Program-made: the position numbers and the translations under genes
DNA from: Candidatus Poribacteria bacterium
GTDB lineage: Bacteria; Poribacteria; WGA-4E; WGA-3G
Length of the DNA: 64,000 nucleotides
Reading direction: 5' to 3'
Assembly: GCA_022827625.1 (NCBI GenBank)
Contig: JAJEIE010000029.1
Span: 62,001-126,000, forward strand
The notes under the pieces: model-generated
What the model saw: the letters and a program-made list of their open reading frames with translations, nothing else
Told to the model about the DNA's origin: nothing
Database searches by the model: none
Shown: in pieces, positions 1 to 64,000 of the stretch
Layout of the letters: each line of letters opens with the position of its first letter
Position numbering within the stretch: position 1 is the stretch's first letter

Positions 1-619
1 TTATTCATACTTGCATCGCGAATCACCATTTCACCGATAGCATCGTTATCTTCGGCAAAGTAGTCTGCCATCCCTTCTATGAACCAGATAGGTGCGGAAT
101 AGAGAAACTCGCCGCTATAGATACGGGCATGCGGTTTCTGGTAGATGATGTCGTACTGAAAAATATGAATGAGTTCGTGGAAGATTACTTCTCGAAACGC
201 TTCAAGCGAACCGGTAAAAGGTATAACGATGCGATGCTTAAAGAGTTCAGCGAACCCACCGATGCCTTCGTGGAGTTCTTGGAGGATTATGTTGGTTTCC
301 TGAAAATCTTTGTGGGATTTGTAAAGGATCAGGGGTGTTCTGTCTCGCAGCTCATGTTCAAAATCGGCACTGTGTTGCTCGTAAGCCTCCTCAGCAATCG
401 CAGCCATGACAGGGACAAGTTTTGCTTCACTCGGATAGTAGTAGATATCAAAATGCTCTGTTTTATGGATGTGCCACTCGAAACGTTGTGCTGTAATTTT
501 ATTTTTTCCAAAGCTCTGGGCCCACGTGACACAAGGCATAGCGAATAGCAAATAGCAAATAGCAAATAACAGCCTGCCAATCGCTGATTGCGAATTTGAT
601 TTTTTTTCTTGCTTCTCAT
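1..619 (-). CDS. Secreted peptidase-MA-like / TolB-propeller-associated metallopeptidase, partial, frameshifted
   Basis: The minus-strand frame reads out of the window at base 1. It encodes AQSFGKNKITAQRF, then HFDIYYYPSEAK, then a zinc-protease motif HELIHIFQYD with a downstream WFIEGMADYFAED, the glutzincin-type HExxH plus distal E arrangement of peptidase-MA-like proteins that often precede a TolB beta-propeller. The beta-propeller, if present, lies outside the window. The peptidase frame has a TGA just upstream (near 610) and no good start. The ATG at 619 starts a different frame with a fine n-region and hydrophobic region. The two frames meet at a 7-bp tandem repeat (538-572): removing one 7-bp unit would join them into a normal signal peptide ending VTWA before QSFGKNK. 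So the gene is frameshifted as sequenced, either truly (phase-off) or by a sequencing error. Confidence 0.7.
538..572. repeat. 7-bp tandem repeat (ATAGCAA) inside signal-peptide region
   Basis: Five consecutive 7-mers are visible: ATAGCGA, three exact ATAGCAA, then ATAACAG. The tract lies in the signal-peptide part of the peptidase-MA-like gene. Its unit length is not a multiple of three, so a change of one unit shifts the frame. It belongs to the degenerate heptad family found between genes elsewhere in this window. Confidence 0.85.
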
Positions 620-647
620 CTCTTTTTCCCGTTCTTAATTTTTCCAT

Positions 648-779
648 AAGACGCAAACTAAAAGTTTTGCGGCGTACTCGCCCCGGTTCATGCCATAAGG
701 AAACCTGAATACCCGGGGAATGCCTATAAGGCATTCATACCGTTGATTCTGATTCATGCGATGTGCATCGCGCTACAAA
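648..779. repeat. REP-like hairpins upstream of the first gene
   Basis: Several short palindromes are packed here: GCAAACT/AGTTTTGC around 652-669, ATGCCT/AGGCAT around 720-733, and GCGATG/CATCGC at about 758-771 followed by GCTACAAA, which read on the minus strand gives TTTGTAGC plus a hairpin. They match the GTAG-headed hairpin elements listed elsewhere. No gene is seen between 620 and 793. Confidence 0.6.
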
Positions 780-793
780 TACGGAATTGTATG

Positions 794-1510
794 TCATTTT
801 ACCAAATATCTGTCTTCGCGCTCATAGTGTGGGGAAATTTGACGTGTAAACTCCGATACGGCACGTTTGCCAAGTTCCCGGATCGTGTTCGCTTGGGGTC
901 CGACCTGCGAAAAAATAAAAGAACCGATGGTATGCGCCTCGGCAGTACTGCGTCGGTATGACTCATCCCAAATAATCTGCTCGGTCTCAACATCAATAAT
1001 CATTACGCGCAGCGAGAGCAGATAGGTTTTCTGCATATAGTCCTGATAATCCATCACGTAACGCTGCCGTTGTATGGAGTATCGCTCCCCATAATAGCGT
1101 CTCGGTCGGCTATCGGAATAAAATCGGAAACTCCCGACGATAACACCTTTCACCTCAAAATACTCACCGAGTTGGCTGAGATGCTTCGTATCAGCGAGCC
1201 ACTCTTCTCCGAGGGTTTCACCGATAAGGAGTCGTGTGGTTTCCTGTGTACTGACGACCTTGAAGCTTTTTTGGCGTGCTAAACCTCTACGGAGTATTGC
1301 GGCGATATCTTCACCGACCTCGGGCGGCAGTTCTTCGTTGCGCTCCGCCTGCTTTTCACTGACAAACGGCAAAACGGCGAAGTTGGAATACCGGCTAATG
1401 TCGATTTCAGATTTGACCTTCACTGGAATCGAGACCCGCGTGACGGCACTACCACACCCATAAACTGTTAGGATTGCTAAGAGGATTGTCATCTTCTTCG
1501 CTATCTGCAT
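794..1510 (-). CDS. Outer-envelope lipoprotein, CsgG/FlgO-like fold suspected
   Basis: A 238-residue protein with a signal peptide and lipobox TVYGC (Cys19), so probably lipid-anchored in the envelope. After the anchor come SRYSNFAVLPFV, a charged helix, then KGVIVGSFRFYS and a beta-strand pair LLSLRVMIIDVETEQIIWDES. The sequence 'variable lipoprotein, NFAVLPF, ILRRGLARQKSFKVVS, GVIVGS, D-x-E-T-x-x-I-I-W' resembles CsgG/FlgO-type proteins, which form or assist outer-membrane assemblies; this is a family-level impression. Its SD (GGAG) lies in the last codons of the upstream TPR lipoprotein gene, only 3 nt away, so the two are translated as a unit. Exact role unknown. Confidence 0.75.
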   Translation of the reverse strand: MQIAKKMTILLAILTVYGCGSAVTRVSIPVKVKSEIDISRYSNFAVLPFVSEKQAERNEELPPEVGEDIAAILRRGLARQKSFKVVSTQETTRLLIGETLGEEWLADTKHLSQLGEYFEVKGVIVGSFRFYSDSRPRRYYGERYSIQRQRYVMDYQDYMQKTYLLSLRVMIIDVETEQIIWDESYRRSTAEAHTIGSFIFSQVGPQANTIRELGKRAVSEFTRQISPHYEREDRYLVK

Positions 1511-1513
1511 ATC

Positions 1514-1948
1514 TTAGTCTCCATCATGCTCTTCTGTAAAGTCGCCATGCTCTGTAAGTGGGGAATCGTCCTCTTCTAATTGCGGTACATCTCCATCGTC
1601 AGCCCCGCTCCGCCGGATATGTATGCGGCACCGCCGATAGTTGAGCCGATAGTATTTATTATCGGGTTCTAATTCGGTTGCGCGCTGGTAAGCAGCGACA
1701 GCCTCATCAATGTTTCCGAGTGCTTCGTAAGCGACACCAAGGTTATTATACGCTTTAGCGTTCTCTGGGTCAACGTCAATAACTTGTTTCCATCGGAAGA
1801 CTGCCTCGTTCCAGAGTTGTGCTTGTGCTGCTTTTATGGCGAATTGATTGTAAGCCTCAATCTGGTCAACATCGCGCGATATAGCACACCCAGACAGAAT
1901 TAGACAGGCAAGTATAGCAATAGACGCGAGTTGATGGGTCCTTCGCAC
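1514..1948 (-). CDS. TPR-repeat lipoprotein
   Basis: I chose the GTG at 1948 because GAGGTGATAAAC precedes it at proper spacing; a GTG at 1957 would overlap that SD. The 144-residue product has a signal peptide with lipobox LILSGC (Cys21). Two tetratricopeptide repeats follow (roughly residues 28-95: AYNQFAIKAAQAQLWNEA, AYNNLGVAYEALGNIDEA, ending ATELEPDN). The tail is very acidic and ends HGDFTEEHDGD. TPR lipoproteins act as protein-binding scaffolds; its tight coupling to the CsgG-like lipoprotein suggests the two proteins work together in the envelope. Confidence 0.8.
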   Translation of the reverse strand: MRRTHQLASIAILACLILSGCAISRDVDQIEAYNQFAIKAAQAQLWNEAVFRWKQVIDVDPENAKAYNNLGVAYEALGNIDEAVAAYQRATELEPDNKYYRLNYRRCRIHIRRSGADDGDVPQLEEDDSPLTEHGDFTEEHDGD

Positions 1949-2447
1949 GTTTATCACCTCAAGATTTAGAATATTGGTTTCCGAACTACGCCATATATAT
2001 TACATTGTATTCGTCTTTTGTGTCAAGGGAAAATTGGGATGGTTGTTGGCAATTGGCAGTTGGTTGTTGGTAAGGATTGCTATCAGCACTAAAATTTCAC
2101 AGTTTTCACAGTTAGATGGGAAATTATGAAATTTGTGAATCGAGTGTAAAAATAGGTGGAGACTGGGTTTATACGGGTTTTGTGAAAGGTTACTGGGAAG
2201 GGTACTGTGAAAAAATGGTTCTCGGTTATGGGTTGTCGGTGAAGCTTGGTTCTGCTGGGAAGGTGGAAGTTTGGAAGCGGGTTGGTTTTTGTCTGAATCA
2301 GGATTTTCAGGTAAACACATTTTCTGTGAAAATAGGGGCGCGAATATAGTTTTAACTTAACGATATATCTAAGGATCACCGAACAAGTTGGGGCTTCCGG
2401 ACCCAAATTATTGGAAAACTGAATAGCTCTGTGGGAACCTAAAGATT
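1949..2447. other. Gene-free region with heptad-periodic sequence
   Basis: No convincing gene. A clear 7-bp-periodic tract lies at 2043-2071 (TTGTTGG, CAATTGG, CAGTTGG, TTGTTGG). From about 2150 to 2310 the plus strand is strikingly G/T/A-rich and C-poor, and in places again shows GGTT at 7-bp spacing (GGTTATG GGTTGTC GGTGAAG near 2222-2242). It looks like decayed repeat. Confidence 0.6.
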
Positions 2448-2476
2448 TTGACACCGCCTCCGAAATATGCTATACT
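2448..2476 (+). promoter_or_regulatory. Sigma70-type promoter
   Basis: TTGACA (2448-2453), a 17-nt spacer, TATACT (2471-2476): a near-consensus promoter about 130 bp upstream of the oxidoreductase start at 2610. A pair of hairpin repeats lies in the transcribed leader. Confidence 0.75.
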
Positions 2477-2481
2477 TTCTT

Positions 2482-2538
2482 TGTAGCACAAACTGTTAGT
2501 TTGTGAGCGATACGGCGCAAACTCACAGTTTGCGGTAC
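2482..2538. repeat. GTAG-headed hairpin pair (REP-like, CAAACT stem family)
   Basis: TGTAGCACAAACT-GTT-AGTTTGTG is followed by an inverted partner CGCAAACT-CAC-AGTTTGCGGTA. Both stems are 8 bp and near-perfect. The pair sits between promoter and start codon. Confidence 0.75.
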
Positions 2539-2609
2539 AGAAATACGGATGAACGCTTAAGGACCTAACCCAATTTTGCGTGAGTCCTGCTTCAGAAGGA
2601 GTCTATTGC

Positions 2610-3710
2610 ATGTCTAATACAACGCCAGTCCGGACGGTGATTGTCGGGTGCGGTATGATCGCTGCGGGGGGTTACCAGCCGCGGTGTCAGGCATACCCAC
2701 ACCGTATTGAGCTCGTCGGTTACTATGATCAAGATGAAGCGCGTGCCTCGGCATTAGCAGAAAAAAACGGCGGTCGCGTCTACACGTCGCTTGAGGAAGT
2801 GCTGAACGATCCGAACGTAGAGGCGATCGTGAACTTGACAATCCACATCTCACACTACCCGGTTTCGTTGGCGGCACTGAAGGCGGGCAAACATGTCTAT
2901 TCTGAGAAACCGATCTCTATCCGAACCGACGAAGCGAACGAACTCGTCGAAACTGCGGAAGCGATGGGTTTGAAATTGGCGTGCGCACCATCGGCAATTC
3001 TCGGTTACGTTCAGCAGAACGTCTGGCAACGGATCCGTGAAGGCGAAATCGGCGATGTTATCTCGGCGATTGGCAACTTCGGCGGTCCGTTGGAACACTG
3101 GCATCCAAACGCCGACGCGTTTCTGATGCATGCGGGTCCCTTCCGCGATGTCGCGCCTTATCCGCTCACTGCGATGACGACGATGATTGCCCCCGTTAAA
3201 ACGGTGCACGGTTTCGCAAGGCTCGCTGTTCCGAAACGAGTGCTTACCCAAGGACCGCGGAAGGGGACTGAATTTGAGGTGAATGAGAAGGACCACGGAT
3301 TTGGCGTACTTGAATTCGAGAACGGGGCACACGGACTCATCTATCACAGTTTTACTGTTGCTTCTGGTATTCCGCCTTACGAGATCCACGGGACAACGGG
3401 TGGGTTCTCTCTACAAGCGCACGACGATGGACGCGGCATCCAAAAATTCACGCCGCAGGACCGGTGGCAAGACGAACCTTCGCCGCCGAAATCTTTTACT
3501 GGGTTAGATTGGGGAAAAGGTGTCGCCGATTTCGCAGCTGCGATTCGATCCGATCGGAACCCGCGTTGTAATGGGGCACAGGCACGGCATGCGTTAGAGG
3601 TGTGTGAGCGGATCATCGAATCGTCCGACGCGGGTAGACCTATTGATGTCGTGAGCCGCTTCCCGGCACCACAGCCGGTTGGGGATGTGGCACCGTGGGA
3701 AACAGACTAA
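2610..3710 (+). CDS. Gfo/Idh/MocA family oxidoreductase
   Basis: 366 residues. The ATG at 2610 is preceded by AGAAGGAG at ideal spacing; the longer GTG frame from 2580 has no such site. The N-terminal Rossmann domain has TVIVGCGMIAAGGYQPR (about residues 9-25) and the family signature EKPISI (99-104) followed by the alpha/beta dimerisation and catalytic domain. Members oxidise or reduce sugars, inositols or sugar acids with NAD(P). The catalytic Lys of the EKP motif is present. Substrate cannot be told. It is a single-gene unit with its own promoter, followed by hairpin repeats, and converges on a PIG-L gene. Confidence 0.9.
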   Translation: MSNTTPVRTVIVGCGMIAAGGYQPRCQAYPHRIELVGYYDQDEARASALAEKNGGRVYTSLEEVLNDPNVEAIVNLTIHISHYPVSLAALKAGKHVYSEKPISIRTDEANELVETAEAMGLKLACAPSAILGYVQQNVWQRIREGEIGDVISAIGNFGGPLEHWHPNADAFLMHAGPFRDVAPYPLTAMTTMIAPVKTVHGFARLAVPKRVLTQGPRKGTEFEVNEKDHGFGVLEFENGAHGLIYHSFTVASGIPPYEIHGTTGGFSLQAHDDGRGIQKFTPQDRWQDEPSPPKSFTGLDWGKGVADFAAAIRSDRNPRCNGAQARHALEVCERIIESSDAGRPIDVVSRFPAPQPVGDVAPWETD

Positions 3711-3760
3711 GGAAACAGACGATTGCTTTATCAAATTTGAAATTGAGAGTAAACCCAGTT

Positions 3761-3823
3761 CGTAGTAGGGCAATTTATTGCCCGTTATTGACCTTTGGAC
3801 GTGCGATAAATCGCACTACTACA
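3761..3823. repeat. Inverted pair of GTAG-headed hairpins (REPIN-like)
   Basis: GTAGTAGGGCAATTTATTGCCC on plus is followed about 15 nt later by GTGCGATAAATCGCACTACTAC, which is the same kind of element on the opposite strand with a different stem. The pair is placed between convergent genes; the same two stems recur at 60072-60130. Confidence 0.85.
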
Positions 3824-3902
3824 AACCTGCCCTCAAACTCAAAGTTGACGAAGCACTACTGTTCTATCCAGTTTCAAATTAGGCGCATCTACCTTGGTAT
3901 CA

Positions 3903-3925
3903 GGCGAGGCAACCTCGCCCCTACG
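3903..3925. repeat. GTAG-headed hairpin (GGCGAGG stem family)
   Basis: GGCGAGG-CAA-CCTCGCC followed by CCTACG; read on minus this is CGTAGG plus a 7-bp hairpin. A related stem (GACGAGG) occurs at 12327-12356. The rest of 3711-3960 shows no gene. Confidence 0.75.
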
Positions 3926-3960
3926 AGGCATTGCCCCTAAAATTCAAATTGGATGAAGCG

Positions 3961-6669
3961 TTACTTGCCGAGGGCGAGCATGTTAATGAAAAGCCTGTAT
4001 GCGCCTTCGATCCCTGCCGGGAGTTGCCTATAAAAGGCGTAGGCGGCGTAGGTATAGGTGCCTTGCCCGTATTCGGCAGAGAGGAACCCGCCGTGTTGGG
4101 GTTCCTGCTCGCGATCGTTGCACGTGAGGAGTGCTTGGTAGTTTGAATCCCATTCCGTCAAGAATTTTGAACCACGCTCTTCGACCCACCCGTTGAAATC
4201 AGCCTCTGTAATTTGATTCGGATGTTGGAAAATCGGATGCTCTGGCATCAAGATCGTTACTTGTGCATCCTCTTCGGAGACCTCCTCTGGTCGTCTCCCC
4301 ATTGTATAGGGGTAGGGACCGAACGGAGCTGCGTCAAATTCCGGCGTCTGATATTGGACGATGAGGTTGCCGCCTTTATGGACGTAATCGAGGAGTCGTC
4401 CGTTATAGGCGATGAGATCCTGCCGCACAGCATACGCCCGAATACCGATTAAGATGGTATCGTATCGACTCAGATCACCCGTGCGGAGTTCTTCGCGATC
4501 CAGCATCTCAACATCAATACCAATCTGTTGGAGTGCCTCAGGCACCCTATCACCGACCCCCATGATGTATCCGACTTCCATATCTGTTGGCAGTTCAATC
4601 GAAATGCCGTGAAGCACCATCGTAGCAGGACGGTATAGGTGGCGGGGTTCGAGATCCTTATGGTCAATCGCTTGATAGCCGGTGGTATATTCCTCGCCGT
4701 TATAAGTAGCGACGGCTTGCATTGCGTAATCTTTGCCTGCCGCTACACCTACAGCAGACACATCGAAAGTAAAGGTCTTGCTGGCACCTTCGTGTGTGAA
4801 GTCAAAAGACGCGCTTTCAGGCGACGCATGCCACCCGTCCGGTAATACGAGCGAAAGCGTGCCTTCCGCTTCGCCTTTCACATTATTCAGCACTTCCACC
4901 GTGGCGGTAAATGTGGTTTTTCCACCCGCTGTCGCAGATCCAGATATCGGAACAACACCGATACTCGGCGACATAGAGAGGCTGATAGCCGGAGCTACCG
5001 ATAACAGTCGTCGTCTCTCGCCCCAAGGTCGGTTGATTGAAACGGTTTGTGCAGGTCGCGTCAGTGTGAAGTCTACGCCGTCTATGCGATATGTCACAAC
5101 CCCTTGCACTTCAGGCGGTGCGAAAGGTAAGAACCGAAATTCTGGACGCTCGAGTGTATAGACAGCGTCGTGATATTCAGAGGTGCGCGTCCAGTAGGGT
5201 TGCGTGTACGACGCACCCTGTGGCACTTCTACTTCAAAGGTAATAGAAACGGGCTGGTTTGGCTGTATGAAGCCTCTCTCTTTCTCATCTGATTCTGTTT
5301 GCATTTGACGCACGCGCCAGCCTTCTGGCGTGCGGAGCGATGCATCAACAAATTCAGTAGCAACGGGAGCCGGATTGACCATCCGCATTCCGATTGAAAA
5401 TGTCTGTCCCGGAATTGCGACAGCAAAAGTTTCAGGTGAACGGAAGAATCCCTCTTGCGCGCCTTCGGGTTGAACAAGAACCTCCAGTGAACATCCGAGC
5501 GCAGCGTTCGCGGCAGCCATTAATTCCTGTTCTTTATTCTGAAGCAAAAAAAGGAGATGAGCGCGCGTCGCGTCATCAACGTCTATGCCCTGGACGCTTT
5601 CGATGAGGGTGCGGGTGGCTTTTAAACCGGTAGCAAGGTGAGGGACAATCGCCCAAGGGTGCCGAGCATCGTAGTCATTCAGCGCAGCATCAACGCTCTC
5701 CTGAAGTTGTGTAAAGGTTGCATTCAGGTCAGGAGCATTGGCGAGTGTTGCCATCCCCATAATCGTAGTATCAAGCCCATCAAAAAGGCTCTGTTCGGAT
5801 TCCGTTTGCTTAGGAAATGTTGTATCGACTAACCGCAACTCGGTAACCGCCGCACCTTTGGATGCGCGCGTCTGTCCAACACCTTGGGAACGTTGGTAAC
5901 TGAGACCTTGACGTGCGATTTGGGCATAAGAGAGTCCTAACAAGGCGTTGTATTCACCGGTATCGATTTTTAGTAGCGGTGTATCGCCAGTTTCAGTATC
6001 ACTGCGTCGCCATCTGGAACGCGAGATATAGAGTTTCTTGGGTTGCCAAGGTTGCAGTCCGTCTGCGAGGTGTTCTGGGAATTGATTTGGGTCGCCAGCA
6101 GCACGGAATGCCTCTAACGTCACGACACCAGACGCTTGATGGTGTCCGTGCCCGTCTTGCCGATTTCCCTGAAATCGGGAGATGATGACATCGGGTCGGT
6201 AGCGTCGGATTATACGCACCATATCCTCCAGAAGCATCTGGTAATCCCATTTTTCTAATGTCTCGTCAAGTCGTTTAGAATAGCCGAAATCGACGGCACT
6301 AGAAAAAAAGAGGTCTATCCCGTAGTAACGTATTGCAGCCAGATGCTCTTCGGTACGCACAATACCGAGTGCGTCGAACAATTCGGGTCCGATGAGGTTT
6401 GCGCCGCCTTCGCCGCGTGTCGTCGAGTATAATCCGGTTCTGACCCCGCGCCCCCGACTGAGCCACGTTAGCAACGCGCCGTTTTCATCGTCAGGATGCG
6501 CAACGGTGTGTAGGACCGTGGCAGTTGTCTGTAAGCGTTGTAAGGCGCGCCAAACTTCGGAAGCGTTTGTCACTCCCGCCATTTCTCCAGTCTCTGCCAT
6601 TGTCGTGCTACCTCCTATTGTTCCGAACAGTGCGAGAACCAAAATTGATATTGTGATTTTTCTGAACAT
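3961..6669 (-). CDS. Secreted PIG-L family N-acetylglucosaminyl deacetylase-like protein
   Basis: 902 residues from the ATG at 6669, preceded directly by GGAGGGG; the upstream in-frame extension only translates hairpin repeats. A signal peptide (residues 1-25, ILVLALFGTIGG) is followed by a PIG-L/LmbE domain with the zinc and catalytic motif AHPDDE (57-62) and the second histidine motif DGHGHHQ (172-178). These enzymes remove acetyl groups from N-acetylated amino sugars or thiol glycosides. The long remainder holds beta-sandwich (NEW3/CARDB-like) segments and a C-terminal GATase-like region (DTILIGIRAYAVRQD) ending in PAGIEGAYRLFINML. Large exported PIG-L proteins of this layout may act on glycan debris; the substrate is unknown. 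It lies just downstream of a sugar isomerase on the same strand. Confidence 0.88.
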   Translation of the reverse strand: MFRKITISILVLALFGTIGGSTTMAETGEMAGVTNASEVWRALQRLQTTATVLHTVAHPDDENGALLTWLSRGRGVRTGLYSTTRGEGGANLIGPELFDALGIVRTEEHLAAIRYYGIDLFFSSAVDFGYSKRLDETLEKWDYQMLLEDMVRIIRRYRPDVIISRFQGNRQDGHGHHQASGVVTLEAFRAAGDPNQFPEHLADGLQPWQPKKLYISRSRWRRSDTETGDTPLLKIDTGEYNALLGLSYAQIARQGLSYQRSQGVGQTRASKGAAVTELRLVDTTFPKQTESEQSLFDGLDTTIMGMATLANAPDLNATFTQLQESVDAALNDYDARHPWAIVPHLATGLKATRTLIESVQGIDVDDATRAHLLFLLQNKEQELMAAANAALGCSLEVLVQPEGAQEGFFRSPETFAVAIPGQTFSIGMRMVNPAPVATEFVDASLRTPEGWRVRQMQTESDEKERGFIQPNQPVSITFEVEVPQGASYTQPYWTRTSEYHDAVYTLERPEFRFLPFAPPEVQGVVTYRIDGVDFTLTRPAQTVSINRPWGERRRLLSVAPAISLSMSPSIGVVPISGSATAGGKTTFTATVEVLNNVKGEAEGTLSLVLPDGWHASPESASFDFTHEGASKTFTFDVSAVGVAAGKDYAMQAVATYNGEEYTTGYQAIDHKDLEPRHLYRPATMVLHGISIELPTDMEVGYIMGVGDRVPEALQQIGIDVEMLDREELRTGDLSRYDTILIGIRAYAVRQDLIAYNGRLLDYVHKGGNLIVQYQTPEFDAAPFGPYPYTMGRRPEEVSEEDAQVTILMPEHPIFQHPNQITEADFNGWVEERGSKFLTEWDSNYQALLTCNDREQEPQHGGFLSAEYGQGTYTYAAYAFYRQLPAGIEGAYRLFINMLALGK

Positions 6670-6687
6670 AAAGCCCCTCCAAGAGCG

Positions 6688-6757
6688 GTCGGGATTCGGA
6701 AATCCCCCGTACAGAGAACCATCAGTCAGTGGTCGGGATTTGGAAATCCCTCCTACA
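6688..6757. repeat. Two GTAG-family hairpins (GGGATT stem family)
   Basis: Two direct copies of GTCGGGATT-YGGAA-ATCCC followed by TACAG, at about 6688-6712 and 6732-6756. On the minus strand each reads TGTA, then a GGGATTT hairpin. They occupy the leader of the PIG-L gene. Confidence 0.8.
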
Positions 6758-6769
6758 GGGAACTGTCGA

Positions 6770-7594
6770 TTATTGAGAAAGTGCATTGCGGAGCATTTCT
6801 ACGCTCTGCGGGACACCGACGTGTGCATCCGCTTTGCCCTCAAATTCAATGGACACGTATCCGTGAAATCCTGCATCTTTTAGAATATTGCCAATTTTAG
6901 CATAATCGAGATCCAATGTATACCATTCGCCACCGCCGTAGTAGGTTTTGGCATGGACAAGTACCGCCTCATCTGCAATCTGTGTTAGTTTTTCATAAGG
7001 ATCAGAGAGGAAATTACCACAATCCATCGTTACTTTCAACCATTCTGAATCAATAGCAGAGACAATGCGATTGACACCCTCCGGTGTGCACGTTAATCCC
7101 CAATGGTTTTCGAGTCCGAGAACGACCCCGTATTTTTCAGCGTCTGGCAGACACTTTTCAATGGCAGCGATGACCCACTCAAACGCCTCATCTTCTGTGT
7201 GTCCGGGGAGTGCAGGCTCCTGTCCTTCCGTTCTCATTAATTCATTGAAAGAGGGGACGGTGCCCCACCGCCCCGAGTTGAGACGAATTGAAGGGATGCC
7301 GAGTTCGTGTGCCAATCGGATGCAGTGAACGGTGTGATTGATATTTTTTTGTCGCGTCGCTGCGTCTGGCGACACGAAGCCTTGATGGATAGAGAGTGCG
7401 TAGAGATCGAGTCCGTGAACGAAAGCGTGCCGTTTCAGTTTTTGGAGATACGGATTTGCTTCGGATGCCATCTGTTGATGTAAGATTTCGACACCGTCGA
7501 GTTCAAGTCGTGCGGCTTCTTCAATAACGTGCTCAATCGGTACGCGTTCGGGTTTGAAATGCCAATAAGAGTAAGTGGAGACACCGAGTTTCAA
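6770..7594 (-). CDS. Sugar phosphate isomerase/epimerase (AP endonuclease 2-type TIM barrel)
   Basis: 274 residues, TTG start at 7594 with GAGGTGATAAA just upstream. It begins KLGVSTYSYWHF and contains LELDGVEILHQQM, ENHWGLTCTPEGV, VTMDCGNFLSDP, HAKTYY and GYVSIEFEGKAD, the metal-ligand strands (Glu, Asp, His, Glu) of the xylose-isomerase-like TIM barrel. Such proteins interconvert keto sugars or inositol intermediates (IolE/IolI, hydroxypyruvate isomerase relatives). Substrate unknown. It precedes the PIG-L gene on the same strand and could work on products of glycan breakdown. Confidence 0.85.
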   Translation of the reverse strand: MKLGVSTYSYWHFKPERVPIEHVIEEAARLELDGVEILHQQMASEANPYLQKLKRHAFVHGLDLYALSIHQGFVSPDAATRQKNINHTVHCIRLAHELGIPSIRLNSGRWGTVPSFNELMRTEGQEPALPGHTEDEAFEWVIAAIEKCLPDAEKYGVVLGLENHWGLTCTPEGVNRIVSAIDSEWLKVTMDCGNFLSDPYEKLTQIADEAVLVHAKTYYGGGEWYTLDLDYAKIGNILKDAGFHGYVSIEFEGKADAHVGVPQSVEMLRNALSQ

Positions 7595-7700
7595 TTTATC
7601 ACCTCAAGTAGAGTTTTGTTGCGGGTATGATAGCATAACTCCGAGGCAAAATCCAGTTTTTTCTCAGTGTTTTGTAAAGGAGGTGTGGGCGAAATAAAAA

Positions 7701-7742
7701 TAGGGCTGTTCAGTTGCCTTTAGCGGAAACCGAACAGCCCTA
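7701..7742 (-). terminator. Rho-independent terminator
   Basis: A perfect 11-bp stem (TAGGGCTGTTC/GAACAGCCCTA) with a 20-nt loop is followed on the minus strand by ATTTTTATTT. It lies 23 bp past the stop of the DUF4159 gene, so it should end that transcript. Confidence 0.85.
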
Positions 7743-7764
7743 TAATAAGTATGCTGTAAAAACT

Positions 7765-9243
7765 CTATTCAAAACCGCTGACTTTCGCAGCTTCAGGTGC
7801 GCTTGTCGGCAGTTCCTTCTTGGCTAACGTGTCCTCAGGCACATAACCGGAGTAGTCAGAGATAGAGCCGTGCGTCAAGGCATACACCACAACGTTTGTC
7901 ATGAAACGATAGACGCCGGGTGAATAGTGGACACTACGGGTCGGGAGACTGACAGACTCCATTGCGCACATGTAATCACGACGGACCATGATAACCGACA
8001 ATCTCTCACCGACGGAGATACCTTCAAGGAAGTTCCGTTTCGGCGGACGTGTACCCCACCAGAAAATGTCGTATCCGACTGGGGGGCCACCCATTTCGTA
8101 GAAGTTATCGTAAATCTCGTGATCATTAGCAATCCGCTCAATCTGATATTCAGGCATGACGTAGCGCATCTGTGCGAGGAAGAGACGAATCATTGCCTGT
8201 GCGGGAGCGTTCACACCACAGTCGTCAAAGACGAGGAATCCGCCTCTTTCGACGAGGTAGCGACGCATACCAGCGGCTTCAGTCTCGGTGAGACGGCTAT
8301 CCATTTTACCACCACCATACTGCCGTCCGAGCAAGTTACGGGAACGGGTGAGTGACGGATCGTGTCCTGTCATAAAGACGAACGGAGTTTTGAAGAGGTT
8401 AGCATCCGTAAACTTCAGGGCACCACCTTCAACGTTCATGTCGGTTTTGATTTTTGTACGCTCGTTGAGCCACTTCGTCAATGCGTTGAGGGAGGAAGCA
8501 TCAGCCCACCAGTCAGAGAGGGAGTGACGGATCCGTGTGAAACGGAATACGCCGCGGATGTCCTTACCTTTACCGATAACACGTCCACCGGGTTCGCCTC
8601 TGGGCAGGGGTGGTACTTCAACGTTACCGAGGGTAATGTTTTCAACGACATCGCCGAGTGCGTCGCGTGCTGCGCCGACGTTCTCGACCATTGCGAGTCC
8701 AGGTGGACGTTCAAAAGCGACTTTGACCTGTACGGCACCGCCTGCGACCCCACGACCGATGTTAGCCGGTCCGGCAGAGGGAGCAGTTGCGACAGGAGCT
8801 GAGAATGCCAAGGCACCGGGAGCGTCCGAAACGGGGAGGTCGGCGTGTGTTACGACCGTTGGCACGGGAGCGTTGGGTGTAACGACTCGCGGGACGTTCG
8901 GATTAATTGGTGCTTCTACTTTAACAGTCTGGTTAGAAAATTCGAGAACCGTCTGCGGTTGGAAATTCGACTTGGCGACAAACGCGGTTGTTACACGAGG
9001 TTGCACTTGCACCTGTTCAACAACGACGGTGTTCTGTGTCGGGACAGTCGGCTTAATAACCGGCTTGACGACGGGTTTCCGTACCTTAGGCTTCGGTGGC
9101 TCCTTGGGTTGGAGCACTTCGGCACCGACGAGATCTTTGAACTGTTCAGTCTGCGTGACAAGATAAATGCCAGCAATGAACGCAATGACCGCGTGAAGTA
9201 CCAAAGAAGTCATAAAGGCACCTGAGGTTCGTTTTGCACTCAT
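7765..9243 (-). CDS. TonB-like membrane anchor fused to DUF4159 domain
   Basis: 492 residues with SD GGAGGTAATAACG before the ATG. Residues 11-30 form one membrane helix starting SLVLH: Ser13 and His17 give the SxxxH motif of TonB/TolA-type helices. A Pro/Lys-rich periplasmic linker follows (KEPPKPKVRKPVVKPVIKP). The C-terminal part (about 230-450) is a DUF4159 domain (FRFTRIRHSLSDWWAD, PFVFMTGHDP, RRYLVERGGFLVFDDCG, RLSVIMVRRDYM). DUF4159 is typical of bacteria that also carry MoxR/VWA/DUF58 operons; no biochemical role is established. There is no TonB C-terminal domain. A strong terminator follows. Confidence 0.88.
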   Translation of the reverse strand: MSAKRTSGAFMTSLVLHAVIAFIAGIYLVTQTEQFKDLVGAEVLQPKEPPKPKVRKPVVKPVIKPTVPTQNTVVVEQVQVQPRVTTAFVAKSNFQPQTVLEFSNQTVKVEAPINPNVPRVVTPNAPVPTVVTHADLPVSDAPGALAFSAPVATAPSAGPANIGRGVAGGAVQVKVAFERPPGLAMVENVGAARDALGDVVENITLGNVEVPPLPRGEPGGRVIGKGKDIRGVFRFTRIRHSLSDWWADASSLNALTKWLNERTKIKTDMNVEGGALKFTDANLFKTPFVFMTGHDPSLTRSRNLLGRQYGGGKMDSRLTETEAAGMRRYLVERGGFLVFDDCGVNAPAQAMIRLFLAQMRYVMPEYQIERIANDHEIYDNFYEMGGPPVGYDIFWWGTRPPKRNFLEGISVGERLSVIMVRRDYMCAMESVSLPTRSVHYSPGVYRFMTNVVVYALTHGSISDYSGYVPEDTLAKKELPTSAPEAAKVSGFE

Positions 9244-9295
9244 TCGTTATTACCTCCAAGGGGTATTTCTGTATCCTACGAAAAAACAAAAGTTG

Positions 9296-9425
9296 TTGAT
9301 GCAGGAATATATGCAATTTCCGTGCCAATCCGAGAAACGCTGAATTCGCTATCAATCCCTGCATCAAGCGGGTTATGCTGCACAAAAACGGGCAATTTGT
9401 TTTTCAAGCTGCACAAAAACGGGCA
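9296..9425. repeat. Inverted repeat and direct repeats in the leader of the DUF4159 gene
   Basis: TTGATGCAGG (9296-9305) and CCTGCATCAA (9357-9366) form a perfect 10-bp inverted repeat around a 51-nt loop. Directly beside it an 18-nt sequence GCTGCACAAAAACGGGCA occurs twice (9377-9394, 9408-9425), 31 nt apart. The region 9244-9457 otherwise has no gene; it is the upstream region of the DUF4159 gene and the tail of the lipoprotein gene. Confidence 0.75.
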
Positions 9426-9457
9426 GTTTTTAGCAGCCGCGTGCGCCGACATCGGAC

Positions 9458-10135
9458 TTATGGGGCTTTGTCAGCGTCTGTCGAAAAGAAGCGGCCTGCT
9501 TCCTTAAGCCGTGGTTTGCCTTTGTGGAAACCAAAGATGCCGAGGTTGTTTTCCGTGCTGCTATCCAACTCGTGAATCTTCCACCCATCTTTCTCTTCTT
9601 TGACTAAATAGAGATGCGTTTCACCGGGGAACGCGCCTTTGTAGCAGTTGTAGCCTATCGCACTCGCCTCAATCTTGCTGCCTTTATAGCGAATCCAAAA
9701 ATCGGACAACTGGTCATTCTGTCCCCACCTGGAGCCCTTTGTGCCGATACCGATCCATAAACCTTCGATAGCGATTTCAACATTCCGCCAACCGAAGGCG
9801 ATGGGCACGGGTTCATTTCCGGCAAAGATTGTTCCGAAGGCGACCTTGCCGTCACTCGTCCGAAAGGTCTCACCAATGGCTTTCATATCGTTGTCGTTGA
9901 AGGCTTCGTAGAAGGCACTATACACCTCTTGAATCGCTGCTTTTTCCGCAGCAAAGTCAATAGGCGGTTTCGCAGCAACTGCAGATTCGGTCGTAGCACT
10001 GCTGCTTGAGGTGCTTTCTGTCGACTTCTCAGCAGCACCTTCATCTTCAGAGTCGCTACCACAACCTACGATGCCTATGCTCATGATGCCCACTGCGAAC
10101 AGGGCAATTACGAGCCACATTAATCTCGATTGCAT
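9458..10135 (-). CDS. Lipoprotein with NTF2/SnoaL-like domain
   Basis: 225 residues, AAGGAGG upstream of the ATG. Signal peptide with lipobox GIVGC (Cys25), a Ser/Thr/Ala-rich spacer (TESTSSSSATTES), then AAEKAAIQEVYSAFYEAFNDNDM, typical of the first helices of SnoaL/DUF4440-type NTF2-like folds, and VKEEKDGWKIHELDSS at the end of the sheet. Such domains bind small ligands or serve as scaffolds; without catalytic residues in view the role is open. It stands alone between the glycosyltransferase and DUF4159 genes. Confidence 0.75.
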   Translation of the reverse strand: MQSRLMWLVIALFAVGIMSIGIVGCGSDSEDEGAAEKSTESTSSSSATTESAVAAKPPIDFAAEKAAIQEVYSAFYEAFNDNDMKAIGETFRTSDGKVAFGTIFAGNEPVPIAFGWRNVEIAIEGLWIGIGTKGSRWGQNDQLSDFWIRYKGSKIEASAIGYNCYKGAFPGETHLYLVKEEKDGWKIHELDSSTENNLGIFGFHKGKPRLKEAGRFFSTDADKAP

Positions 10136-10279
10136 TTTCTAAATTCCTCCTTTAGGTTCGTCACATCGCTTGCATACAAATAAACGTTGCAAGCCACTCA
10201 CATCCAAAAATCACGTTCTAATACTGTTTAAGACATTATAACTATTTTTTACAAATATGTCAAGTTAATTCGTCTAATG

Positions 10280-11413
10280 TTATCCGATGCGATTCTCCGA
10301 TGGTAAATACCGTGCATCTTCAAGCACTTGAATTACATCGGTAACTTGGATTTCGGACATGCATCCTTTCTTTCCGAATCGACAGGTCGTCCCGAAACAA
10401 GGTGGACAGTCAAACTTGGGGCGAATTGTTCTACACGTTACGCCGATTGGCGCGAAACGGGTTGGGTCCCCAGGTCCATAGAGTCCAATTGTCGGCGTGC
10501 CAACCGCTGCGGCAAGATGCATTGGACCGCTATCGTTCCCAATAAACACATTGCAAGTATGCAAGATTGATGCCAATTGCGTCAAGGTTGTTTCACCAGC
10601 AATATTAATCGACGCGCCTTGCATACGTCGCTGGATTTCAGTGACTATTGGGACTTCATCCTTCACACCGACAAATAGAATTTGTGTCCCTTTTCGTGCA
10701 ATGAGCCAATCTGCCAATTCTGCGTATCGCTCGGGGCTCCACCGTTTTAGTGGCATCGGGGACCCTGAATGGATCGCGACCAGTGGATATTGTTTATTAA
10801 TCTTGTGGATTGCAAAAAAATCGGATGCCCACTTTTCATCCGCTGTTGTCACGGAGAAAGTAGCAGTTTGGATAGATGTTGGGATACCGGCATGTCTTAA
10901 AAGATCAAGATTACGCGTTGTTTCATGGGTTCCACTGAACCGAGCAAGCCTTAATTTGTTTTCGATTTGTAAAGCGGCACGACTGAGACGATGGGGTGTG
11001 AGGCGCAGCAGCGAGAACCCAGTTGTTCGCCAATCCCCCCGGAGTTCCACAACCAGATCGTATTTTTGACGACGCAATTCTCGGTAAAGCTGGAACGCCT
11101 GTTTTAGTGAAGTCGATTGCCCTGTTCGAGAAAAAGCGGGAGAGTTGTAGTCGAAAATGGTCCTGACATCTGGATGTCTCTCCAAAACAACGCGACTCCA
11201 TGTGCCAGTAAGTGCGTGGAGTTCAACGTTCGGATATGCTTGACGTAGATTGGAAAACACGGGGGTTGCTAATATAACATCTCCGAGATGGTCAAGTTTC
11301 ACAACGAGAATGCGTTTTGGAACGAAATCCCTGGGTAAGGGTTTTCGGTAAAAAAGCCACTGTACGGCAGCGGAGACGATTAAATTGAGGATTTCAGCGG
11401 CGTTCTGAAACAT
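10280..11413 (-). CDS. Glycosyltransferase family 9 (heptosyltransferase-like)
   Basis: 377 residues. The N-terminal half has KRILVVKLDHLGDVILATPVFSNLRQAYPNVELHALTG, the GT9 opening with the Asp of the HLGD motif; the C-terminal half has VAIHSGSPMPLKRWSPERYAELADWL and FIGNDSGPMHLAAAVGTPTIGLYG, the nucleotide-sugar binding segment. This is the ADP-heptose:LPS heptosyltransferase superfamily (WaaF/WaaC-like). It predicts LPS-type or other envelope glycan synthesis in the cytoplasm at the inner membrane. A Cys-rich tail (CPPCFGTTCRFGKKGCM) is common in this family. No other LPS genes adjoin it, though a heptose-type nucleotidyltransferase-like gene lies at 55746. Confidence 0.9.
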   Translation of the reverse strand: MFQNAAEILNLIVSAAVQWLFYRKPLPRDFVPKRILVVKLDHLGDVILATPVFSNLRQAYPNVELHALTGTWSRVVLERHPDVRTIFDYNSPAFSRTGQSTSLKQAFQLYRELRRQKYDLVVELRGDWRTTGFSLLRLTPHRLSRAALQIENKLRLARFSGTHETTRNLDLLRHAGIPTSIQTATFSVTTADEKWASDFFAIHKINKQYPLVAIHSGSPMPLKRWSPERYAELADWLIARKGTQILFVGVKDEVPIVTEIQRRMQGASINIAGETTLTQLASILHTCNVFIGNDSGPMHLAAAVGTPTIGLYGPGDPTRFAPIGVTCRTIRPKFDCPPCFGTTCRFGKKGCMSEIQVTDVIQVLEDARYLPSENRIG

Positions 11414-11495
11414 TTTTTCAGTTTAATCAAGTTGCAGAGATTTGTCAAGAAAGAGAAAAAAGAAAACGAAGCATCGGCGTAAAACAGAATGTTTC

Positions 11496-11524
11496 TTGAC
11501 TATTTTGCCAAAATCTGTTATTTT
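11496..11524 (+). promoter_or_regulatory. Sigma70-type promoter
   Basis: TTGACT (11496-11501), 17-nt spacer, TATTTT (11519-11524), about 110 bp upstream of the cytochrome-like lipoprotein gene. The -10 match is partial. Confidence 0.5.
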
Positions 11525-11631
11525 TTTCCAATTAGTAGAAGTGGTACGTAGTTGGAAAGATTTTAGGTGTGCTTCCTCCAACACCATTCTTTAGACAAAC
11601 ACCTCTATTTTCTTATTAGAAAGGAACTAAC

Positions 11632-12243
11632 ATGGCTATAAGCATACGAAAATCTTTATTACTGACCGTCGGATTACTGTTTTGTATACTCGGATGTACT
11701 CGCGATCGCGCGCACGTCCTAATGCCCGACCATACTTCACCGCCTGCAGAAGTCCATGGAATTGTCGATGCTGAGATGTCCTTTGAACAGAACCTTTTGC
11801 CCATCCTCACGGCGAAATGTGCGCTTGCTGGATGCCACGTCGCTGATGGACCTCACGGTTTAGATTTTAGGACTTATGAATCTTTCATAGCGGGCGGAGA
11901 ACACGGTCCCGCATTCATCCGCGGAAATGCTGAAGACAGCGAGATTGTTGAACAAATCGTTTTAGGGAACATGCCCCCTGGTGGTCCCCCATTGATTGAT
12001 ACCGAAATTCAACATTTTGTTGATTGGATCAATCAACAAGAGGCACACGGTGATGTCACCCCTCATGACGAGGATCACGATGCCGGTGAGGATCATGACG
12101 ACATGGATGACGAGCATGAGATGGGCGAGGCACATGAAGATATGGACGACGACCACGACGATGAAGGAGATGGGCATGACGATGACGACGAGGGTCATGA
12201 CGAAATGAACGGCGAGCATGATAACGGGCACGATGATAACTAA
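11632..12243 (+). CDS. Cytochrome c-like lipoprotein with acidic, His-rich tail
   Basis: 203 residues with TTAGAAAGGAA before the ATG. Lipobox ILGC (Cys22). The core FEQNLLPILTAKCALAGCH carries a haem-type motif with four spacer residues (Cys63, Cys68, His69; CX4CH), followed by GLDFRTYESF and IVLGNMPPGGPPLIDTEIQHFVDWINQ, the pattern of planctomycete-type c-cytochrome domains (PSCyt1-like), with the Met of NMPPGG a possible axial ligand. From about residue 145 the chain is a low-complexity Asp/Glu/His/Gly/Met tail (HDEDHDAGEDHDDMDD). It may bind haem and metals at the outer face of the envelope. It is a paralogue of 13873-14475. Confidence 0.85.
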   Translation: MAISIRKSLLLTVGLLFCILGCTRDRAHVLMPDHTSPPAEVHGIVDAEMSFEQNLLPILTAKCALAGCHVADGPHGLDFRTYESFIAGGEHGPAFIRGNAEDSEIVEQIVLGNMPPGGPPLIDTEIQHFVDWINQQEAHGDVTPHDEDHDAGEDHDDMDDEHEMGEAHEDMDDDHDDEGDGHDDDDEGHDEMNGEHDNGHDDN

Positions 12244-12326
12244 CACTGTCTCTAATGCTGCGCTTACCTGCAAGTGTCATGGACGCTGATCACACATTTC
12301 AAATTGTGAATGTCCGATTTATGGTT

Positions 12327-12356
12327 TGTAGGGACGAGGTAACCTCGTCCCTACGA
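12327..12356. repeat. GTAG-headed hairpin (GGGACGAGG stem)
   Basis: TGTAGGGACGAGG-TAA-CCTCGTCCCTACG: the stem itself takes in the GTAG head, so the element is a nearly perfect palindrome. It lies between convergent genes. Confidence 0.85.
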
Positions 12357-12390
12357 TAAACTACCCTTTAAATTTCAAGTGGCTGAAGCA

Positions 12391-13539
12391 CTAACTCATC
12401 AGAAGACTTTCCGCAATAGCACCTTCAAAGACACAGCATAGATATTGAACGTCCCGACGTAAGATGGTTGGATTAACAGTCAACATAATACGTCTGGAGT
12501 TATCGCTGTCCGGCGCGGATACAGATACCGCACGCGCTTCAAGCGTCTTGATGAAACACTTGCTATTAACGTCTGCCCTTAACGTCAGTGGAAATATATT
12601 AGAACCGTGCTCAAAAGGTTCAACATTGATACCGTCCAGGGTGTTGATTTTATCAAAAAGTGCCGTTGCGTGTGCCATAGCCCGATTAAAACGCGCCTCA
12701 AATCCCTCTATGCCCTGAAGTGCTAACGCTGCTGCGAAGTTTGCAGATGCCAACCCACCGCCAAACATACGACGCTCGTGATACAAACCATCCGTGAACT
12801 TAGCCGTGCCTGCCAGTATCGCCCCGAAGGGTGCTCCAAAATATTTATACAACGATACATACACCGTATCAAACAGGGCTGCATACTCGGTTGGCGAGAT
12901 ACCCGTCGCGCCTGACATCATGTAGAGCCGCGCACCGTCAAGATGGCTTCCAATCCCTTTGTCTCGGCAGTAGTCGGTTACCGCCTTCATCTCATCAAAC
13001 GGCATAATTTTACCGGCTTGGCGGCGCACTGGACTTTCAATCATCACTGCGCCAACCGGATTGATGACCCGTCCGCCCTCTGCCTGCTCTACCGCGGCTT
13101 TCAAGGCTTTGAGTGTAAAATAGGGAGACCCTTTTGCCAAGGGTATAAGATTTATGTTACTGAGCCGCGTTACACAATCACCACTGTCATTGTAGAGATG
13201 ACTCTGCTCCTGAACGATTGCACGCGGTTTGACACCGCAGAGTTTTCGGATGGCAAGATGGTTAGCGAGTGTACCGGTTGGCATAAAGACCGCTGCCTCT
13301 TTGCCCAACATCTCAGCACATTTCTTCTCAAGCTGCTCAACATTACCACCAAGGGAATAACTGTCAGCCTCAAGCGCAAATTCTTGGTCGAACTCAGCAA
13401 GCTGCTGTAGCATTATGGTAGGCGTTTTCGGTTCTCCGTCCCCTCGAAAGATAACGGTGTTGTCTGGTGAAATATCCCGGACAAAAGACGTGTCTGATGG
13501 AAGCGATTGGGTAATATGGGAGTTCGTTGTCTGCTTCAT
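12391..13539 (-). CDS. Threonine aldolase-like PLP enzyme (beta-eliminating lyase family)
   Basis: 382 residues, SD AAGGAGAT. Fold type I PLP enzyme: FRGDGEPKTPTIMLQQLAEF near the start, VFMPTGTLANHLAIR (phosphate-binding Gly/Thr loop), SHLDGARLYMMSGATG (Asp that contacts the PLP ring), and VYVSLYKYFGAPFGAILAG, whose Lys should form the Schiff base. Low-specificity threonine aldolases cleave threonine to glycine and acetaldehyde. Normal members are about 340 residues; this one has an N-terminal extension of about 25. Flanked on both sides by the acidic-tailed cytochrome-like genes on the other strand, with no obvious functional link. Confidence 0.85.
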   Translation of the reverse strand: MKQTTNSHITQSLPSDTSFVRDISPDNTVIFRGDGEPKTPTIMLQQLAEFDQEFALEADSYSLGGNVEQLEKKCAEMLGKEAAVFMPTGTLANHLAIRKLCGVKPRAIVQEQSHLYNDSGDCVTRLSNINLIPLAKGSPYFTLKALKAAVEQAEGGRVINPVGAVMIESPVRRQAGKIMPFDEMKAVTDYCRDKGIGSHLDGARLYMMSGATGISPTEYAALFDTVYVSLYKYFGAPFGAILAGTAKFTDGLYHERRMFGGGLASANFAAALALQGIEGFEARFNRAMAHATALFDKINTLDGINVEPFEHGSNIFPLTLRADVNSKCFIKTLEARAVSVSAPDSDNSRRIMLTVNPTILRRDVQYLCCVFEGAIAESLLMS

Positions 13540-13872
13540 CGTTGATCTCCTTCGGGTATATTATATCACTTTTCTGTAAGATTGAGGATTTTTTCCTTCC
13601 GCCCCCACAAATTTTGCTATTTTGTCCATTTTTTGAACAGATATGTTCATTGTTTTCGCAGACAAATCGGAATTAACCCACAAAATACGGCATATTCTGC
13701 GATTTTTAGCATTGGCAGCATACTTGCTAAATGCAGAATATAGACAACATTTTTGGTATGAATCAAGATCCATAGGATTACAGAACGCCTACGATAAAAG
13801 TGTATTGGATTTCAAAACTATTTCAAAAAGCACTCAAAGGGTTTTTTGGAGAACATTAGAAAGGAAATTGTT
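13540..13872. other. Gene-free region with dyad and long hairpin
   Basis: No gene. It holds TGAACA-GATA-TGTTCA (13634-13649), a perfect dyad, and a larger hairpin at 13692-13741: outer stem ATATTCTGC/GCAGAATAT (9 bp) and inner stem TTTAGCA/TGCTAAA (7 bp) around a 13-nt loop. No T-run follows directly on either strand, so it is not a standard terminator. It is the upstream region of both the aldolase-like gene (minus) and the poly-Asp lipoprotein gene (plus). Confidence 0.7.
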
Positions 13873-14475
13873 ATGTTTAATGTACAAAGGTTTTTCTTCC
13901 TTACTGTCGGATTTCTGTTTTTCATGCTCGGTTGTGGTCCTGATAGCAGCGACATTCTGCATCCAGCTGACATACTCGATTGGCTCAATCAAGGCGCGAT
14001 AGATGACAATCCAGATAGCAGTGCACCCGATAGAGAGGCTCCGGTTTCGCTGGACACACCTGATACAGCGAGCAACCCGGCTCAGAGAGTCTCCTTTGAA
14101 CAGCATCTCTTGCCCATCCTCACGGCAAGGTGTGCATATTCTGGTTGTCACGATGCTAACGGTCCCTATGACCTCGATTTCAGGACATACCAAACTTTCA
14201 TAAGAAGCGCAGAGGATGAGGATGTATTTGTCCCAGGTAATGCCCGAAGCAGCGATATTATCGAAGAGATTGTTTCAGGCAGAATGCCTCCTAACGGTCC
14301 TCCGTTGACTATTGCCCAAATTCAACTCTTCACAGATTGGATTAATCAGCAAGACCCTGCGGATTTTCCTAATCTTCGTTACGATGATGACGATGATGAC
14401 GACGATGATGACGATGACGATGATGACGATGATGACGATGATGATGACGATGACGATGACGATGATGACGACTAA
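13873..14475 (+). CDS. Cytochrome c-like lipoprotein ending in 30 aspartates
   Basis: 200 residues from the ATG at 13873, preceded by TTAGAAAGGAA as in its paralogue at 11632; the longer TTG-start frame would include the SD. Lipobox MLGC (Cys21). The core FEQHLLPILTARCAYSGCH has the same CX4CH haem-type motif, then DLDFRTYQTF and IVSGRMPPNGPPLTIAQIQLFTDWINQQ. After LRY the protein ends in 30 consecutive Asp, encoded by mixed GAT/GAC. The paralogue has an acidic tail too but rich in His and Glu. Probable envelope electron-transfer or metal-binding protein. Confidence 0.85.
   Translation: MFNVQRFFFLTVGFLFFMLGCGPDSSDILHPADILDWLNQGAIDDNPDSSAPDREAPVSLDTPDTASNPAQRVSFEQHLLPILTARCAYSGCHDANGPYDLDFRTYQTFIRSAEDEDVFVPGNARSSDIIEEIVSGRMPPNGPPLTIAQIQLFTDWINQQDPADFPNLRYDDDDDDDDDDDDDDDDDDDDDDDDDDDDDD
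14383..14472 (+). repeat. GAY triplet tract coding poly-Asp
   Basis: Thirty GAT/GAC codons in a row, ending at the TAA. Length changes by whole triplets would lengthen or shorten the tail without a frameshift. Confidence 0.95.
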
Positions 14476-14666
14476 TGACAGCGATTCTAACATGTTTGCT
14501 ATTTCAAAGGATCATAGAGGTTGGTTTCATACCAGCCTCTATGCTCTTAATAAATCCCACCTCCCTTCTATTCAATAAATAACAAGTTCCAAACGCATTT
14601 GCATTCAGTGGATAGATGCTGCTATACTATTTTCAACTGTTTCTACTGTCCCGTATTTTTCAGTGA

Positions 14667-14692
14667 GTCGGGATTCGGAGATCCCTCCTACG
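14667..14692. repeat. GTAG-family hairpin (GGGATT stem) touching a start codon
   Basis: GTCGGGATT-CGGAG-ATCCCTCCTACG ends 2 nt before the ATG at 14694. Same family as 6688-6757 and 32338-32364. In this position it would occupy the ribosome-binding region of the next gene. Confidence 0.8.
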
Positions 14693-14693
14693 T

Positions 14694-17225
14694 ATGCGAT
14701 TTATCAAACACTTTTCAGAAATTGATGAAACGGATCTTTCACGTGTCGGTGGGAAAGGGTTAAATCTCGGAAAGTTGACGAAGGCAGGGTTTCAAGTGCC
14801 GCAAGGTTTTTGCGTCACGACGGATGCTTATCTCTCTTCTGTTCAAGACCTGTCGGAACAGAACGCCAATAGTCTCAAAGATCTTGCCTTGGCTCCAGAA
14901 CTCGTTGCGGAAATCTATGGCGCATACGAAAATCTACAGTTAGCGAAGGTCGCTGTGCGTTCGAGTGCGACCGCCGAAGATTTAGCAGAAGCGAGTTTTG
15001 CGGGGCAACAGGACACATTTCTGAATGTAAAACCTGATGAATTGTTAGATGCTCTCAAGGCGTGCTGGGCATCGCTCTGGTCGGAACGGGCTACTGCCTA
15101 TAGAGAGACACAAAGCATTGCTGACGAAGGGTTGGCAATGGCAGTTGTGATTCAAGAGATGTGCGAGGCGGATGTCTCTGGTGTGCTTTTCACTGTGAGT
15201 CCCTTTAATCAAAGTGCCTCTGTTATTGAGTCGAATTGGGGATTGGGTGAATCGGTTGTGTCGGGTGCTATCACGCCTGACAGTTTTCAGGTATCGCGAG
15301 AGACTGGCAAGGTTTTAGAAAAGACGATTGCGACAAAACAGGAAATGGTGACGGCTGATGGTGTCAGCGAAGTACCAACTGAACAGCAGGACGTTCCGAG
15401 TTTGACGGATGCGCAATTGGGGGAACTTACGGAACTCGGTTTACGAGTCGAAAACCACTATGGACAGCCGATGGACATTGAGTGGGCACTGGCGGATGGT
15501 GAATTTGTGCTGTTGCAGGCACGTCACATTACGACACCTCCGAGTTCCATTACATCTGCGGAATCTGTTGCGCAACTCCGTCAAATGGAAATTCAACGGT
15601 TGGAGGGGTGTGCTGATCCATACGGCACTGTCTGGTGTCATCATAATCTGGCTGAGGTATTGCCAGCCCCATTACCGATGACATGGTCGGTCATGAAAAA
15701 ATTTATGTCGGGTATCGGTGGGTTAGGTGAGGCGTATCGAAGTCTTGGATTTTATCCGAGCGCGCGGGTGGATAGCGAGGGGATTCTGGACTTAATCTGC
15801 GGTCGCATTTACGTTAATTTGAACCGAGAAGCGGAACTCCACTTTGAAGGGTTCCCGTTTGTACACGACTTTAACGCCTTGAAGCAGCACCCACAGCAGG
15901 CGATGTATGCACAAGCGGTTCCTGATATTACACGAAGCCGTGCGTCATTTTGGTTGAAACTCCCACTCCATGTCGTCCGTATGAGCAAAGCAGAGATGCA
16001 CCTGCGGCAGTGTCGATCCGATTTTGACCAAGTCCTAACAGCAGAAGTATTCCCAACGTTTCAGTCGGAAGTTGAGGCAGAATGGGCGGTCTCTTATTCT
16101 GACTTATCGGATGTGGAATTGGCAAAAAAATTTGAGACTTGGTGTACAAAAACACTGGACGACTTCGCACCGAAGGCACTCACTGCCACGCTCCTTGCGG
16201 GGTTCTCACTCCAACGGTTAGAGGGTGTACTTCAGAAATGTACAGATGAGACGACAGCAAAATCCATCGCAAGCAGGCTTATCAGTGGACTTTCTGGCAA
16301 CCTCACTGTTGAAACCAATACGAAACTACAGCAGGTGGCGGCTGGAGACTTGGAACTTACTGATTTTCTGAAAGACTATGGGCATCGCGCAGTTGACGAG
16401 TTTGAATTGGCACAACCGCGTTGGCGTGAAGACGCGACCTACCTCGAACAGATCGTGGCATCCCTCGATTCGGTAGGGGAAATTTGTCATCCCAGCACTC
16501 TTGAACCACAAAGAGAACAACGTGAATCGGCAGAAAAGGAACTTGCTGAGTTGGTGAAGGATAAGAGGGGTTTGCGAAAACAGATTGAGAGTGAATTGGA
16601 CTTCACAAGGCGTTATATGCCTTTCAGAGAGACAGCAAAATTTTATCTCATGCTCGGCTATGAACAGATTCGACGCGCTTTGCTCGAACTGGATTGTCGT
16701 TACGAACTTGATGGTGGGATTTTCTACTTGGTACTGGGTGAATTACGACAACTGATTGATGGGGAGGAAACCTTCGGTGATGTTATCGCCAGACGTAAGA
16801 TGGAACGTGAACTTATGCTACAGATTGAGATGCCGGATGTCATTTTCAGTGATGCCTTAGAGCAGATTGGTGCGCCAATGGTAACTGAGGCAGCGGAAAC
16901 ATACAGAGGTGTAGGCGTTTCTGCGGGGGTAGCGTCGGGCAAAGCACGTGTGCTCTTGAAGCCGTCGGAGGCGCGCCTATCTGACCGAGATTATATTCTG
17001 GTCTGCCCATCAACGGATCCGGCGTGGACACCGCTTTTCCTACATGCGGCGGGACTGGTGATGGAACGCGGCGGAATCTTGTCGCACGGCGCGGTGGTCG
17101 CAAGAGAATATGGTGTGCCTGCTGTTGCGAATATCCCGAACGCGACTCGGTATATCACTGATGGGCAGATGCTCCACATTGATGGAAATACGGGAACGGT
17201 CTCAATCTTAACCGAAACGCCGTAG
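14694..17225 (+). CDS. PEP-synthase-family dikinase, rifampicin-phosphotransferase-like architecture
   Basis: 843 residues. The N-terminal ATP-grasp domain (1-280) shows VGGKGLNLGKL, VAVRSSATAEDLAEASFAGQ and FTVSPFN. A long middle domain (300-740) has no PEP/pyruvate barrel motif. The C-terminal swivelling domain carries the phosphohistidine motif GGILSHGAVVAREYG (His798). In PEP synthase and PPDK the His domain is central and a PEP barrel ends the chain; ATP-grasp, variable middle, C-terminal His is the order in rifampicin phosphotransferase (about 860-870 residues), which phosphorylates a small molecule with ATP. Function is inferred from architecture only; the substrate may not be rifampicin. 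A hairpin repeat abuts the ATG and no SD is visible. Confidence 0.85.
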   Translation: MRFIKHFSEIDETDLSRVGGKGLNLGKLTKAGFQVPQGFCVTTDAYLSSVQDLSEQNANSLKDLALAPELVAEIYGAYENLQLAKVAVRSSATAEDLAEASFAGQQDTFLNVKPDELLDALKACWASLWSERATAYRETQSIADEGLAMAVVIQEMCEADVSGVLFTVSPFNQSASVIESNWGLGESVVSGAITPDSFQVSRETGKVLEKTIATKQEMVTADGVSEVPTEQQDVPSLTDAQLGELTELGLRVENHYGQPMDIEWALADGEFVLLQARHITTPPSSITSAESVAQLRQMEIQRLEGCADPYGTVWCHHNLAEVLPAPLPMTWSVMKKFMSGIGGLGEAYRSLGFYPSARVDSEGILDLICGRIYVNLNREAELHFEGFPFVHDFNALKQHPQQAMYAQAVPDITRSRASFWLKLPLHVVRMSKAEMHLRQCRSDFDQVLTAEVFPTFQSEVEAEWAVSYSDLSDVELAKKFETWCTKTLDDFAPKALTATLLAGFSLQRLEGVLQKCTDETTAKSIASRLISGLSGNLTVETNTKLQQVAAGDLELTDFLKDYGHRAVDEFELAQPRWREDATYLEQIVASLDSVGEICHPSTLEPQREQRESAEKELAELVKDKRGLRKQIESELDFTRRYMPFRETAKFYLMLGYEQIRRALLELDCRYELDGGIFYLVLGELRQLIDGEETFGDVIARRKMERELMLQIEMPDVIFSDALEQIGAPMVTEAAETYRGVGVSAGVASGKARVLLKPSEARLSDRDYILVCPSTDPAWTPLFLHAAGLVMERGGILSHGAVVAREYGVPAVANIPNATRYITDGQMLHIDGNTGTVSILTETP

Positions 17226-17239
17226 CGGAGAGATCCAAT

Positions 17240-18307
17240 ATGCTACTCGATACCTATTCATACGCACGTCAACAAAAACGTAGGAAGACTCAGAAAGCGT
17301 TTCTGCTTTCGTTGATTCTGCATGCTATTGCAATAACGATTATGGGTCTCGGCTATATTCGGTGGTATCGTCCGCAGCTTCCTTCGGAACCTCTCGTGTC
17401 GGAAGCGATTTCGGTAACCGACCTTCAACGCTTTCATATAAACAGTATGCGCAAGCGCACAATGCCGACTCGGCGTTCAACGCCTGCCAAGACCTCACCG
17501 AGCCCTAATCAAACCGTTGCAAAACTGGCGCGCGCAACCCCGGCACCGCATGTGTCAATGTCGGTACCCAAAACGTCAGCACGTTTACCGATGGCTGAAA
17601 CGACGCTGCAAGAACAAACAACAGAAACGCCAGTGTGGAAAACGATTGCGACGGCACACGCGCAAGCACCCACAATTGCGCCGAAACCTAAAACCGTGCA
17701 GGGTGAAAATAGAAGCCAAGCGGTGGGCGATAGGAGCAGCCCCGCACCGCCGATTGACAGAGATGGTCGGATGGGGGAGGCACTCGAAGGCATTGCAGAA
17801 AGCGTTGCTGATGGGCAAAACGAGGAAGCGGTTGACATTGTTTTTCTACTTGACATCAGTGGGAGTATGATAGATAATATCCGTGCAGTCGGCAGACAGC
17901 TTAATCGGATGGTAGAGGTCTTTGAAGAGAAAGGGGTCGATTTCACGCTCGGCATCGTTATCTTCAGGTATCTCGAAGACGACACAATTATCCATCCACA
18001 AACACGGGATAGCGAGCGATATAAACGGTTGCTGACTTCACACGTTGTCGCTGCTGCAGGTGATGAACGGGCACACAACGCGATTATAAAAACAATACGC
18101 CGCGTCAATTTCCGTGAAGGCGTGGATCGTCGATTTGTTCTCGTTACCGATGAGGCGAGCAAAGGTTCTTATACATTACCGGAAGTGTTGCGGCAGTGTT
18201 TCGAGAATAATATCACTGTCGATGTTATCGGGATTAATCACACGACCCATAGGGCACTTACAACGAAAACGGGTGGACTCTGGTTTCCGATACCAATACA
18301 GGAATAG
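17240..18307 (+). CDS. von Willebrand A protein with TonB-like membrane anchor
   Basis: 355 residues; SD GGAGAG 8 nt upstream, 14 nt after the dikinase gene. Residues 21-40 form a membrane helix FLLSLILHAIAITIMGLGYI with SxxxH (Ser24, His28). A Pro/Thr/Ala-rich linker follows (50-180). The VWA domain starts at about 200 with the metal-ion-dependent adhesion motif DISGS (205-209) and a later VLVTDEAS. VWA domains bind partner proteins through a divalent metal. The combination anchor-linker-VWA is the same plan as the DUF4159 protein at 7765. Partner unknown. Confidence 0.87.
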   Translation: MLLDTYSYARQQKRRKTQKAFLLSLILHAIAITIMGLGYIRWYRPQLPSEPLVSEAISVTDLQRFHINSMRKRTMPTRRSTPAKTSPSPNQTVAKLARATPAPHVSMSVPKTSARLPMAETTLQEQTTETPVWKTIATAHAQAPTIAPKPKTVQGENRSQAVGDRSSPAPPIDRDGRMGEALEGIAESVADGQNEEAVDIVFLLDISGSMIDNIRAVGRQLNRMVEVFEEKGVDFTLGIVIFRYLEDDTIIHPQTRDSERYKRLLTSHVVAAAGDERAHNAIIKTIRRVNFREGVDRRFVLVTDEASKGSYTLPEVLRQCFENNITVDVIGINHTTHRALTTKTGGLWFPIPIQE

Positions 18308-18337
18308 CGATTAGCGGTTAGCAGTCAGCAGTCAGAA
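18303..18337. repeat. Heptad tract starting at a stop codon
   Basis: AATAGCG ATTAGCG GTTAGCA GTCAGCA GTCAGAA: five degenerate 7-mers, the first one containing the TAG stop of the VWA gene. Confidence 0.85.
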
Positions 18338-18486
18338 AAACAGTTTCAGTTCAGAGATTTACTTTATACCGGAAACTTAGCCCGAAACGTAGTGGAGGGG
18401 TTTTTGCTTGGGTGTTTCTTCAGATCTACGGAAAGGGATTTCAAATCCCCAATCCGCTTCAACGAACCGCAAGGAAAGTTAAAAAT

Positions 18487-19254
18487 ATGAAATGGTCATT
18501 GAATACTTATCAAACCTGTCAAGCGTGGGAATTAGGACGGATACTTGACACCGCCGAGGCTACCGGCTATCACGGTGTCGAATTGTTAATGGATTACGAG
18601 CAGAAGCACGGCTTTGAGTGGGATACGCCCAGAGAAGCGTGGGACGGGTTAAAGGCACAAGTGGACGCGAGTGGCGTTGTTATCTCCTCACTCACAAGCT
18701 GCCAAAATTTCCACTCTGAGAACGCCACTGACCGCGAGGAGACTGTCCGGCGCGTGACACGCGTGATTGATATGGCAGAATTTATGGGATGTGATCACGT
18801 TCGAGTGCTCGGGGACCGGTATACCAAGGAGAACCGTGATGCGATCGTTGGTTATGTCACCGACGGATTGAAAGCACTCGGTACTTATGCTGGCGAGAAG
18901 CAGATCACTGTCTCCATTGAGATGCACGGCTCTTTCACAGACCCAGATTCAGCGATGGAGGTCATTGAAGGTGTAAATCTTCCGAACGTCGGTTTTGTCT
19001 TTAATTCACAATTCGTCGGTTGCGATGCGGGGAGTATTGAACCGCTCTTTTCACGTGTTGCATCTCACATTACGGCAGTACATACACATCGGGTAGAAGA
19101 ACCGGAGACCTTTGACCTCTACCGTCAGATGTTCCAGTGGCTGGATCGGATCGGCTTCTCAGGTTACATCTCCAACGAATGTGCGTATACGGGACCTGAC
19201 CCGGAGAAGGTGCTTGCGCTCTACGTTGGACTTTTTAAAGCGTTTGTTTCTTAG
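18487..19254 (+). CDS. Sugar phosphate isomerase/epimerase (TIM barrel)
   Basis: 255 residues. The ATG at 18487 follows AAGGAAAG; a longer in-frame start only adds translated repeat. KWSLNTYQTCQAWELGRIL, GYHGVELLMDYEQKHG, HVRVLGDRYTKENRD, ISVEMHG-like ITVSIEMHGSF, VGFVFNSQF, HITAVHTHRVEEPET and GYISNECAYTGPDP mark the barrel strands with Glu and His metal ligands of the xylose-isomerase-like family. Substrate unknown. It begins a run of genes (coiled-coil protein, FG-GAP protein, sulfatase-fold protein) on the same strand with small gaps. Confidence 0.85.
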   Translation: MKWSLNTYQTCQAWELGRILDTAEATGYHGVELLMDYEQKHGFEWDTPREAWDGLKAQVDASGVVISSLTSCQNFHSENATDREETVRRVTRVIDMAEFMGCDHVRVLGDRYTKENRDAIVGYVTDGLKALGTYAGEKQITVSIEMHGSFTDPDSAMEVIEGVNLPNVGFVFNSQFVGCDAGSIEPLFSRVASHITAVHTHRVEEPETFDLYRQMFQWLDRIGFSGYISNECAYTGPDPEKVLALYVGLFKAFVS

Positions 19255-19265
19255 GAGACAAAAAA

Positions 19266-19544
19266 ATGAACATTCAAGAGCTGTATGATTTGATGTCAAA
19301 GCGTTTGGATGAGATGAGTGCGCGTACTGATGCTCGTTTAGAGGAAATGAGTGCGCGTACCGATGCCCGTTTTTCAGAGGTTATCGCGCGGTTAGAGGGT
19401 ATTGACGATCGGCTCCGTGGGGTCGAAACGAAAGTCGCCGAATTACAGGGTCGCAAAATGGGCATAAGCACTGTACGGGATTGGATTGTCGGCCTCAGTG
19501 CTGTTTGCGCGTTAATAATTTCGCTCATCGCGCTTTTGAAATAA
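19266..19544 (+). CDS. Small coiled-coil protein with C-terminal membrane helix
   Basis: 92 residues, SD AGGAGA. The first 60 residues are helical coiled coil with an 11-residue tandem repeat: RLDEMSARTDA, RLEEMSARTDA, then a diverged third copy; the copies are also near-identical at the DNA level (33 bp). A membrane helix ends the protein (WIVGLSAVCALIISLIALL). Topology suggests a tail-anchored cytoplasmic or periplasmic coiled coil. Such proteins resemble DUF-type haemolysin-XhlA-like or generic coiled-coil anchors; no function can be assigned. It sits 11 nt after the isomerase gene. Confidence 0.75.
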   Translation: MNIQELYDLMSKRLDEMSARTDARLEEMSARTDARFSEVIARLEGIDDRLRGVETKVAELQGRKMGISTVRDWIVGLSAVCALIISLIALLK

Positions 19545-19565
19545 GGCATAATATCGGGTGCAAAC

Positions 19566-20921
19566 ATGTCACAATCCGCACATCTTTATAAACGGGTCGC
19601 GATCCCAGATGCTTTCCTGAACAAGACAGAGGGAAACGCATGGGGCGGTGACATCCGCATCGGCGATCTGACGGGTGATGGCACCGTTGATTTGTTGGTA
19701 TACAAGTCGCTCGGCGGCATTCATCCGTGTTTTCTCGGGGCATTCACACTCGAAGGCGAACCGATCTGGTCGTTTGGTGATAAGCATCTCGAAATCAGAG
19801 ACGCAGATGCCAAGGACACACCCCTAACGACGCTCTCTCCTGACCGACCGGGTCCTGTTTCTATTCACGACATCGATGCGGATGGACAGACAGAGGTTAT
19901 ATGTTTCTGGGTAGACCCCGACGCCCCTGAGGTGAGTAAGTGGGATTTGTCGGCAATCGGTTTGATAATTTTAGACGGTGCCACGGGTGCTGTTAAACAG
20001 ACACTTGCACCTGAGGCGTTGCGTCAGTGTAACGCGTACGCTGAAGGCGAACTTCATATCCCGAACTACGTCCATCAACGCTTGATGATTGCTAACTTCT
20101 CTGGAAACGCGCAACCGCAAGATTTTGTCGTGAAGGTCGGCGTGAATGTGCTGGCGTTTAACCACAAACTGGAATTGCTCTGGCAATACACCGACGAGTG
20201 GTTCCGTTATCCAAAGCATTCCGCATACATCCCTGCAGTCGGCGATTTTAACGGCGATGGACTTGATGAAGTTAACGGCGGCAATTTTGGGATCGCTGCT
20301 GACGGCACGGTGCTCTGGAATCACTACTTCGGTGCGAACATGGATTCGGTTTTAGTTTCGGAGTGGGACGGCAATGAACGTGCGATCCTCTCAGGGGGTG
20401 GACAGGTCGTCAATGCTGAAGGGCATCCACTTCTCTCACTCGGTTTTGATACTGTCCCGCACGGGCAAGAGATCCGGTGTGGCAGATTGCTTCCAGATGT
20501 ATCTACGAATGCGTTGGTTATCCGTTATAATGGACATCACCCCGACTTGATGGTAGTAGATAACGACGGACAGATTAGAAGTCGATTTCGCGTTGATGAA
20601 ACCCCGAACAATACAGGTTTAGAGATTATCCGTTGGCACGGTGGGGAAAATGTCGAATTGACTTACAGTCCCGCTGCACTCTATGATAGTGCTGGAAACA
20701 AGGTTGTAACATTCCCTGAACTTCCACCACCTACCGGCGGCAAGATGGGTTGGTATCACTGTTTCCCGGCGGATGTCTGTGGCGACGGACGTGATGAGGT
20801 CATCCTCTACGATCCTTATAGCGATGCTGTCTATATTTATACGCCTACGCCTTTTCAACCCGACCTGTTTGGTGGGTATCAGCACACCGAGCGACAATAC
20901 AATACACGGTTAATGGATTGA
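19566..20921 (+). CDS. FG-GAP/VCBS-type beta-propeller protein without signal peptide
   Basis: 451 residues. At least four calcium-type D-x-[DN/T]-x-D-G loops are spaced along the chain: DLTGDGTVD (34), DIDADGQTE (about 101), DFNGDGLDE (about 227) and DVCGDGRDE (about 408), each followed by strand-like hydrophobics, as in FG-GAP/rhamnogalacturonan-lyase-like propellers. No export signal is visible, which is unusual for this class. Its TGA stop overlaps the ATG of the sulfatase-fold gene (TGATG), so the two are translationally coupled and may act together. Confidence 0.75.
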   Translation: MSQSAHLYKRVAIPDAFLNKTEGNAWGGDIRIGDLTGDGTVDLLVYKSLGGIHPCFLGAFTLEGEPIWSFGDKHLEIRDADAKDTPLTTLSPDRPGPVSIHDIDADGQTEVICFWVDPDAPEVSKWDLSAIGLIILDGATGAVKQTLAPEALRQCNAYAEGELHIPNYVHQRLMIANFSGNAQPQDFVVKVGVNVLAFNHKLELLWQYTDEWFRYPKHSAYIPAVGDFNGDGLDEVNGGNFGIAADGTVLWNHYFGANMDSVLVSEWDGNERAILSGGGQVVNAEGHPLLSLGFDTVPHGQEIRCGRLLPDVSTNALVIRYNGHHPDLMVVDNDGQIRSRFRVDETPNNTGLEIIRWHGGENVELTYSPAALYDSAGNKVVTFPELPPPTGGKMGWYHCFPADVCGDGRDEVILYDPYSDAVYIYTPTPFQPDLFGGYQHTERQYNTRLMD

Positions 20922-22198
20922 TGAAAACCAACACTGTCAATAAATTTTTACTCATCTCAATTGATTGCTGGCGGTTTGACGCACTCAGCCGGACGAACCC
21001 ACTTTTTAACACCCCGAAGTTCGATATGTTGACGCAGGATTTTTCGCTTGCTGAAAAGTTCTTCGTGCCGGCACCGGCGACTCGCCCCTCTCATACTTCC
21101 TATTTTACAGGTCTCTACGCTTTTGAACACGGTGTCTACGGGCAGACCTATCTCAAGATGTTCGAGGGCATTCCGAATCTGTTTCAGATATTTAACGATG
21201 CTGGCTATCACATCACGGGACGTTCCGAACGTCCAGAGGTGTTCCGATTCCTCGATTTTGAACCGTTTATCACAGCGATTGACCCGAATGCAGAAGCACA
21301 ACATCTGGGTTCACTTGAAGATCTGATGCGACAGCTTAAGCAGCCCGCAGACGTGCCACAATTCTGTTTCCTGCACTTTTGGTATACGCACGGTGGCTAC
21401 GGCATGAGCGGGATTCCGGGTGCGCCGAGCCTCAAGTGGCTCGTTGATAACGATAGGATAGACGAAGCGCTACGTATCTACTACGCTGCTGCGACGCATA
21501 TACTGGAATTCAAGTTGGTTGAAATTCTCAAACAACTCCAACTCTCGGAGTGGGCAGTCTTCATTTTCGGGGATCACGGTGAAGGCATCTGCAAAGAGAT
21601 TACTGATCACGGCGGCACGCTCAACCAGAACGTGCTACACGTGCCACTATTAGCACATATCCCGCGCGTGAGGGACTTAACATTCCCAGACGCGCCCCTC
21701 TCAGCGATTGACCTATTCCCGACGATTACGAACCTTGCCGGTATTGATGCAGACTATCAAGGCTATGGACAAGACCTGTTATCTCCATCTGAAATTGACA
21801 GCTTTGGTCCCTCTGGACGACTGATATTGTCGGAGTTAGACAGTCTCTACGGCATCGGGTTTCTCAGTAAAAACAACTTGGAGATGCCGCACCATCGTGT
21901 AACTTCTCGGACAACGGTTGACAACGTGGAAATCAACAGGTATTCGGAAGGGGTTCGACTCTGGTCGCTAACGGACGGTGAGCACCTCTATCGTGAAGAT
22001 GAGGAGACGGGGGAGTTCGTGTACCGCCACGTGCTGAGCGGTGAAGACCTCCGCTGTGAAGATCCAGATCGTTTCCGAGACGCTTACGACGACATTTTGA
22101 TGAATTCCAACTATCAGCACTTGCAAGCGCGAGACGCTACGGCTGAGGAGACAGAGATTTTGGAAGACAGATTACGGGATTTGGGGTATGTTGAGTAA
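20921..22198 (+). CDS. Sulfatase-fold (alkaline phosphatase superfamily) hydrolase with Thr in place of formylglycine Cys
   Basis: 425 residues, ATG overlapping the upstream stop. LLISIDCWRFD (Asp15) gives the first metal site and FIFGDHGEGI plus TDHGG the others. The nucleophile motif of sulfatases, C/S-x-P-S-R, reads T54-R-P-S-H here, followed by the usual SYFTGLYAFEHGV. With no Cys or Ser to make formylglycine it is unlikely to be a classic sulfatase; Thr is the nucleophile in phosphoethanolamine and phosphoglycerol transferases of the same superfamily. No membrane helices or signal peptide. Probably a phospho- or phosphonate-ester hydrolase, or a diverged family. Confidence 0.82.
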   Translation: MKTNTVNKFLLISIDCWRFDALSRTNPLFNTPKFDMLTQDFSLAEKFFVPAPATRPSHTSYFTGLYAFEHGVYGQTYLKMFEGIPNLFQIFNDAGYHITGRSERPEVFRFLDFEPFITAIDPNAEAQHLGSLEDLMRQLKQPADVPQFCFLHFWYTHGGYGMSGIPGAPSLKWLVDNDRIDEALRIYYAAATHILEFKLVEILKQLQLSEWAVFIFGDHGEGICKEITDHGGTLNQNVLHVPLLAHIPRVRDLTFPDAPLSAIDLFPTITNLAGIDADYQGYGQDLLSPSEIDSFGPSGRLILSELDSLYGIGFLSKNNLEMPHHRVTSRTTVDNVEINRYSEGVRLWSLTDGEHLYREDEETGEFVYRHVLSGEDLRCEDPDRFRDAYDDILMNSNYQHLQARDATAEETEILEDRLRDLGYVE

Positions 22199-22240
22199 AT
22201 TAGCGGTCAGCGATCGGAAACCTTCAGCAGTCAGTAAATT
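22199..22240. repeat. Heptad tract after a stop codon
   Basis: ATTAGCG GTCAGCG ATCGGAA ACCTTCA GCAGTCA GTAAATT: degenerate 7-bp periodicity starting directly after the TAA of the sulfatase-fold gene. Confidence 0.75.
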
Positions 22241-22270
22241 CAATCTACAGCACTTCCAAGAAAGCCTCTC

Positions 22271-23083
22271 ATGAAACTTTTTACATTTTTAAGTGCTTGC
22301 TTTGCCATTTTCGTCTTTGGAGGATGTGCTGCAAAATCACATCAGGCAATCAGTTCGGCCAACCCTGTTACCCTTGCCGAGATTGCCAATGATGTTGAAA
22401 TAAATGGCACGAACTCAGCATACAAAGGACAGAAGGTTACGATTACCGCTGCGGGTAGAATTCATCCGAGTGCTGATGGGGACCCTGCAACGTTAGAACT
22501 CTTTACGCACCACAACAACGTCTATTTTTTCATCACAGACCCGGACGCTACATCTGCGCTCAATCACTATTATTTGAATTACATGGAGAGCGATCTGGCA
22601 CACATTCGGGGTCATACAACTTACACCTTCACACTTCTCATAAAAGACATTTCTGAAGACACAAGCATACACGGAGACCCTTTCTTCATTATTTGGGCGG
22701 ATGTCCCCGTACACACCGTTAAGGCTGATATTGAAGTCATCAACACGACACTCGAAGGGGTTGTGACGGGCGGTCAAAGGTATGCTGGGAAAACGGTGCG
22801 CCTCCAAGCGACTGTTTTACTTGATAGACTCAATGAGATGCTGGGGATTCAAGCGGATGTGGACCCGGAATTGGTAAAGACCTATTCGGGGACCATGATG
22901 CTGACCACAGATAATAGGAATGTGACCTTTTGGATTGTAGATGATGTTGCGGGCGGCGGTTTCTTTCCTTCAAACCTTGAAAAGTATAAGAATCACGAGA
23001 CGTATACGTTCACACTCTACGTTGAAAGAGTCGTGACAGAAGGGGAACTGGTTGAGATTACTACCGGCATTGCTGACGATTAA
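22271..23083 (+). CDS. Lipoprotein with two OB-like repeats
   Basis: 270 residues. Lipobox FGGC (Cys19). Two halves repeat the same plan: 'NSAYKGQKVTITAAGRI ... NVYFFITDPDA ... YTFTLLIKDIS' (about 50-150) and 'GQRYAGKTVRLQATVLL ... NVTFWIVDDVAGG ... YTFTLYVERV' (about 170-260). The alternating strand pattern resembles OB-fold (tRNA_anti-like) domains, known in other bacterial lipoproteins. Function unknown. Its stop overlaps the stop of the convergent phosphoesterase gene by the palindrome TTAA. Confidence 0.75.
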   Translation: MKLFTFLSACFAIFVFGGCAAKSHQAISSANPVTLAEIANDVEINGTNSAYKGQKVTITAAGRIHPSADGDPATLELFTHHNNVYFFITDPDATSALNHYYLNYMESDLAHIRGHTTYTFTLLIKDISEDTSIHGDPFFIIWADVPVHTVKADIEVINTTLEGVVTGGQRYAGKTVRLQATVLLDRLNEMLGIQADVDPELVKTYSGTMMLTTDNRNVTFWIVDDVAGGGFFPSNLEKYKNHETYTFTLYVERVVTEGELVEITTGIADD

Positions 23084-23568
23084 TGCAACTCATGAATTGT
23101 CGCCGCAAGCGTCGCGAGCTCCACAACGGCAACGGTTGCCTTCCCTGTCGTCCATCCGCCTGTTTCACCGGGATTGAGTAGTAGAGATTGACCCTTCTGG
23201 ATATCTATCTGGTGGGTGTGCCCGTAGACCACAATATCGTACTCTCCACTTTTAGCAATCGGGATGGCGAGTTCAGGATAGTGCATGACGGCAATCTTTT
23301 TGTCACCGAGGGAGACATCAGCAAGGTTCGGGTGTACCTCGCCACCGATGGTTTCAAACCGTTTTGCAACGACGACGCGTTCGCCGTCATTGTTTCCAAA
23401 AACGCCGACGACGGGGCAGTTTAAATCTGCTAATGGATCAATCGCAAATGGTGCGATAAAATCACCAGCGTGGACGACAAGATCTACACCAATTTCGTTG
23501 AACAATGCGACAGCACGTTTGACGTTTGGGATATTGTCGTGACTGTCGGACATAACACCAAGTTTCAT
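23080..23568 (-). CDS. YfcE-type metallophosphoesterase
   Basis: 162 residues from the ATG at 23568, preceded by AAGGA at 7 nt; an in-frame upstream extension has no SD. It shows all calcineurin-like metal motifs in order: DSHDN (residues 8-12), GDFI, GNNDGE, HYPE and GHTH, ending in NPGETGGW. YfcE/MJ0936-type enzymes are cytoplasmic metal-dependent phosphodiesterases, about 160-180 residues long. It is the last gene of a minus-strand run starting with the sulfite-oxidase-like gene. Confidence 0.9.
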   Translation of the reverse strand: MKLGVMSDSHDNIPNVKRAVALFNEIGVDLVVHAGDFIAPFAIDPLADLNCPVVGVFGNNDGERVVVAKRFETIGGEVHPNLADVSLGDKKIAVMHYPELAIPIAKSGEYDIVVYGHTHQIDIQKGQSLLLNPGETGGWTTGKATVAVVELATLAATIHELH

Positions 23569-23585
23569 ATTTGAGTCCTTTCTAT

Positions 23586-24875
23586 TTAGGCAACCACTGA
23601 GATAGGTACCCTGTGAATAACATTTCCGAGGTAGCCTTTTGGATTCCACGGTTGTGTAAAGGGTTGTGCGGCACCTGTATCGTCATACGCGCGTGCCCAT
23701 ATTTCATAGTAGCCTCTGTTTGTAAGGGTAAGTTCAGTTTCCCAATGGTACCACGCGTATCTGTTTGATGGTGGAATCAACTGTGTCTCTTGCCACTGGA
23801 TACCGAAATCCGTTGAAATAACAACCTTCTCGATTCGATTTTCTCCTGCCCACGCGTGTCCCCTCACTTTTATAGGTATATTTTCGCTGCGTTCAAGATA
23901 GGGTTCGGGACGGGTAATAAGCGACTTAACTTGCCATGCGGTTGCAATCCGCATATCCGCAACCGGTGGTTGATCTCCGGGTGCTATCGGGTAAGCCGGA
24001 ACGCGGTAGGCATATCCACTCATTTTTTCGGAGTCGTGAACGCTATCCCGCACCCAAATACGGTTGAGCCATTTTTGCATTGCGCTACCGATCCATCCGG
24101 GAACAATCAGTCTCGCCGGGAATCCGTGTGCTGTTGGCAGTATCTCTCCATTCATTTTAAGTGCGATGAGGGTGTGTTCGTCCATCGCTTTTTCAATCGG
24201 GATTCCTCGCGAAAAGGGTTCGCTGCCGTCAGTGGGTACATCTTCCCCGTAGTTTCCAGTATAGACGGCATTCGGTTTCACACCTGCGGCTTGTAAGACA
24301 TCGCCTAAGCGAACACCTGTCCATTCACTGCAAGCGACGGCACCGCGTTGCCACGGGGTACCGCTGACCTGTGGTGAAAACAGACTTCTCCCATTCCCGG
24401 CGCATTCTAATACGACTTCCATGGTGACCTGCGGAAAATGCGTCAGGTCCTCCATAGAGAGTGCGAGCTCCTTATGGACTTCACCGTCTACGACGAGTTT
24501 CCAGCCACGAAGATCTTTTTTTACCGCTCGTTCTGGCACTCCGCTGTTATTACGGACGAAATGCCGCGCAGTGGGGGTAACGTCGTCGTCCAGAAGATGT
24601 GGGGCAAACTCGCCGTTAAAAGGGTTCTCCGAATGGACAAGCATGTCCGGTTTTGGGAGTCCGGCTTCTTGGGCATCGACTAAGGCAACGGGGATGAGTC
24701 CCCTGCCTAAGAGACCTTGGTCGACGGCTTCGCAGCCTGCGCCGAAGACACCTACACTGGCGAGTAATGCGCCTTTGCCTATTTTGACGAGGAAGTCTCG
24801 CCTTGTTGTGTCAGGGACAGTTTTGAGACTATTTGTAAAACTGAGTTCCTGCTCTATTTTTTTCATCAAAAGCAT
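23586..24875 (-). CDS. Tat-exported molybdopterin sulfite oxidase-family protein
   Basis: About 430 residues; starts at GTG 24878, ATG 24875 or ATG 24866 are all possible and none has a clear SD. A twin-arginine signal TRRDFLVKIGKGALLASVGVF lies near residues 24-44. The molybdenum-cofactor domain has VTMEVVLECAGNGRSLFSP, whose Cys is the expected Mo ligand, and GIPIEKAMDEHTLIALKMNGE and GFPARLIVPGWIGSAMQKWL; a C-terminal Ig-like dimerisation domain follows (RGHAWAGENRIEKVVISTD). Members oxidise sulfite in the periplasm (SoxC/SorA-like) or reduce other oxyanions. No cytochrome partner adjoins it. Confidence 0.9.
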   Translation of the reverse strand: MLLMKKIEQELSFTNSLKTVPDTTRRDFLVKIGKGALLASVGVFGAGCEAVDQGLLGRGLIPVALVDAQEAGLPKPDMLVHSENPFNGEFAPHLLDDDVTPTARHFVRNNSGVPERAVKKDLRGWKLVVDGEVHKELALSMEDLTHFPQVTMEVVLECAGNGRSLFSPQVSGTPWQRGAVACSEWTGVRLGDVLQAAGVKPNAVYTGNYGEDVPTDGSEPFSRGIPIEKAMDEHTLIALKMNGEILPTAHGFPARLIVPGWIGSAMQKWLNRIWVRDSVHDSEKMSGYAYRVPAYPIAPGDQPPVADMRIATAWQVKSLITRPEPYLERSENIPIKVRGHAWAGENRIEKVVISTDFGIQWQETQLIPPSNRYAWYHWETELTLTNRGYYEIWARAYDDTGAAQPFTQPWNPKGYLGNVIHRVPISVVA

Positions 24876-24913
24876 CACGGGTTTTTTAGGGTTATAAATT
24901 CAATACCAATAAT

Positions 24914-25756
24914 CTACTCGAACAACGCTGCATCGGGTTGACCGCGATAGAGGACGACACTATACTGCAGTTTTAAGGTCTCATCTGGGGCAAGATGGAG
25001 CGGTTCGTAGTAGACGAGTGAGGGGTGGATTAAGCAGTAGTTCTCGCGGTTGCGGACCCACCACGTCGTCGGATAGCGCGGGTTATCGGGATGGTCGACG
25101 ATCGCAACGCCGTAGGTCTGGTTGTCAGTGGGATGCTGTGAGGTGAAACTACACCAACGGCTCTGTTTGCCGAAGATGTCCATCGGTTCGGTGCGTCCAT
25201 CGGCATCCAACAATTTGCCGGGTGTGATGATATTGTCGAATCGGATTGCCATACCGCTGTAGAATCTACCCTCTGCCCCAGGCTCGCCGCGTCGTAAGTC
25301 TAAGACGACTTCACGTTCGTTCGGTTGAAGCGTCACTGACACAGAAATTTTCATGGCATCTGCTGTGGGTGGATGGACGGTTATCTCTCGTTGCTCCGTG
25401 AGATGCGTTGTGCCTTGCCAATCTATCCAGGCGTTCTCTGCTGTTAGACTTGCGCTCTCGGCATCTGCACTTTGTGCGACAATCCGTTGATGGACGATTT
25501 TGCCGAAACCTGTCGGATCGCTACCGGGTCCGGGTTGTTCCCAAAAATTGACTTCATTGACCTTTTTCCAAGCGACCCATAGCCCTTGATGATGCACATG
25601 ATCGCCGGGTTCGTTCATTGTGAGCGGTGGTGCGCCGGGTAGGTTTAATGGGTGGCAAAAGGGACGGTTACCGTCTTCGGGGAAATGGTAGCCTAAGACC
25701 TGTTGTCCGTCCCAAGCGATGGTTAGGCTGTATTGTGATTGTGATAGTGAGAACAT
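24914..25756 (-). CDS. DUF6807 (PmoA-like) family protein
   Basis: 280 residues, SD AAGGAT. The chain has the family pattern FCHPLNLPGAPPLTMNEPGDHVHHQGLWVAW, with the conserved GDHxHHxGLW, then FYSGMAIRFDN, GRTEPMDIFGKQSRWC and YCLIHPSLVYYEPLHL. This family is often named 'methane oxygenase PmoA' in databases, but it is unrelated to the membrane monooxygenase; it is a beta-sandwich, galactose-mutarotase-like family common in Planctomycetes and Poribacteria near sugar oxidoreductases. The histidines may bind a sugar or metal. Cytoplasmic by lack of signal peptide. Confidence 0.8.
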   Translation of the reverse strand: MFSLSQSQYSLTIAWDGQQVLGYHFPEDGNRPFCHPLNLPGAPPLTMNEPGDHVHHQGLWVAWKKVNEVNFWEQPGPGSDPTGFGKIVHQRIVAQSADAESASLTAENAWIDWQGTTHLTEQREITVHPPTADAMKISVSVTLQPNEREVVLDLRRGEPGAEGRFYSGMAIRFDNIITPGKLLDADGRTEPMDIFGKQSRWCSFTSQHPTDNQTYGVAIVDHPDNPRYPTTWWVRNRENYCLIHPSLVYYEPLHLAPDETLKLQYSVVLYRGQPDAALFE

Positions 25757-25801
25757 TTTTATCCTTAAAGGGCAATTTTTATACGAGTGAATAAGTTGAC
25801 A

Positions 25802-26065
25802 TCATGAGAAAAAACGTTCATAATCATCATGATGACCTATCCAGAACCAGGTAACCGTATCAGCCTTCAAGATGCCAACTGCTCGATAACCTTGAGTGAT
25901 CCTTACAGACCAAATATTTTCTTTGTTATTAATACACTTAAAATGCAATGAATTATGAAATGGATTTGAAATCCATAAGCGATAAGCCTTCTTAGCTTGA
26001 TTTCTGAGCATTTCATCAAGAGTTCGATAAGCCGCCCAGAACGAAGGTAATGTTGCCGATTTCAT
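25802..26065 (-). CDS. RelE/HigB-like toxin
   Basis: 87 residues. FWAAYRTLDEMLRNQAKKAYRLW followed by HFKCINNKENIWSVRITQGYRAVG and the ending TVTWFWIGHHDDYERFF match the RelE/ParE-superfamily toxins of the HigB-like branch, which cut mRNA at the ribosome. Its start overlaps the stop of the antitoxin gene by 4 nt (ATGA). Confidence 0.82.
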   Translation of the reverse strand: MKSATLPSFWAAYRTLDEMLRNQAKKAYRLWISNPFHNSLHFKCINNKENIWSVRITQGYRAVGILKADTVTWFWIGHHDDYERFFS

Positions 26066-26292
26066 AGCCGATCCAAATCCATCGGTTCAGCTTTCCCTTC
26101 GGCGATCTCTTGTTTAGCACGACGCGCAGCTGCAACAAGCTGGTCTTGTGTATTATTGAAAGCGATATCCCAGCGAAGTTCGTCCTGTAACTCTGCAACA
26201 TACTCACGCAGATGTTCTACAACCCGATCTTGCATTGCTTCAGGTAGTGACTCCATCATCTGGGTAACCGTGGTAACAGCATTAGAAGCCAT
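26062..26292 (-). CDS. Antitoxin partner of the RelE/HigB-like toxin
   Basis: 76 residues, SD AGGAGG. Mostly helical: VTTVTQMMESLPEAMQDRVVEHLREYVAELQDELRWDIAFN, then a charged C-terminus AEPMDLDRL likely to wrap the toxin. There is no clear ribbon-helix-helix or HTH motif. It is assigned by its position upstream of and overlapping the toxin gene, and by size. Confidence 0.75.
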   Translation of the reverse strand: MASNAVTTVTQMMESLPEAMQDRVVEHLREYVAELQDELRWDIAFNNTQDQLVAAARRAKQEIAEGKAEPMDLDRL

Positions 26293-26310
26293 AGTTAAAT
26301 CCTCCTAATC

Positions 26311-27135
26311 TTAATTAAGATATGGGTTGACGACCTCACGTTCCAAGGACAAGCCTTCCCATTCGTCGTCGCCGGGTCCGTCGTAGATAAGGGTATGCGG
26401 TCCGGCAAAACCTGCCGCTTGCGCGAGCTCAAGGCATTGCACGTAGTCTTCTGTGTCCATTTCGCGCGGTGCTGCGAAATGTGCTTTGGTATGACACGAT
26501 TCTGCCCACGAAGCGATCGCGGCGAGATCGGCATACTTTGTATCGCCACGCCAATTGCCGAAGTCGAGGCATAACCCCACTTTACCGTCTAACCCGCTCA
26601 TAATGGTGTTAACGTTTTCAGGGGTCGAGAAGATGGAGAACCAGTTTTCGCTCATCAAACGGATACCTGCGGTATCGGCGCGTTCAGCGAGTTGTGCAAG
26701 GACGTTACGACTCTGCGCTACGGTTTCCGCGGACGGATCGGCTTTACCACCGATGACGCGTGCACATCTCGCACCGAGTTCACCTGCAATGTCAATCCAC
26801 TCTTCAATCCACGCGATATCGCGTGCTGCCTCCGAAGCATGGGTAATGTCCCCATCGTCAATCAGCAAAGAAAAGAGTTCTACCTCGGCATCTGCGAGTG
26901 CGGTGCGGAGTTCAGAGAGGTAGGACTTTTCAACAGATGGGAGATGGAAGTGACAAATCTCTAAGGTTTGGATGCCGAATTCGGCGATCCGTGCGGGAAG
27001 TTCAAGAAGCGGAATTGGTCCCTTGTTGTGGGTTTCGACGGGAATCTGCATATCGTGTGCGGGTCCGGTGAATCCGGGTTTTCCGAGTTGACGATGTAAA
27101 CTCCATGTCGAGACTGAGAGTCGAGGCGTTGCCAT
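26311..27135 (-). CDS. Sugar phosphate isomerase/epimerase (TIM barrel)
   Basis: 274 residues, SD TTGGAGGATTTAAATT. RLSVSTWSLHRQLG, IQTLEICHFHLPS, VELFSLLIDDGDIT, ARCARVIGGKADP, IRLMSENWFSIFSTPENV, VGLCLDFGNWRGDTKYADL, CHTKAHF and HTLIYDGPGDDEW mark successive strands of the AP-endonuclease-type TIM barrel with Glu, Asp and His ligand positions. Substrate unknown. It sits 18 bp upstream of the toxin-antitoxin pair on the same strand. Confidence 0.85.
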   Translation of the reverse strand: MATPRLSVSTWSLHRQLGKPGFTGPAHDMQIPVETHNKGPIPLLELPARIAEFGIQTLEICHFHLPSVEKSYLSELRTALADAEVELFSLLIDDGDITHASEAARDIAWIEEWIDIAGELGARCARVIGGKADPSAETVAQSRNVLAQLAERADTAGIRLMSENWFSIFSTPENVNTIMSGLDGKVGLCLDFGNWRGDTKYADLAAIASWAESCHTKAHFAAPREMDTEDYVQCLELAQAAGFAGPHTLIYDGPGDDEWEGLSLEREVVNPYLN

Positions 27136-27164
27136 AATTTAAATCCTCCAAGATTTGTGACTAA

Positions 27165-28313
27165 TCAAATCTGATGCTCACCTAACAACAATTCAAAATA
27201 CATATCTAATTCAGATGCTACCTGTTGTTTTGCTATCGGATTTATCTGAAAATGCTTTTTCAGGAAAGGATGATGTCTAACGGCATCACTGATAAAAAAA
27301 GGCTTATATTGTCCGAATAAGTTATCATCTATAAGCACATCACAATTCCCGAAATAGAAAGGAAGTCTATGCAGGTTTCTTTTGAACACATCTACATAGG
27401 CATAATAGTCCAGTTTTTGTTTGTCAAGGACAATTGTATTCGCGCTATAACTTTCAACAAAAGTGCGATTTCTTTTTAGTGCGTTGATGTCTCGCATCGC
27501 CCAAAAAAACAGAGAATCATCATATCTCGGTCTATGCTTCTTCTTCGGATATTTATCAATGTAACCAGCAATATAATCAAAATCATCGAGACAAAAATCA
27601 GTTTTACCCGCTACACGAAAGCGAAAAGAACGGATAAAACTGTACGCCATTCCTTGAACGTCTCTCCGGTAAAGCGCGAGGACAATCGGGAAAGGCGTGT
27701 ATTTCGCTGATTCAGGAAATTCGCCACTACTCATCAATAGACCGTCTATTAATCTGTAATTTGCGGTGAATTCCTTTAGCAGTCTAAAGTTGGTAGGCTT
27801 AATTAAATAAGAGAGTGGATGCAAAACACAAATAAGGTCTGCTTCGAGTTTATTGTAGGAACGGAGAAACGAGATGCCTAAGTCCCGACTCGCTATATCT
27901 GCATCAATATCAAAATTGACCTTCTTGATGCCGTGTCGAATAAGGGACGTTCTATCGTTATAGGGTGGGTTCCCAACGACTATCAAATGTGACTGCTCAG
28001 GAATGCCGAATTTTGTCCTTGATACGTCGCACAAAGCGTTGGTTTGAAAGAACCGAACCTTATCGTTGTTCTCTCTTGCGACATCAATTGCGGTTTCGTC
28101 AATATCGGATCCGATTGTAGTAGCCTGCCCACAATTTCTCAGAAAATCCCCGTATCCGCATGCAGTATCAATGACAGCCGTTTGTGAACCAACATGAGGC
28201 GCGATTATCTCCCACGCTACATTTACAATTTCAGCGGGAGTATAGTAGCTCCCCAAATTCACTCTGCTATCATATCCTAAGTGCGTTTGACTCATTTTTT
28301 TTCGAGAAGTCAC
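27165..28313 (-). CDS. N6-adenine DNA methyltransferase, orphan
   Basis: 382 residues from a GTG at 28313; an ATG at 28295 is also possible. It has LGSYYTPAEIVNVAWEIIAPH, the SAM-binding VIDTACGYGDFL and the catalytic NPPYNDRTS of gamma-class N6-adenine methyltransferases, with GSDIDETAIDVAREN between them. The C-terminal third is a putative target-recognition region. No restriction endonuclease gene is adjacent: it is flanked by a hydrolase and a sugar isomerase. Either a solitary methyltransferase or part of a split or lost restriction-modification system; the sequence FPESAKYTPFPIVLALYRR is typical of such proteins. Confidence 0.85.
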   Translation of the reverse strand: MTSRKKMSQTHLGYDSRVNLGSYYTPAEIVNVAWEIIAPHVGSQTAVIDTACGYGDFLRNCGQATTIGSDIDETAIDVARENNDKVRFFQTNALCDVSRTKFGIPEQSHLIVVGNPPYNDRTSLIRHGIKKVNFDIDADIASRDLGISFLRSYNKLEADLICVLHPLSYLIKPTNFRLLKEFTANYRLIDGLLMSSGEFPESAKYTPFPIVLALYRRDVQGMAYSFIRSFRFRVAGKTDFCLDDFDYIAGYIDKYPKKKHRPRYDDSLFFWAMRDINALKRNRTFVESYSANTIVLDKQKLDYYAYVDVFKRNLHRLPFYFGNCDVLIDDNLFGQYKPFFISDAVRHHPFLKKHFQINPIAKQQVASELDMYFELLLGEHQI

Positions 28314-28317
28314 TCAA

Positions 28318-29034
28318 TTATAGATTCTGATTAATCCACGCCACGACCTTTTCAACCATAATTGCGGCACCATCATCAGAAAAGACATGGTCTACGCCGG
28401 GGAGTTCAAGGAGATCGGTTTGTTCGTTGGCGTGTTGAAGAATGTCGCGGCTATCTTCAATCGGAACGATATCGTCTTCGGTACCGTGAACCAATAGCCA
28501 CGGTATGTCAAATTCGCTTGCGCGTTTTGCAACGCTGTTAATCGCTGCCATATCATCCACATAGGTTTTCGAGAGCGGACAGTCGGGTTCATCCCACATA
28601 AAACCTTCATCAGGGATGGCATCGCTAAATTCACGTTCCGCAAACGCTTTCGTATGCACCATGCCAGCGAGCGAGACAAGGACTTGGATGCGTTCATCGG
28701 TGGCAGTTCGCAGCACACCGACAGCACCGCCCATGCTATGCCCGACGTAGCAGATGGTATGTCCCTCAAGTGCATCAATCACGCTACCGAGGTCCGCCAC
28801 CTCTTTTGTGATCGTGGAATCTGTAAACGCGCCTTCCGATTCACCGTTGCCAGAGAAAGAGAAGCGCAGGGCAGAAATACCCGCAGCTGCGAGACCTTCT
28901 GCTAAAGCGACAAGGGCAGGTCGATCTTTATTACCGGTGACACCATGCCCAATCACGACAACTCTGTCGCCCTCGCCTTTGTGATAGGCATAATCAAGGC
29001 GTTCACCGTGTTCGTTTCTAATTTCGTCAAGCAT
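28318..29034 (-). CDS. Alpha/beta hydrolase
   Basis: 238 residues. VVVIGHGVTGNKDRPAL (oxyanion region), nucleophile elbow GHSMGG, Asp in HGTEDDIVP and His in GVDHVFSDD give a full Ser-Asp-His triad. The short lid (FSDAIPDEGFMWDEPD) and size match small serine hydrolases of the BAAT/UPF0227-like branch (YitV/'osmotically inducible' relatives). Cytoplasmic esterase; substrate unknown. The stop is 5 nt before the methyltransferase start. Confidence 0.85.
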   Translation of the reverse strand: MLDEIRNEHGERLDYAYHKGEGDRVVVIGHGVTGNKDRPALVALAEGLAAAGISALRFSFSGNGESEGAFTDSTITKEVADLGSVIDALEGHTICYVGHSMGGAVGVLRTATDERIQVLVSLAGMVHTKAFAEREFSDAIPDEGFMWDEPDCPLSKTYVDDMAAINSVAKRASEFDIPWLLVHGTEDDIVPIEDSRDILQHANEQTDLLELPGVDHVFSDDGAAIMVEKVVAWINQNL

Positions 29035-29044
29035 ATTTTTTCCG

Positions 29045-29093
29045 ATTATCAGTGGTCAGTTGTTGGTTATCGGTTGTCAGCGGTCAGCACAAG
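29045..29093. repeat. Heptad tract
   Basis: ATTATCA GTGGTCA GTTGTTG GTTATCG GTTGTCA GCGGTCA GCACAAG: seven consecutive degenerate 7-mers upstream of the hydrolase gene. Confidence 0.85.
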
Positions 29094-29120
29094 AAAGTTT
29101 GCAAGTGTGCTAAAGTCTGT

Positions 29121-29170
29121 AAAGTGAACTAAAGTTATCTCTGGGAATCTAAACAACTTTAGCTCACTTT
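29121..29170. repeat. Long inverted repeat between hydrolase and hydroxylase genes
   Basis: AAAGTGAACTAAAGTT (29121-29136) and AACTTTAGCTCACTTT (29155-29170) pair at 15 of 16 positions with an 18-nt loop. Weaker pairing of AAAGT-rich arms continues outward. The gap 29035-29223 has no gene. Confidence 0.8.
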
Positions 29171-29223
29171 AGACCACTTTGAACTTTTAAACTTTGCAGC
29201 CCTAACCGCTAACTCCTATTTTT

Positions 29224-31521
29224 TTAATGTCCATTGCTCTTCAAGGCATCAACAACCCTCTCAGGCTTGATCGGCAATTCGGTAATCCGTACGCCGATAG
29301 CGTCTTTGACGGCATTCGCCATCGTTGCCAAGGTCGGCGTGATTGGCGGTTCACCGACCCCTTTGGCACCGTAAGGACCGTTGGGTGCCGGGACTTCAAC
29401 GATAACAGATTCCACCGTCGGGAGGTCTGCCGAGGTTGGGACACGGTAATCGACGAAACCGGGATTAATATTTCCGTCATCGCCATACTGCATCTCTTCC
29501 ATCATTGCCCATGCGTAACCCTGAACGGTTCCACCCTCAATCTGTCCTTCAACAGCCATCGGATTGATAGCGAAGCCGACATCCTGCGAAGCGACGAGCT
29601 TGAGAACTCGGGTTCTACCGGTACCGGGATCTACCTCAACCTTGGCAATCTGTGCAGCGAGTGCCGGTGTACTGGGTTGACGTGCGAAGGAACCTTTGCC
29701 GACGATGGGACCACCCGTTGTGGAGAGGCTGTACGCAGCGAGTTCACCCAACGAAATAGACTTCGGCGGATCGGCACTCACAACATGAACAGCACCGTCT
29801 CTGAGCTCAAGGTTGTCAACGTTCATGTTGAGCCGTTCCGATGCGAGTTCGAGAACACGTTGGTGTGCATCTTCAGCGGCTAATTTGGCAGTGTTACCCA
29901 TTGTGAAGGTAACAACACTTCCACCTGAACCCGTTGAATAGGGTGCCGAATCCGTATCACCGCGCCGGATTGTGACGCTTTCATAAGGCACCGTCAGGAT
30001 TTCAGCGATAATCTGTGAAATTGCCGTATCTGTTCCTGTGATGTCCATAGAACCGTGGAAGATACGGACACTTCCATCCTCGTGAACAGAAACATAGACC
30101 CCACCGGGTCCACATCCATTCGTCCAATCCCCAACGGCAACGCCCCAACCTTGGTTCTCACCGGCTTCCCGATCCCACCATCCGGCGGCATCCGCGACGG
30201 CTTGTAACGTCTCTTTGTAACCGACTTTCGGTTCACTTGCGCCTGCTGGAACAGGATCACCTTCTTCGCGCATGTTCATCAGCCGGAATTCCACAGGATC
30301 CATACCGATGCGTTCAGCGATTTCGTCGAGTTGGGATTCTCCAGCGAAAATGGCTTGTGGTGCACCGGGTGCCCTGTACGCAGCGGTCCCCGATTTGTTG
30401 GTGTGAACACCGTAAGCATCTACCTTGAGATTAGGAATTTTGTAGACGCCACGGACGCGAATGGTGCTACCGATGGATGCACCAGAGACGGATCCAGAAT
30501 CCCAAAAAGCGAGTGCCTGCCGTGCGAGGATATGTCCGTCTTTCGTTGCCCCTGTTTTCAGTTTGATGACACACCCGGGTGCCGGTCTACCATCCGTAAA
30601 TTCCTCTTCACGCGTCATCTGTACACGCACCGGACGCCCGGTTTTTTGCGAAAGCAGTACGGCTGGAACGTGTGTAATGATAACCCCGAAACGTCCACCA
30701 AAACCGCCGCCCATTGTTGTGCCGATGACGTTAATCTGCGTCAACGGAATGCCTAACGTCCCCGCAATACCGGAACGGATAGCAAAGGGACCTTGGGTCG
30801 ATGCCCAGACAGTGATTTTGCCAGACGAGTCAGCACTCGCGACGGAGACATGCGGTTCCATGTAGGTTTGATGGACACGCGGAATCACATAAGTATCTTC
30901 AACAACAACATCGGATTCAGCAAACCCTTTTTCAACATCGCCAGCCTCGGAATGGCTTTCGGCAGAAATGTTGTAGTAGACCTCATCTGGGTAGTTGTCC
31001 AATTCCGACTCAAGTTTGCTGATTTCGTTGCTGTGGTCGTTCTCTTTATCACGCGAAAGTCTACGGATTTGTGTAGCGATTTCCCGTCGGTTCGGTCCAT
31101 CTTTTGTGTCATCACCGTGCAGGCGTGGCGCCGAGGGTTGAATCGCTTCCATAACGTCCTGAACAACGGGTAGCACTTCATAGTCAATCTTAATGAGTTC
31201 AGCGGCTTCCTCGGCAACATCAGGATCCGTTGCAGCGACAGCAGCAAGGGGTTCACCCAAATAAAGGACTTTATCCGTGGCAAAGACTCTACGACCACTC
31301 GGTACATCGTCTTGAGTAATAATTGCCTTAACCCCAGGGAGTTTCTCGGCTTCGGTGGTGTCGATACCGAGGATATTAGCGTGGGCGTGTTTGCTACGGA
31401 CGATTTTCCCGTAGAGCATCCCTGGCGGATGCACATCCGCGCCGTATTGGGCGGCACCCGTTACTTTTTCGACGGCATCAACGCGTGCCACTGTTTGTCC
31501 AACAACAGTATGTTCTGACAT
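29224..31521 (-). CDS. Xanthine dehydrogenase-family hydroxylase, molybdenum-binding subunit
   Basis: 765 residues, SD AAGGAG. It starts with TVVGQTVARVDAVEKVTGAAQYGAD, has the Mo-cofactor loops TMGGGFGGRFG and AYRAPGAPQAIFAGE, SGGSVVTFTMGN-like GTGSGGSVVTF, and the C-terminal GAKGVGEPPITPT, whose Glu is the catalytic base. AYRAPG differs from the AYRCSFR of CO dehydrogenase, so the substrate is an aldehyde, purine or N-heterocycle. A charged, helical insert (about residues 150-190, RRLSRDKENDHSNEISKLE) interrupts the usual sequence before EAGDVEKGF. Last gene of the FAD-FeS-Mo operon on the minus strand. Confidence 0.92.
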   Translation of the reverse strand: MSEHTVVGQTVARVDAVEKVTGAAQYGADVHPPGMLYGKIVRSKHAHANILGIDTTEAEKLPGVKAIITQDDVPSGRRVFATDKVLYLGEPLAAVAATDPDVAEEAAELIKIDYEVLPVVQDVMEAIQPSAPRLHGDDTKDGPNRREIATQIRRLSRDKENDHSNEISKLESELDNYPDEVYYNISAESHSEAGDVEKGFAESDVVVEDTYVIPRVHQTYMEPHVSVASADSSGKITVWASTQGPFAIRSGIAGTLGIPLTQINVIGTTMGGGFGGRFGVIITHVPAVLLSQKTGRPVRVQMTREEEFTDGRPAPGCVIKLKTGATKDGHILARQALAFWDSGSVSGASIGSTIRVRGVYKIPNLKVDAYGVHTNKSGTAAYRAPGAPQAIFAGESQLDEIAERIGMDPVEFRLMNMREEGDPVPAGASEPKVGYKETLQAVADAAGWWDREAGENQGWGVAVGDWTNGCGPGGVYVSVHEDGSVRIFHGSMDITGTDTAISQIIAEILTVPYESVTIRRGDTDSAPYSTGSGGSVVTFTMGNTAKLAAEDAHQRVLELASERLNMNVDNLELRDGAVHVVSADPPKSISLGELAAYSLSTTGGPIVGKGSFARQPSTPALAAQIAKVEVDPGTGRTRVLKLVASQDVGFAINPMAVEGQIEGGTVQGYAWAMMEEMQYGDDGNINPGFVDYRVPTSADLPTVESVIVEVPAPNGPYGAKGVGEPPITPTLATMANAVKDAIGVRITELPIKPERVVDALKSNGH

Positions 31522-31535
31522 CTAATGCTCCTTTC

Positions 31536-31675
31536 TTATTCGTTATTCGTTGTTGGCTTTCAGTTGTCGGTTAAGAGGTTTTTATAATAAATCATCAGCG
31601 TCTGGCGTATCCGAAGTACAACGGAATTGTGCCAGAATTTATCTCTTAACTGAAAACCGAGAACTAACAACTCTT
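31536..31675. repeat. Two heptad tracts between hydroxylase genes
   Basis: 31536-31577: TTATTCG TTATTCG TTGTTGG CTTTCAG TTGTCGG TTAAGAG. 31648-31675: AACTGAA AACCGAG AACTAAC AACTCTT, the complement-type pattern. The two tracts flank about 70 bp in the gap between Mo and FeS subunit genes. Confidence 0.8.
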
Positions 31676-31694
31676 CTGACTTACACGGTTTTTG

Positions 31695-32174
31695 CTAAGC
31701 AGTCGCGCTGACCTCTTCTGCGGCTTTCAAAACTGCCTCAAGAATTTTTGTGTATCCTGTGCAGCGACAGATATTCCCACCAAGGGCGTGCCTGAATTCC
31801 TCTTCGCTGCGATCTGGATTTTCATCAATGAGTGCCTTCGATGCCATAATAAAACCGGGTGTGCAGAAACCACATTGATACCCACCCGTGTTAATAAACG
31901 CTTGTTGCACCGGATGGAGTTCACCGTCACTGGCTAATCCCTCAATAGTGGTAATCTCTTTGCCAGAAGCGGTGACAGCGAGCACCATACAAGACGTAAC
32001 AGCCTTGCCATCGACAATAACAGTGCAAGCACCGCAGTCCCCTGTACTACATCCCTCTTTCGTTCCAGTCAAGCCGACCGTATCGCGAAGTACAGCCAGC
32101 AAGGTCTTACGGGGTTCAATGAGTAAATCGTGTTCGTCACCGTTAACCTTCAAGTTGACGTGGTGTTTTGCCAT
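31695..32174 (-). CDS. Xanthine dehydrogenase-family hydroxylase, 2Fe-2S subunit
   Basis: 159 residues, SD AAGGAG. Two [2Fe-2S] domains: the plant-ferredoxin-type CSTGDCGAC...SC and the helical CGFCTPG...CRCTGY cluster motifs, all eight cysteines present. Typical length for the small subunit (CoxS/XdhC-like/YagT-like without Tat signal). It passes electrons from the Mo centre to the FAD subunit. Confidence 0.94.
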   Translation of the reverse strand: MAKHHVNLKVNGDEHDLLIEPRKTLLAVLRDTVGLTGTKEGCSTGDCGACTVIVDGKAVTSCMVLAVTASGKEITTIEGLASDGELHPVQQAFINTGGYQCGFCTPGFIMASKALIDENPDRSEEEFRHALGGNICRCTGYTKILEAVLKAAEEVSATA

Positions 32175-32251
32175 ATCTTTTCTCCTTAATTTTTAACTTT
32201 TTTGACCTATTATAGTAAAGTCTAAAAATATCTGGGCACCCTTTAGCACAA

Positions 32252-32275
32252 CGTGCGATTCATCGCACTACTACG
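32252..32275. repeat. GTAG-headed hairpin (GTGCGAT stem)
   Basis: CGTGCGATTCATCGCACTACTACG: on minus GTAGTAG plus a GTGCGAT hairpin, the same stem as copies at 3800-3823 and 60072-60095. Confidence 0.85.
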
Positions 32276-32337
32276 AACTGTTGTTTGCTAAGGCGTAGGT
32301 GTCTACTTAATTGTAAGCTTTACTATAAATCCCGAAA

Positions 32338-32364
32338 AGTCGGGATTCGGAAATCCTTCCTACA
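32338..32364. repeat. GTAG-family hairpin (GGGATT stem)
   Basis: GTCGGGATTCGGAAATCCTTCCTACA, on minus TGTAGGAAGGATTT followed by the hairpin. It lies just past the stop of the FAD subunit gene. Confidence 0.75.
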
Positions 32365-32378
32365 ATGAACCTTGACAC

Positions 32379-33227
32379 TTACGCCCTATCAACGGCGGTT
32401 TGTAGGGTTCGCCGTGTGAGTACATCGACCATCTCCGTGCGGTGTTCTGCAGAGCAGCGTAAATCAGATATTGGGGTGGCTGCAGCAGCTGCGGCTTCAC
32501 CGACTTGCGCCAACAGTTCTGGTGTCAGTTCATTCCCGGCTAACAGATTTTCTGCTTCAGTTGCGCGAATCGGTGTAGGTGCGACGGCGGCAAGTCCAAT
32601 GCGGGCATTTGTAATGACCCCATTCTCAAGATTAACAGCGGCGGCAACACCGATAAACGCCAGGTCCATCACTTCCCGAATTTTATGTTTGATATAGTGA
32701 GAACCCGATGTCGGACTCGGTAGCCGAAAGCGTGTAATGATCTCGCCGGGTGCCAAGACGGTTTGTCCCGGTCCAGTGAAGAGTTCATTGATCGGCACAG
32801 TCCGTTCGCCATCCTCACCCGCGATGTCAACCTGTGCGTCAGCAACAAGCAGACCTGCGACTGTATCGGCTGCGGGGGAAGCGTGTGCGATATTTCCGCC
32901 GATCGTTGCGAGATTTCGGATTTGGATAGAGCCGATTTCCGCGGCACCTTCTGCCAGCGCGGTGTGGTGTTGTTGAATATCTGGCGACAACTCAACTTCT
33001 CGCACTTTCGCCATCGCACCAACACTGATGCTGCCGTCAGCTTCGGCAGTGATACCAGCCAATCCCGGAATTTTCTGCAGGCTAATCACAGATTGTGGCG
33101 CCTCGGTGAGTGCCTTCATTCCAATAATAATATCCGTCCCGCCTGCAAGCAGCTGCGCGTGTTCCTGTGCAAACAGACGCGACGCTTCCGCGAGGGTGGT
33201 CGGTTCATAAAACTCAAAATTTTTCAA
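32379..33227 (-). CDS. Xanthine dehydrogenase-family hydroxylase, FAD-binding subunit
   Basis: 282 residues, TTG start at 33227 with GGAGGATTAAA. FEFYEPTTLAEASRLFAQEHAQLLAGGTDIIIGMK (FAD pyrophosphate loop AGGTD) and ATIGGNIAHASPAADT (second FAD loop) are standard for CoxM/XdhB subunits; the CO dehydrogenase C-terminal domain follows (GAAAAVNLENG..., VGEAAAAAATPISDLR). First gene of the operon; separated from the FeS gene by 204 bp that contain two hairpin repeats. Confidence 0.93.
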   Translation of the reverse strand: MKNFEFYEPTTLAEASRLFAQEHAQLLAGGTDIIIGMKALTEAPQSVISLQKIPGLAGITAEADGSISVGAMAKVREVELSPDIQQHHTALAEGAAEIGSIQIRNLATIGGNIAHASPAADTVAGLLVADAQVDIAGEDGERTVPINELFTGPGQTVLAPGEIITRFRLPSPTSGSHYIKHKIREVMDLAFIGVAAAVNLENGVITNARIGLAAVAPTPIRATEAENLLAGNELTPELLAQVGEAAAAAATPISDLRCSAEHRTEMVDVLTRRTLQTAVDRA

Positions 33228-33362
33228 ATTTAATCCTCCGTTTCATGTTTTTTCAGGGTAACATATCCACTTGTATCTTATTTTTGTAGCGGAACCTGAC
33301 GATATAATAAAGCATACCTGATTATAGAGAATGTGTCAATCTTAAATTCAGGAAACGCCGGG

Positions 33363-34607
33363 TTATGGAATCGGCCAACCCGGTGTCGGTTCAGTTCGGA
33401 GTGCTTCTATTTCATAAAGTTCCTCGACAGTGATTTCGCGACCGAGTTTTGCGGATAAGAGCGAGCCGCTCATAATCTCTGTAACCTTCAAACCAACGTC
33501 CCCATTGCTAACAGGGTGGGCATCGCTGTTACAGGCATCAAGGAAATCGCGAAACTTATCGGGGAAAGACCGATCGGGCGGCTCCAAGGGCGTTTCAACG
33601 AGATTCCCTTGGTAACGTCGGCGGTTGCCCTGATCGTCGGTATCCCATTCCCCTTTCTCAAGAAAGAGTTTATTGTTACTGAACGAACCTTTAGAACCGA
33701 AGATGAAAATGCCTTGGGGGTGTTCTGCCAGATTGCCTGCCCAACCGTGTTCATACGTAAAGGACATGCCGTTGGTGAACCGAACAAAGATAGACACGTG
33801 TTCCTCAACATCGTTGATCTCTTCACCTGTGTATTCAGGGAGCATACCGCGGTAGGCGATACCACTGATGGTGGTGGGTTGTGGAGAACCGAGCAAATAA
33901 ATAGAACGGTTGATATCGTAGACCCCTGTATCGTATACCGTGCCCCCACCGCTATAGGCAGAATTAAGGAACCATCTGCCGAAACCGAACATATCTATAT
34001 TAGGTCTGCCGCGAACCCGGAAACTCGTAAGTCTGCCGTAGTAGACATCCCCAATTTTTCCAGAGGTGACGGCATCGCGAATAGCGTAACTGGTCGGATC
34101 GAGACATGTGCCGCCGCTCTGGTATGCGAGTTTAACGCCAGCGGCATCACAGGCATCCCGCATATTACGTGCCTCTGTTGCTGTGCGCGCCATCGGCTTT
34201 TCACAGAAAACGTGGAGCCCTGCTTTCGCAGCCGTGGCTGTTGCAGCCTCATGGACAAACGGCGGTAATGCGAGGCTGACGGCATCTAAATCACATTCCT
34301 TTATCATCTCTTCGTAATCGTTAAAGATTTTAACACCGTTGTTGGCATATTCCGATAAAAGCGCAGCATCTGCGTTCAACTGCTGGCGCGCTTCTGCGGT
34401 TTCCGCCTTTTCTGCCTCGGCGGTTGCGGATTCTGCGCGTGATGTTGCAACGGAGAGAAAATCTGCCGCTCTCCGTTTCACATTGGCATCCACGGTATCG
34501 CAGACAGCAACGATTTCTGCGTGCTGCGGATGTGCGAGATACCCGTTGATATGTGAACCGGCTATCATACCACACCCGATAAGTCCAATTCTGATCCGTT
34601 TTGACAT
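33363..34607 (-). CDS. Gfo/Idh/MocA family oxidoreductase
   Basis: 414 residues, SD AAGGAGCGTTAAC. Rossmann motif RIGLIGCGMIAGSHI (5-19) and FCEKPMARTATEARN with the catalytic Lys. A helical, Ala/Glu-rich insert (about 45-85, TSRAESATAEAEKAETAEA) sits in the NAD domain where most members have a short loop. The C-terminal domain has GGGTVYDTGVYDINRSIYLLG. It is unrelated in detail to the copy at 2610. Probably works on a sugar or cyclitol; it precedes the aldolase gene's position on the same strand, suggesting a joint catabolic unit with 34693-35358. Confidence 0.9.
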   Translation of the reverse strand: MSKRIRIGLIGCGMIAGSHINGYLAHPQHAEIVAVCDTVDANVKRRAADFLSVATSRAESATAEAEKAETAEARQQLNADAALLSEYANNGVKIFNDYEEMIKECDLDAVSLALPPFVHEAATATAAKAGLHVFCEKPMARTATEARNMRDACDAAGVKLAYQSGGTCLDPTSYAIRDAVTSGKIGDVYYGRLTSFRVRGRPNIDMFGFGRWFLNSAYSGGGTVYDTGVYDINRSIYLLGSPQPTTISGIAYRGMLPEYTGEEINDVEEHVSIFVRFTNGMSFTYEHGWAGNLAEHPQGIFIFGSKGSFSNNKLFLEKGEWDTDDQGNRRRYQGNLVETPLEPPDRSFPDKFRDFLDACNSDAHPVSNGDVGLKVTEIMSGSLLSAKLGREITVEELYEIEALRTEPTPGWPIP

Positions 34608-34650
34608 GTTAACGCTCCTTATCAGCGAAGGGCTGCTGAGTTTGTATAAT

Positions 34651-34674
34651 CGGGGTTAGAAACCCCTCCCACAG
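34651..34674. repeat. GTAG-type hairpin variant (GGGGTT stem)
   Basis: CGGGGTT-AGA-AACCCCTCCCACAG: same layout as the GGGATT family but with a changed stem and CCCACAG in place of CCTACAG. Confidence 0.6.
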
Positions 34675-34692
34675 AGAATTGACCGTCCAGTC

Positions 34693-35358
34693 TTACAACC
34701 GTCCTGATGGCGTATGTCCCGCACCCACCTTGACGTGTGTATCTGCTAATTGGGCTTGTACGTGGGCGATGCACTCTTGAAGGTTCTGGAAAGGTGAACT
34801 CGGATATGACTCTATGCTAAAATTAAGGTCATTTTCACCGAAAGTCACCATATCTACGCCGGGTTTGGCGAATTTGCCGACGTTAATCACGGCATCCACA
34901 GATTCAATCTGTAAGATTAGAATACCGGTATTGTTCCACCACTCGGCGTATTCAAGGCGATCCATACCTTGCCTTATGCCATAGGCACTGCTGGGACCCC
35001 AACTCCGTTTGCCCATCGGCAGATAGTAGAAGAAATCAATTGCCTCGTCCACCGTCTCTACCGTCTCTACCTGCGGTACGACAATCGCAAGCGGACCGAG
35101 ATCCAAGAGATTCCCTATGAGATAGGCATGACGGGTGTGCTTGATACGAAGTTGCACACCGACATCGAATTCGCTCGTCATGTTACAATATTCGACGAGT
35201 TGGTCTTCATTTGCAGGTCCATGTTGATGGTCAACACTGACTAAATCGTAGTTGCCTTGCCCGAGAACGGCTGCCATCTCGTCGCGCGTGCAACCGAAAG
35301 GGACACCAGAGGCGATATTAATCGCTTCTTTGCTATGAATGCGTTGCTTTAAGGACAC
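34693..35358 (-). CDS. HpcH/HpaI aldolase family protein
   Basis: 221 residues; GTG start at 35358 with AAGGAGGTCATC upstream. It has VSVDHQHGPANEDQ, IVVPQVETVETVDEAI (the PQVE motif), GKRSWGPSSAYG, GILILQIESVDAVIN (metal-binding Glu) and VDMVTFGENDL, typical of class II pyruvate aldolases of the 2,4-dihydroxyhept-2-ene-1,7-dioate aldolase family. Members cleave 2-keto-3-deoxy acids. It is slightly shorter than the usual 250-260. The usual G-x-N-D-L-S is GENDLNFS here. First gene before the Gfo/Idh/MocA gene on this strand. Confidence 0.87.
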   Translation of the reverse strand: MSLKQRIHSKEAINIASGVPFGCTRDEMAAVLGQGNYDLVSVDHQHGPANEDQLVEYCNMTSEFDVGVQLRIKHTRHAYLIGNLLDLGPLAIVVPQVETVETVDEAIDFFYYLPMGKRSWGPSSAYGIRQGMDRLEYAEWWNNTGILILQIESVDAVINVGKFAKPGVDMVTFGENDLNFSIESYPSSPFQNLQECIAHVQAQLADTHVKVGAGHTPSGRL

Positions 35359-35520
35359 TGGGGATGACCTCCTTGAGGTTCAATCAGGTTATAATGTCTA
35401 TTATAGGTGTCTGTAGATTTTTGTCAAGGAGTTTTGAGGCGCCGCAGCAGAATCTTGAAAATTCTGTGGAATTCTGGTAACCTATGTTTTCAACACACAG
35501 AAACTATGGAGGATAAAAAA

Positions 35521-36282
35521 ATGCGTTTAAAGGACCATGTATGTATTATCACAGGTGGTGGGAGCGGGATCGGTCGCGGTGCTGCCCTCACGATGGCTGA
35601 AGAAGGGGCAACGGTTGTCATCATCGGTAGAACAGAATCGAAATTAGAATCCGTCAAAGATGAGGTCACGGCAGCCAGTGGGACAGCAGTCAGTTACGCG
35701 CTCGACGTGGCGGATTACGATGCTGTTGAACAAATGGTTGGGGGTGTCCTTGATAAATTCGGACGCATTGATGTGCTTGTGAACAACGCTGGACACAGTT
35801 CACATCACCGCCGGATTCTGAACACGCCGCCTGAAGAGATGCGCTCGGTTATTGATTCAAATCTGATTGGCACGTTTTTCTGCACGAAAGCAGTCGTACC
35901 AGCGATGTTGGCGGCGAAATCGGGAACGATTATCAATATCTCGTCGCTTGCAGCGGTTACGCCGGGTCCGTTCAGTGGCTTCGCTTACGGTGCGGCAAAG
36001 GCGGGTGTTATCAACTTCACAGAATTTCTCAATGCGGATTTACGAAATACGGGTATCCGTGCAAGCGTGGTGGTTCCTGGCGAGGTCGCAACGCCGATTC
36101 TGGACAAACGTCCGGTTCCGCCGGATGCTGAGGCTCGCGCGACGATGGTAGATGTTGACGAGACCTCAGCGGCAATTCTACTGATCGCAACGTTGCCCCA
36201 ACGGAGCAACATTCCAGAGTTAGTTATCCGTCCAACAATGCACCGTAACATGACAGGTGAAATTGTTGAATTAGACGACTGA
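35521..36282 (+). CDS. Short-chain dehydrogenase/reductase
   Basis: 253 residues from the ATG at 35521 with GGAGG at 8 nt; upstream in-frame sequence is non-coding. TGGGSGIGRGAALTM (cofactor loop), NNAGHSS, Ser in INISSLAAVT and Y-x-x-x-K in FAYGAAKAGV complete the classical SDR catalytic set. GRTES after the second strand suggests NADP preference. The ending is VELDD. Cytoplasmic oxidoreductase of unknown substrate; converges on the DUF3179 gene with a 25-bp gap. Confidence 0.9.
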   Translation: MRLKDHVCIITGGGSGIGRGAALTMAEEGATVVIIGRTESKLESVKDEVTAASGTAVSYALDVADYDAVEQMVGGVLDKFGRIDVLVNNAGHSSHHRRILNTPPEEMRSVIDSNLIGTFFCTKAVVPAMLAAKSGTIINISSLAAVTPGPFSGFAYGAAKAGVINFTEFLNADLRNTGIRASVVVPGEVATPILDKRPVPPDAEARATMVDVDETSAAILLIATLPQRSNIPELVIRPTMHRNMTGEIVELDD

Positions 36283-36307
36283 TATTTTATGCGTTTGGTG
36301 AATTGGA

Positions 36308-37336
36308 CTAACGATAGATAGAGGTTTCAGGATAATAGCGTGCCCACGCGAACCAGTAGATATTGACAGCAGGCAGACGCTCCAACTGTGTTCCTTTTTC
36401 CTTACCAGAGGTTGCCTCACCTGTAATGAGATTCCAGCGCGTCCCGGTATTATCTTCTACAAAATGCTTGTCTTGGGCACTAAAGGTTCGGATATCCCGT
36501 GCGACGTTCCGCGTAAAGACGGCTGTCGCAAATGACCCTCTGTCGTGAAAAATCAGGAGCGGGACTTCGCCAAGTGTATCGTTGATGACGGCATTTTTTG
36601 CGAAGTGGGTCAATGGGTAAGCGCGGAACTGGGTGGTGCCATCTTTCGCTGGCACTTGAACACCAATCACAAGGGACTTATTGGGTAACCTATCATCGGT
36701 GTACGCCATTCCACTCACACCTGCACGTTGACTGGCGTGATAGTCGGCATAGACATCTTGGTTTAGGCTTTCACGCATCCCGGTTCTGGTAGGCACAGAT
36801 AAAACGAGTGTGCTCGGATAATTCAGCTGCCATGTTTTCCATGCAATCTGTGGTGTGGAGACCAGTGGTTTCAACCGCTTACCCTTTAGGGGTCCCTTTA
36901 TCGCTTCCCCTGTTATATGCGACCAGAGCGTGCGGGTCTGATGGTCATACATTAATAGGGCATCGCGCCATAATTTGCCGCTGACACCGAAGGTATAGGT
37001 CTCACCGTCAAGTTCCCGGCTATACACGATAGCCGTTTTGCAGAGCGGTCACCAAGTCGTGGCAATTTTTTGTTCACCGACAACGTCGTTGACGATTTCG
37101 TGTCCATTGAGTAGATAGAGCGAATAGGCACGGCTTTCGCCCTTGAAGGTTACACCGATAACAGGTGCATCGGGGTCAAGTTGCGCCTCGTTGGCGGATA
37201 CAAATTGTGGATCTGTAATTGCGGGGATAGCATCAAAAGGTAATAAAGTTCGGATTGCGTCATCGGTATAATCCGCGGCCGTTGCGTAAAAGGTAACAAA
37301 AAGAAGCAGTGAGAGGGTGAGGGTGTAGTTTTTCAT
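36308..37336 (-). CDS. DUF3179 protein with predicted selenocysteine (UPLC motif)
   Basis: Read as one 342-residue protein through an in-frame TGA (37049-37051). A signal peptide is present (LTLSLLLFVTFYATAA), then DPDAPVIGVTFKGESRAYSLYLLNGHEIVNDVVGEQKIATTW, TGA, PLCKTAIVYSRELDG, FGVSGKLWRDALLMYDHQT, LWSHITGEAIKGPLKG. In DUF3179 proteins the same place reads CPLC; here the first Cys codon is TGA and the second Cys is kept, so residue 96 is best read as selenocysteine. The frame is intact on both sides, no start or SD exists for the downstream part apart from a GTG inside the motif region, and a SECIS-like hairpin follows. The alternative is a nonsense mutation. DUF3179 has no established function; the motif suggests redox chemistry in the periplasm. 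Confidence 0.8.
37017..37051 (-). promoter_or_regulatory. Candidate bacterial SECIS element
   Basis: On the minus strand the TGA is followed by 13 nt and then CGGCTAT-CGTGT-ATAGCCG: a perfect 7-bp stem with a five-base loop carrying GU at loop positions 2-3. The apical loop starts 21 nt after TGA. This agrees with the bacterial SECIS consensus (short stem-loop just downstream of UGA with G among the first loop bases). Confidence 0.75.
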
Positions 37337-37453
37337 GATTAAAGTCCTATGAGAAGATTAGCGTTTTTTAAGTTGGCAAATAGGTCAATTATTAAAAATT
37401 GTAGCATAGACGAAACCGTTATACCAACCTTTCGGGGTCATTTAGCGATTGTC

Positions 37454-37482
37454 TTGACAAATTATCCTAATTGTGCTAATAT
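37454..37482 (+). promoter_or_regulatory. Sigma70-type promoter
   Basis: TTGACA (37454-37459), 17-nt spacer, TAATAT (37477-37482), about 110 bp upstream of the PhyH gene start. The -35 box is perfect, the -10 box moderate. Confidence 0.65.
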
Positions 37483-37572
37483 AAACCCAACAAATTTCCA
37501 ATAGGAAGCCGTAAAAACTGCGGAATGGATACGATTCCTGCTACATACAGCAGGTAGTAGGACTTTGGGTTT
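37483..37572 (+). promoter_or_regulatory. Structured 5' leader of unknown class
   Basis: AAACCCAA (37483-37490) pairs with TTGGGTTT (37565-37572), closing an 82-nt region that contains AGGAA/TTCCT and a CCTGCT-ACATAC-AGCAGG hairpin. The SD (GAGG, about 37580) lies just after the closing stem. The segment starts directly at the predicted promoter. It fits a cis-regulatory RNA, but matches no riboswitch I recognise. Confidence 0.45.
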
Positions 37573-37590
37573 TAGGATCGAGGCACACTT

Positions 37591-38406
37591 ATGAAACTAA
37601 CAGAACATCAGGTGAACTTTTTTAATACCTTCGGCTATCTGGCGATACCAAATCTGTTCTCTCCGAGTGAGATAGCATGGATCACCGAAGAATTTGAGAT
37701 GACGATTCAGGAATTCGGCGGTGGCAAAAACCACGATGGCACGCGTCGCACAATGTTCGGGGGTCCGATTGAGCATCGTCCTCGGCTCTGCACCCTGCTT
37801 GATGATGAACGTATCAAGGGATTGATCGGTGGTGTCATCGGTGAGGACTTTAACTATGCTGGTGGTGACGGGAACTATTACGCTGGAGACACCGGTTGGC
37901 ACCCAGACGGAAACTGGGGACAACTCTTCGCTTGCAAGGTAGCATTTTACCTCGATCCATTGACCAAAGACACCGGATGTCTGCGCGTTATTCCGGGGAG
38001 CCAAAACCCATCTCATTTTGTGAGAGTCGGAAAGATTGATCCGAATCAATCTGAGGCATTGTACGGCATCTCATCGCGCGACTTCCCAACAAACGTCGCC
38101 CTGGAAAACACCCCTGGTGACGTGGTAATTTTCAATCACGACACTTATCACGCAGCGTTTGGCGGTGGTACCCGGCGGCGGATGTTCACGATGAACTGCA
38201 CGCGACATTGTACGACCGAACCGGATTTAGAGACGCTGCATCAGTACCTGAGCGTCCACTCGGCAGGTGGATATGAAATTGAGACGGGTGCGGGTATGTT
38301 TTTTCCAACGATGGTTGATACTGCAGATGCAACTCGGCGCGTCCATTTGCAACAATGTAGCGACATCCATGACGAATTGTTTCCGCAATATGCTCGCCGT
38401 TCTTAG
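37591..38406 (+). CDS. Phytanoyl-CoA dioxygenase (PhyH) family protein
   Basis: 271 residues. LTEHQVNFFNTFGYLAIPNLFS opens the family; the iron site reads H-P-D in DTGWHPDGNW, with the distal His in FNHDTYHAAFGGGTRRRMF and the 2-oxoglutarate-binding Arg just after it. DTGCLRVIPGSQNPSHF is the typical core strand. These are Fe(II)/2-oxoglutarate-dependent hydroxylases acting on varied small molecules. Its active site is complete, unlike the two paralogues at 56503 and 57475. Own promoter and a structured leader upstream; SppA fusion gene follows after 25 bp. Confidence 0.9.
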   Translation: MKLTEHQVNFFNTFGYLAIPNLFSPSEIAWITEEFEMTIQEFGGGKNHDGTRRTMFGGPIEHRPRLCTLLDDERIKGLIGGVIGEDFNYAGGDGNYYAGDTGWHPDGNWGQLFACKVAFYLDPLTKDTGCLRVIPGSQNPSHFVRVGKIDPNQSEALYGISSRDFPTNVALENTPGDVVIFNHDTYHAAFGGGTRRRMFTMNCTRHCTTEPDLETLHQYLSVHSAGGYEIETGAGMFFPTMVDTADATRRVHLQQCSDIHDELFPQYARRS

Positions 38407-38431
38407 AATATAGTTGCTTAAAATTTGCTTT

Positions 38432-40876
38432 ATGGTTCGTCCATTATTATTTAATCATTGCCTACAGTATATTGGTAAAACCATCATCTCGGCGGTGCTG
38501 ATCTACGGGGTGAGTACGCTTCCCGCTGCTGCGTCGCCAAAGGCACGCACGCACTTACCTTCAAGTTCCATCGCTGTCAGTGACGATGCCTTAGCCACAT
38601 TTTTCAATCCGTCTGGACTGGGTACAGGGCGCGGCTTAAACCTGTACTATCTCCGAACATATCAGAGCACTTGGGCAGGCGATGACGCTTTTTTTCTCGC
38701 CGTCCCTAATGGTGGATTTGGTGTCGAATTCGCGACTGCTGACGCTGACACGACCTTCACACGCTATACGCTCTCCAGCGGACAGCATCTGGGGCATTCT
38801 TTCTACGCCGGAACAAGCTACAGCTGGATAAATTCAGATGACAAAACCTATGACACGTTCCATTCTCTCTCCTTCGGGTTAATGTATCGACGCCGCTATT
38901 TTTCACTCGGTGCGATGGCGCGAGATCTGAACCAGCCCAAATTATTCGGTGAGAAACTTGGACGCACCTACGACTTCGGATTCGCGATCCGTCCAGGCAC
39001 CTGGCGCACGACGCTGTCCTTTGATATGCGGAAAACACAAGGTGTAGAAGGTGTTGATCTCCGCTATGCTTTGGAAGTCCGCCCGATTCGCGAACTGATG
39101 CTCCGCGGCACTTTAAACAGTGACCTGAGTTTTGATGTCCGTTTTGGTATTAACATTGGGAATTGGGGACTCGGTACAGGAAACAGTTTCGACAAAAATC
39201 AAGAAGCGCAAACTGGCGTTGGTTACTTCCATTTTTCTAATATCCCAACAACCAAGCAGCTGCCGCGCCGTCGCATGTTTCTCGATTTACAGATGGACAC
39301 CCTGAAAGATGTCTTGCCCATTGCGAAATCGGATGAAGACATTGCTGGCATCCTCATCCGTATCAATGGCAACAACTACGGTATGGCACAACTTCAGGAA
39401 ATGGCAGACGCTATCTTGGACTTCAGGGAATCCGGACGCGTTGTCCTCTGCTACCTGACGAACTGCTCCACCGGTGACTATATTGTCGCCGCTACCTGCG
39501 ATGGTATCTTAATACATCCATTCGCCGAAGTCCGGTTGATCGGACTGCGCGCAGAACGTTCTTTCTACAAAGGTGCTTTAGATATACTCGGTATCAGAGC
39601 CGATCTCGAACATATTGGCAAATACAAATCTGGATCTGAGGCACTCACAAGAAAGGAGATGTCCGAAGCACAACGCGAAATCCAGAATATCATTTTGGAC
39701 GATCTCTACGAACAGCTCGTAGAGAGCATCGCACACGGACGCGGATGGACTCCTGAAGTGGTAAAAAAACGTATTGACGAGGGACCTTATACAGCACTGC
39801 AAGCTTTCCGCGTTGAACTCGTTGATCGGATCGTTAATGAAGGGCACCTGAAACATGCTGTAACCGAACTCACCGATAGGCACACAGACTTGGTATCCCT
39901 CAATGAATACGCAGCACGCAGATTGTATACGCAGGAGTGGCAAGTGCCACAGCCGAAAATTGCAATCATTGAAGCGAAAGGATTGATGGTAACAGGCGAT
40001 AGCTTCATTGATCCGCTTACTGGCACACAAGTCATGGGTGCCGATACCATCGTGCGGGCAATTCAGACTGCGAAAGATGACGATTCTATAAAGGCAGTTG
40101 TCCTGCGGATTGATAGCGGCGGTGGCCTTGTTATCGCTGCTGACATTATATGGCAAGCATTGGTTACACTTGCCAAGATTAAACCCCTGGTGGTGTCAAT
40201 GGGAGACGTGGCAGCATCAGGCGGCTACTACATTGCCGCACCAGCAAATGTCATCGTCGCCCAACCGGGAACAATTACGGGTTCGATCGGTGTGATTGGC
40301 GGTAAGTACAGCTTGAAAGGGCTGTATGAAAAATTCGGAATCCGAAAGGAAATCCTTAAACGGGGCGAGCATGCTGATTTTTACACAGATTACAGTGACT
40401 ACCCGCCATCGGAACAGGCAATCATACAAAAACAGATTAAGGAAATCTATAACGAATTCATTACAAAAGTAGCTGCTGGACGCAGCGAGTTAACAACACC
40501 AGAGGTAGATAAACTTGGACGTGGACGTATCTGGTCAGGCAGACAGGCAAAAGAAAACGGATTGGTAGACGAACTCGGCGGTTTAAGCCTCGCGCTCGCT
40601 ATCGCGCAAGAACATGCGGGATTGCAAGAAAAAACAGTTGAGATAATTCGTTTCCCTAAACAGACATGGGCATCCCAACTTGTCAACAATCTTCGATTCT
40701 CATTTGCACCGCTATATCAGGCTGCATCTGAAGGCATTGGTGGTGAGCACGCGGCTATAATGCTTCCACTTATCGAGCGGTATGGTGGTTTCAGCGACAC
40801 TTTGAAACTTATAAATATCCTTAGGCAACAACGGCTTTTTCTCCTCATGCCCTATCAGATAGCCACGAGTGAATAA
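38432..40876 (+). CDS. Porin-like N-terminal domain fused to SppA signal peptide peptidase
   Basis: 814 residues (ATG 38432; an upstream TTG is less likely). After a signal peptide (LIYGVSTLPAAAS) residues 45-290 resemble PorV/UPF0164-type outer-membrane barrels: SSIAVSDDALATFFNPSGLGTGRGLNLYYLRTYQS and alternating strands. From about residue 300 the protein is a two-domain (67K-type) SppA: Lys pair in HIGKYKSGSEALTRKEMSE (Lys397/399) for the general base and nucleophile Ser596 in GDVAASGGYYIAAPAN. E. coli SppA is about 618 residues and anchored by a helix, so the fused barrel is a remarkable addition. It may degrade peptides or process lipoproteins near the outer membrane. Pcm and PorV-like genes follow. 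Confidence 0.87.
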   Translation: MVRPLLFNHCLQYIGKTIISAVLIYGVSTLPAAASPKARTHLPSSSIAVSDDALATFFNPSGLGTGRGLNLYYLRTYQSTWAGDDAFFLAVPNGGFGVEFATADADTTFTRYTLSSGQHLGHSFYAGTSYSWINSDDKTYDTFHSLSFGLMYRRRYFSLGAMARDLNQPKLFGEKLGRTYDFGFAIRPGTWRTTLSFDMRKTQGVEGVDLRYALEVRPIRELMLRGTLNSDLSFDVRFGINIGNWGLGTGNSFDKNQEAQTGVGYFHFSNIPTTKQLPRRRMFLDLQMDTLKDVLPIAKSDEDIAGILIRINGNNYGMAQLQEMADAILDFRESGRVVLCYLTNCSTGDYIVAATCDGILIHPFAEVRLIGLRAERSFYKGALDILGIRADLEHIGKYKSGSEALTRKEMSEAQREIQNIILDDLYEQLVESIAHGRGWTPEVVKKRIDEGPYTALQAFRVELVDRIVNEGHLKHAVTELTDRHTDLVSLNEYAARRLYTQEWQVPQPKIAIIEAKGLMVTGDSFIDPLTGTQVMGADTIVRAIQTAKDDDSIKAVVLRIDSGGGLVIAADIIWQALVTLAKIKPLVVSMGDVAASGGYYIAAPANVIVAQPGTITGSIGVIGGKYSLKGLYEKFGIRKEILKRGEHADFYTDYSDYPPSEQAIIQKQIKEIYNEFITKVAAGRSELTTPEVDKLGRGRIWSGRQAKENGLVDELGGLSLALAIAQEHAGLQEKTVEIIRFPKQTWASQLVNNLRFSFAPLYQAASEGIGGEHAAIMLPLIERYGGFSDTLKLINILRQQRLFLLMPYQIATSE

Positions 40877-40962
40877 ACCTCGGATCGTACCGGAAGTCTC
40901 TGATAGCATTTTCTGAACGATTACGAAATAATCAGAAATGATGCCCCGGAGCTAAGACCAAA

Positions 40963-41625
40963 ATGCTACTCGCGAAAAACTATGAGACGCAACGCAAGAA
41001 AATGGTTAGAGATCAAATCGAGGCGCGCGGCATCCGTAACCCACGAATACTCGCCGTCATGCGAAAAGTAGAGCGGCACCTGTTTGTAAAGCCAGAATAT
41101 CTCAACATGGCGTATCGGGACGGTCCGCTCCCCATCAATTGCGAACAGACAGTTTCGCAACCGTATATCGTTGCATTAATGACGGATCTGCTGAAACTCA
41201 CACCGACTTCAAAAGTGCTTGAAATCGGAACCGGATGCGGTTATCAAACAGCGATCTTAGCAGAATTGGCAGGAGCGGTTTACTCGGTCGAGATTCTGCC
41301 GTCACTTGCCAAAAGCGCGAAGGCGCGGTTAGAGCGTCTCAGGTATCGGAATATATCTTTCAAGGAAGGCAACGGTCATTACGGTTGGCAAGAATACGCG
41401 CCTTATGACGCCGTGCTTGTGGCAGCCGCGCCTAAGGTCGTCCCAGCGCACCTGGTTCAGCAACTCAGCGAAGGCGGAAGAATGGTTATTCCAGTCGGTG
41501 ATAGTGAGCAGAATCTCCTTTTAATTCAGAAGAAATCCCAAACCGGCGCGGGTTCCGAACCGTTTCTGGAAACAACAGAGGTCACGGGGGTCAGTTTCGT
41601 GCCGATGACAGGATCATCGAATTAA
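40963..41625 (+). CDS. pcm: Protein-L-isoaspartate O-methyltransferase
   Basis: 220 residues, SD GGAG. MVRDQIEARGIRNPRILAVMRKVERHLFV and AYRDGPLPINCEQTVSQPYIVALMTDLL are the family's substrate region; EIGTGCGYQTAILAELAGAVYSVEI is the SAM-binding motif, and YDAVLVAAAPKVVP and GGRMVIPVG complete it. It methylates abnormal L-isoaspartyl residues with SAM so that proteins can be repaired; normal length is 205-230. It lies between SppA and PorV-like genes, an odd but not exceptional setting. Confidence 0.93.
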   Translation: MLLAKNYETQRKKMVRDQIEARGIRNPRILAVMRKVERHLFVKPEYLNMAYRDGPLPINCEQTVSQPYIVALMTDLLKLTPTSKVLEIGTGCGYQTAILAELAGAVYSVEILPSLAKSAKARLERLRYRNISFKEGNGHYGWQEYAPYDAVLVAAAPKVVPAHLVQQLSEGGRMVIPVGDSEQNLLLIQKKSQTGAGSEPFLETTEVTGVSFVPMTGSSN

Positions 41626-41731
41626 GTTTTTAATTGAAGATTCACAGAAATGCCAACAACTCATAAAGCAAACCTACCGAGTATGAGACCCATGATTCCT
41701 GAAAATAAATATTGCTAAAAGGAACAATAGA

Positions 41732-42679
41732 TTGAAACATACACTCCATATAATTCTACTGATAACGCTGTTTTTCCCAACTGCTGGATCTGCAACATTT
41801 AACGATATAGGCGTTGGGGCAAGACCGCTGGGTTTAGGGGGTGCGTTCGTTGCGCTCGCTGATGATAGCAACGCCGCAAGTTACAACGCTGCAGGATTAG
41901 GCTATATCGATGCAATCCAGATTGGTGCCACGCGGGCACAACGCTTCAATGGTCTCATCACCTATAACAGCGTCAGCGGTATTATTCCGTTCGGGAGAAT
42001 CGGTTCACTTGGCGCGAGTCTCGGTATCCTCGCAGAAGATTCCGAAATCTATCAGGAACAGGTGATACGTATATCCTATGGGAACGCTCTCTTCAAACAA
42101 TTGGCAATCGGTGCCAACCTTAAACTTTTCGGTACCTCTTTCGATGCAGCAAACGAATTCGTCCTTGAGAACCCGTACTTTGCCCAGACCTCCAGTTCCG
42201 CCGTTTCATTCGATCTCGGCGTGATTACCAAACCGTTCCAGAGTCTGAGTCTCGGGGCATCCGTAGAGAATTTACTCCCTGCAAACATGAGTATCTCTGA
42301 CACACACACAGACGTAGTGCCGCTGAATATCCGCGCGGGTTTGGTATATCGACTTGCCTCTATAGCGGAGATGAGCGCACAAGGTGAAACCGTTAGTAAC
42401 TTACTGAAAGAAAGTTTAGGAACAGTGGAGATTGCATCCCGTAACGGTGAAATTTATATCCGAACAGGCATAGAAATTTGGCTGAACAAAGCCATTGCTA
42501 TCCGTGGCGGATACGGTGCCAAAAACGGAGCAAGCACTGCAACAACCCTCAACTTCGGTGGCAGTGCCAAAATTCCGATTAGCAACACGAACCTCCAACT
42601 CGACTACGGAATCCAACTGCTGAGTGGAGATTTTCAGAATAATACGACACAGCGATTCTCGCTCAACCTGATACTTTAG
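41732..42679 (+). CDS. PorV/PorQ-like outer-membrane beta-barrel
   Basis: 315 residues; TTG start at 41732 after AAAAGGA. Signal peptide LLITLFFPTAGSA, then DIGVGARPLGLGGAFVALADDSNAASYNAAGLGYI, the hallmark opening of PorV/UPF0164 barrels, and strands ending in RFSLNLIL with the usual terminal aromatic/hydrophobic pattern. In Bacteroidetes PorV shuttles type IX secretion substrates; UPF0164 members outside that phylum are less defined. The next gene encodes a protein with a FlgD-like C-terminal domain, which fits a secretion pair. Confidence 0.82.
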   Translation: MKHTLHIILLITLFFPTAGSATFNDIGVGARPLGLGGAFVALADDSNAASYNAAGLGYIDAIQIGATRAQRFNGLITYNSVSGIIPFGRIGSLGASLGILAEDSEIYQEQVIRISYGNALFKQLAIGANLKLFGTSFDAANEFVLENPYFAQTSSSAVSFDLGVITKPFQSLSLGASVENLLPANMSISDTHTDVVPLNIRAGLVYRLASIAEMSAQGETVSNLLKESLGTVEIASRNGEIYIRTGIEIWLNKAIAIRGGYGAKNGASTATTLNFGGSAKIPISNTNLQLDYGIQLLSGDFQNNTTQRFSLNLIL

Positions 42680-42693
42680 AAAAGAGTTACCCA

Positions 42694-44079
42694 ATGAAAA
42701 ACACGGCAATTATTTTAATATTCACTGTTGGTATATTTGTTCCGCTCATCAGTCATGGTGCGGTTACTTCCGTAGGCGAAATAAACGTCCAAGGCGAAAC
42801 GAAAGGCGTGGTTCCCGCCAGTTCAACGGTGCCACTCATTGTAACGCTCGTCGTTGATAGGTCATTAGCAGAGCCTGGTGAAGAAATTAAGACGATTGAA
42901 ATCATAATGCCCCCCGGATTTTCGACGCAACCCTCCGATTTCAAAGGCATCAAACGCGACGGAAATCCCATTGTTGCGCGCGCCGTCGTCTCTGGTGGTG
43001 CCATCCTGCGCGTCGAGTTAGCAGATGCCGTCATTGACTTCCAAAATTCCATATATGAAATTACGTTCAATGCCCGAACCCCAAACACGGTTATATTCGA
43101 GTCGGTTTTCAGAACACGGCTCCGCAACCTTCAAGACAGCCCCATCGGCGAATTTATCCGACCTGGACAGGCAGATGGCAAACTTAACAACGACGATTTC
43201 ACTTTAGAGGTTATCGCCAACGTACCCCCTGACCCAGTTATAGATTTTACCGCTGAAGCTGACGGAACCGGTGAAAATGACGTGACACTCCGCTGGCAGA
43301 AATCGGAGGATCTGGATGTCAACGGCTACTTTATTTATCGGGATAAAGAAGAACCTATTGATATAGAAAACCGTTCATCAACGACGTTTCGCGAGATAAA
43401 CGTGCCACCGGGGAGTCATACGTATCAGATAACCGCTTACAAGACGCGTTTTTTGCAATCGGAACGCTCTCCGATTCAGATAGTTGAAGTCTCTGACGAC
43501 ACAGCATCACCGGAGCCTCCGATGATGTTGAGTGTCATTACCTCAAGCGATGGGGTCGAAGTTCTCTGGAAGCCAAGTGTCAGCCGCGATGTCACAACGT
43601 ATCAAGTTCTGTTCGGATCCGCCGAGACCGATGGGCTTACGCCGCTCCCGGATGGAGAGATCAGCGAGTTAAAAACGGAATATAAATTTATTGATAGCCG
43701 CCCTTTGTCGATAGGTAGTTTTACCTATGCCGTCATTGCCATTGATGAAGCAAATAACGAATCTGAAAGAATAGAGAAAAAACTTCGCATATTTAACGAA
43801 CCCTATCCAAACCCATTTACACCTCTTTCGCCAAGTGAAGATTTCAATCAGGTCGTGTTTCCCGCCCGAACACTTGAAGATGCTTCGGGTGAATTCGCAG
43901 TCCTTATCTATGATATTGACGGAATGCTCGTTAAAACTTTAACCGCGCCGCCAGGCGAAACAGAATTGACTTGGGACGGTCGCAATGAAGCCGGTGAGAT
44001 TGTGGAAAGTGGCGTTTATGTCTACCAACTTCAGGTAGGGGAGAGTTTTAAGACCGGCACTTTGATTGTTGCCAAATAG
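42694..44079 (+). CDS. Secreted Fn3 protein with FlgD/type-A-sorting-like C-terminal domain
   Basis: 461 residues, 14 bp after the PorV-like gene. Signal peptide (IILIFTVGIFVPLISHG), an N-terminal cohesin-like or bacterial Ig-like region (TVPLIVTLVVDRSLAEPGEEIKT), two fibronectin III-like domains (about 180-265, VTLRWQKSEDLDVNGYFIYRD, and 270-360), then EPYPNPFTPLSP and a terminal domain VLIYDIDGMLVKTL...LTWDGRNEAGEIVESGVYVYQLQVG ending in GTLIVAK. That last domain is the FlgD-like Ig fold used as a secretion tag in type IX-like systems. Probably surface-exposed. Confidence 0.82.
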   Translation: MKNTAIILIFTVGIFVPLISHGAVTSVGEINVQGETKGVVPASSTVPLIVTLVVDRSLAEPGEEIKTIEIIMPPGFSTQPSDFKGIKRDGNPIVARAVVSGGAILRVELADAVIDFQNSIYEITFNARTPNTVIFESVFRTRLRNLQDSPIGEFIRPGQADGKLNNDDFTLEVIANVPPDPVIDFTAEADGTGENDVTLRWQKSEDLDVNGYFIYRDKEEPIDIENRSSTTFREINVPPGSHTYQITAYKTRFLQSERSPIQIVEVSDDTASPEPPMMLSVITSSDGVEVLWKPSVSRDVTTYQVLFGSAETDGLTPLPDGEISELKTEYKFIDSRPLSIGSFTYAVIAIDEANNESERIEKKLRIFNEPYPNPFTPLSPSEDFNQVVFPARTLEDASGEFAVLIYDIDGMLVKTLTAPPGETELTWDGRNEAGEIVESGVYVYQLQVGESFKTGTLIVAK

Positions 44080-44406
44080 ATTACAATGTATAGGCGCAAT
44101 ACTTGGGTGTGTTCGGACACATTGCAGAACCTATTTCGGAGCGGTAGAAAGCAGAAACAGAACGCGCGACAGGAAAAAATGTATTGACTTAATTTTGCGT
44201 TCAGCGTTATACTATAAAAACGACTTTTGTCGACGCAATATGCCTTTTTAATCAGTGCTTAGACGCTGATCTTTGGAGGGATTAGAGTTATATTAGATTC
44301 ACATCCCTCACATTCAAGGTACACTGTCGGCGCGAAAACATTCTCAGTGTGCCTCACGAACTGAAAACTTGTTATAGAAAATTAGAATAAAGGAGAAACG
44401 ATAACG
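44080..44406. other. Gene-free region with promoter and hairpin
   Basis: No gene. Holds the promoter at 44184-44213 and a 9-bp hairpin GGTACACTG (44318-44326)/CAGTGTGCC (44345-44353; one G-T pair) in the leader of the Ycf48-like gene. Confidence 0.6.
44184..44213 (+). promoter_or_regulatory. Sigma70-type promoter
   Basis: TTGACT (44184-44189), 18-nt spacer, TATACT (44208-44213), about 190 bp upstream of the Ycf48-like gene. Confidence 0.6.
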
Positions 44407-45504
44407 ATGAATAAATTGAAGTCATACGGACAACGTAAAGCACAGGCAAATTTTGTCCGTGTGGACAAAATTTGGTTCAGGCAGAAAAGTTTAAAACCGA
44501 TATTGCATTTAGCGATTCTTATAACAGCGGCAATCGCTTGTTCTGTCTTTGTTGCGCTACCGACTGCGGAAGGATGGACAGTCCTACAAGAACGCGACCC
44601 AAACGTTCGGGATTACATGTCCATCACTTTTACAAGCCAGAACACCGGCTGGGTGGTTGGTGCCGCCTCGTTTGAGGATTTTGAAAATCCGGGCTTCATC
44701 GGTTACACAACAGACAGTGGTGCCACATGGCACAAGTCAGAAGTTCAAATCCCTGCCGATTTAGCTGAGGTCTACTTCTTAGACGATAAACACGGCTGGG
44801 CAGTCGGTGCGAACGGCACAATTGTAGCAACTGATAACGGTCAAGACTGGGAATTACAAACGAGCAAGGTTGGCAACGGACTGAAGGGCATTTACTTCGT
44901 TAATAAAGACATCGGACTCGCCGTCGGGGAGAGCGATACAATCCTCTCTACAAAAAACGGTGGACGCTCATGGAAGGTGCTCCAAGGCGGTCAACTCGGT
45001 GCCGTTGGTGATGACGATGCCAATATGTACAACGCTGTCCAGTTCCTTGATGAAGAAACCGGCTGGCTTGCGGGTGTCCGTGTTAGCCCGAGCACACAGG
45101 GACAGAGTGCCTTAATTCAGAAAACCACGGACGGTGGACAGAGCTGGGTCACGCAAGAAACGGGTAAAGAAGATATTCTCGAAGACATCTTCTTCCTTAA
45201 TGCCTCAATGGGTTGGGCAGTCGGTGAAAACGGTGTAATCCTTCATACCGACAACGGTGGCGAAAGCTGGACAGAGCAAACCAGTGGTACACAAGAGACA
45301 CTACGCAGTGTTGGCTTTGCAAACGAGAATAATGGCTGGGCGACCGGTGGTGACTTTGGGGTCGGTGCGATCCTACATACCACTGATGGTGGCGAAACTT
45401 GGGAACTTGAAGATTCCACAGAGAAATTAGTTAAAGTTTTTGTGCTTGATGGAAAAAATGTGTGGTTAGCAAGTTCCACCGGCGCCATCATGCGGGCAGA
45501 ATAG
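44407..45504 (+). CDS. Ycf48/BNR-repeat beta-propeller protein
   Basis: 365 residues, SD AAGGAG. One membrane or signal segment at about 32-52 (HLAILITAAIACSVFVALP), then repeated units such as GWAVGANGTIVATDNGQDW, GLAVGESDTILSTKNGGRSW, GWAVGENGVILHTDNGGESW and GWATGGDFGVGAILHTTDGG, each with a BNR-like D-x-G-x-x-W turn. The repeats match the Ycf48/HCF136 propeller, known in cyanobacteria as a photosystem II assembly factor; in non-photosynthetic bacteria the fold is a general protein scaffold. Probably periplasmic; long N-terminal extension before the membrane segment. Confidence 0.83.
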   Translation: MNKLKSYGQRKAQANFVRVDKIWFRQKSLKPILHLAILITAAIACSVFVALPTAEGWTVLQERDPNVRDYMSITFTSQNTGWVVGAASFEDFENPGFIGYTTDSGATWHKSEVQIPADLAEVYFLDDKHGWAVGANGTIVATDNGQDWELQTSKVGNGLKGIYFVNKDIGLAVGESDTILSTKNGGRSWKVLQGGQLGAVGDDDANMYNAVQFLDEETGWLAGVRVSPSTQGQSALIQKTTDGGQSWVTQETGKEDILEDIFFLNASMGWAVGENGVILHTDNGGESWTEQTSGTQETLRSVGFANENNGWATGGDFGVGAILHTTDGGETWELEDSTEKLVKVFVLDGKNVWLASSTGAIMRAE

Positions 45505-45585
45505 CAATTAGCGATTAGGGCGTTCCGCGACCACTCCACTTTTAACAGTCAGTGGGATGCTGATTGCTGGAAGCGAAACGCCCTA
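45500..45585. repeat. Heptad tract joined to a palindromic element
   Basis: AATAGCA ATTAGCG ATTAGGG starts at the stop codon of the Ycf48-like gene. It runs into TAGGGCGTTCCGC (45516-45528), which pairs with GCGAAACGCCCTA (45573-45585) at 12 of 13 positions. The segment GGGCGTTCCGC with nearby CACTCCACT recurs at 53845-53866. Could also serve as a terminator (AAAAATT follows). Confidence 0.75.
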
Positions 45586-45604
45586 AAAATTCGGAGGTAT
45601 AATT

Positions 45605-46777
45605 TTGGAAGTATCCACGTTCGCGACGCGAATGGATCGATTGGGGACAGAATCTGCGTTTGAAGTGCTTGCTAAAGCGAAACAATTAGAGGCAGAAGGT
45701 AGAAACATCGTCCATTTAGAAATAGGACAACCGGATTTCCCAACACCGATTAATATTATTGAGGCAGCATATAAAGCAATGAAGGACGGACACACCGGCT
45801 ATTGTCCATCCGCTGGCGTGCCGGAGTTTCGCGAGGTTGTCGCACATCACATAACTGAGACCCGCGGGATTAGCGTACATCCAGATGAGGTTACCGTGAC
45901 ACCCGGTGCGAAGCCAATTATTTTCTTCACCATTTTGGCATTGATCGATGACGGCGATGAAGTCATTTATCCGGAACCCGGCTTCCCGGTCTACGAATCC
46001 GTTATCGATTTTATTGGTGGCAAAGCCGTTCCGCTGCCCCTTCGCGAGGAAGTAGATTTCCGATTCCGGCTCGAAGATCTCGCCGATGCAATCTCTGACC
46101 GAACGAAGCTGCTCATTCTTAACTCACCTCAAAACCCGACAGGTGGGACACTAACACCAGAAGACCTTAAAGCGATCGCTGAACTGGCACAAAAACACAA
46201 CTTTTATGTGCTGACAGATGAAGTGTACTCTCGTATCCTCTACGAAGGCAAACATCATAGTGTTATTAACCTTCCCGGTATGAAAGAACGAACAATCCTC
46301 ATCGAGGGACATTCTAAGACTTACGCAATGACAGGATGGCGACTCGGATACGGTATCGCACCCCAAGAAATCGCAGATAAGATTACACAACTCACAATCA
46401 ATTCTAACTCTTGTACTGCGACTTTTACACAAATCGCTGGAATAGAAGCATTGACAGGTCAGCAGGCCTCTGTTACAGAGATGGTAACCGAGTTTCAGAA
46501 ACGCCGTGATGCGATTGTGGACGGACTGAATGCTATTGAAGGCGTGAGCTGCATCAAACCGTTGGGTGCCTTTTATGTGTTTCCCAACGTCACACAACTC
46601 CCGCTCTCGTGCGAAGCACTTGCTGATTATCTGATGGATGCGGCAGATGTTGCCCTATTGCCGGGCACCTCCTTCGGCAAATACGGTGACGGTTACCTCC
46701 GGCTCTCGTATGCTAATTCATTGGAAAATATCCAAGAGGCATTAGACAGAATGGAAGCTGCAATCATGAAATTGTAG
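45605..46777 (+). CDS. Class I aminotransferase (aspartate aminotransferase-like)
   Basis: 390 residues; TTG start at 45605 with GGAGG at 7 nt. IVHLEIGQPDFPTP, NPTGGTL (NPTG motif), TDEVYSRILYEG and the PLP Lys in EGHSKTYAMTGWRLGY, then RLSYANS with the substrate-carboxylate Arg, place it in the AspC/AAT-Ib group of fold type I aminotransferases. It likely makes aspartate or aromatic/branched amino acids in the cytoplasm. The downstream homoserine kinase suggests a link with aspartate-family amino acids. Confidence 0.92.
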   Translation: MEVSTFATRMDRLGTESAFEVLAKAKQLEAEGRNIVHLEIGQPDFPTPINIIEAAYKAMKDGHTGYCPSAGVPEFREVVAHHITETRGISVHPDEVTVTPGAKPIIFFTILALIDDGDEVIYPEPGFPVYESVIDFIGGKAVPLPLREEVDFRFRLEDLADAISDRTKLLILNSPQNPTGGTLTPEDLKAIAELAQKHNFYVLTDEVYSRILYEGKHHSVINLPGMKERTILIEGHSKTYAMTGWRLGYGIAPQEIADKITQLTINSNSCTATFTQIAGIEALTGQQASVTEMVTEFQKRRDAIVDGLNAIEGVSCIKPLGAFYVFPNVTQLPLSCEALADYLMDAADVALLPGTSFGKYGDGYLRLSYANSLENIQEALDRMEAAIMKL

Positions 46778-46781
46778 AAGG

Positions 46782-46902
46782 GTTGTCAGTCAGTAGTCAG
46801 TAGAGACTTGTGGCGGTTGTAATATTTTTTGACACCACAAATATCTTTTTACTGAAAGCCGAAAGCGCAGCGACCTGACAGCCGATAGCCATTAACAATA
46901 GG
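46782..46902. repeat. Two heptad tracts between amino-acid genes
   Basis: 46782-46802: GTTGTCA GTCAGTA GTCAGTA. 46852-46902: CTGAAAG CCGAAAG, a CGCAGCGAC step, then CTGACAG CCGATAG CCATTAA CAATAGG. The string CTGAAAGCGCAGCGACCTGAC reappears almost unchanged near 53932. Confidence 0.8.
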
Positions 46903-46912
46903 AATTTCTGGT

Positions 46913-47848
46913 ATGCCTCAAACTTTCAATAGTGCGTTAAACGAAAAAGTCACCGCTCGTATCCCTGCAAGCACGACGAATTTGGGTCCCGGTTTTGATG
47001 TCTTAGGGCTCGCTTTACAACTCTACAGCACAATCACATTGGAACCGTCCAACACCGAAACCGAAGTCGTCGTAAGCGGTGTAGATGCCGATAAGATACC
47101 GAATACGCCAGAACACGTAGCGTTTCAAGCAGTAGAATTAGTTTTCAAGCGAAGCGGAACAAAACGTCCCAACGGTTTTAAACTACACATTGACAACGGA
47201 ATACCTGCAATCCGTGGGTTAGGTGGTAGTGGTACAGCCATTCTGGGTGGCTTGTTAACAGCGAACATCTTATGTGGGCTGCCATTTTCTGATGCCGAAC
47301 TTCTCAACTTCGCGACAGAAATGGAAGGACACCCAGATAATGTAGCGGCTTCACTATACGGTGGTATTGTCGTTTCAGCACAAGAAAACGGACATGTGCA
47401 TACCATTCGGTTGACGTGTCCCCTGGAACTCTCCATTGTGCTTGCAATCCCGAATTTTCCGCTTTCAACCAAACAAGCGCGGGAAGTTCTACCAAAATCG
47501 GTTGACTTCGCCGATGCAATCTACAATACGAGCCGTAGTACATTACTAATTGCCAGTATTGCGACGGGGCAATTTGAAATGTTGAAAGTAGCCATGAAGG
47601 ATAAGCTGCACCAACCCTATCGCACCTCACTCATTCCTGGATTTAACGATGTCGCTGAAGCTGCGATTGCCAACGGGGCACTCAGTGTTGCACTGAGTGG
47701 TGCAGGACCGACTGTCGCAGCCTATTGTCTGGAACACGCCGAACAGGTCGCAAAACAGATGCAAACCGCCTTCAACACACATCAGATAATCTGTGATATT
47801 AAGATTCTGAAAGCAGATGCCGACGGCGCGAATGTCTGGTCCCCCTAA
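46913..47848 (+). CDS. thrB: Homoserine kinase
   Basis: 311 residues, SD TAGGA. VTARIPASTTNLGPGFDVLGLAL is the ThrB opening and IPAIRGLGGSGTAILGG the GHMP ATP-binding loop (GLGGSGTA in place of the more usual GLGSSAA). MEGHPDNVAASLYGGIVVS and VALSGAGPTVAAYC complete the family. It phosphorylates homoserine with ATP in threonine synthesis. The downstream P-type-ATPase-like gene starts 7 nt after its stop (or overlaps it), so the two are co-transcribed. Normal length. Confidence 0.93.
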   Translation: MPQTFNSALNEKVTARIPASTTNLGPGFDVLGLALQLYSTITLEPSNTETEVVVSGVDADKIPNTPEHVAFQAVELVFKRSGTKRPNGFKLHIDNGIPAIRGLGGSGTAILGGLLTANILCGLPFSDAELLNFATEMEGHPDNVAASLYGGIVVSAQENGHVHTIRLTCPLELSIVLAIPNFPLSTKQAREVLPKSVDFADAIYNTSRSTLLIASIATGQFEMLKVAMKDKLHQPYRTSLIPGFNDVAEAAIANGALSVALSGAGPTVAAYCLEHAEQVAKQMQTAFNTHQIICDIKILKADADGANVWSP

Positions 47849-47855
47849 AAACACG

Positions 47856-50726
47856 ATGTCCAATTTTCATACGGAAAACATTGCATCCATATTGAATAAA
47901 TTCAACGCCAACATGGACCAGGGGTTGAGTGCAGATGCCTTTCAGAAAGCGAAAGCGCAGTATGGCAAGAACGAGCTGGATCCAGCGAAAACAGCCTTTT
48001 CCCTTAAGGCGTTTTTAGGACCCCTCTGCACATGGCGCACTCTCGTCTTGACGTTAGCAACACTCACCCTCATCATCTGCTTTGCTAATGGGGCAAGCGG
48101 CATCAGTCTCCACACCATAGGACTCGTTGGTGCTGTTTTGGCTATGCACATCGGTTGGGCATATCTGACAGATCACCGCAGTCAGAATCGTGATAACAAC
48201 AGACACCAACTGATGGTACACAGTATCAAAGTTATCCGACAAGGAAAAATTGATTACTGTCCACCTGAGGACATCGTGCCAGGGGATCTACTTCCCTTGA
48301 GTTCTGGTGACTATGTTCCAGCTGATGCGAGAATTATTGAATCTGAAGGCCTGATGATTGACGAATCAGCACTCTTTGGGACTGAGGAACCTGTTGCGAA
48401 GATCAGCATAGATATTTCAGAGGCAAATGTGCCACCACAACGGCAAAAAAACATGGCGTTTGCTGGGACGTATGTCACAGCCGGACACGGCTTTGCGATT
48501 GTCGTACAGACAGGTAAGGATTTAGAAATCAAGAAGCAACGTCGCGATGTCCATACTCCTGGCATCCCCAATACGTTAGCCGAGAACGAGACGCAAAGTC
48601 TGCATACTATTATGAAAGTGGCTGGCGTAATCGTTGCTGGTGTAGCTGTGGGAATCGCGTGGTGGTTTGAATATCAGAATCAGTCAACTGATTGGTATGC
48701 CCTGATATATCTCGGTATCCTTTTTGTTCTTGCCGCCGCTCCACACGACGTTGTTTCCTTGGTCCGACTCTCTTTTTCGCAGCACACCCAAAAATTACTG
48801 GAGAAAGGTGTTATCTTACGTAACTCACGTACCCTCGAAAAATTGAGTCGTATTACTGCCTTCTGTGCAAATGAAAACGGTCTCTCAACGACACGCGCGC
48901 TGACGATATCCAACCTGTTCGTGGATGAACAACTCATTGACAGCCATACGTGGCAAACGTGGTTAAACTCCTTACAAGATTCCACGCCGGAAGAGCGACA
49001 AGAGACAATCGCGTCAATGCCGACGGGCGGAAAAATCCCACAAGGTGCGCCGCACTTGGTGTTCACAGCCGGTCTTGGCACTTCCAATGGACAGCAGTCG
49101 AATAATTCTGAGACCTCCGATACGGAAGAAAACTGGTCAACAGAACAACCCGTTGGTGTTCTTTCATTGCAAGCAGCTATCCAGAAAACGATGGAACAAC
49201 TCGGCTATCAACCCAATGCCGTGAGTGCCCAACTTCCATTGGTGGATTCATACCCAGCTACACGGAACTATGGATATCAAACGCAAGTGTTTGAGTCGGG
49301 TCCAGAAGACTATCTCAACGTCATCTTCGGAGAGGGACAAACGGTGCTGGATACCTGTGCTTATGTCCTCATCGAGGGTGAACTTGTCCCGATGCAAGAC
49401 GATCGTTACGAGAGGTACTGTGAGGTTATTGACTATCTACTTACCACCAGAGCGGAGGTTTATGGTGTCGCTTTCCACTCTTCCGATGTCATTTTGAAAC
49501 CACAAGAGGTAGAAGATAATGCGATCTTTTTAGGGTTTATTGCCCTCTCTGTCAGCAGCGGCGAAGAAACAAAGGAGGTGCTGAAATCTAGCCTTGATAC
49601 CGGACTCAAAGTAATCCTCATGGCTGAAGATAAAAAACAGCAGACTATTGACTTCGCTAAGGACCTCGGGCTGATTCACAATCGAAAGTCTGTCGTATCA
49701 AGCGAAGAACTGGACGCCGTCTCACGTGAAGAATTCGATGACCACGTCTCAAAATGGCTCGCTTACTCCCAACCGACATGGGAACAGCGCCGGAACATTG
49801 TTCTCAGTTTGAAACGCCAAGGACATTCCGTCGGGTTTTTGGGTGAAAACAGAAACGATTTGCGAGCGATGAACGTCTCAAATATCACCCTTGCAGATAG
49901 TAGTAAGGCACCGCATGTCGTACAAGCATTTGCCGACGGATTGATTGATAAAAAGGGTTTCCAAGCAGTGAGAGATGGATTGCTTTACGTACGCGAAGCG
50001 TATCACAACATCGCAGGTTTTTTAAGGTGGAGTTTCTCCTGTACGCTCTCCTTACTGCTGACCCTTACTTTTGGGACAGTTTTACACTACCTCTATAAAC
50101 TCCCTATGCCTTTGACGTTGACGCAGGTAATTTGGGTGCAATTTCTCTTAACGTTGCTGCCATCATTAGGAGTCGGTACGGAAAAGATATTCGCCGATGA
50201 AAAACATCACCGTCCGACGCTATTTTCAGGTTCACGTTTCTTGTCCAAAACAACACCGGTCGATATTATTTGCCGCTCTGTAACGATTAGTCTAATGACG
50301 ATTATCCCGTTCTTCTTTCTTCTCTGGCAGTCTCCGGCTCTCTCCGATCCGCTTGGCGTCTCGACATTACTGAGAGATGTATTCTCGACTTCACATTCAA
50401 CAGATCCAAACGCCTCAGATATTTCGGTAGCACGCACAGTGGCATGCACCACACTGATTTTTACGCAATTGACGACCTGCTGGCAAACGTTGAGATACCC
50501 CTGGGAATCACTTTTTCACAGGATGTTCGCGAACATGCGGCTGCTCATCACGCTCCTTACCGTCATAGGGCTTCACCTGATCGCTGTTTATGTCGAACCT
50601 CTCCGAGAATTTCTGGGGATGGCACATCTCAAATGGGAATGGCAATGGGCACTTCTGTTTAGTTTGACCTTATTCTTCCTACCGCTGAACTTAGCGATCA
50701 ACGCCAATCCTGATGACGATTATTAG
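47856..50726 (+). CDS. P-type ATPase homologue lacking all catalytic motifs (pseudo-pump)
   Basis: 956 residues from ATG 47856 (47832 or 47817, overlapping thrB, are possible). Domain order is that of type II cation pumps: N-terminal GLSADAFQKAKAQYGKNELDP, membrane helices, actuator domain with IRQGKIDYCPPEDIVPGDLLPLSSGDYVPADARI, more helices, cytoplasmic catalytic region, six C-terminal helices. The key motifs are altered: TGES reads FGTE (174-177), PEGL reads PHDV (296-299), the phosphorylation loop DKTGT reads NENGL with Asn339 for Asp, and GDGVND reads GENRND (663-668). Length, fold and membrane pattern are intact with no stop or frameshift, so it looks like a maintained pseudo-enzyme. 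Confidence 0.85.
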   Translation: MSNFHTENIASILNKFNANMDQGLSADAFQKAKAQYGKNELDPAKTAFSLKAFLGPLCTWRTLVLTLATLTLIICFANGASGISLHTIGLVGAVLAMHIGWAYLTDHRSQNRDNNRHQLMVHSIKVIRQGKIDYCPPEDIVPGDLLPLSSGDYVPADARIIESEGLMIDESALFGTEEPVAKISIDISEANVPPQRQKNMAFAGTYVTAGHGFAIVVQTGKDLEIKKQRRDVHTPGIPNTLAENETQSLHTIMKVAGVIVAGVAVGIAWWFEYQNQSTDWYALIYLGILFVLAAAPHDVVSLVRLSFSQHTQKLLEKGVILRNSRTLEKLSRITAFCANENGLSTTRALTISNLFVDEQLIDSHTWQTWLNSLQDSTPEERQETIASMPTGGKIPQGAPHLVFTAGLGTSNGQQSNNSETSDTEENWSTEQPVGVLSLQAAIQKTMEQLGYQPNAVSAQLPLVDSYPATRNYGYQTQVFESGPEDYLNVIFGEGQTVLDTCAYVLIEGELVPMQDDRYERYCEVIDYLLTTRAEVYGVAFHSSDVILKPQEVEDNAIFLGFIALSVSSGEETKEVLKSSLDTGLKVILMAEDKKQQTIDFAKDLGLIHNRKSVVSSEELDAVSREEFDDHVSKWLAYSQPTWEQRRNIVLSLKRQGHSVGFLGENRNDLRAMNVSNITLADSSKAPHVVQAFADGLIDKKGFQAVRDGLLYVREAYHNIAGFLRWSFSCTLSLLLTLTFGTVLHYLYKLPMPLTLTQVIWVQFLLTLLPSLGVGTEKIFADEKHHRPTLFSGSRFLSKTTPVDIICRSVTISLMTIIPFFFLLWQSPALSDPLGVSTLLRDVFSTSHSTDPNASDISVARTVACTTLIFTQLTTCWQTLRYPWESLFHRMFANMRLLITLLTVIGLHLIAVYVEPLREFLGMAHLKWEWQWALLFSLTLFFLPLNLAINANPDDDY

Positions 50727-50758
50727 TGCTTGATACAATACGCGTTAGAAGGCAGAAG

Positions 50759-52738
50759 TTAGACCCAAAATCCGTAGGTAGGAATTCCTGCAATAATACC
50801 GAGGATCGTCCAGAGACTCCCGATTGTAAATTCTCCCAAGATTAATCCCAAAAAGAACGGCGCTATTTTTCGATGCTTCACCACACCCCCATATTGAAGA
50901 ATAAGCCATTTGACTAACCAACTCATGAAAAGGCAACTCCATGTAACGTTCATGCCCCAACTCGTAGAGATAGCAAACCCAGCGGGGTGGAACGGCCACC
51001 AGACAAACCGCATCCTAAAAAACATTAGCACCGTCGTCAACAGAAAGCCGATTCCCATAAACCCACTTTCAGGTATAAGCGTTTCTTCGGGTGCCTGTAA
51101 CCATCCTGTGAGACGGCGATACGGCTCTATGCCGAAAGCACTCAGAGAGGGCCAATAGGCGCGAACTTCCATGCCGAGTCGATAGCCGCGGTCAATTAAC
51201 GCCCAAAATCCTGCCAATGAACCTAAAACAGTCGCCAGCGTTAAGGCAAAGATGATGCGCCGCATTGTCATGTTTGTCCGCTCCATGATTTTGAAACCTT
51301 CCAACTGGTGGGGCATCGGATGGCTCCGATACGCACGATTAATGAACCAAAACATGGAGAACATAATAAGGTTGCCTCTCCCCAACCGGCGTGTGCCGAC
51401 AGTCCGAGTCAATATTTCGTCTGGTCCCGAATAGTGTAAATCATGTACAGGGGTCCCTAACTCGGCGCGCATCCGAGTTATCGCGATAGAAATCATATAA
51501 TAGATTACAAAAAACGCGAACATCACCCACAACTCGGCACCTCCATAGTAGCAGAAGACGACAAGAAACACCATTACGGCGATAAGACAGAGCGTCGCGG
51601 CTCGGTAAGACATAGGTTCAGATGTCCCTGAATCCGAGGCGGTCGCCTCCGTATTTTCCCGTTGGGTATCTAATCCAAGAACGGTGCGTGCGACGTGTAA
51701 AAGATGTCGCCGACTTGCCCAAATTGCTAAAACACACAGCGCGAGATAACCGCCTGATGCCTGCTCATTCATGTACGGAAAGCGTGGCAGACTCCGAAGT
51801 CCAAGAGCGGCACCGAGAACGCGCATAAATCGCCAATACCAGAAGAAAAACCAACATGAAAATGAGAGGTCCAAGGGAATAAAGAAACCGAGCCCGATAG
51901 CAAATGGATAGAGTGAAAATGGGATTCGTCCCATAGCGTTCCAAGGACTTTCTGTAAAGATTTGAAAACTTCGCACACGCGTCCGGAATTCAGGTAAAAT
52001 TGGGTACAGAAAGTTGATACCATTCCAGAGCGCGAGCGCACCCGCAAGCCCAAAGCCGAGCCACATCAATCTATTTTGAAATAGGCTATTTCGTGGTGTT
52101 TCTGTCAACTGGAGCGGAAGTTGAATTATCGGATAACTGAGTTTTTCGTGTTCGATCCACTGCTTTCGGACGATTATATTGATGCAAAGCATGCCAAAAA
52201 TCAACACAGTAATAAAGGCGGTCCACCAAAGTACAGGCGTTGCCCATCCGAGCAATGTTCTCACCGTATAAAGGGGTAACTCGCCTTCATAGTAGCCGTA
52301 TAAAAGCGTTGTATCACTGACGGTGAGCCACTGCGGGAGAAAGGGAACAAACAACTGCTGCCATTCATTCTCTGGCGTTGCAAAGCGAAACGCATGTCCG
52401 AGCATTGGCACCAAAATTTCAAGCATATCGTGCCCAGCAATACCCGAAGCGATGGAAAGCATTAGGTAAACAACTACCAATTCGCTCTGTGCTAACATCA
52501 AGCGCGGCAGGAAACGCCGTAACAATTGGTTCACACCGATTACCACGAATAGACTAAAGATTACATTAAAAAAGAGGGAAATCGTCACAGGATGTCCTGA
52601 ATACCGGATAACTTCCATCTCAATAACCCAATAGCAGTTAATCGGTATTAGGAAAACAGCGATAAGTATAGATTTGAGTGTGACACCGTGGGCAGGAACT
52701 TGAGACGCTACTAACGAACGGGAAGTTTCAACTTCCAT
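50759..52738 (-). CDS. DUF6785-like multi-span membrane protein
   Basis: 659 residues with about twelve to fourteen hydrophobic segments (ILIAVFLIPINCYWVIEMEV, LMLAQSELVVVYLMLSIASGIAGHDMLE, WWTAFITVLIFGMLCINIIV and others). The pattern SELVVVYLMLSIASGIAGHDMLE, WIEHEKLSYPIIQLPLQLTE, RMRAELGTPVHDLHYSGPD and FHPAGFAISTSWGMNVTW fits the DUF6784/DUF6785 pair known from Planctomycetes and Poribacteria. The layout recalls oligopeptide-transporter-like carriers, but no substrate is known. It stands alone on the minus strand, converging on the pseudo-ATPase gene. Confidence 0.8.
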   Translation of the reverse strand: MEVETSRSLVASQVPAHGVTLKSILIAVFLIPINCYWVIEMEVIRYSGHPVTISLFFNVIFSLFVVIGVNQLLRRFLPRLMLAQSELVVVYLMLSIASGIAGHDMLEILVPMLGHAFRFATPENEWQQLFVPFLPQWLTVSDTTLLYGYYEGELPLYTVRTLLGWATPVLWWTAFITVLIFGMLCINIIVRKQWIEHEKLSYPIIQLPLQLTETPRNSLFQNRLMWLGFGLAGALALWNGINFLYPILPEFRTRVRSFQIFTESPWNAMGRIPFSLYPFAIGLGFFIPLDLSFSCWFFFWYWRFMRVLGAALGLRSLPRFPYMNEQASGGYLALCVLAIWASRRHLLHVARTVLGLDTQRENTEATASDSGTSEPMSYRAATLCLIAVMVFLVVFCYYGGAELWVMFAFFVIYYMISIAITRMRAELGTPVHDLHYSGPDEILTRTVGTRRLGRGNLIMFSMFWFINRAYRSHPMPHQLEGFKIMERTNMTMRRIIFALTLATVLGSLAGFWALIDRGYRLGMEVRAYWPSLSAFGIEPYRRLTGWLQAPEETLIPESGFMGIGFLLTTVLMFFRMRFVWWPFHPAGFAISTSWGMNVTWSCLFMSWLVKWLILQYGGVVKHRKIAPFFLGLILGEFTIGSLWTILGIIAGIPTYGFWV

Positions 52739-52911
52739 ATAAAACAGGACTCCAATGAATGCAAGGTGATTTCGCTTTATTAAGCGGGTGGACCGGTAGG
52801 CATGCTTTTAAAGTTAGAGTCTACAGCAGATGCCAACACACATTTCAGATAAATTTATCACACGCGCCAGAATGTGTCAACTTTTAAAGCCGTTAACCCC
52901 GCAAAATAGAC

Positions 52912-52940
52912 TTTTTTTAACAACCTGTCCGTGCTATAAT
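52912..52940 (+). promoter_or_regulatory. Possible promoter of the prenyltransferase gene
   Basis: A perfect TATAAT at 52935-52940; the position 17 nt upstream is only a T-run, so the -35 is poor. Confidence 0.35.
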
Positions 52941-53006
52941 AGAATTTGCTGTATAGGTGCACATAGCCCTAATTCGCAACTTGCTATAACAAATCAGGAT
53001 CTGAAC

Positions 53007-53810
53007 ATGAATCCATTCCACGCCATCAAAAACCGACTCGAAAGATTTTTCTACAACGCTTATCAGAAGCGTTTGGAATCTGAAGCGAATACGTGGAAAA
53101 TTCCACGCCACATCGGGGTAATCCTTGATGGAAATCGCCGTTACGCCAAAGCGAGCGGACTTGATAATGTTATCAAAGGACACTATGAAGGTGCGGATAA
53201 ACTTGAAGAGGTACTTCACTGGTGCGACGAATTAGGCGTTGAAATCTTCTCAATCTGGATTTTCTCACTTGACAACTTTAAACGCGCATCGCACGAAGTC
53301 GAAGGCATTCTCGGACTTATTGAAGGAAAAATGCGCGAGCTCGTCACAATCAAGGGACTTCACGCGAATCAGATTAAAGTCCGCGCAATGGGACAGATAG
53401 AACTACTCCCACCGAGTCTTCAAGAGGCGATTCGTAACGCAGAGGAAGCAACCCAAAATTACGACAAGTTCATCCTAAATGTCGCTGTCGCTTATGGGGG
53501 CCGCGAAGAAATTATAGAGGCTTTTCGAGGACATCTGAAAGCCGAAAGTGAAAGCGGAAAAACAGTTCGCCAAATTGCGGACGAACTCACTGTAGACAAG
53601 ATAACGCCCTATTTATACACCTCAAACCTCCCGGACCCCGAATTAATCATTCGGACAAGTGGAGAGGTACGACTATCGGGATTTTTGCTTTGGCAAAGCG
53701 TTTATTCAGAATTTTATTTCTGTGATACGTACTGGCCCTCGTTTCGGAAGATTGACTTCCTTCGTGCCTTGCGTGCCTATAGCCAACGCAAACGACGCTT
53801 CGGAAAGTGA
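53007..53810 (+). CDS. uppS: Cis-prenyltransferase (undecaprenyl/short-chain Z-prenyl diphosphate synthase)
   Basis: 267 residues from ATG 53007 with AGGA at 7 nt; the 59-codon upstream extension is Cys-rich non-coding sequence. IPRHIGVILDGNRRYAKASGL holds the catalytic Asp; HYEGADKLEEVLHWCDELGVEIFSIWIFSLDNFKR and IRTSGEVRLSGFLLWQSVYSEFYF are the other signatures. UppS makes the C55 carrier for peptidoglycan and LPS. DGNRRYA and the IWIFSLDNFKR segment are nearer to actinobacterial short-chain (Z-farnesyl) and archaeal enzymes than to the DGNGRWA of E. coli UppS, so product length is uncertain. The N-terminal 30 residues are amphipathic. Confidence 0.88.
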   Translation: MNPFHAIKNRLERFFYNAYQKRLESEANTWKIPRHIGVILDGNRRYAKASGLDNVIKGHYEGADKLEEVLHWCDELGVEIFSIWIFSLDNFKRASHEVEGILGLIEGKMRELVTIKGLHANQIKVRAMGQIELLPPSLQEAIRNAEEATQNYDKFILNVAVAYGGREEIIEAFRGHLKAESESGKTVRQIADELTVDKITPYLYTSNLPDPELIIRTSGEVRLSGFLLWQSVYSEFYFCDTYWPSFRKIDFLRALRAYSQRKRRFGK

Positions 53811-53812
53811 AA

Positions 53813-53975
53813 TGGTTATTAGTTGTTAGGGCGCTGCGCTCTCGGGGCGTTCCGCTTCACTCCACTGTCGGCTGTCAGTTAAGCCCTGTGGTGGTTGCGC
53901 AGCTTTTACACGACACAAACCCACGACTGACTGCTGAAAGCGCAGCGACCTGACCGCTGACCGCTATAAGGAACA
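53813..53975. repeat. Composite repeat: heptads and GGGCGTTCCGC element
   Basis: GGTTATT AGTTGTT AGGGCG follows the stop of the prenyltransferase gene, then GGGGCGTTCCGCTTCACTCCACT (53844-53866), CTGTCGG CTGTCAG TTAAGCC, and near the end CTGACTG CTGAAAG CGCAGCGA CCTGACCG CTGACCG CTATAAGG. The second block matches 46852-46882. Confidence 0.75.
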
Positions 53976-53980
53976 GATAC

Positions 53981-54748
53981 ATGCGATTTGGAATTTGTAC
54001 GAGTTTAGACAATGTTAATCGGCTCGCAGAAGTTGGATATGACTATATTGAATTAGGTGTCCAAAGGGCACTAATACCCGAAGCGGATGAAGCGGAATTT
54101 CAGAAAATTCGTGAGCAAGTAGCGAAAGCCCCGCTAAAGCCAGAATCGTACTCCGGGTTTATTCCAGGGGATCTGCGCGTGGTAGGCGATACGGTGGACT
54201 TTCCACGCCTGTCCGGCTATGTGGAAACCGCCTGTCGCAGAGCCAACGAAATTGGCGGGGAGATTATTGTCTACGGTAGTAGCGGTTCACGGAACATAGC
54301 GGAAGGTTACTCTCGCGAACGGGCATTATCCCAAATCGCTGAATTCCTCGATATGGCGGCAGATCACGCCGAAGCACACAACATGACGATTGTCATCGAG
54401 CCAATTTGTCGGCGAGAAGGCAATATCCTTAAAACAGTCGCAGATGGACTCGCTATGGCAAAACGGGTCAATCGCAAAGGTATCAGAGCATTGGCGGATC
54501 TCTACCACATCTGGCAGGAAAAGGAACCGATGCAAAACATCGTGGACGCCGCCGAGTGGCTTGCGCATGTCCATATTGCAGAACCTGTTAAACGCTCTTA
54601 TCCGGGAAATGACGATTTTGACTTTACAGATTTTTTCGCAGCACTTCGGAAAGCCGGATATGACGGTCGTGTTTCATGTGAGTGCCAGTTTGATAACTTC
54701 GATGCAGATGTTGAGACTGCTCTGAAAACTATGAAGGCTTACGTCTAA
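53981..54748 (+). CDS. Sugar phosphate isomerase/epimerase (TIM barrel)
   Basis: 255 residues, SD AAGGAAC. MRFGICTSLDNVNRLAEVGYDYIELGVQ, GEIIVYGSSGSRNI, MTIVIEPICRREGNIL (first metal Glu), IRALADLYHIWQEKEP (Asp and His), AHVHIAEP and GRVSCECQFDN (last Glu) mark the AP-endonuclease-type barrel with all four ligand positions. Resembles the shorter IolE/KguE-like members. Substrate unknown; the RsgA gene follows after 44 bp, with no functional link expected. Confidence 0.87.
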   Translation: MRFGICTSLDNVNRLAEVGYDYIELGVQRALIPEADEAEFQKIREQVAKAPLKPESYSGFIPGDLRVVGDTVDFPRLSGYVETACRRANEIGGEIIVYGSSGSRNIAEGYSRERALSQIAEFLDMAADHAEAHNMTIVIEPICRREGNILKTVADGLAMAKRVNRKGIRALADLYHIWQEKEPMQNIVDAAEWLAHVHIAEPVKRSYPGNDDFDFTDFFAALRKAGYDGRVSCECQFDNFDADVETALKTMKAYV

Positions 54749-54792
54749 AAGATTCCTAACTGTAGTGTCAATTTTTTCCACGCTTTTAGGGG

Positions 54793-55749
54793 GTGGAGTT
54801 TATCCTTACACGCGAACAAGGCAGAGTTATCCGCGCACGAACAGGGTTTTATGATGTTCAATACGGAGATCTTACCCTGCGCTGCACACTCCGCGGCACC
54901 CTCAAACGGAAACGTCGCTCTGAAACAGGACGGAGACTATACGCCGATCCAGTTGCTGTCGGTGACAGGGTTGTTTTCACGCAACTCGATGCAGAGGAAG
55001 GTGTGGTAGAAGATATTCTACCCCGCCAGACGAAATTCTCGCGGCAATACGCAGGAAAGCACGGTGATATTGAACAGGTCATCGTTGCCAACGCCCATCA
55101 AATCGTGGCGGTTGTCTCAACGCTAATGCCCCCGCTCAACTTCAGGACGCTGGACAGATTCTTAATCTTGGCTGAGGCGGGCGATATGGAAGCGGTTATC
55201 TGCTTAAATAAAATGGATTTAGTGGATACAACGCAACAAGAGGAATTCTCGGAGGCGTTTGTCAATTACGAGAAGTTGGGGTATCAAGTCCTTTATACCA
55301 GCATCAACATCCCAGAGAGCCTTGAAGCACTTCGGCACGCGCTCACGGATAAATTCAGTGTGATTGTCGGTGCGTCTGGTGTCGGGAAGTCGAGCCTCTT
55401 GAACGCATTACAACCCAACTTAGGATTGCGGACGGGTGAAGTCGGCATTAAAACGCAGAAGGGTCGGCATACAACTACACTTGTGGAACTCTTCTCGTTA
55501 GACTTCGGCGGCGAGGTCGCCGATACTCCGGGTATCCGAGAGGTTGGATTATGGGGTGTTGATACCGAAAATTTAGAATACTATTTCCCAGAGATGGAAC
55601 CTTATCTCGGCACTTGCAAATATAACGACTGCGCGCACGTCGCGGAACCCGATTGTGCCGTTCAGGATGCAGTCGAAACTGGTGAGATACACCCCGAACG
55701 CTATCGGAGCTACGTTGTGCTGCGCACGGGGGATATGACAGAGATTTAA
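54793..55749 (+). CDS. rsgA: Ribosome small subunit-dependent GTPase A
   Basis: 318 residues; GTG start at 54793 (SD partly overlaps, so the exact start is uncertain). An OB-fold (RCTLRGTLKRKRR...PVAVGDRVVF) is followed by a circularly permuted GTPase: G4 NKMD comes first, then G1 GASGVGKSS (193-201), a KTQKGRHTTT switch region and G3 DTPGI. A zinc knuckle CKYNDCAHVAEPDC ends the protein. RsgA helps 30S subunit maturation. The stop overlaps the convergent nucleotidyltransferase stop (TTAA). Confidence 0.95.
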   Translation: MEFILTREQGRVIRARTGFYDVQYGDLTLRCTLRGTLKRKRRSETGRRLYADPVAVGDRVVFTQLDAEEGVVEDILPRQTKFSRQYAGKHGDIEQVIVANAHQIVAVVSTLMPPLNFRTLDRFLILAEAGDMEAVICLNKMDLVDTTQQEEFSEAFVNYEKLGYQVLYTSINIPESLEALRHALTDKFSVIVGASGVGKSSLLNALQPNLGLRTGEVGIKTQKGRHTTTLVELFSLDFGGEVADTPGIREVGLWGVDTENLEYYFPEMEPYLGTCKYNDCAHVAEPDCAVQDAVETGEIHPERYRSYVVLRTGDMTEI

Positions 55750-56435
55750 AACGACGAAAAATGTTCACGCGCATAAGCCAACCGTTCTGGCACACCGATA
55801 TCGATCCAGTCTGCATCTGTCTGTAACGCATAAAGATTAGAAACAAACGGAAAAACGTCTCGCTCGAGAGAAAAAACCGCTTGTCCTTTCGGAAATGCGT
55901 CAGCGATACTTTGATCGAAGAGATATATCGCACCGTTGACATATCCGGCGCGATGGATAGGTTGTTTTTCACGGAATGCCTGAATTTTTCCGTTGCTATC
56001 GGACACAATCTCGCCGTAAGGACGGATATCGGAGACATGCACACTCAGGAGTATCCCTGCCATTTCTTCATGAAACTGAGTCAACATCTCTCGAAGTGAA
56101 AAGTTCCCAATCAGAATATCGCCGTTGAGCACAAAAAAGGGTGATGTCTCAACCTGCTTCATGGCGTTCTGCACTGCACCACCCGTACCCAGTCTCTTTT
56201 CCTCTTTGGCATAGCGGATACGCATGCCAGCATAAACTTCACCGACGCGTTCATAAAGCACATCGTGCAGGTGTCCTGACGCAAGGACGACCTCGGTAAC
56301 ATCGGCATCCTTTAACAAATGGATTTGCCACTCCAAGACGGTTTTCCCAGCGATTTCTAACAAGATTTTCGGGAGCGTTTTCGCTGTCTCACCGAGCCGC
56401 GTCGCGAGACCGCCGCACAGAATAATGGCTTGCAC
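55746..56435 (-). CDS. Sugar-1-phosphate nucleotidyltransferase (HddC/mannose-1-P guanylyltransferase-like)
   Basis: 229 residues; GTG start at 56435. AIILCGGLATRLGETAKTLPKILLEIAGKTVLEWQI is the nucleotide-binding start (the usual GG-x-G/A-TRL ... PK), with FFVLNGDILIG (metal Asp) and GYVNGAIYLFDQSI. ADWIDIGVPERLAYA ends the fold. No acyltransferase domain. Length and motifs suit GDP-heptose or GDP-mannose type enzymes, which feed envelope glycan synthesis; the family 9 glycosyltransferase at 10280 would be a natural consumer of heptose nucleotides. Substrate not certain. Confidence 0.85.
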   Translation of the reverse strand: MQAIILCGGLATRLGETAKTLPKILLEIAGKTVLEWQIHLLKDADVTEVVLASGHLHDVLYERVGEVYAGMRIRYAKEEKRLGTGGAVQNAMKQVETSPFFVLNGDILIGNFSLREMLTQFHEEMAGILLSVHVSDIRPYGEIVSDSNGKIQAFREKQPIHRAGYVNGAIYLFDQSIADAFPKGQAVFSLERDVFPFVSNLYALQTDADWIDIGVPERLAYAREHFSSF

Positions 56436-56468
56436 CTTTACGTTTCCTCAATCAAATAATACACCCCT

Positions 56469-56493
56469 GCACAAACTAACAGTTTATGCTACA
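56469..56493. repeat. GTAG-type hairpin (AAACT stem family)
   Basis: GCACAAACTAACAGTTTATGCTACAG: on minus CTGTAGC plus a hairpin AAACT/AGTTT, the same family as 2482-2505. Confidence 0.75.
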
Positions 56494-56502
56494 GCGGAAG
56501 AA

Positions 56503-57327
56503 TTAAACAGTCAGCGTAACCTTATCCTGCCTCACGATCTCCTTGATATGCCCATACGGTGCAGATTCCACTAATTCCAACGTTTCTGGCGACAACCGAT
56601 CAAGAATGGGCTGTGGGAAACTATGTGTCCCTGAAAACTGTGGGAAATACCGCAGTACAAGAAAGCGTCGATCTCGATCTTTCGGCTTCCAACGCAGCAC
56701 ACCGTGGGTTAGCAATTCCGAAATAATTACAATATCCCCTGCCTTCGGCGTAATATTGACGAAAACCGGATCGTCAAGCGGATCAATGCCATCTGCTTCG
56801 TCAAGCGTCAGGAGTTCTTTCGGACGATCAAATTCACTTTTATGTGAACCCGGAATCACGATGAGTCCACCATCACCGGGATAGACATCCGTAAAATAGG
56901 GGAAGCAGACGAAGTTGTCGCAGTAAATACGTCCGTTATCAACGGCATAACGGGTGCTATACCATCCATAGTCATCCCGTGCGCAGTGGAGACCGCCGGG
57001 ATTCACTTTTGCGCGTTCGCCAGCCTCCCATAAATCGTGCTTATCATACTTCAGGGAACCCCTGCCAAACCGCGGCTGATTGTCTGTCAATTCTTTGATA
57101 ATGGGCCAGAGCGCAGGGTGTGAGGTTAAACATTCAAGCGATTTATCAAAAGCGAATCCGTGTTGATGAAGTCCTTGGATCTCAAAACCGGGTGGCAACG
57201 CATCAGGTGGGCATGTTATATATCTATCGACCGCTTCAGAAGCCGCCGCCAATGCATCACCGGTGATGACGTTTTCTAAGTGCAGGTATCCGGTTACATC
57301 AAACAGATAACGTTGTTTCGGTGTCAT
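56503..57327 (-). CDS. PhyH-family dioxygenase, divergent iron site
   Basis: 274 residues, SD AAGGAAAG. KQRYLFDVTGYLHLENVITGD is the family N-terminus, and GDGGLIVIPGSHKSEF plus AGDIVIISELLTHGVLRW (distal His) plus the Arg in RRFLVLRYFP are present. The first facial-triad motif, normally H-x-D, reads GGLHCARDD here, so the Asp ligand would be displaced. Either the iron site is built differently or the enzyme is altered. Adjacent to another PhyH gene on the same strand (147 bp apart), but the two are only distantly alike. Confidence 0.83.
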   Translation of the reverse strand: MTPKQRYLFDVTGYLHLENVITGDALAAASEAVDRYITCPPDALPPGFEIQGLHQHGFAFDKSLECLTSHPALWPIIKELTDNQPRFGRGSLKYDKHDLWEAGERAKVNPGGLHCARDDYGWYSTRYAVDNGRIYCDNFVCFPYFTDVYPGDGGLIVIPGSHKSEFDRPKELLTLDEADGIDPLDDPVFVNITPKAGDIVIISELLTHGVLRWKPKDRDRRFLVLRYFPQFSGTHSFPQPILDRLSPETLELVESAPYGHIKEIVRQDKVTLTV

Positions 57328-57474
57328 ATTTTAACTTTCCTTGCGGTTCGGTGAGGTAAGTAGGTAGTTTTCACGTTCCTCTCCGTAGACCGCTTTCCAC
57401 TTCGTTTCAAGCTACGAGCCATTTTAATCGGAAGAATCATAAACCGTGCTTCTACAAGCGGCCGTTGGGGCTAT

Positions 57475-58347
57475 TCATAATGCCATGTTAAAGTCCGTGC
57501 CGGTTACGTTGCCTTTCACGTAAGCATCTCGGAAGAGCGTCTGACGTTTGGGAGGCATCTTTTCAAGCAACGCCTGAGGCGGTCTCGACAAACTCCACCG
57601 TTTATCTACTGAGTTGTAGGCGTTGAAGACTGCTACGCGATCGGTATCAGGGTTTTGCCACGGTTGCCCGCTATGCGTAACCGCTTCTGTAAAAATAATG
57701 ACCGATCCAGCCGGACAAGAGTAGGTATCCCAGAATTCCCAGTCTTGTGTGTGGGCACCCTCTGGAGCAGTATATGCGGCTTTGTGGCTGCCTGTAATGA
57801 ACATTGTGCCACCGTCGCCTTTCTCCACAGGGTTAAGTTCCCAAACGACGCGCGTTAAGCCGCTATAAGCCTGACCGGGCAGACATGCGTACTGATGGCA
57901 GTCTCCGGGCATCCGCCACAGACCGCTGCCGTTGTGTGCGTGGAACGTGAAAGGCGCCTCGTCCTTCGTAGAACGCAACGCCAGAAAACTCATCTCCATA
58001 CGGAAGCCATAACACACATCTGAAGCAAGATACGGCGAAGCAAGGAATTCGTTTCCGAATGCCACTACAACGGGATGATCTGTTAATTGTTCCAATGGAC
58101 CGCCGTAAGTGGAGCGGTGGTGTTGCGGAATTGTTTCGGGTGAATGCTTTAACCGGTAACAGAAATCGCGCATCTCCTCAACTTCCGAATCCGTCAGTAC
58201 GCCGGGAACCAAAAGCCAACCATTTTTGTCAAAGAGGTATTTCTGCTCTTGGGTTAGCGGAACGACAGGTTTGCCGTCGGCATTCGTCTGTGTAAGATCA
58301 TCGGGTGCCGTTGCTAACGGACTGCCCAAGTCCTTGTTGAATTTCAT
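57475..58347 (-). CDS. PhyH-family dioxygenase, divergent iron site
   Basis: 290 residues (ATG 58347 with GAGGAG; a TTG one codon earlier is unlikely). LTQEQKYLFDKNGWLLVPGVLTDSEVEEM, GDGGTMFITGSHKAAY, SVIIFTEAVTHSGQPW and DRVAVFNAYN match PhyH. The proximal motif is FTFHAHNGSG, so H-x-D is replaced by HAH or HN. Cys-rich DCHQYACLPG follows in a loop. The substrate is unknown; the family in sponge- and marine-associated bacteria is large and mostly uncharacterised. Upstream of the aldo/keto reductase gene's stop by 56 bp on the same strand. Confidence 0.83.
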   Translation of the reverse strand: MKFNKDLGSPLATAPDDLTQTNADGKPVVPLTQEQKYLFDKNGWLLVPGVLTDSEVEEMRDFCYRLKHSPETIPQHHRSTYGGPLEQLTDHPVVVAFGNEFLASPYLASDVCYGFRMEMSFLALRSTKDEAPFTFHAHNGSGLWRMPGDCHQYACLPGQAYSGLTRVVWELNPVEKGDGGTMFITGSHKAAYTAPEGAHTQDWEFWDTYSCPAGSVIIFTEAVTHSGQPWQNPDTDRVAVFNAYNSVDKRWSLSRPPQALLEKMPPKRQTLFRDAYVKGNVTGTDFNMAL

Positions 58348-58403
58348 CAATCGACTCCTCTCTAACTAATGATAGGACAGAGGGGATCCACCCCAACGCG
58401 TAA

Positions 58404-59387
58404 TTAACGGATACGTCCACCTGCAAAATAGTCTGGATCCTCTCCGAGTTTCTCCAGCAGTGGCGCGGTGAGTTTGTCAAGACTTTCAATCACATCAGCA
58501 GACGGAGAATAGGCAGCAACATGTAGGTTCTGTTCCAATTCATTTACATTTCGGGTACCGACGAGCATACAGGTGATACCGGGTCTCGCCATCGACCACG
58601 CAATAGCAAGCCGACTCATCGGAATTCCTTCGGCTTCCGCGATTTCCCGAATCCCCTCCAAGGTCTCAAACATCTCTTCTTCCGCACCCTCTTCACCGTG
58701 CGAAGCCTCGGGGCGGTCCTCGCGAAAATGGCGAAACCGGGCATGGACTGGGGGTATCTCATCTGCGCTTTTATACTGCCCCGTCAAAATTCCTTGTAGG
58801 AGTGGCATATATCCCAAAATACCGACATTTTGCTCTTTACAGAGTGGTAGCACTTTCGGCTCTATTGCTCGCGACAAGAGATTGTAGCAGACCTGATTTA
58901 CGGCAATCGTCGCGCCTGTGTCAAGGGCAGCAGTGAGTTGATCCACGCCAAAGTTACTCACACCGATGGCACGGATGAGTCCATCTTCCTGCAACCGCAT
59001 CAATTCAGCCATGCTCTCTTCGATAGCAAACTCGTCGTGGGGCCAGTGAATCATATAGATGTCAACATAATCCGTTTGCAATCGCTGGAGACTTCCTTCA
59101 CAATGCTCCCGCATTGTATCAGGATCGGGTCTGCTTATCTTCGTACCGATGATTGCCTCGTGTCGTCTGCCCTCAAGTGCGACAGCGAGCGCCTCCTCAC
59201 TGCGTCCAGAGTTATATCCCTCCGCCGTATCAAAGAAATTGATGCCAGCATCCAACGCGGCATTTACAACCTCAGTGACATCTGATTGTGCTTGTGGACC
59301 CCAATAATCGCCACCACCGTACGACCAACAACCGATCCCCATCGCTGAAATCTCAATTCCAGATTTTCCACATGTACGTCTTTCCAT
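58404..59387 (-). CDS. Aldo/keto reductase
   Basis: 327 residues, SD GGAGG. The catalytic tetrad is visible: Asp in FFDTAEGY, Tyr in the same motif, Lys in IIGTKIS and His in YMIHWPHD. AIGVSNFGVDQL, NLLSRAIEPKVLPLC and MLVGTRNVNELEQNL (NADPH-binding Gly-x-x-x) complete the (beta/alpha)8 barrel. Resembles the YajO/Tas group of NADPH-dependent reductases. Substrate unknown. It starts 15 nt after the dockerin-like gene, so the two are probably in one transcript. Confidence 0.92.
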   Translation of the reverse strand: MERRTCGKSGIEISAMGIGCWSYGGGDYWGPQAQSDVTEVVNAALDAGINFFDTAEGYNSGRSEEALAVALEGRRHEAIIGTKISRPDPDTMREHCEGSLQRLQTDYVDIYMIHWPHDEFAIEESMAELMRLQEDGLIRAIGVSNFGVDQLTAALDTGATIAVNQVCYNLLSRAIEPKVLPLCKEQNVGILGYMPLLQGILTGQYKSADEIPPVHARFRHFREDRPEASHGEEGAEEEMFETLEGIREIAEAEGIPMSRLAIAWSMARPGITCMLVGTRNVNELEQNLHVAAYSPSADVIESLDKLTAPLLEKLGEDPDYFAGGRIR

Positions 59388-59402
59388 TTTTTAACCTCCA
59401 TT

Positions 59403-59870
59403 TTAATTTTTTAGTAAATCCTCTATCGTCCAAGGCGTAAGTAGAATCGCATCATAACTTCCATCCGGACGTAAGCCAGTGATCCTCACGTCGATATCTT
59501 TATGGTGTAGGAATTCTGGCAGTCCTGGCACCCAAGTTTCTGGATCTACGTAAAAGCGGAATTCGTCATGGTGATATGCCGGATCAGTATTGCTCAATCC
59601 TATAAATGAATTTTCAGGATTGTCATTAATTCTCCTAACAAACCCACGGACACGATCTCCGATAATGTGGATGTGATATACAGGATAATCCGAAGTCTTA
59701 CCTATATTGTTAGATACCAATACCAAATCTTGAATATTTATAATACCATCTTGATTGATGTCGCACCGATTGATTACGGAATTGATACCGATAACACATC
59801 GGATCGATAGTGCTAAGACTACGATTACCACCAAAGCATATTTTGCTAACATTCTAATATTCCCTTTCAT
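59403..59870 (-). CDS. Secreted protein with a single dockerin-type repeat
   Basis: 155 residues (ATG 59870, or ATG 59852 with GGGA before it). Signal peptide ALVVIVVLALSIRCVIG. Then one calcium-binding dockerin repeat, DINQDGIINIQDL followed by VLVSNNIG; true dockerins have two, so this is a half-site. The remainder (about 60-155) has VYHIHIIGDRVRGFVRR, FRFYVDPETWVPGLPEFL and ITGLRPDGSYDAILL. No family recognised for it. Exported, calcium-binding by inference. Confidence 0.72.
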   Translation of the reverse strand: MKGNIRMLAKYALVVIVVLALSIRCVIGINSVINRCDINQDGIINIQDLVLVSNNIGKTSDYPVYHIHIIGDRVRGFVRRINDNPENSFIGLSNTDPAYHHDEFRFYVDPETWVPGLPEFLHHKDIDVRITGLRPDGSYDAILLTPWTIEDLLKN

Positions 59871-59893
59871 ACCAAATTAGCGCAAGTTACCCT

Positions 59894-59955
59894 TGTGTAG
59901 CATAATCTTTTAGATTGTGCCTCTGCCTACGCAAACTGAAAGTTTACGCTACAAA
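59894..59955. repeat. Inverted pair of GTAG-headed hairpins
   Basis: TGTAGCATAATCT-TTT-AGATTGTGC is followed by CGCAAACT-GAA-AGTTTACGCTACA on the opposite strand. The two stems differ although head and layout are the same. Confidence 0.85.
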
Positions 59956-60071
59956 CTCTCTACGGAGAATAAATCACTCCTCAAGAAAAAACGATGTACG
60001 CATACCTAAAATCTTGTAAGTAGCAACTTGGGTTAAACTACTGCTTTGTCTACTTTGATTTTTAGAGAAGG

Positions 60072-60130
60072 TTCGTAGTAGTGCGATTCATCGCACGTCC
60101 CGAACGGGCAATGAATTGCCCTACTACAAA
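60072..60130. repeat. Inverted pair of GTAG-headed hairpins (REPIN-like)
   Basis: CGTAGTAGTGCGATTCATCGCACG followed by CGGGCAATGAATTGCCCTACTAC: the same two stem families as at 3761-3823, but in the opposite order. The region 59871-60163 has no gene. Confidence 0.88.
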
Positions 60131-60163
60131 CCAGATTTACCTCCATTTGAATTCGGATACAAC

Positions 60164-61000
60164 CTATCCTAATTCTTCACAGAGTTCCGTAATTAATTGC
60201 GCATTCTGACCAATCTGGTCCCCGAACTGCTGATACATACCGAGCAATAACGGATCAATCGGTTTAATGTGTTCCAAGGCAAACTTAATCTCTTCACGAA
60301 TCTGCTGTGGACTCCCGATTGTCCTACCCGCCGCAAGCACTTTGAAAGCGAGACACGGTTTATCTGTACGTTGTATCGCCTTGCACATTTCATCGCGATC
60401 CTCGCGAGCGTAAATCTCACCTAAAGCAGCGTAACCAAATTTTTCTCTGAACTTCTCGGCACCCCCATGGAGATTATAGAGTCCAGTCATGTAGTAATCT
60501 ATATCCCACGCTTCATCCTCAGCAATATGCAGGAGTTTTGGGTCATGCACAGATAAACCCACCAAGGCTCCAGTATCACGAATCCGTTTGAGGATGTCTT
60601 GCAAATGATCCAGCCTATTTTCGCGCAAACATCTGTGCCCGACCCCGCCGCCGTGGGGTGCCATGCCGAATGGATCGTGCTTCGCTGCTTCAAAGACAGC
60701 ATCGGGTTCATCATACCAAAGCCCACCCGGACTCAGACAGAACCAGTTTATCGTGCCGCCTTCATTCCGGTAACGCTGCAGATCGGAGAGCGAACGCTCG
60801 GTCAAACTATTCTGCCAACCGTTAATCCCTGCTTCTTCTGCCCGTTTGAGCGTTGCGACAACGCGTTCTGGCGTATGGTATTCCTTCTGATGCTGTGAAA
60901 GGAGTTGATTGAAATGAGAATAACCATAAATCGGGTTATCCCCTATCACTAATTTACTGATTTGATGATCACAAAACGAGATTTTCGGTAAAGTTGCCAC
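60164..61000 (-). CDS. TIM-barrel protein, aldolase/aldo-keto reductase-like, function unknown
   Basis: 278 residues from a GTG at 61000 with GGAGGATAAACTC before it; a TTG at 61015 would lie inside that SD. ISKLVIGDNPIYGYSHFN, GINGWQNSLTERSLSDL, ALVGLSVHDPKLLHIAEDEAWDIDYYMTGLY and CLAFKVLAAGRTIGSPQQIREEIKFALEHIKPIDPLLLGM look like successive barrel strands; the KVLAAGR strand with a Lys could hold a catalytic Lys. I do not recognise a named family, although similar proteins occur near sugar isomerase and oxidoreductase genes in related bacteria. Gap of 41 nt to the M42 peptidase gene upstream on the same strand. Confidence 0.72.
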   Translation of the reverse strand: MATLPKISFCDHQISKLVIGDNPIYGYSHFNQLLSQHQKEYHTPERVVATLKRAEEAGINGWQNSLTERSLSDLQRYRNEGGTINWFCLSPGGLWYDEPDAVFEAAKHDPFGMAPHGGGVGHRCLRENRLDHLQDILKRIRDTGALVGLSVHDPKLLHIAEDEAWDIDYYMTGLYNLHGGAEKFREKFGYAALGEIYAREDRDEMCKAIQRTDKPCLAFKVLAAGRTIGSPQQIREEIKFALEHIKPIDPLLLGMYQQFGDQIGQNAQLITELCEELG

Positions 61001-61041
61001 GAGTTTATCCTCCAAGCGAGAAACACTTTAGAAAAATACGC

Positions 61042-62112
61042 CTAACCGAACAGAAATCCCTCCGAAACAGATGTATCAATTTCACGTACAAGCTGCATTG
61101 TCAATTCCAACGCTGCGGTGTAGTCATCAATATTGATAATTGAGACATGGCTATGGATATAACGTGACGGCACACCGAGTACGACGGAGGGTACACCTCT
61201 GCCGGATTGATGAATCGCACCACCATCTGTCCCGCCGGATTGACGCACCCCAAGTTGATAGGGTATTTCGTGCCGCTTCGCTGTCTCAATCACAAAATCT
61301 GCCAACTTCGGATTAACAATCATCGAAGAATCAATGATCCGAATTTGCACACCACCGCCAAGTTTTCCTTGTGAGGCACCGACGCTTAACCCTGGGGTAT
61401 CATCAGCAGGCGGCCCTTCAAGAACGATTGCGAGATCGGGTTCCACACTTGCTGCCATTGTCCTTGCCCCTCGCAATCCGACTTCTTCTTGCACACTGCC
61501 TGCGCCAATAACCGTGTTCGGATGTTCATCCAGCCGCAAAAGTGCCTCAATAACGATCGCAACACCGACGCGATTATCAAAGGCTTTCGCGGAAAACAAT
61601 TTGCTATTTTTCAAGGGTATAAAAGGTCCATAAGGTGCGATCGGACATCCGGGTAACACCCCAAACGCCTCAGCCGCTTGCGCTTCATTCTCCGCCCCTA
61701 TATCAATAAAAAGGTCTTTCATGTCCAAGACTTTATCGCGCGATCCTGAGAGCAAATGCGGGGGTGTAGACCCGACCACTCCCGGCACTTTACCCAACTT
61801 CGTTGTGATAGTGACCCGTTGTGCCAAAAGTGTATGTGCCCACCATCCGCCGAGTGGTAGAAACTTGACGAATCCGTTATCTGTAACACTTTGCACAACA
61901 AAGCCGATCTCGTCTAAATGTGAATCAAGCAGAATTCGAGGGTGTTCAGCAGTGCCTGTGCGCGTGCAGAAGATACTTCCTAATTTGTCGGTTTCGATGG
62001 GACCGACATCGGAAACCGCCTCTCGAAAAATCTCGCGTACTTCCGTTTCGTAACCAGGAATTCCATCTGCTTGTGTCAATGATTTGAGTAGTTCAATTGA
62101 GGTGTCAGCCAT
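61042..62112 (-). CDS. M42 family aminopeptidase / cellulase-like metallopeptidase
   Basis: 356 residues, SD AAAGGGATGC. Cocatalytic zinc ligands are visible in order: His in LLDSHLDEIG (with catalytic Asp), Asp in KAFDNRVGVAI, Glu-Glu in VQEEVGLRGA, Asp/Glu in AIVLEGPPADD, His in SRYIHSH; RQSGGTDGGAIHQSGRGVP is the M42 substrate loop. Members (FrvX, YsdC, TET) form dodecameric cytoplasmic aminopeptidases, some with deblocking activity. Length normal. Own promoter at 62152-62181. Confidence 0.93.
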   Translation of the reverse strand: MADTSIELLKSLTQADGIPGYETEVREIFREAVSDVGPIETDKLGSIFCTRTGTAEHPRILLDSHLDEIGFVVQSVTDNGFVKFLPLGGWWAHTLLAQRVTITTKLGKVPGVVGSTPPHLLSGSRDKVLDMKDLFIDIGAENEAQAAEAFGVLPGCPIAPYGPFIPLKNSKLFSAKAFDNRVGVAIVIEALLRLDEHPNTVIGAGSVQEEVGLRGARTMAASVEPDLAIVLEGPPADDTPGLSVGASQGKLGGGVQIRIIDSSMIVNPKLADFVIETAKRHEIPYQLGVRQSGGTDGGAIHQSGRGVPSVVLGVPSRYIHSHVSIINIDDYTAALELTMQLVREIDTSVSEGFLFG

Positions 62113-62151
62113 CGTTGCATCCCTTTGGTAATTGTGTTATAATTTGGCAAT

Positions 62152-62181
62152 ATTATAGCACGGTTGATTTTTTTGTGACAA
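62152..62181 (-). promoter_or_regulatory. Sigma70-type promoter of the M42 gene
   Basis: On minus: TTGTCA (62181-62176), 18-nt spacer, TATAAT (62157-62152), 40 bp upstream of the ATG. Confidence 0.75.
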
Positions 62182-62234
62182 CATTTAACGAACAAGCGGC
62201 ACATCTTGATAGTATATTTATAAGAAAAGATAAC

Positions 62235-62264
62235 TTGATGATTGCTTGATAAATTTGGTATAAT
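62235..62264 (+). promoter_or_regulatory. Sigma70-type promoter of the DUF6883 operon
   Basis: TTGATG (62235-62240), 18-nt spacer, TATAAT (62259-62264), 124 bp upstream of the DUF6883 start. Confidence 0.65.
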
Positions 62265-62387
62265 ACATCAAACTGGGCACGTTCAAGTGGAGTATAGTTA
62301 TTCTATTAACATTTTACAACGAGCAAAATAAACACAGAAAAGTTTTGCGTCCACGCGAAATTGGTCGGGTATCCTATAACAAATTTC

Positions 62388-62720
62388 ATGAAAATACCAA
62401 ATGCCGAACATGCTATCGTGGACATTCGCAAACTGCGGGATTATTGTCTGAATTCACAGAATGATAGTGGTAAACACAAAGCATACCAATTTTACGTCAC
62501 GCTCGGTATAACTGCTGCTGATGCTGAAGCACTACGCGATATCTTATTGCAAGCCGTCAAGACCTACGATGCACAAATCGGAAAACGTGACATCTATGGA
62601 CAACGCTATAGAATTGATTTCCCGCTTACTTGGAAAGATAGACAAGCGGTAATTCGGAGTGGTTGGATTATTAGGCAAGGTTCAAATGTCCCAAGATTGG
62701 TAACTGCCTACCCAGTGTAA
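62388..62720 (+). CDS. DUF6883-type small protein
   Basis: 110 residues from ATG 62388; the longer TTG frame adds nothing family-like. KIPNAEHAIVDIRKLRDYCLNSQNDSGKHKAYQFYVTLGITAADAEALRDILLQAV, then GQRYRIDFPL and a final strand VIRSGWIIRQGSNVPRLVTAYPV match the DUF6883 pattern. The conserved KHKA, GQRY and R-SGWI-R-G positions could be a nuclease-like or nucleotide-binding site; this domain is found as a C-terminal module of polymorphic toxins and as a stand-alone gene beside DUF4926. No signal peptide. First gene of a three-gene operon. Confidence 0.75.
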   Translation: MKIPNAEHAIVDIRKLRDYCLNSQNDSGKHKAYQFYVTLGITAADAEALRDILLQAVKTYDAQIGKRDIYGQRYRIDFPLTWKDRQAVIRSGWIIRQGSNVPRLVTAYPV

Positions 62721-62740
62721 GATTCAGAAGGAACAAATAG

Positions 62741-63064
62741 ATGCAAATTAAATTTTTCAATGTAGACATCGGTAATTTGCCTGAATATTATCCTGCATAT
62801 AGCGGAACCGGTTTTTTCAAAAATCATGTTCTGGAAATTCGCAAATTACACAGAGAAATTGAACTATTCGATGTCGTTGCCCTCACACATGACATACCTG
62901 AGCACAATCTCAGGCGTGGGGAAGTCGGTACGGTCGTTGAGATTCTTGCAAACGGGGACGCATTTGAAGTCGAATTCAGCGACCAGAATGGACAAGTGTA
63001 CGAATCTCTTGGATTTCGCGCCTCTCAAATCATCTTACTTCATAATGAATCTAAACAGAGATAG
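62741..63064 (+). CDS. DUF4926 protein
   Basis: 107 residues, SD AAGGAA. An N-terminal segment of about 40 residues is followed by the DUF4926 core ELFDVVALTHDIPEHNLRRGEVGTVVEILANGDAFEVEFSDQNGQVYESLGFRASQI, a small SH3-like beta barrel. DUF4926 genes often sit beside DUF6883 genes and may encode their immunity or antitoxin partner; that is an association, not a tested function. The N-terminal extension is unusual for the family, which is mostly 60-80 residues. Confidence 0.78.
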   Translation: MQIKFFNVDIGNLPEYYPAYSGTGFFKNHVLEIRKLHREIELFDVVALTHDIPEHNLRRGEVGTVVEILANGDAFEVEFSDQNGQVYESLGFRASQIILLHNESKQR

Positions 63065-63066
63065 AT

Positions 63067-63948
63067 ATGGATAAAATCCTCAAAAACCTTAAAAACATTG
63101 AAGCGTGGATTGATTTTAATTCGCCGCCCCCAGATTTCAAGACGCATTATGATTTTATGAATCTCGTCGTTGAAGTTATGAACCGATGCTTGTACCTACT
63201 CAAAGCAGGTTTGGGTTCGGTACCGGATGAAGACACCGCTAACACAGGATACTCCCAGCACAAGGCAATAATTGTAGGACATTTGGTTCAACTCACGAAA
63301 TTATACGAAGGTGCGTTAATCCATATCTGTGGCTCTCAACCGCAATTGGCTCGCATCTTTCTTCGCGCTATCCTTGAAATTGCCATAAATATAGCACACC
63401 TTATCAAATTTAAAAAGCAATTCGATCAGAGTTCCCTCTTGGTGCCCTATCCATCTGAACTAAAAATGCTTCACGAATTGAAAAATAAAGCGAAAACACG
63501 GACCCTTACCCCTATTGAGCGGCGCATAAACCAGTCACTCCTATCCCGATTAGAAAAAAATGGAAGTGCTCAAACTGAATTAATGCGTGAAGACACTCAG
63601 AATATTGAGAAAAAAAACACTTCGCAATTTTGTGAAAGTCTTGGCTATAATGCATCTCTATATCTGTACGTATTTCGGAAAGAAACTGATTACGTTCATA
63701 GAGACTGGCATAATATTCGTTCACACTATTTAACCCAAAAGGGGAACTATTACGTTCCTGATTTCAGTCTCGACGCACCCGACCTGGGATTAGCATGTCA
63801 GTTGACGCAAATATGTCTTGAAACTCTCTTAGTCTATCTGGAGTGGAATAAATCCGATCCCGACGGGTTAATAGTTTCCGCAGTCGCGAAACTACGCGAA
63901 CTTAACACCGCACTTGATGATGCATACGAAAGCATCCTTGGCGAATGA
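63067..63948 (+). CDS. DUF5677-like helical protein
   Basis: 293 residues, 2 nt after the DUF4926 gene. All-helical with LARIFLRAILEIAINIAHLIKF and a conserved DYVHRDWHNIRSHYL segment, resembling DUF5677 (a HEPN-like helical family). LEKNGSAQTELMREDTQNIEKK is a charged linker. No signal peptide or membrane helix. Family assignment is tentative. Its coupling with DUF6883 and DUF4926 suggests a shared role, perhaps defence or toxin-antitoxin. The last 52 bp of the window after it are non-coding. Confidence 0.6.
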   Translation: MDKILKNLKNIEAWIDFNSPPPDFKTHYDFMNLVVEVMNRCLYLLKAGLGSVPDEDTANTGYSQHKAIIVGHLVQLTKLYEGALIHICGSQPQLARIFLRAILEIAINIAHLIKFKKQFDQSSLLVPYPSELKMLHELKNKAKTRTLTPIERRINQSLLSRLEKNGSAQTELMREDTQNIEKKNTSQFCESLGYNASLYLYVFRKETDYVHRDWHNIRSHYLTQKGNYYVPDFSLDAPDLGLACQLTQICLETLLVYLEWNKSDPDGLIVSAVAKLRELNTALDDAYESILGE

Positions 63949-64000
63949 GCTGTGTTTAATTTAATTCGCTCTCAACGCTTATTATTAGCGTGATTGGTAG

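Follow-up and report, generated by a model that had tools for sequence, protein, structure and literature searches.

Proteins of the DUF3179 family (Pfam PF11376) with the motif UxxC/T have been listed as a selenoprotein family (PMC9312934, PMC13188914). Where these two papers treat the family, they credit DUF3179 selenoproteins to Zhang and Gladyshev (2007), from a symbiont of Olavius algarvensis. In addition, a literature search for Poribacteria with selenocysteine (Sec) found two papers, one of which describes SelA and SelB as occurring together in many bins of sponge symbionts. Here, we analyzed a DUF3179 gene in a 64,000-nucleotide stretch of a Candidatus Poribacteria genome, hereafter the window. 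The initial annotation had regarded a selenoprotein of this family as unreported, which proved incorrect in the light of the above listings. Comparison of sequences strongly supports the gene as a new member of an already known selenoprotein family.

The DUF3179 gene and its in-frame TGA

The locus was the one given in the initial annotation; its strand, left unstated there, is minus, with the ATG at 37336 and the end at 36308. On translation of the read-through frame, codon 96 was the sole in-frame TGA across 342 aa, and its context (...EQKIATTW-TGA-PLCKTAIVYSRELDG...) was the same as previously quoted. A profile search with PF11376 gave 267.4 bits for residues 35–338 of the read-through protein (E = 2.2e-79; curated cut-off, 27 bits). 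Since profile positions 2–292 of 292 were matched, the protein belongs to DUF3179 along the whole domain. The pieces before and after the TGA each matched the adjoining part of the profile, in agreement with the earlier view of a DUF3179 gene open on both sides of a single TGA. A search of the genome by family found one DUF3179 copy, this gene, and NCBIfam contained no model for its protein. The conserved neighbor was a convergent SDR gene ending with a TGA at 36282, and no functional partner was seen in the gene neighborhood examined. The gene is one that standard annotation would split or truncate. The features described below are summarized in Table 1.

Table 1 Features of the DUF3179 locus (window coordinates)
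Feature	Position	Strand	Basis
Predicted DUF3179 selenoprotein gene, one in-frame TGA	36308..37336	-	342 aa read through, PF11376 2.2e-79
Predicted N-terminal hydrophobic export signal, residues 1–20	37277..37336	-	translation
Repeat 1 of DUF3179, residues 52–180, carries predicted Sec	36797..37183	-	hhalign
HEIVND motif, residues 79–84, ahead of Sec loop	37085..37102	-	conservation in alignments
TGA codon 96, predicted U of UPLC	37049..37051	-	TGC/TGT or TGA in aligned homologues
bSECIS-like hairpin, 7-bp stem, CGUGU apical loop (37024–37028)	37017..37035	-	folding, synonymous freeze, covariation
Repeat 2 of DUF3179, residues 216–342, without UPLC motif	36311..36691	-	hhalign

Conservation and predicted decoding of codon 96

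A DUF3179 match with one inside TGA was present in 69 of the 85 Poribacteria phylum genomes, including 66 of the 73 from the order of the window (the latter counted by hand from the table of sampled genomes); the Sec form is therefore nearly fixed across this order. Among aligned loci, codon 96 was TGA in 80 and TGC or TGT in 9. In a wider set including Acidobacteriota, where the TGA was kept as well, the column held 125 Sec, 47 Cys, and 1 Asn; some copies in this set are nearly identical, and some genomes entered it by two routes. The Asn belongs to one DUF3179 relative (L202), which has NPLC at this site. The in-frame TGA thus stands opposite a conserved Cys of homologues. Both the Cys column and the close homologues with TGA at the same codon, which the initial annotation had anticipated, were found.

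This conservation bears on the possibility that the gene is a pseudogene or contains a sequencing error, the TGA being a real stop or a misread TGC or TGT. One relative (L109, from a Poribacteria metagenome-assembled genome) is indeed broken: it has a frameshift and then enters a short tandem repeat where the contig ends, and the search of its genome gave no tRNA-Sec above the cut-off. However, the same TGA, in otherwise intact frames, recurs in Acidobacteriota and in dozens of separately assembled genomes from the order, and the third codon positions over the downstream hairpin are frozen. This explanation retains only a marginal probability and is, on sequence evidence, refuted, as dozens of species have kept the TGA. 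Apart from L109, none of the three refuting outcomes set out in the initial annotation arose (no selB/selC, reads with TGC or TGT at this codon, unrelated stops and frameshifts in homologues of sister genomes). The proposal that the TGA ends a 95-aa protein and that the downstream part restarts at GTG 37027 is very improbable. A 239-aa ORF does run from this GTG; nevertheless, the two parts jointly make one DUF3179 domain, and AlphaFold modeled the read-through protein as a single confident, beta-rich fold (pLDDT 94.4, pTM 0.90). Furthermore, the Cys homologues are single proteins, and the inside stops listed for DUF3179 matches in Poribacteria and Acidobacteriota were all TGA and never TAA or TAG.

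Genome-wide reassignment of TGA to Trp or Gly found no supporting point, is already refuted, and has virtually no probability left. Homologues carry Cys, rather than Trp or Gly, at this codon, and TGA ends other genes of the window, most of whose frames close soon after. Its use as a normal stop by neighbors, claimed previously, was confirmed at 20919 and 53808; following these and the stop at 36282 of the SDR gene, the frame closes within 0–12 codons. The TGA at 25802, lying between a ParE-like and a DUF6807 gene, also argues against reassignment. Flanked by long open frames, it was considered as a second selenoprotein candidate and rejected, as these are two separate genes; the ParE-like toxin-domain gene is directly upstream of the DUF6807 gene (window 24914–26083, minus strand).

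A search of the host genome for the Sec machinery found all four genes that the initial annotation had named for this purpose: selA (595.4 bits), selB (347.7 bits), selC (78.1 bits, with a UCA anticodon), and selD (362.4 bits). The absence of selB and selC, foreseen there as a refutation, was not the case; the two adjoin, about 160 bases apart. The selD of this genome (G000:C40:54720-55643, L020) is a selenoprotein gene too, with TGA as U in CAGUASK. SelB scored over the cut-off in 76 of the 85 phylum genomes; four genomes (G024, G033, G060, and G061), which are 73–83% complete, had a TGA copy without SelB over the cut-off. Among genomes reached by name, tRNA-Sec was found in those of the TGA forms L104, L105, and L107, and the best tRNA-Sec place in the genome of the Cys form L106 held only an ordinary tRNA. 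L110 is a Cys form, yet its genome has a tRNA-Sec.

The predicted 7-bp hairpin with a CGUGU loop was found where it had been placed, starting 13 nt after the TGA (CGGCUAU-CGUGU-AUAGCCG, 37035–37017). Published bSECIS rules (PMC13188914) specify a stem of 4–16 bp, a loop of 3–9 nt with G in its first two positions, a distance of 16–37 nt from the UGA, and a minimum free energy of at most −7.5 kcal/mol. The hairpin conforms to all of them: its stem is 7 bp, its apical loop is 5 nt with G at position 2 and lies 20 nt past the TGA, and its energy is −7.9 kcal/mol (the score of the identical hairpin in L105). An Rfam search of the window gave no match at gathering thresholds. The single-sequence fold of 55 nt was not unusual by itself (z = −1.26), and the significance of the hairpin comes from comparative evidence. 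Given the same amino acid, codon identity at codons +5 to +9 was 1.0, 0.96, 1.0, 1.0, and 1.0 among 46 dereplicated Poribacteria copies (<90% identical), against a mean of 0.48 for 219 other codons. In 30 diverse sequences, the 7-bp stem was paired in 95.2% of cells, compared with 23.8–44.3% in slid registers. The stem covariation score was 0.503, whereas slid registers reached no more than 0.105; both sides had changed in 41 cells, and compensatory changes were seen across phyla. This covariation is partly amino-acid change (AIVYSR, GVVYAR) and not wholly independent of the protein, a weakness from which the synonymous freeze is free. Of 87 distinct Sec loci, 59 had a rule-abiding hairpin, compared with 6 of the 44 Cys loci and roughly 3% of shuffled sequences; with the stem scored alone, the other 28 Sec loci fall short of the −7.5 kcal/mol limit, many of them through a G-U pair. 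In 16 distinct Acidobacteriota copies, the hairpin was 5 nt nearer to the TGA. At this nearer position, L152, L156–L163, and L165–L171 (UTLC, USLC, or UVLC) had a different, almost frozen hairpin (CCACACCGGUCUGGUGUGG).

The selenocysteine reading of codon 96 is strongly supported by these comparisons because the Sec machinery is present, the TGA is kept in relatives, other members have Cys, and the hairpin is constrained and covarying; the earlier prediction of a selenoprotein was thereby upheld. SelB with Sec-tRNA(Sec), recruited by the hairpin, would decode UGA 96.

Repeats, fold, and possible role of selenocysteine

Of the 125 Sec forms, 121 had a hydrophobic segment ahead of the domain, which points to export of these proteins. 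The two repeats of the protein were homologous (hhalign probability 99.8%, E = 3.6e-30), indicating an internal duplication. Three Poribacteria relatives (L098, L100, and L186) have an insert between the two repeats, and tblastn splits them near residue 233. Invariant positions of alignment A1 were Sec/Cys 96, W138, G148, and L155; in the HEIVND motif, N83 and D84 were at least 90% conserved in A1 and the H was at least 90% conserved in A2.

No solved structure matched the protein by sequence. Rieske ferredoxins headed the PDB fold matches both of the whole model (E = 6e-3) and of the Sec repeat (E = 0.16), and no match fell below 1e-3. The model did not show a thioredoxin fold: it was beta-rich, and no thioredoxin was among the 50 PDB matches listed. 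With Foldseek, the model also matched an uncharacterized giant-virus protein (A0A1V0SD44, Indivirus ILV1; E = 2e-8; target TM-score, 0.61). With hhalign, repeats 1 and 2 gave P = 0.033 and 0.003 against Rieske, respectively. In the profile alignment of P = 0.033, CPLC fell on the first Rieske motif (CPHxG) and FGVSG on the second. Of the Rieske ligands (CxH, CxxH), the first Cys alone had a counterpart, three of the four being without one. The literature search found no paper joining DUF3179 with Rieske. We regard the apparent Rieske kinship, drawn from sequence and model comparison, as a lead rather than a result. It is possible, though rather doubtful, that DUF3179 represents a Rieske-like fold, duplicated and exported, from which the iron-sulphur cluster has been lost, with Sec/Cys at the former first ligand site; if true, an electron-transfer scaffold would have been turned into a selenol enzyme.

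Phylogenetic analysis of 89 proteins, with the Sec/Cys column left out of the tree building, gave a minimum of six Sec/Cys switches. None of the 32 Cys rows lacked the second Cys, whereas 17 of the 56 Sec rows had A, T, S, or V in its place (Fisher p = 1.8e-4, in a test that ignores kinship); five changes were counted on the tree. Sec therefore seems able to act without a neighboring thiol, and the loss of the second Cys from many Sec proteins speaks against a plain disulphide of the CxxC type. The main rival for function is that the protein is a selenoprotein in which Sec/Cys 96 holds a metal or prosthetic group instead of serving as a redox nucleophile. The weak Rieske-like fold puts the motif near the first cluster ligand site, the Cys forms have CxxC, and loss of the second Cys is confined to Sec forms, all of which would suit such binding. 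On the other hand, three of the four Rieske ligands are without a counterpart, the UPLA, UPLT, and UPLS forms are without a second thiolate, and redox activity is typical of most known Sec residues (PMC9312934). Metal or prosthetic-group binding is thus unlikely, though it keeps appreciable weight. In the favored reading, Sec would stand at the site of an invariant Cys in repeat 1 of the beta-rich tandem pair, and its selenol may act as the single nucleophile or electron-transfer residue of a redox reaction in the envelope. A selenol nucleophile would probably be resolved by an external thiol; where the motif has a second Cys, this residue would help, but it would be dispensable for Sec forms. 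Taken together, the gene very probably encodes an exported DUF3179 selenoprotein in which UGA 96 would be read as Sec through SelB and the hairpin in place of Cys; we infer a redox role for the selenol.

Comparison with known systems

New here are the Poribacteria-wide fixation of Sec, the repeated Sec/Cys switches, and the loss of the second Cys in Sec forms only, together with the predicted export signal, the internal duplication, the weak resemblance to the Rieske ferredoxin fold, and the placement of Sec near the presumed site of the first cluster ligand. The switches and the Sec-only loss provide a natural test of the capability of Sec versus Cys, outside the thioredoxin fold, and the biochemical function of DUF3179 is now open to testing.

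The present protein shares with the known DUF3179 selenoproteins (UxxC/T) the Pfam family, the TGA-encoded Sec, and its first position in UxxC. It differs from them in coming from Poribacteria, a phylum that neither PMC9312934 nor PMC13188914 names, in the near fixation of Sec across an order, and in having relatives with UxxA, UxxS, and UxxV. The Cys DUF3179 proteins (CPLC, CTLC), some of which are from the same phylum, are homologous over the whole length but have Cys for Sec, always kept the second Cys in our sample, and have far fewer rule-abiding hairpins. Rieske ferredoxins and the Rieske-fold NirD led the PDB fold matches, both for the model and for its Sec repeat, and CPLC aligned on CPHxG. 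However, these fold matches were weak, and DUF3179 differs from both in being a tandem duplicate without the Rieske His and the second-motif ligands.

Follow-up and report, generated by a model that had tools for sequence, protein, structure and literature searches.

The window analysed here, a stretch of 64,000 nucleotides from a poribacterial genome, carries on its plus strand, at 47856..50726, a gene for a putative P2-type pseudo-ATPase (hereafter the pseudo-pump) of 956 amino acids plus stop. The frame had been predicted to be open over 956 residues, and this was borne out from the ATG at 47856 to the stop at 50726. An in-frame ATG lies further upstream at 47817 (969 amino acids, open to the same stop); the conserved start is the ATG at 47856, and same-genus orthologues begin with M(S/A)NFHxEN. 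Three genes precede it on the same strand: one for a YCF48/PSII_BNR-like repeat protein with an N-terminal hydrophobic stretch (44407..45504; PF14870, 2.7e-26), one labelled from its sequence as an aminotransferase (45605..46777), which we take to be aspC, and, next upstream, thrB for homoserine kinase (46913..47848; TIGR00191, 284.5 bits against a cut-off of 168.25), which ends 7 nucleotides before the pseudo-pump start. To our knowledge, Poribacteria are not a phylum known for photosynthesis, yet a gene resembling a YCF48/PSII assembly factor is present. Downstream, on the minus strand, lies a convergent gene for a membrane protein with the Pfam families DUF6785/DUF6784 (50759..52738), which we do not count as belonging to the unit. 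The DUF6785/DUF6784 protein is itself strongly conserved among relatives (dN/dS 0.036-0.064).

We searched 84 genomes of the phylum by profile, 82 in the Poribacteria class together with the sister lineages G060 and G061. The gene, whole or in part, is present in 81 of the 82 class genomes; the sole class genome without a copy (G064) is 81% complete, and thrB was not found there either. The original prediction had the pseudo-pump coupled to thrB. This holds in 69 of the 77 loci with enough flank, where thrB lies directly upstream (55/55 in family f1, 1/1 for L048 and 13/21 in the remaining families), and fails in eight, of which five belong to f4 and one each to f5, f6 and the sister class f9. 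A YCF48-like gene is found upstream in 38 of 46 loci. The DUF6785 gene follows the pump in 54 of 55 f1 loci and at L048 (1/1) and in none of the 23 loci of f2-f9; the upstream genes on the same strand are thus conserved more widely than the convergent one downstream, as fits an operon. At one locus, L069, the YCF48-like gene stands directly before the pump, with a gap of 54 nucleotides, and thrB is absent there. In genus g5, the aminotransferase gene and thrB lie together elsewhere, away from the pump, which follows genes that are presumably L27-like and Rne-like. Hence, the pump has been relocated in this genus and the protein does not depend on the location of thrB. No pump was present in the thrB neighbourhood examined in G060 and G061. 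A strict functional tie to thrB is weakened by the g5 relocation and by these pump-less neighbourhoods. That the gene follows thrB suggests that it is co-expressed with amino-acid genes, but does not point to a direct biochemical link.

Predicted fold, catalytic site and ion site

The protein matches three Pfam families, E1-E2_ATPase (2.2e-24), Cation_ATPase_C (5.7e-17) and Cation_ATPase_N (1.2e-7), while the Pfam search of the protein returned no P- or N-domain family; PF00122 is present in all 22 members of a 22-row profile alignment (A1). Its best solved relative in the PDB is Listeria LMCA1, matched at 1.4e-47 by the single sequence and at 6.9e-141, spanning the whole chain, by a 22-sequence profile. 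The generic P-type ATPase family TIGR01494 accepts the protein (70.6 bits against a cut-off of 62.3), and its scores fall far below the cut-offs of the equivalogs TIGR01522 (PMR1 type; 195.7 against 798.3 bits) and TIGR01116 (SERCA type; 139.7 against 703.4 bits). A model from 35 sequences reached a pLDDT of 80.2 and a pTM of 0.71, with the proviso that the alignment included 18 P2 pumps from IMG/VR contigs, which may have pulled the model to the canonical fold. An earlier model from 18 close relatives, without intact pumps, was discarded (pLDDT 36.2, pTM 0.24). Comparison with SERCA had been proposed as a check, and the predicted fold matches both SERCA and SPCA: the model superposes on the CaE1 state of SPCA1 at 4.4 Å over 865 residues (Z 32.6) and on SERCA1a E1 at 6.2 Å over 897 residues (Z 32.9), and the 50 PDB matches listed have Z of 28.6-34.3 over 652-897 residues. 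As in real pumps, the modelled M4 helix is broken around P296. With A, N and P domains, a ten-helix membrane domain and the E1-E2_ATPase profile, the protein belongs to the P-type ATPase superfamily as a fold and evolutionary family; judged by sequence, profile and predicted fold, the frame at 47856-50726 is a P2-type (SPCA/LMCA1-like) member.

All four hallmark motifs are changed in the window sequence in the way first described. TGES has become FGTE (residues 174-177, 48375..48386), with E183 replaced by T176; PEGL in M4 has become PHDV (residues 296-299, 48741..48752), with the helix-breaking proline retained; DKTGT has become NENGL (residues 339-343, 48870..48884), with the phospho-Asp replaced by N339 and K352 by E340; and GDGVND has become GENRND (residues 663-668, 49842..49859), with D703 replaced by E664 and D707 kept as D668. 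The losses extend beyond these motifs to the TGD loop, the ATP-site lysine and the ion ligands of M5 and M6. TGD reads AED (residues 590-592, 49623..49631), so that the phosphate-loop glycine is now Glu591; the ATP-site lysine (K515 of KGA) is F491 (49326..49328); and the ion-ligand positions hold H297 in M4 and T730, L733, Q762 and T766 in M5/M6. R645 (49788..49790) stands at the K684 position, where a basic residue is thereby retained.

These positions were followed through 78 near-full-length poribacterial copies and 21 aligned intact pumps, of which 20 come from outside the class and phylum and one from G061; five partial copies shorter than 820 amino acids (L068, L070, L071, L072 and L135) were left out of the 78. 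Residue numbers are what we take to be those of SERCA, with positions placed via the motifs of an intact aligned pump. The TGES glutamate E183 is retained in 1/78 pseudo-pumps against 21/21 intact pumps, K352 in 1/78 (it is Glu in 69/78) against 21/21, and T353 in 4/78 against 21/21. K515 (Phe in 67 copies), the TGD glycine and the Mg2+ aspartate D703 of GDGxND are each found in 0/78 against 21/21, and the N-domain phenylalanine persists in 4/78. Since the phospho-Asp D351 is still present in 30/78 (21/21 in intact pumps), loss of this aspartate does not define the family. Among the ion ligands, E309 of PEGL in M4 is retained in 8/78 pseudo-pumps against 20/21 intact pumps, N768 in 0/78 against 21/21, E771 in 0/78 against 19/21, N796 in 4/78 against 20/21 and D800 in 0/78 against 18/21; those of M5 and M6 have mostly become T, L/Q, Q/H and T. 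A plain motif search found DKTG[TS] and GDGxND in none of the 78 copies and in all 21 intact pumps. Whether orthologues share the altered motifs was another check proposed, and the Mg2+ aspartate, the ATP lysine and DKTG[TS] are indeed absent from all 78. Residues of the architecture are kept, including the PGD aspartate, the PAD aspartate, G516 and N893 (each 78/78), as well as D707 (77/78) and P296 (75/78).

The family therefore lacks what marks a P-type ATPase as an enzyme, namely a phosphorylatable aspartate in DKTG[TS], the TGES glutamate, the Mg2+ aspartate of GDGxND and the TGD loop, and it lacks the Ca2+ ligands of M4, M5 and M6 that mark a P2A Ca2+-ATPase. Read from the alignment, the protein has lost the residues with which pumps bind ATP and Mg2+, become phosphorylated and dephosphorylated, and coordinate ions through charged side chains. 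Judged from these losses, the pseudo-pump very likely does not pump, and a scaffold, sensor or regulatory role, as put forward in the original prediction, is plausible.

We rank a scaffold or sensor as the most likely reading, and its main rival is a passive conduit, in which the protein would be a channel or facilitator that needs no ATP and may carry a neutral solute. Where intact pumps have charged ligands in M4-M6, the pseudo-pumps mostly have the uncharged residues Q, T, H and L, the prolines of M4 and M6 are kept (P296 in 75/78 and P803 in 76/78), and the gene sits among amino-acid genes, with thrB linkage in 69/77 loci. However, the replacement residues vary across genera whereas a substrate site would need uniformity, and we consider a conduit unlikely.

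Some residues of the dead site appear to be under a new constraint. Glutamate or aspartate occupies the TGD glycine position in 76/78 copies (16/18 when each genus is represented once), a basic residue (Lys or Arg) the K684 position in 77/78 and 18/18, and D707 is present in 77/78 and 17/18. Working pumps have K684 and the TGD loop turned towards the phosphoryl group. The stretch around the TGD glycine aligns without gaps, and, to judge by the alignment, the acid at this position could replace the phosphate, fixing the P domain in one state. Across the 78 sequences, 45 columns are newly fixed, of which four are left with one sequence per genus, all in the membrane half (W725, L755, R807 and P943; W725 and P943 each in 17/18); most of the 45, by this count, reflect close kinship. 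New constraint is hence claimed only for these four and for the acid at the TGD glycine.

The same cluster could be read as a rewired enzyme, with a changed chemistry that uses Glu352 (69/78), acid 626 (76/78), basic residue 684 (77/78) and D707 (77/78), plus Asp351 in some lineages (30/78). However, the ATP site is gone (K515 in 0/78, the N-domain Phe in 4/78), D703 is absent from all 78 copies and only 10 of 18 genus representatives carry Glu352, so that we regard this reading as improbable.

Other pumps, origin and selection

A search for a true paralogous pump had also been suggested, and this genome yielded no further P2-type pump. It has one other E1-E2_ATPase gene, with DKTGT intact, whose product is presumably CopA-like. 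With PF00690 (Cation_ATPase_N), which we take to mark P2/P3 pumps, no second match was found in any of the 82 class genomes, each having at most one; the class matches listed fall at the pseudo-pump, and G060 and G061 have three each. The class thus appears to be without a working P2/P3 pump, as far as its partly incomplete genomes show, and the pseudo-pump is not the spare subunit of a paralogue. In addition to its pseudo-pump, G060 has, on other contigs, an intact P2A pump split into two pieces at contig ends (L110 and L109) and another P-type ATPase with DKTGT (L111); G060 is a natural control for pseudo-pump function.

That the pseudo-pump regulates, as a partner, an active P-type pump of its own cell might be envisaged from the intact P2A pump that accompanies it in G060, or from the CopA-type ATPase with DKTGT in the genome of the window. 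However, a role as regulator of an active P2 paralogue is rejected for the class, as none of its 82 genomes has a second P2/P3 pump or more than one Cation_ATPase_N match, and CopA-type pumps are related only distantly (24% identity in a partial alignment). We thus consider such a partnership more improbable still than a changed chemistry.

G060 carries a full pseudo-pump (L108) with NKKG, PAGL and GKNSSD, while G061 has an L108-like N-terminal fragment at a contig end together with an intact pump (L113). Outside the phylum, 36 matches at E <= 1e-100 were found among 155 sampled genomes, all with DKTGT; one of these, L210, stops before GDGxND. In a tree of 47 rows (26 of the 78 copies and the 21 intact pumps), the pseudo-pumps lie on one side of a branch with an SH-aLRT of 100, and the same grouping was obtained (SH-aLRT 99) without the ion-site columns, the catalytic loops and both the P and N domains; the two trees were inferred quickly and have long branches, which leaves the exact branching order at the deep forks uncertain. 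The tree fits one loss event that preceded the radiation of the poribacterial class.

Selection was assessed by the Nei-Gojobori method with 95% bootstrap ranges, the original prediction having held that a dN/dS near 1 would indicate decay. Over 11 pairs, dN/dS was 0.075-0.20, well short of 1. The window gene gave 0.156 (0.101-0.232) against L043, 0.084 (0.063-0.112) against L044, 0.093 (0.074-0.117) against L032 and 0.075 (0.059-0.095) against L034, so that the bootstrap bounds of these four pairs span 0.059-0.232; the seven pairs not involving the window gene gave 0.096-0.202. For L032-L035, the pump had values of 0.075-0.093, whereas aspC and thrB had 0.031-0.063 and the YCF48-like neighbour 0.076-0.103. 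Every computable domain slice is constrained, and the slice with the former DKTGT site had a dN/dS of 0.017-0.139 in three of four pairs, the fourth being without synonymous change. The only copy seen split between two frames is L068 (4190-7055), from a genome (G058) that is 64% complete; this could be a real break or an assembly error. The loss of all motifs and this split copy could suggest a decaying pseudogene or an assembly artefact, but decay is ruled out by the 78 near-full-length open frames and dN/dS (upper bootstrap bound at most 0.232 in the four window pairs), and the occurrence of the gene in chromosome-level assemblies (e.g., OY282374.1 and OX638316.1) and the single clade formed by the copies make either origin extremely improbable.

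Interpretation and known systems

A retained pseudo-enzyme rather than a decaying gene, as had been proposed, is strongly supported by the shared losses, dN/dS, the predicted fold and the lack of a P2 paralogue, and the combination of a homologous fold, lost catalytic residues and purifying selection is that of a pseudoenzyme. We read the protein as an ancient P2-type pseudo-ATPase of P2A descent and probably as a membrane scaffold or sensor of one conformation. By sequence, profile and predicted fold, it is a P2 pump of ten helices, complete with the A, P and N domains, that has lost its catalytic and charged ion-ligand residues, apparently once and before the class radiated. Purifying selection has since preserved it at full length, and no further P2/P3-type protein was found in the class genomes. 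The pseudo-pump would not run an E1/E2 cycle and may act as a membrane-embedded scaffold or sensor in one main conformation. The E/D at the TGD glycine may fill the old phosphate pocket opposite the basic residue and Asp707, as a built-in stand-in for the phosphoryl group, and partners would dock onto the A domain, which is conserved, and onto those residues of the M5-M10 half that are newly fixed. More tentatively, the protein may be a non-pumping receptor or scaffold throughout the phylum, the only P2-type protein left in the main class, whose state is locked by the internal acid and which serves a process shared with its YCF48-like, aminotransferase and homoserine kinase neighbours; this fuller version is a doubtful one.

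P-type ATPases are read as pumps on sight. As TIGR01494 accepts the protein above its cut-off, automatic annotation may well credit Poribacteria with an ion pump, and the apparent absence of a working P2/P3 pump in the class alters predictions on calcium handling. With an apparent single loss, class-wide retention and visible conserved residues, the pseudo-pump is a natural experiment on a pump fold without ATP. Searches of open-licence papers, judged by titles and abstract starts, showed no bacterial pseudo-P-type ATPase; if the fuller version above is true, bacteria would here have their first pseudo-pump that is both stand-alone and phylum-wide.

The P2A Ca2+-ATPases Listeria LMCA1 (6zhf), human SPCA1 (8iwp) and SERCA are among the best profile and structure matches to the pseudo-pump, which shares with them the whole fold, the domain order, the ten-helix plan, the PGD and PAD motifs of the A domain and the M4 proline. 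Unlike them, it is without TGES, DKTGT, TGD, KGA, GDGxND and the charged ion ligands. Pseudoenzymes in general show the same retained fold and lost catalytic motifs; one pseudoenzyme paper (PMC10211241) is listed with 0 occurrences of the term P-type ATPase. The parallels found are all eukaryotic, namely TMEM94 (PMC12134183; listed also under PMC13322241) and PfGC-beta. Human TMEM94/ERMA has a P-type-like fold and an A-like domain without TGES, its nearest known structure is SPCA in E2~P and its phosphorylation cycle is disputed, according to PMC12134183. It differs in being a eukaryotic ER protein with a proposed phosphorylation site at D417 (same source) and serves here as a parallel. The apicomplexan guanylate cyclase beta, PfGC-beta, carries a degenerate P4-ATPase-like domain, as described in PMC6592433; this domain is P4-like, eukaryotic and cyclase-linked, whereas the pseudo-pump of Poribacteria is a stand-alone protein. 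What a P-type fold can do other than pump, a question debated for human TMEM94, can be tested in this bacterial protein.
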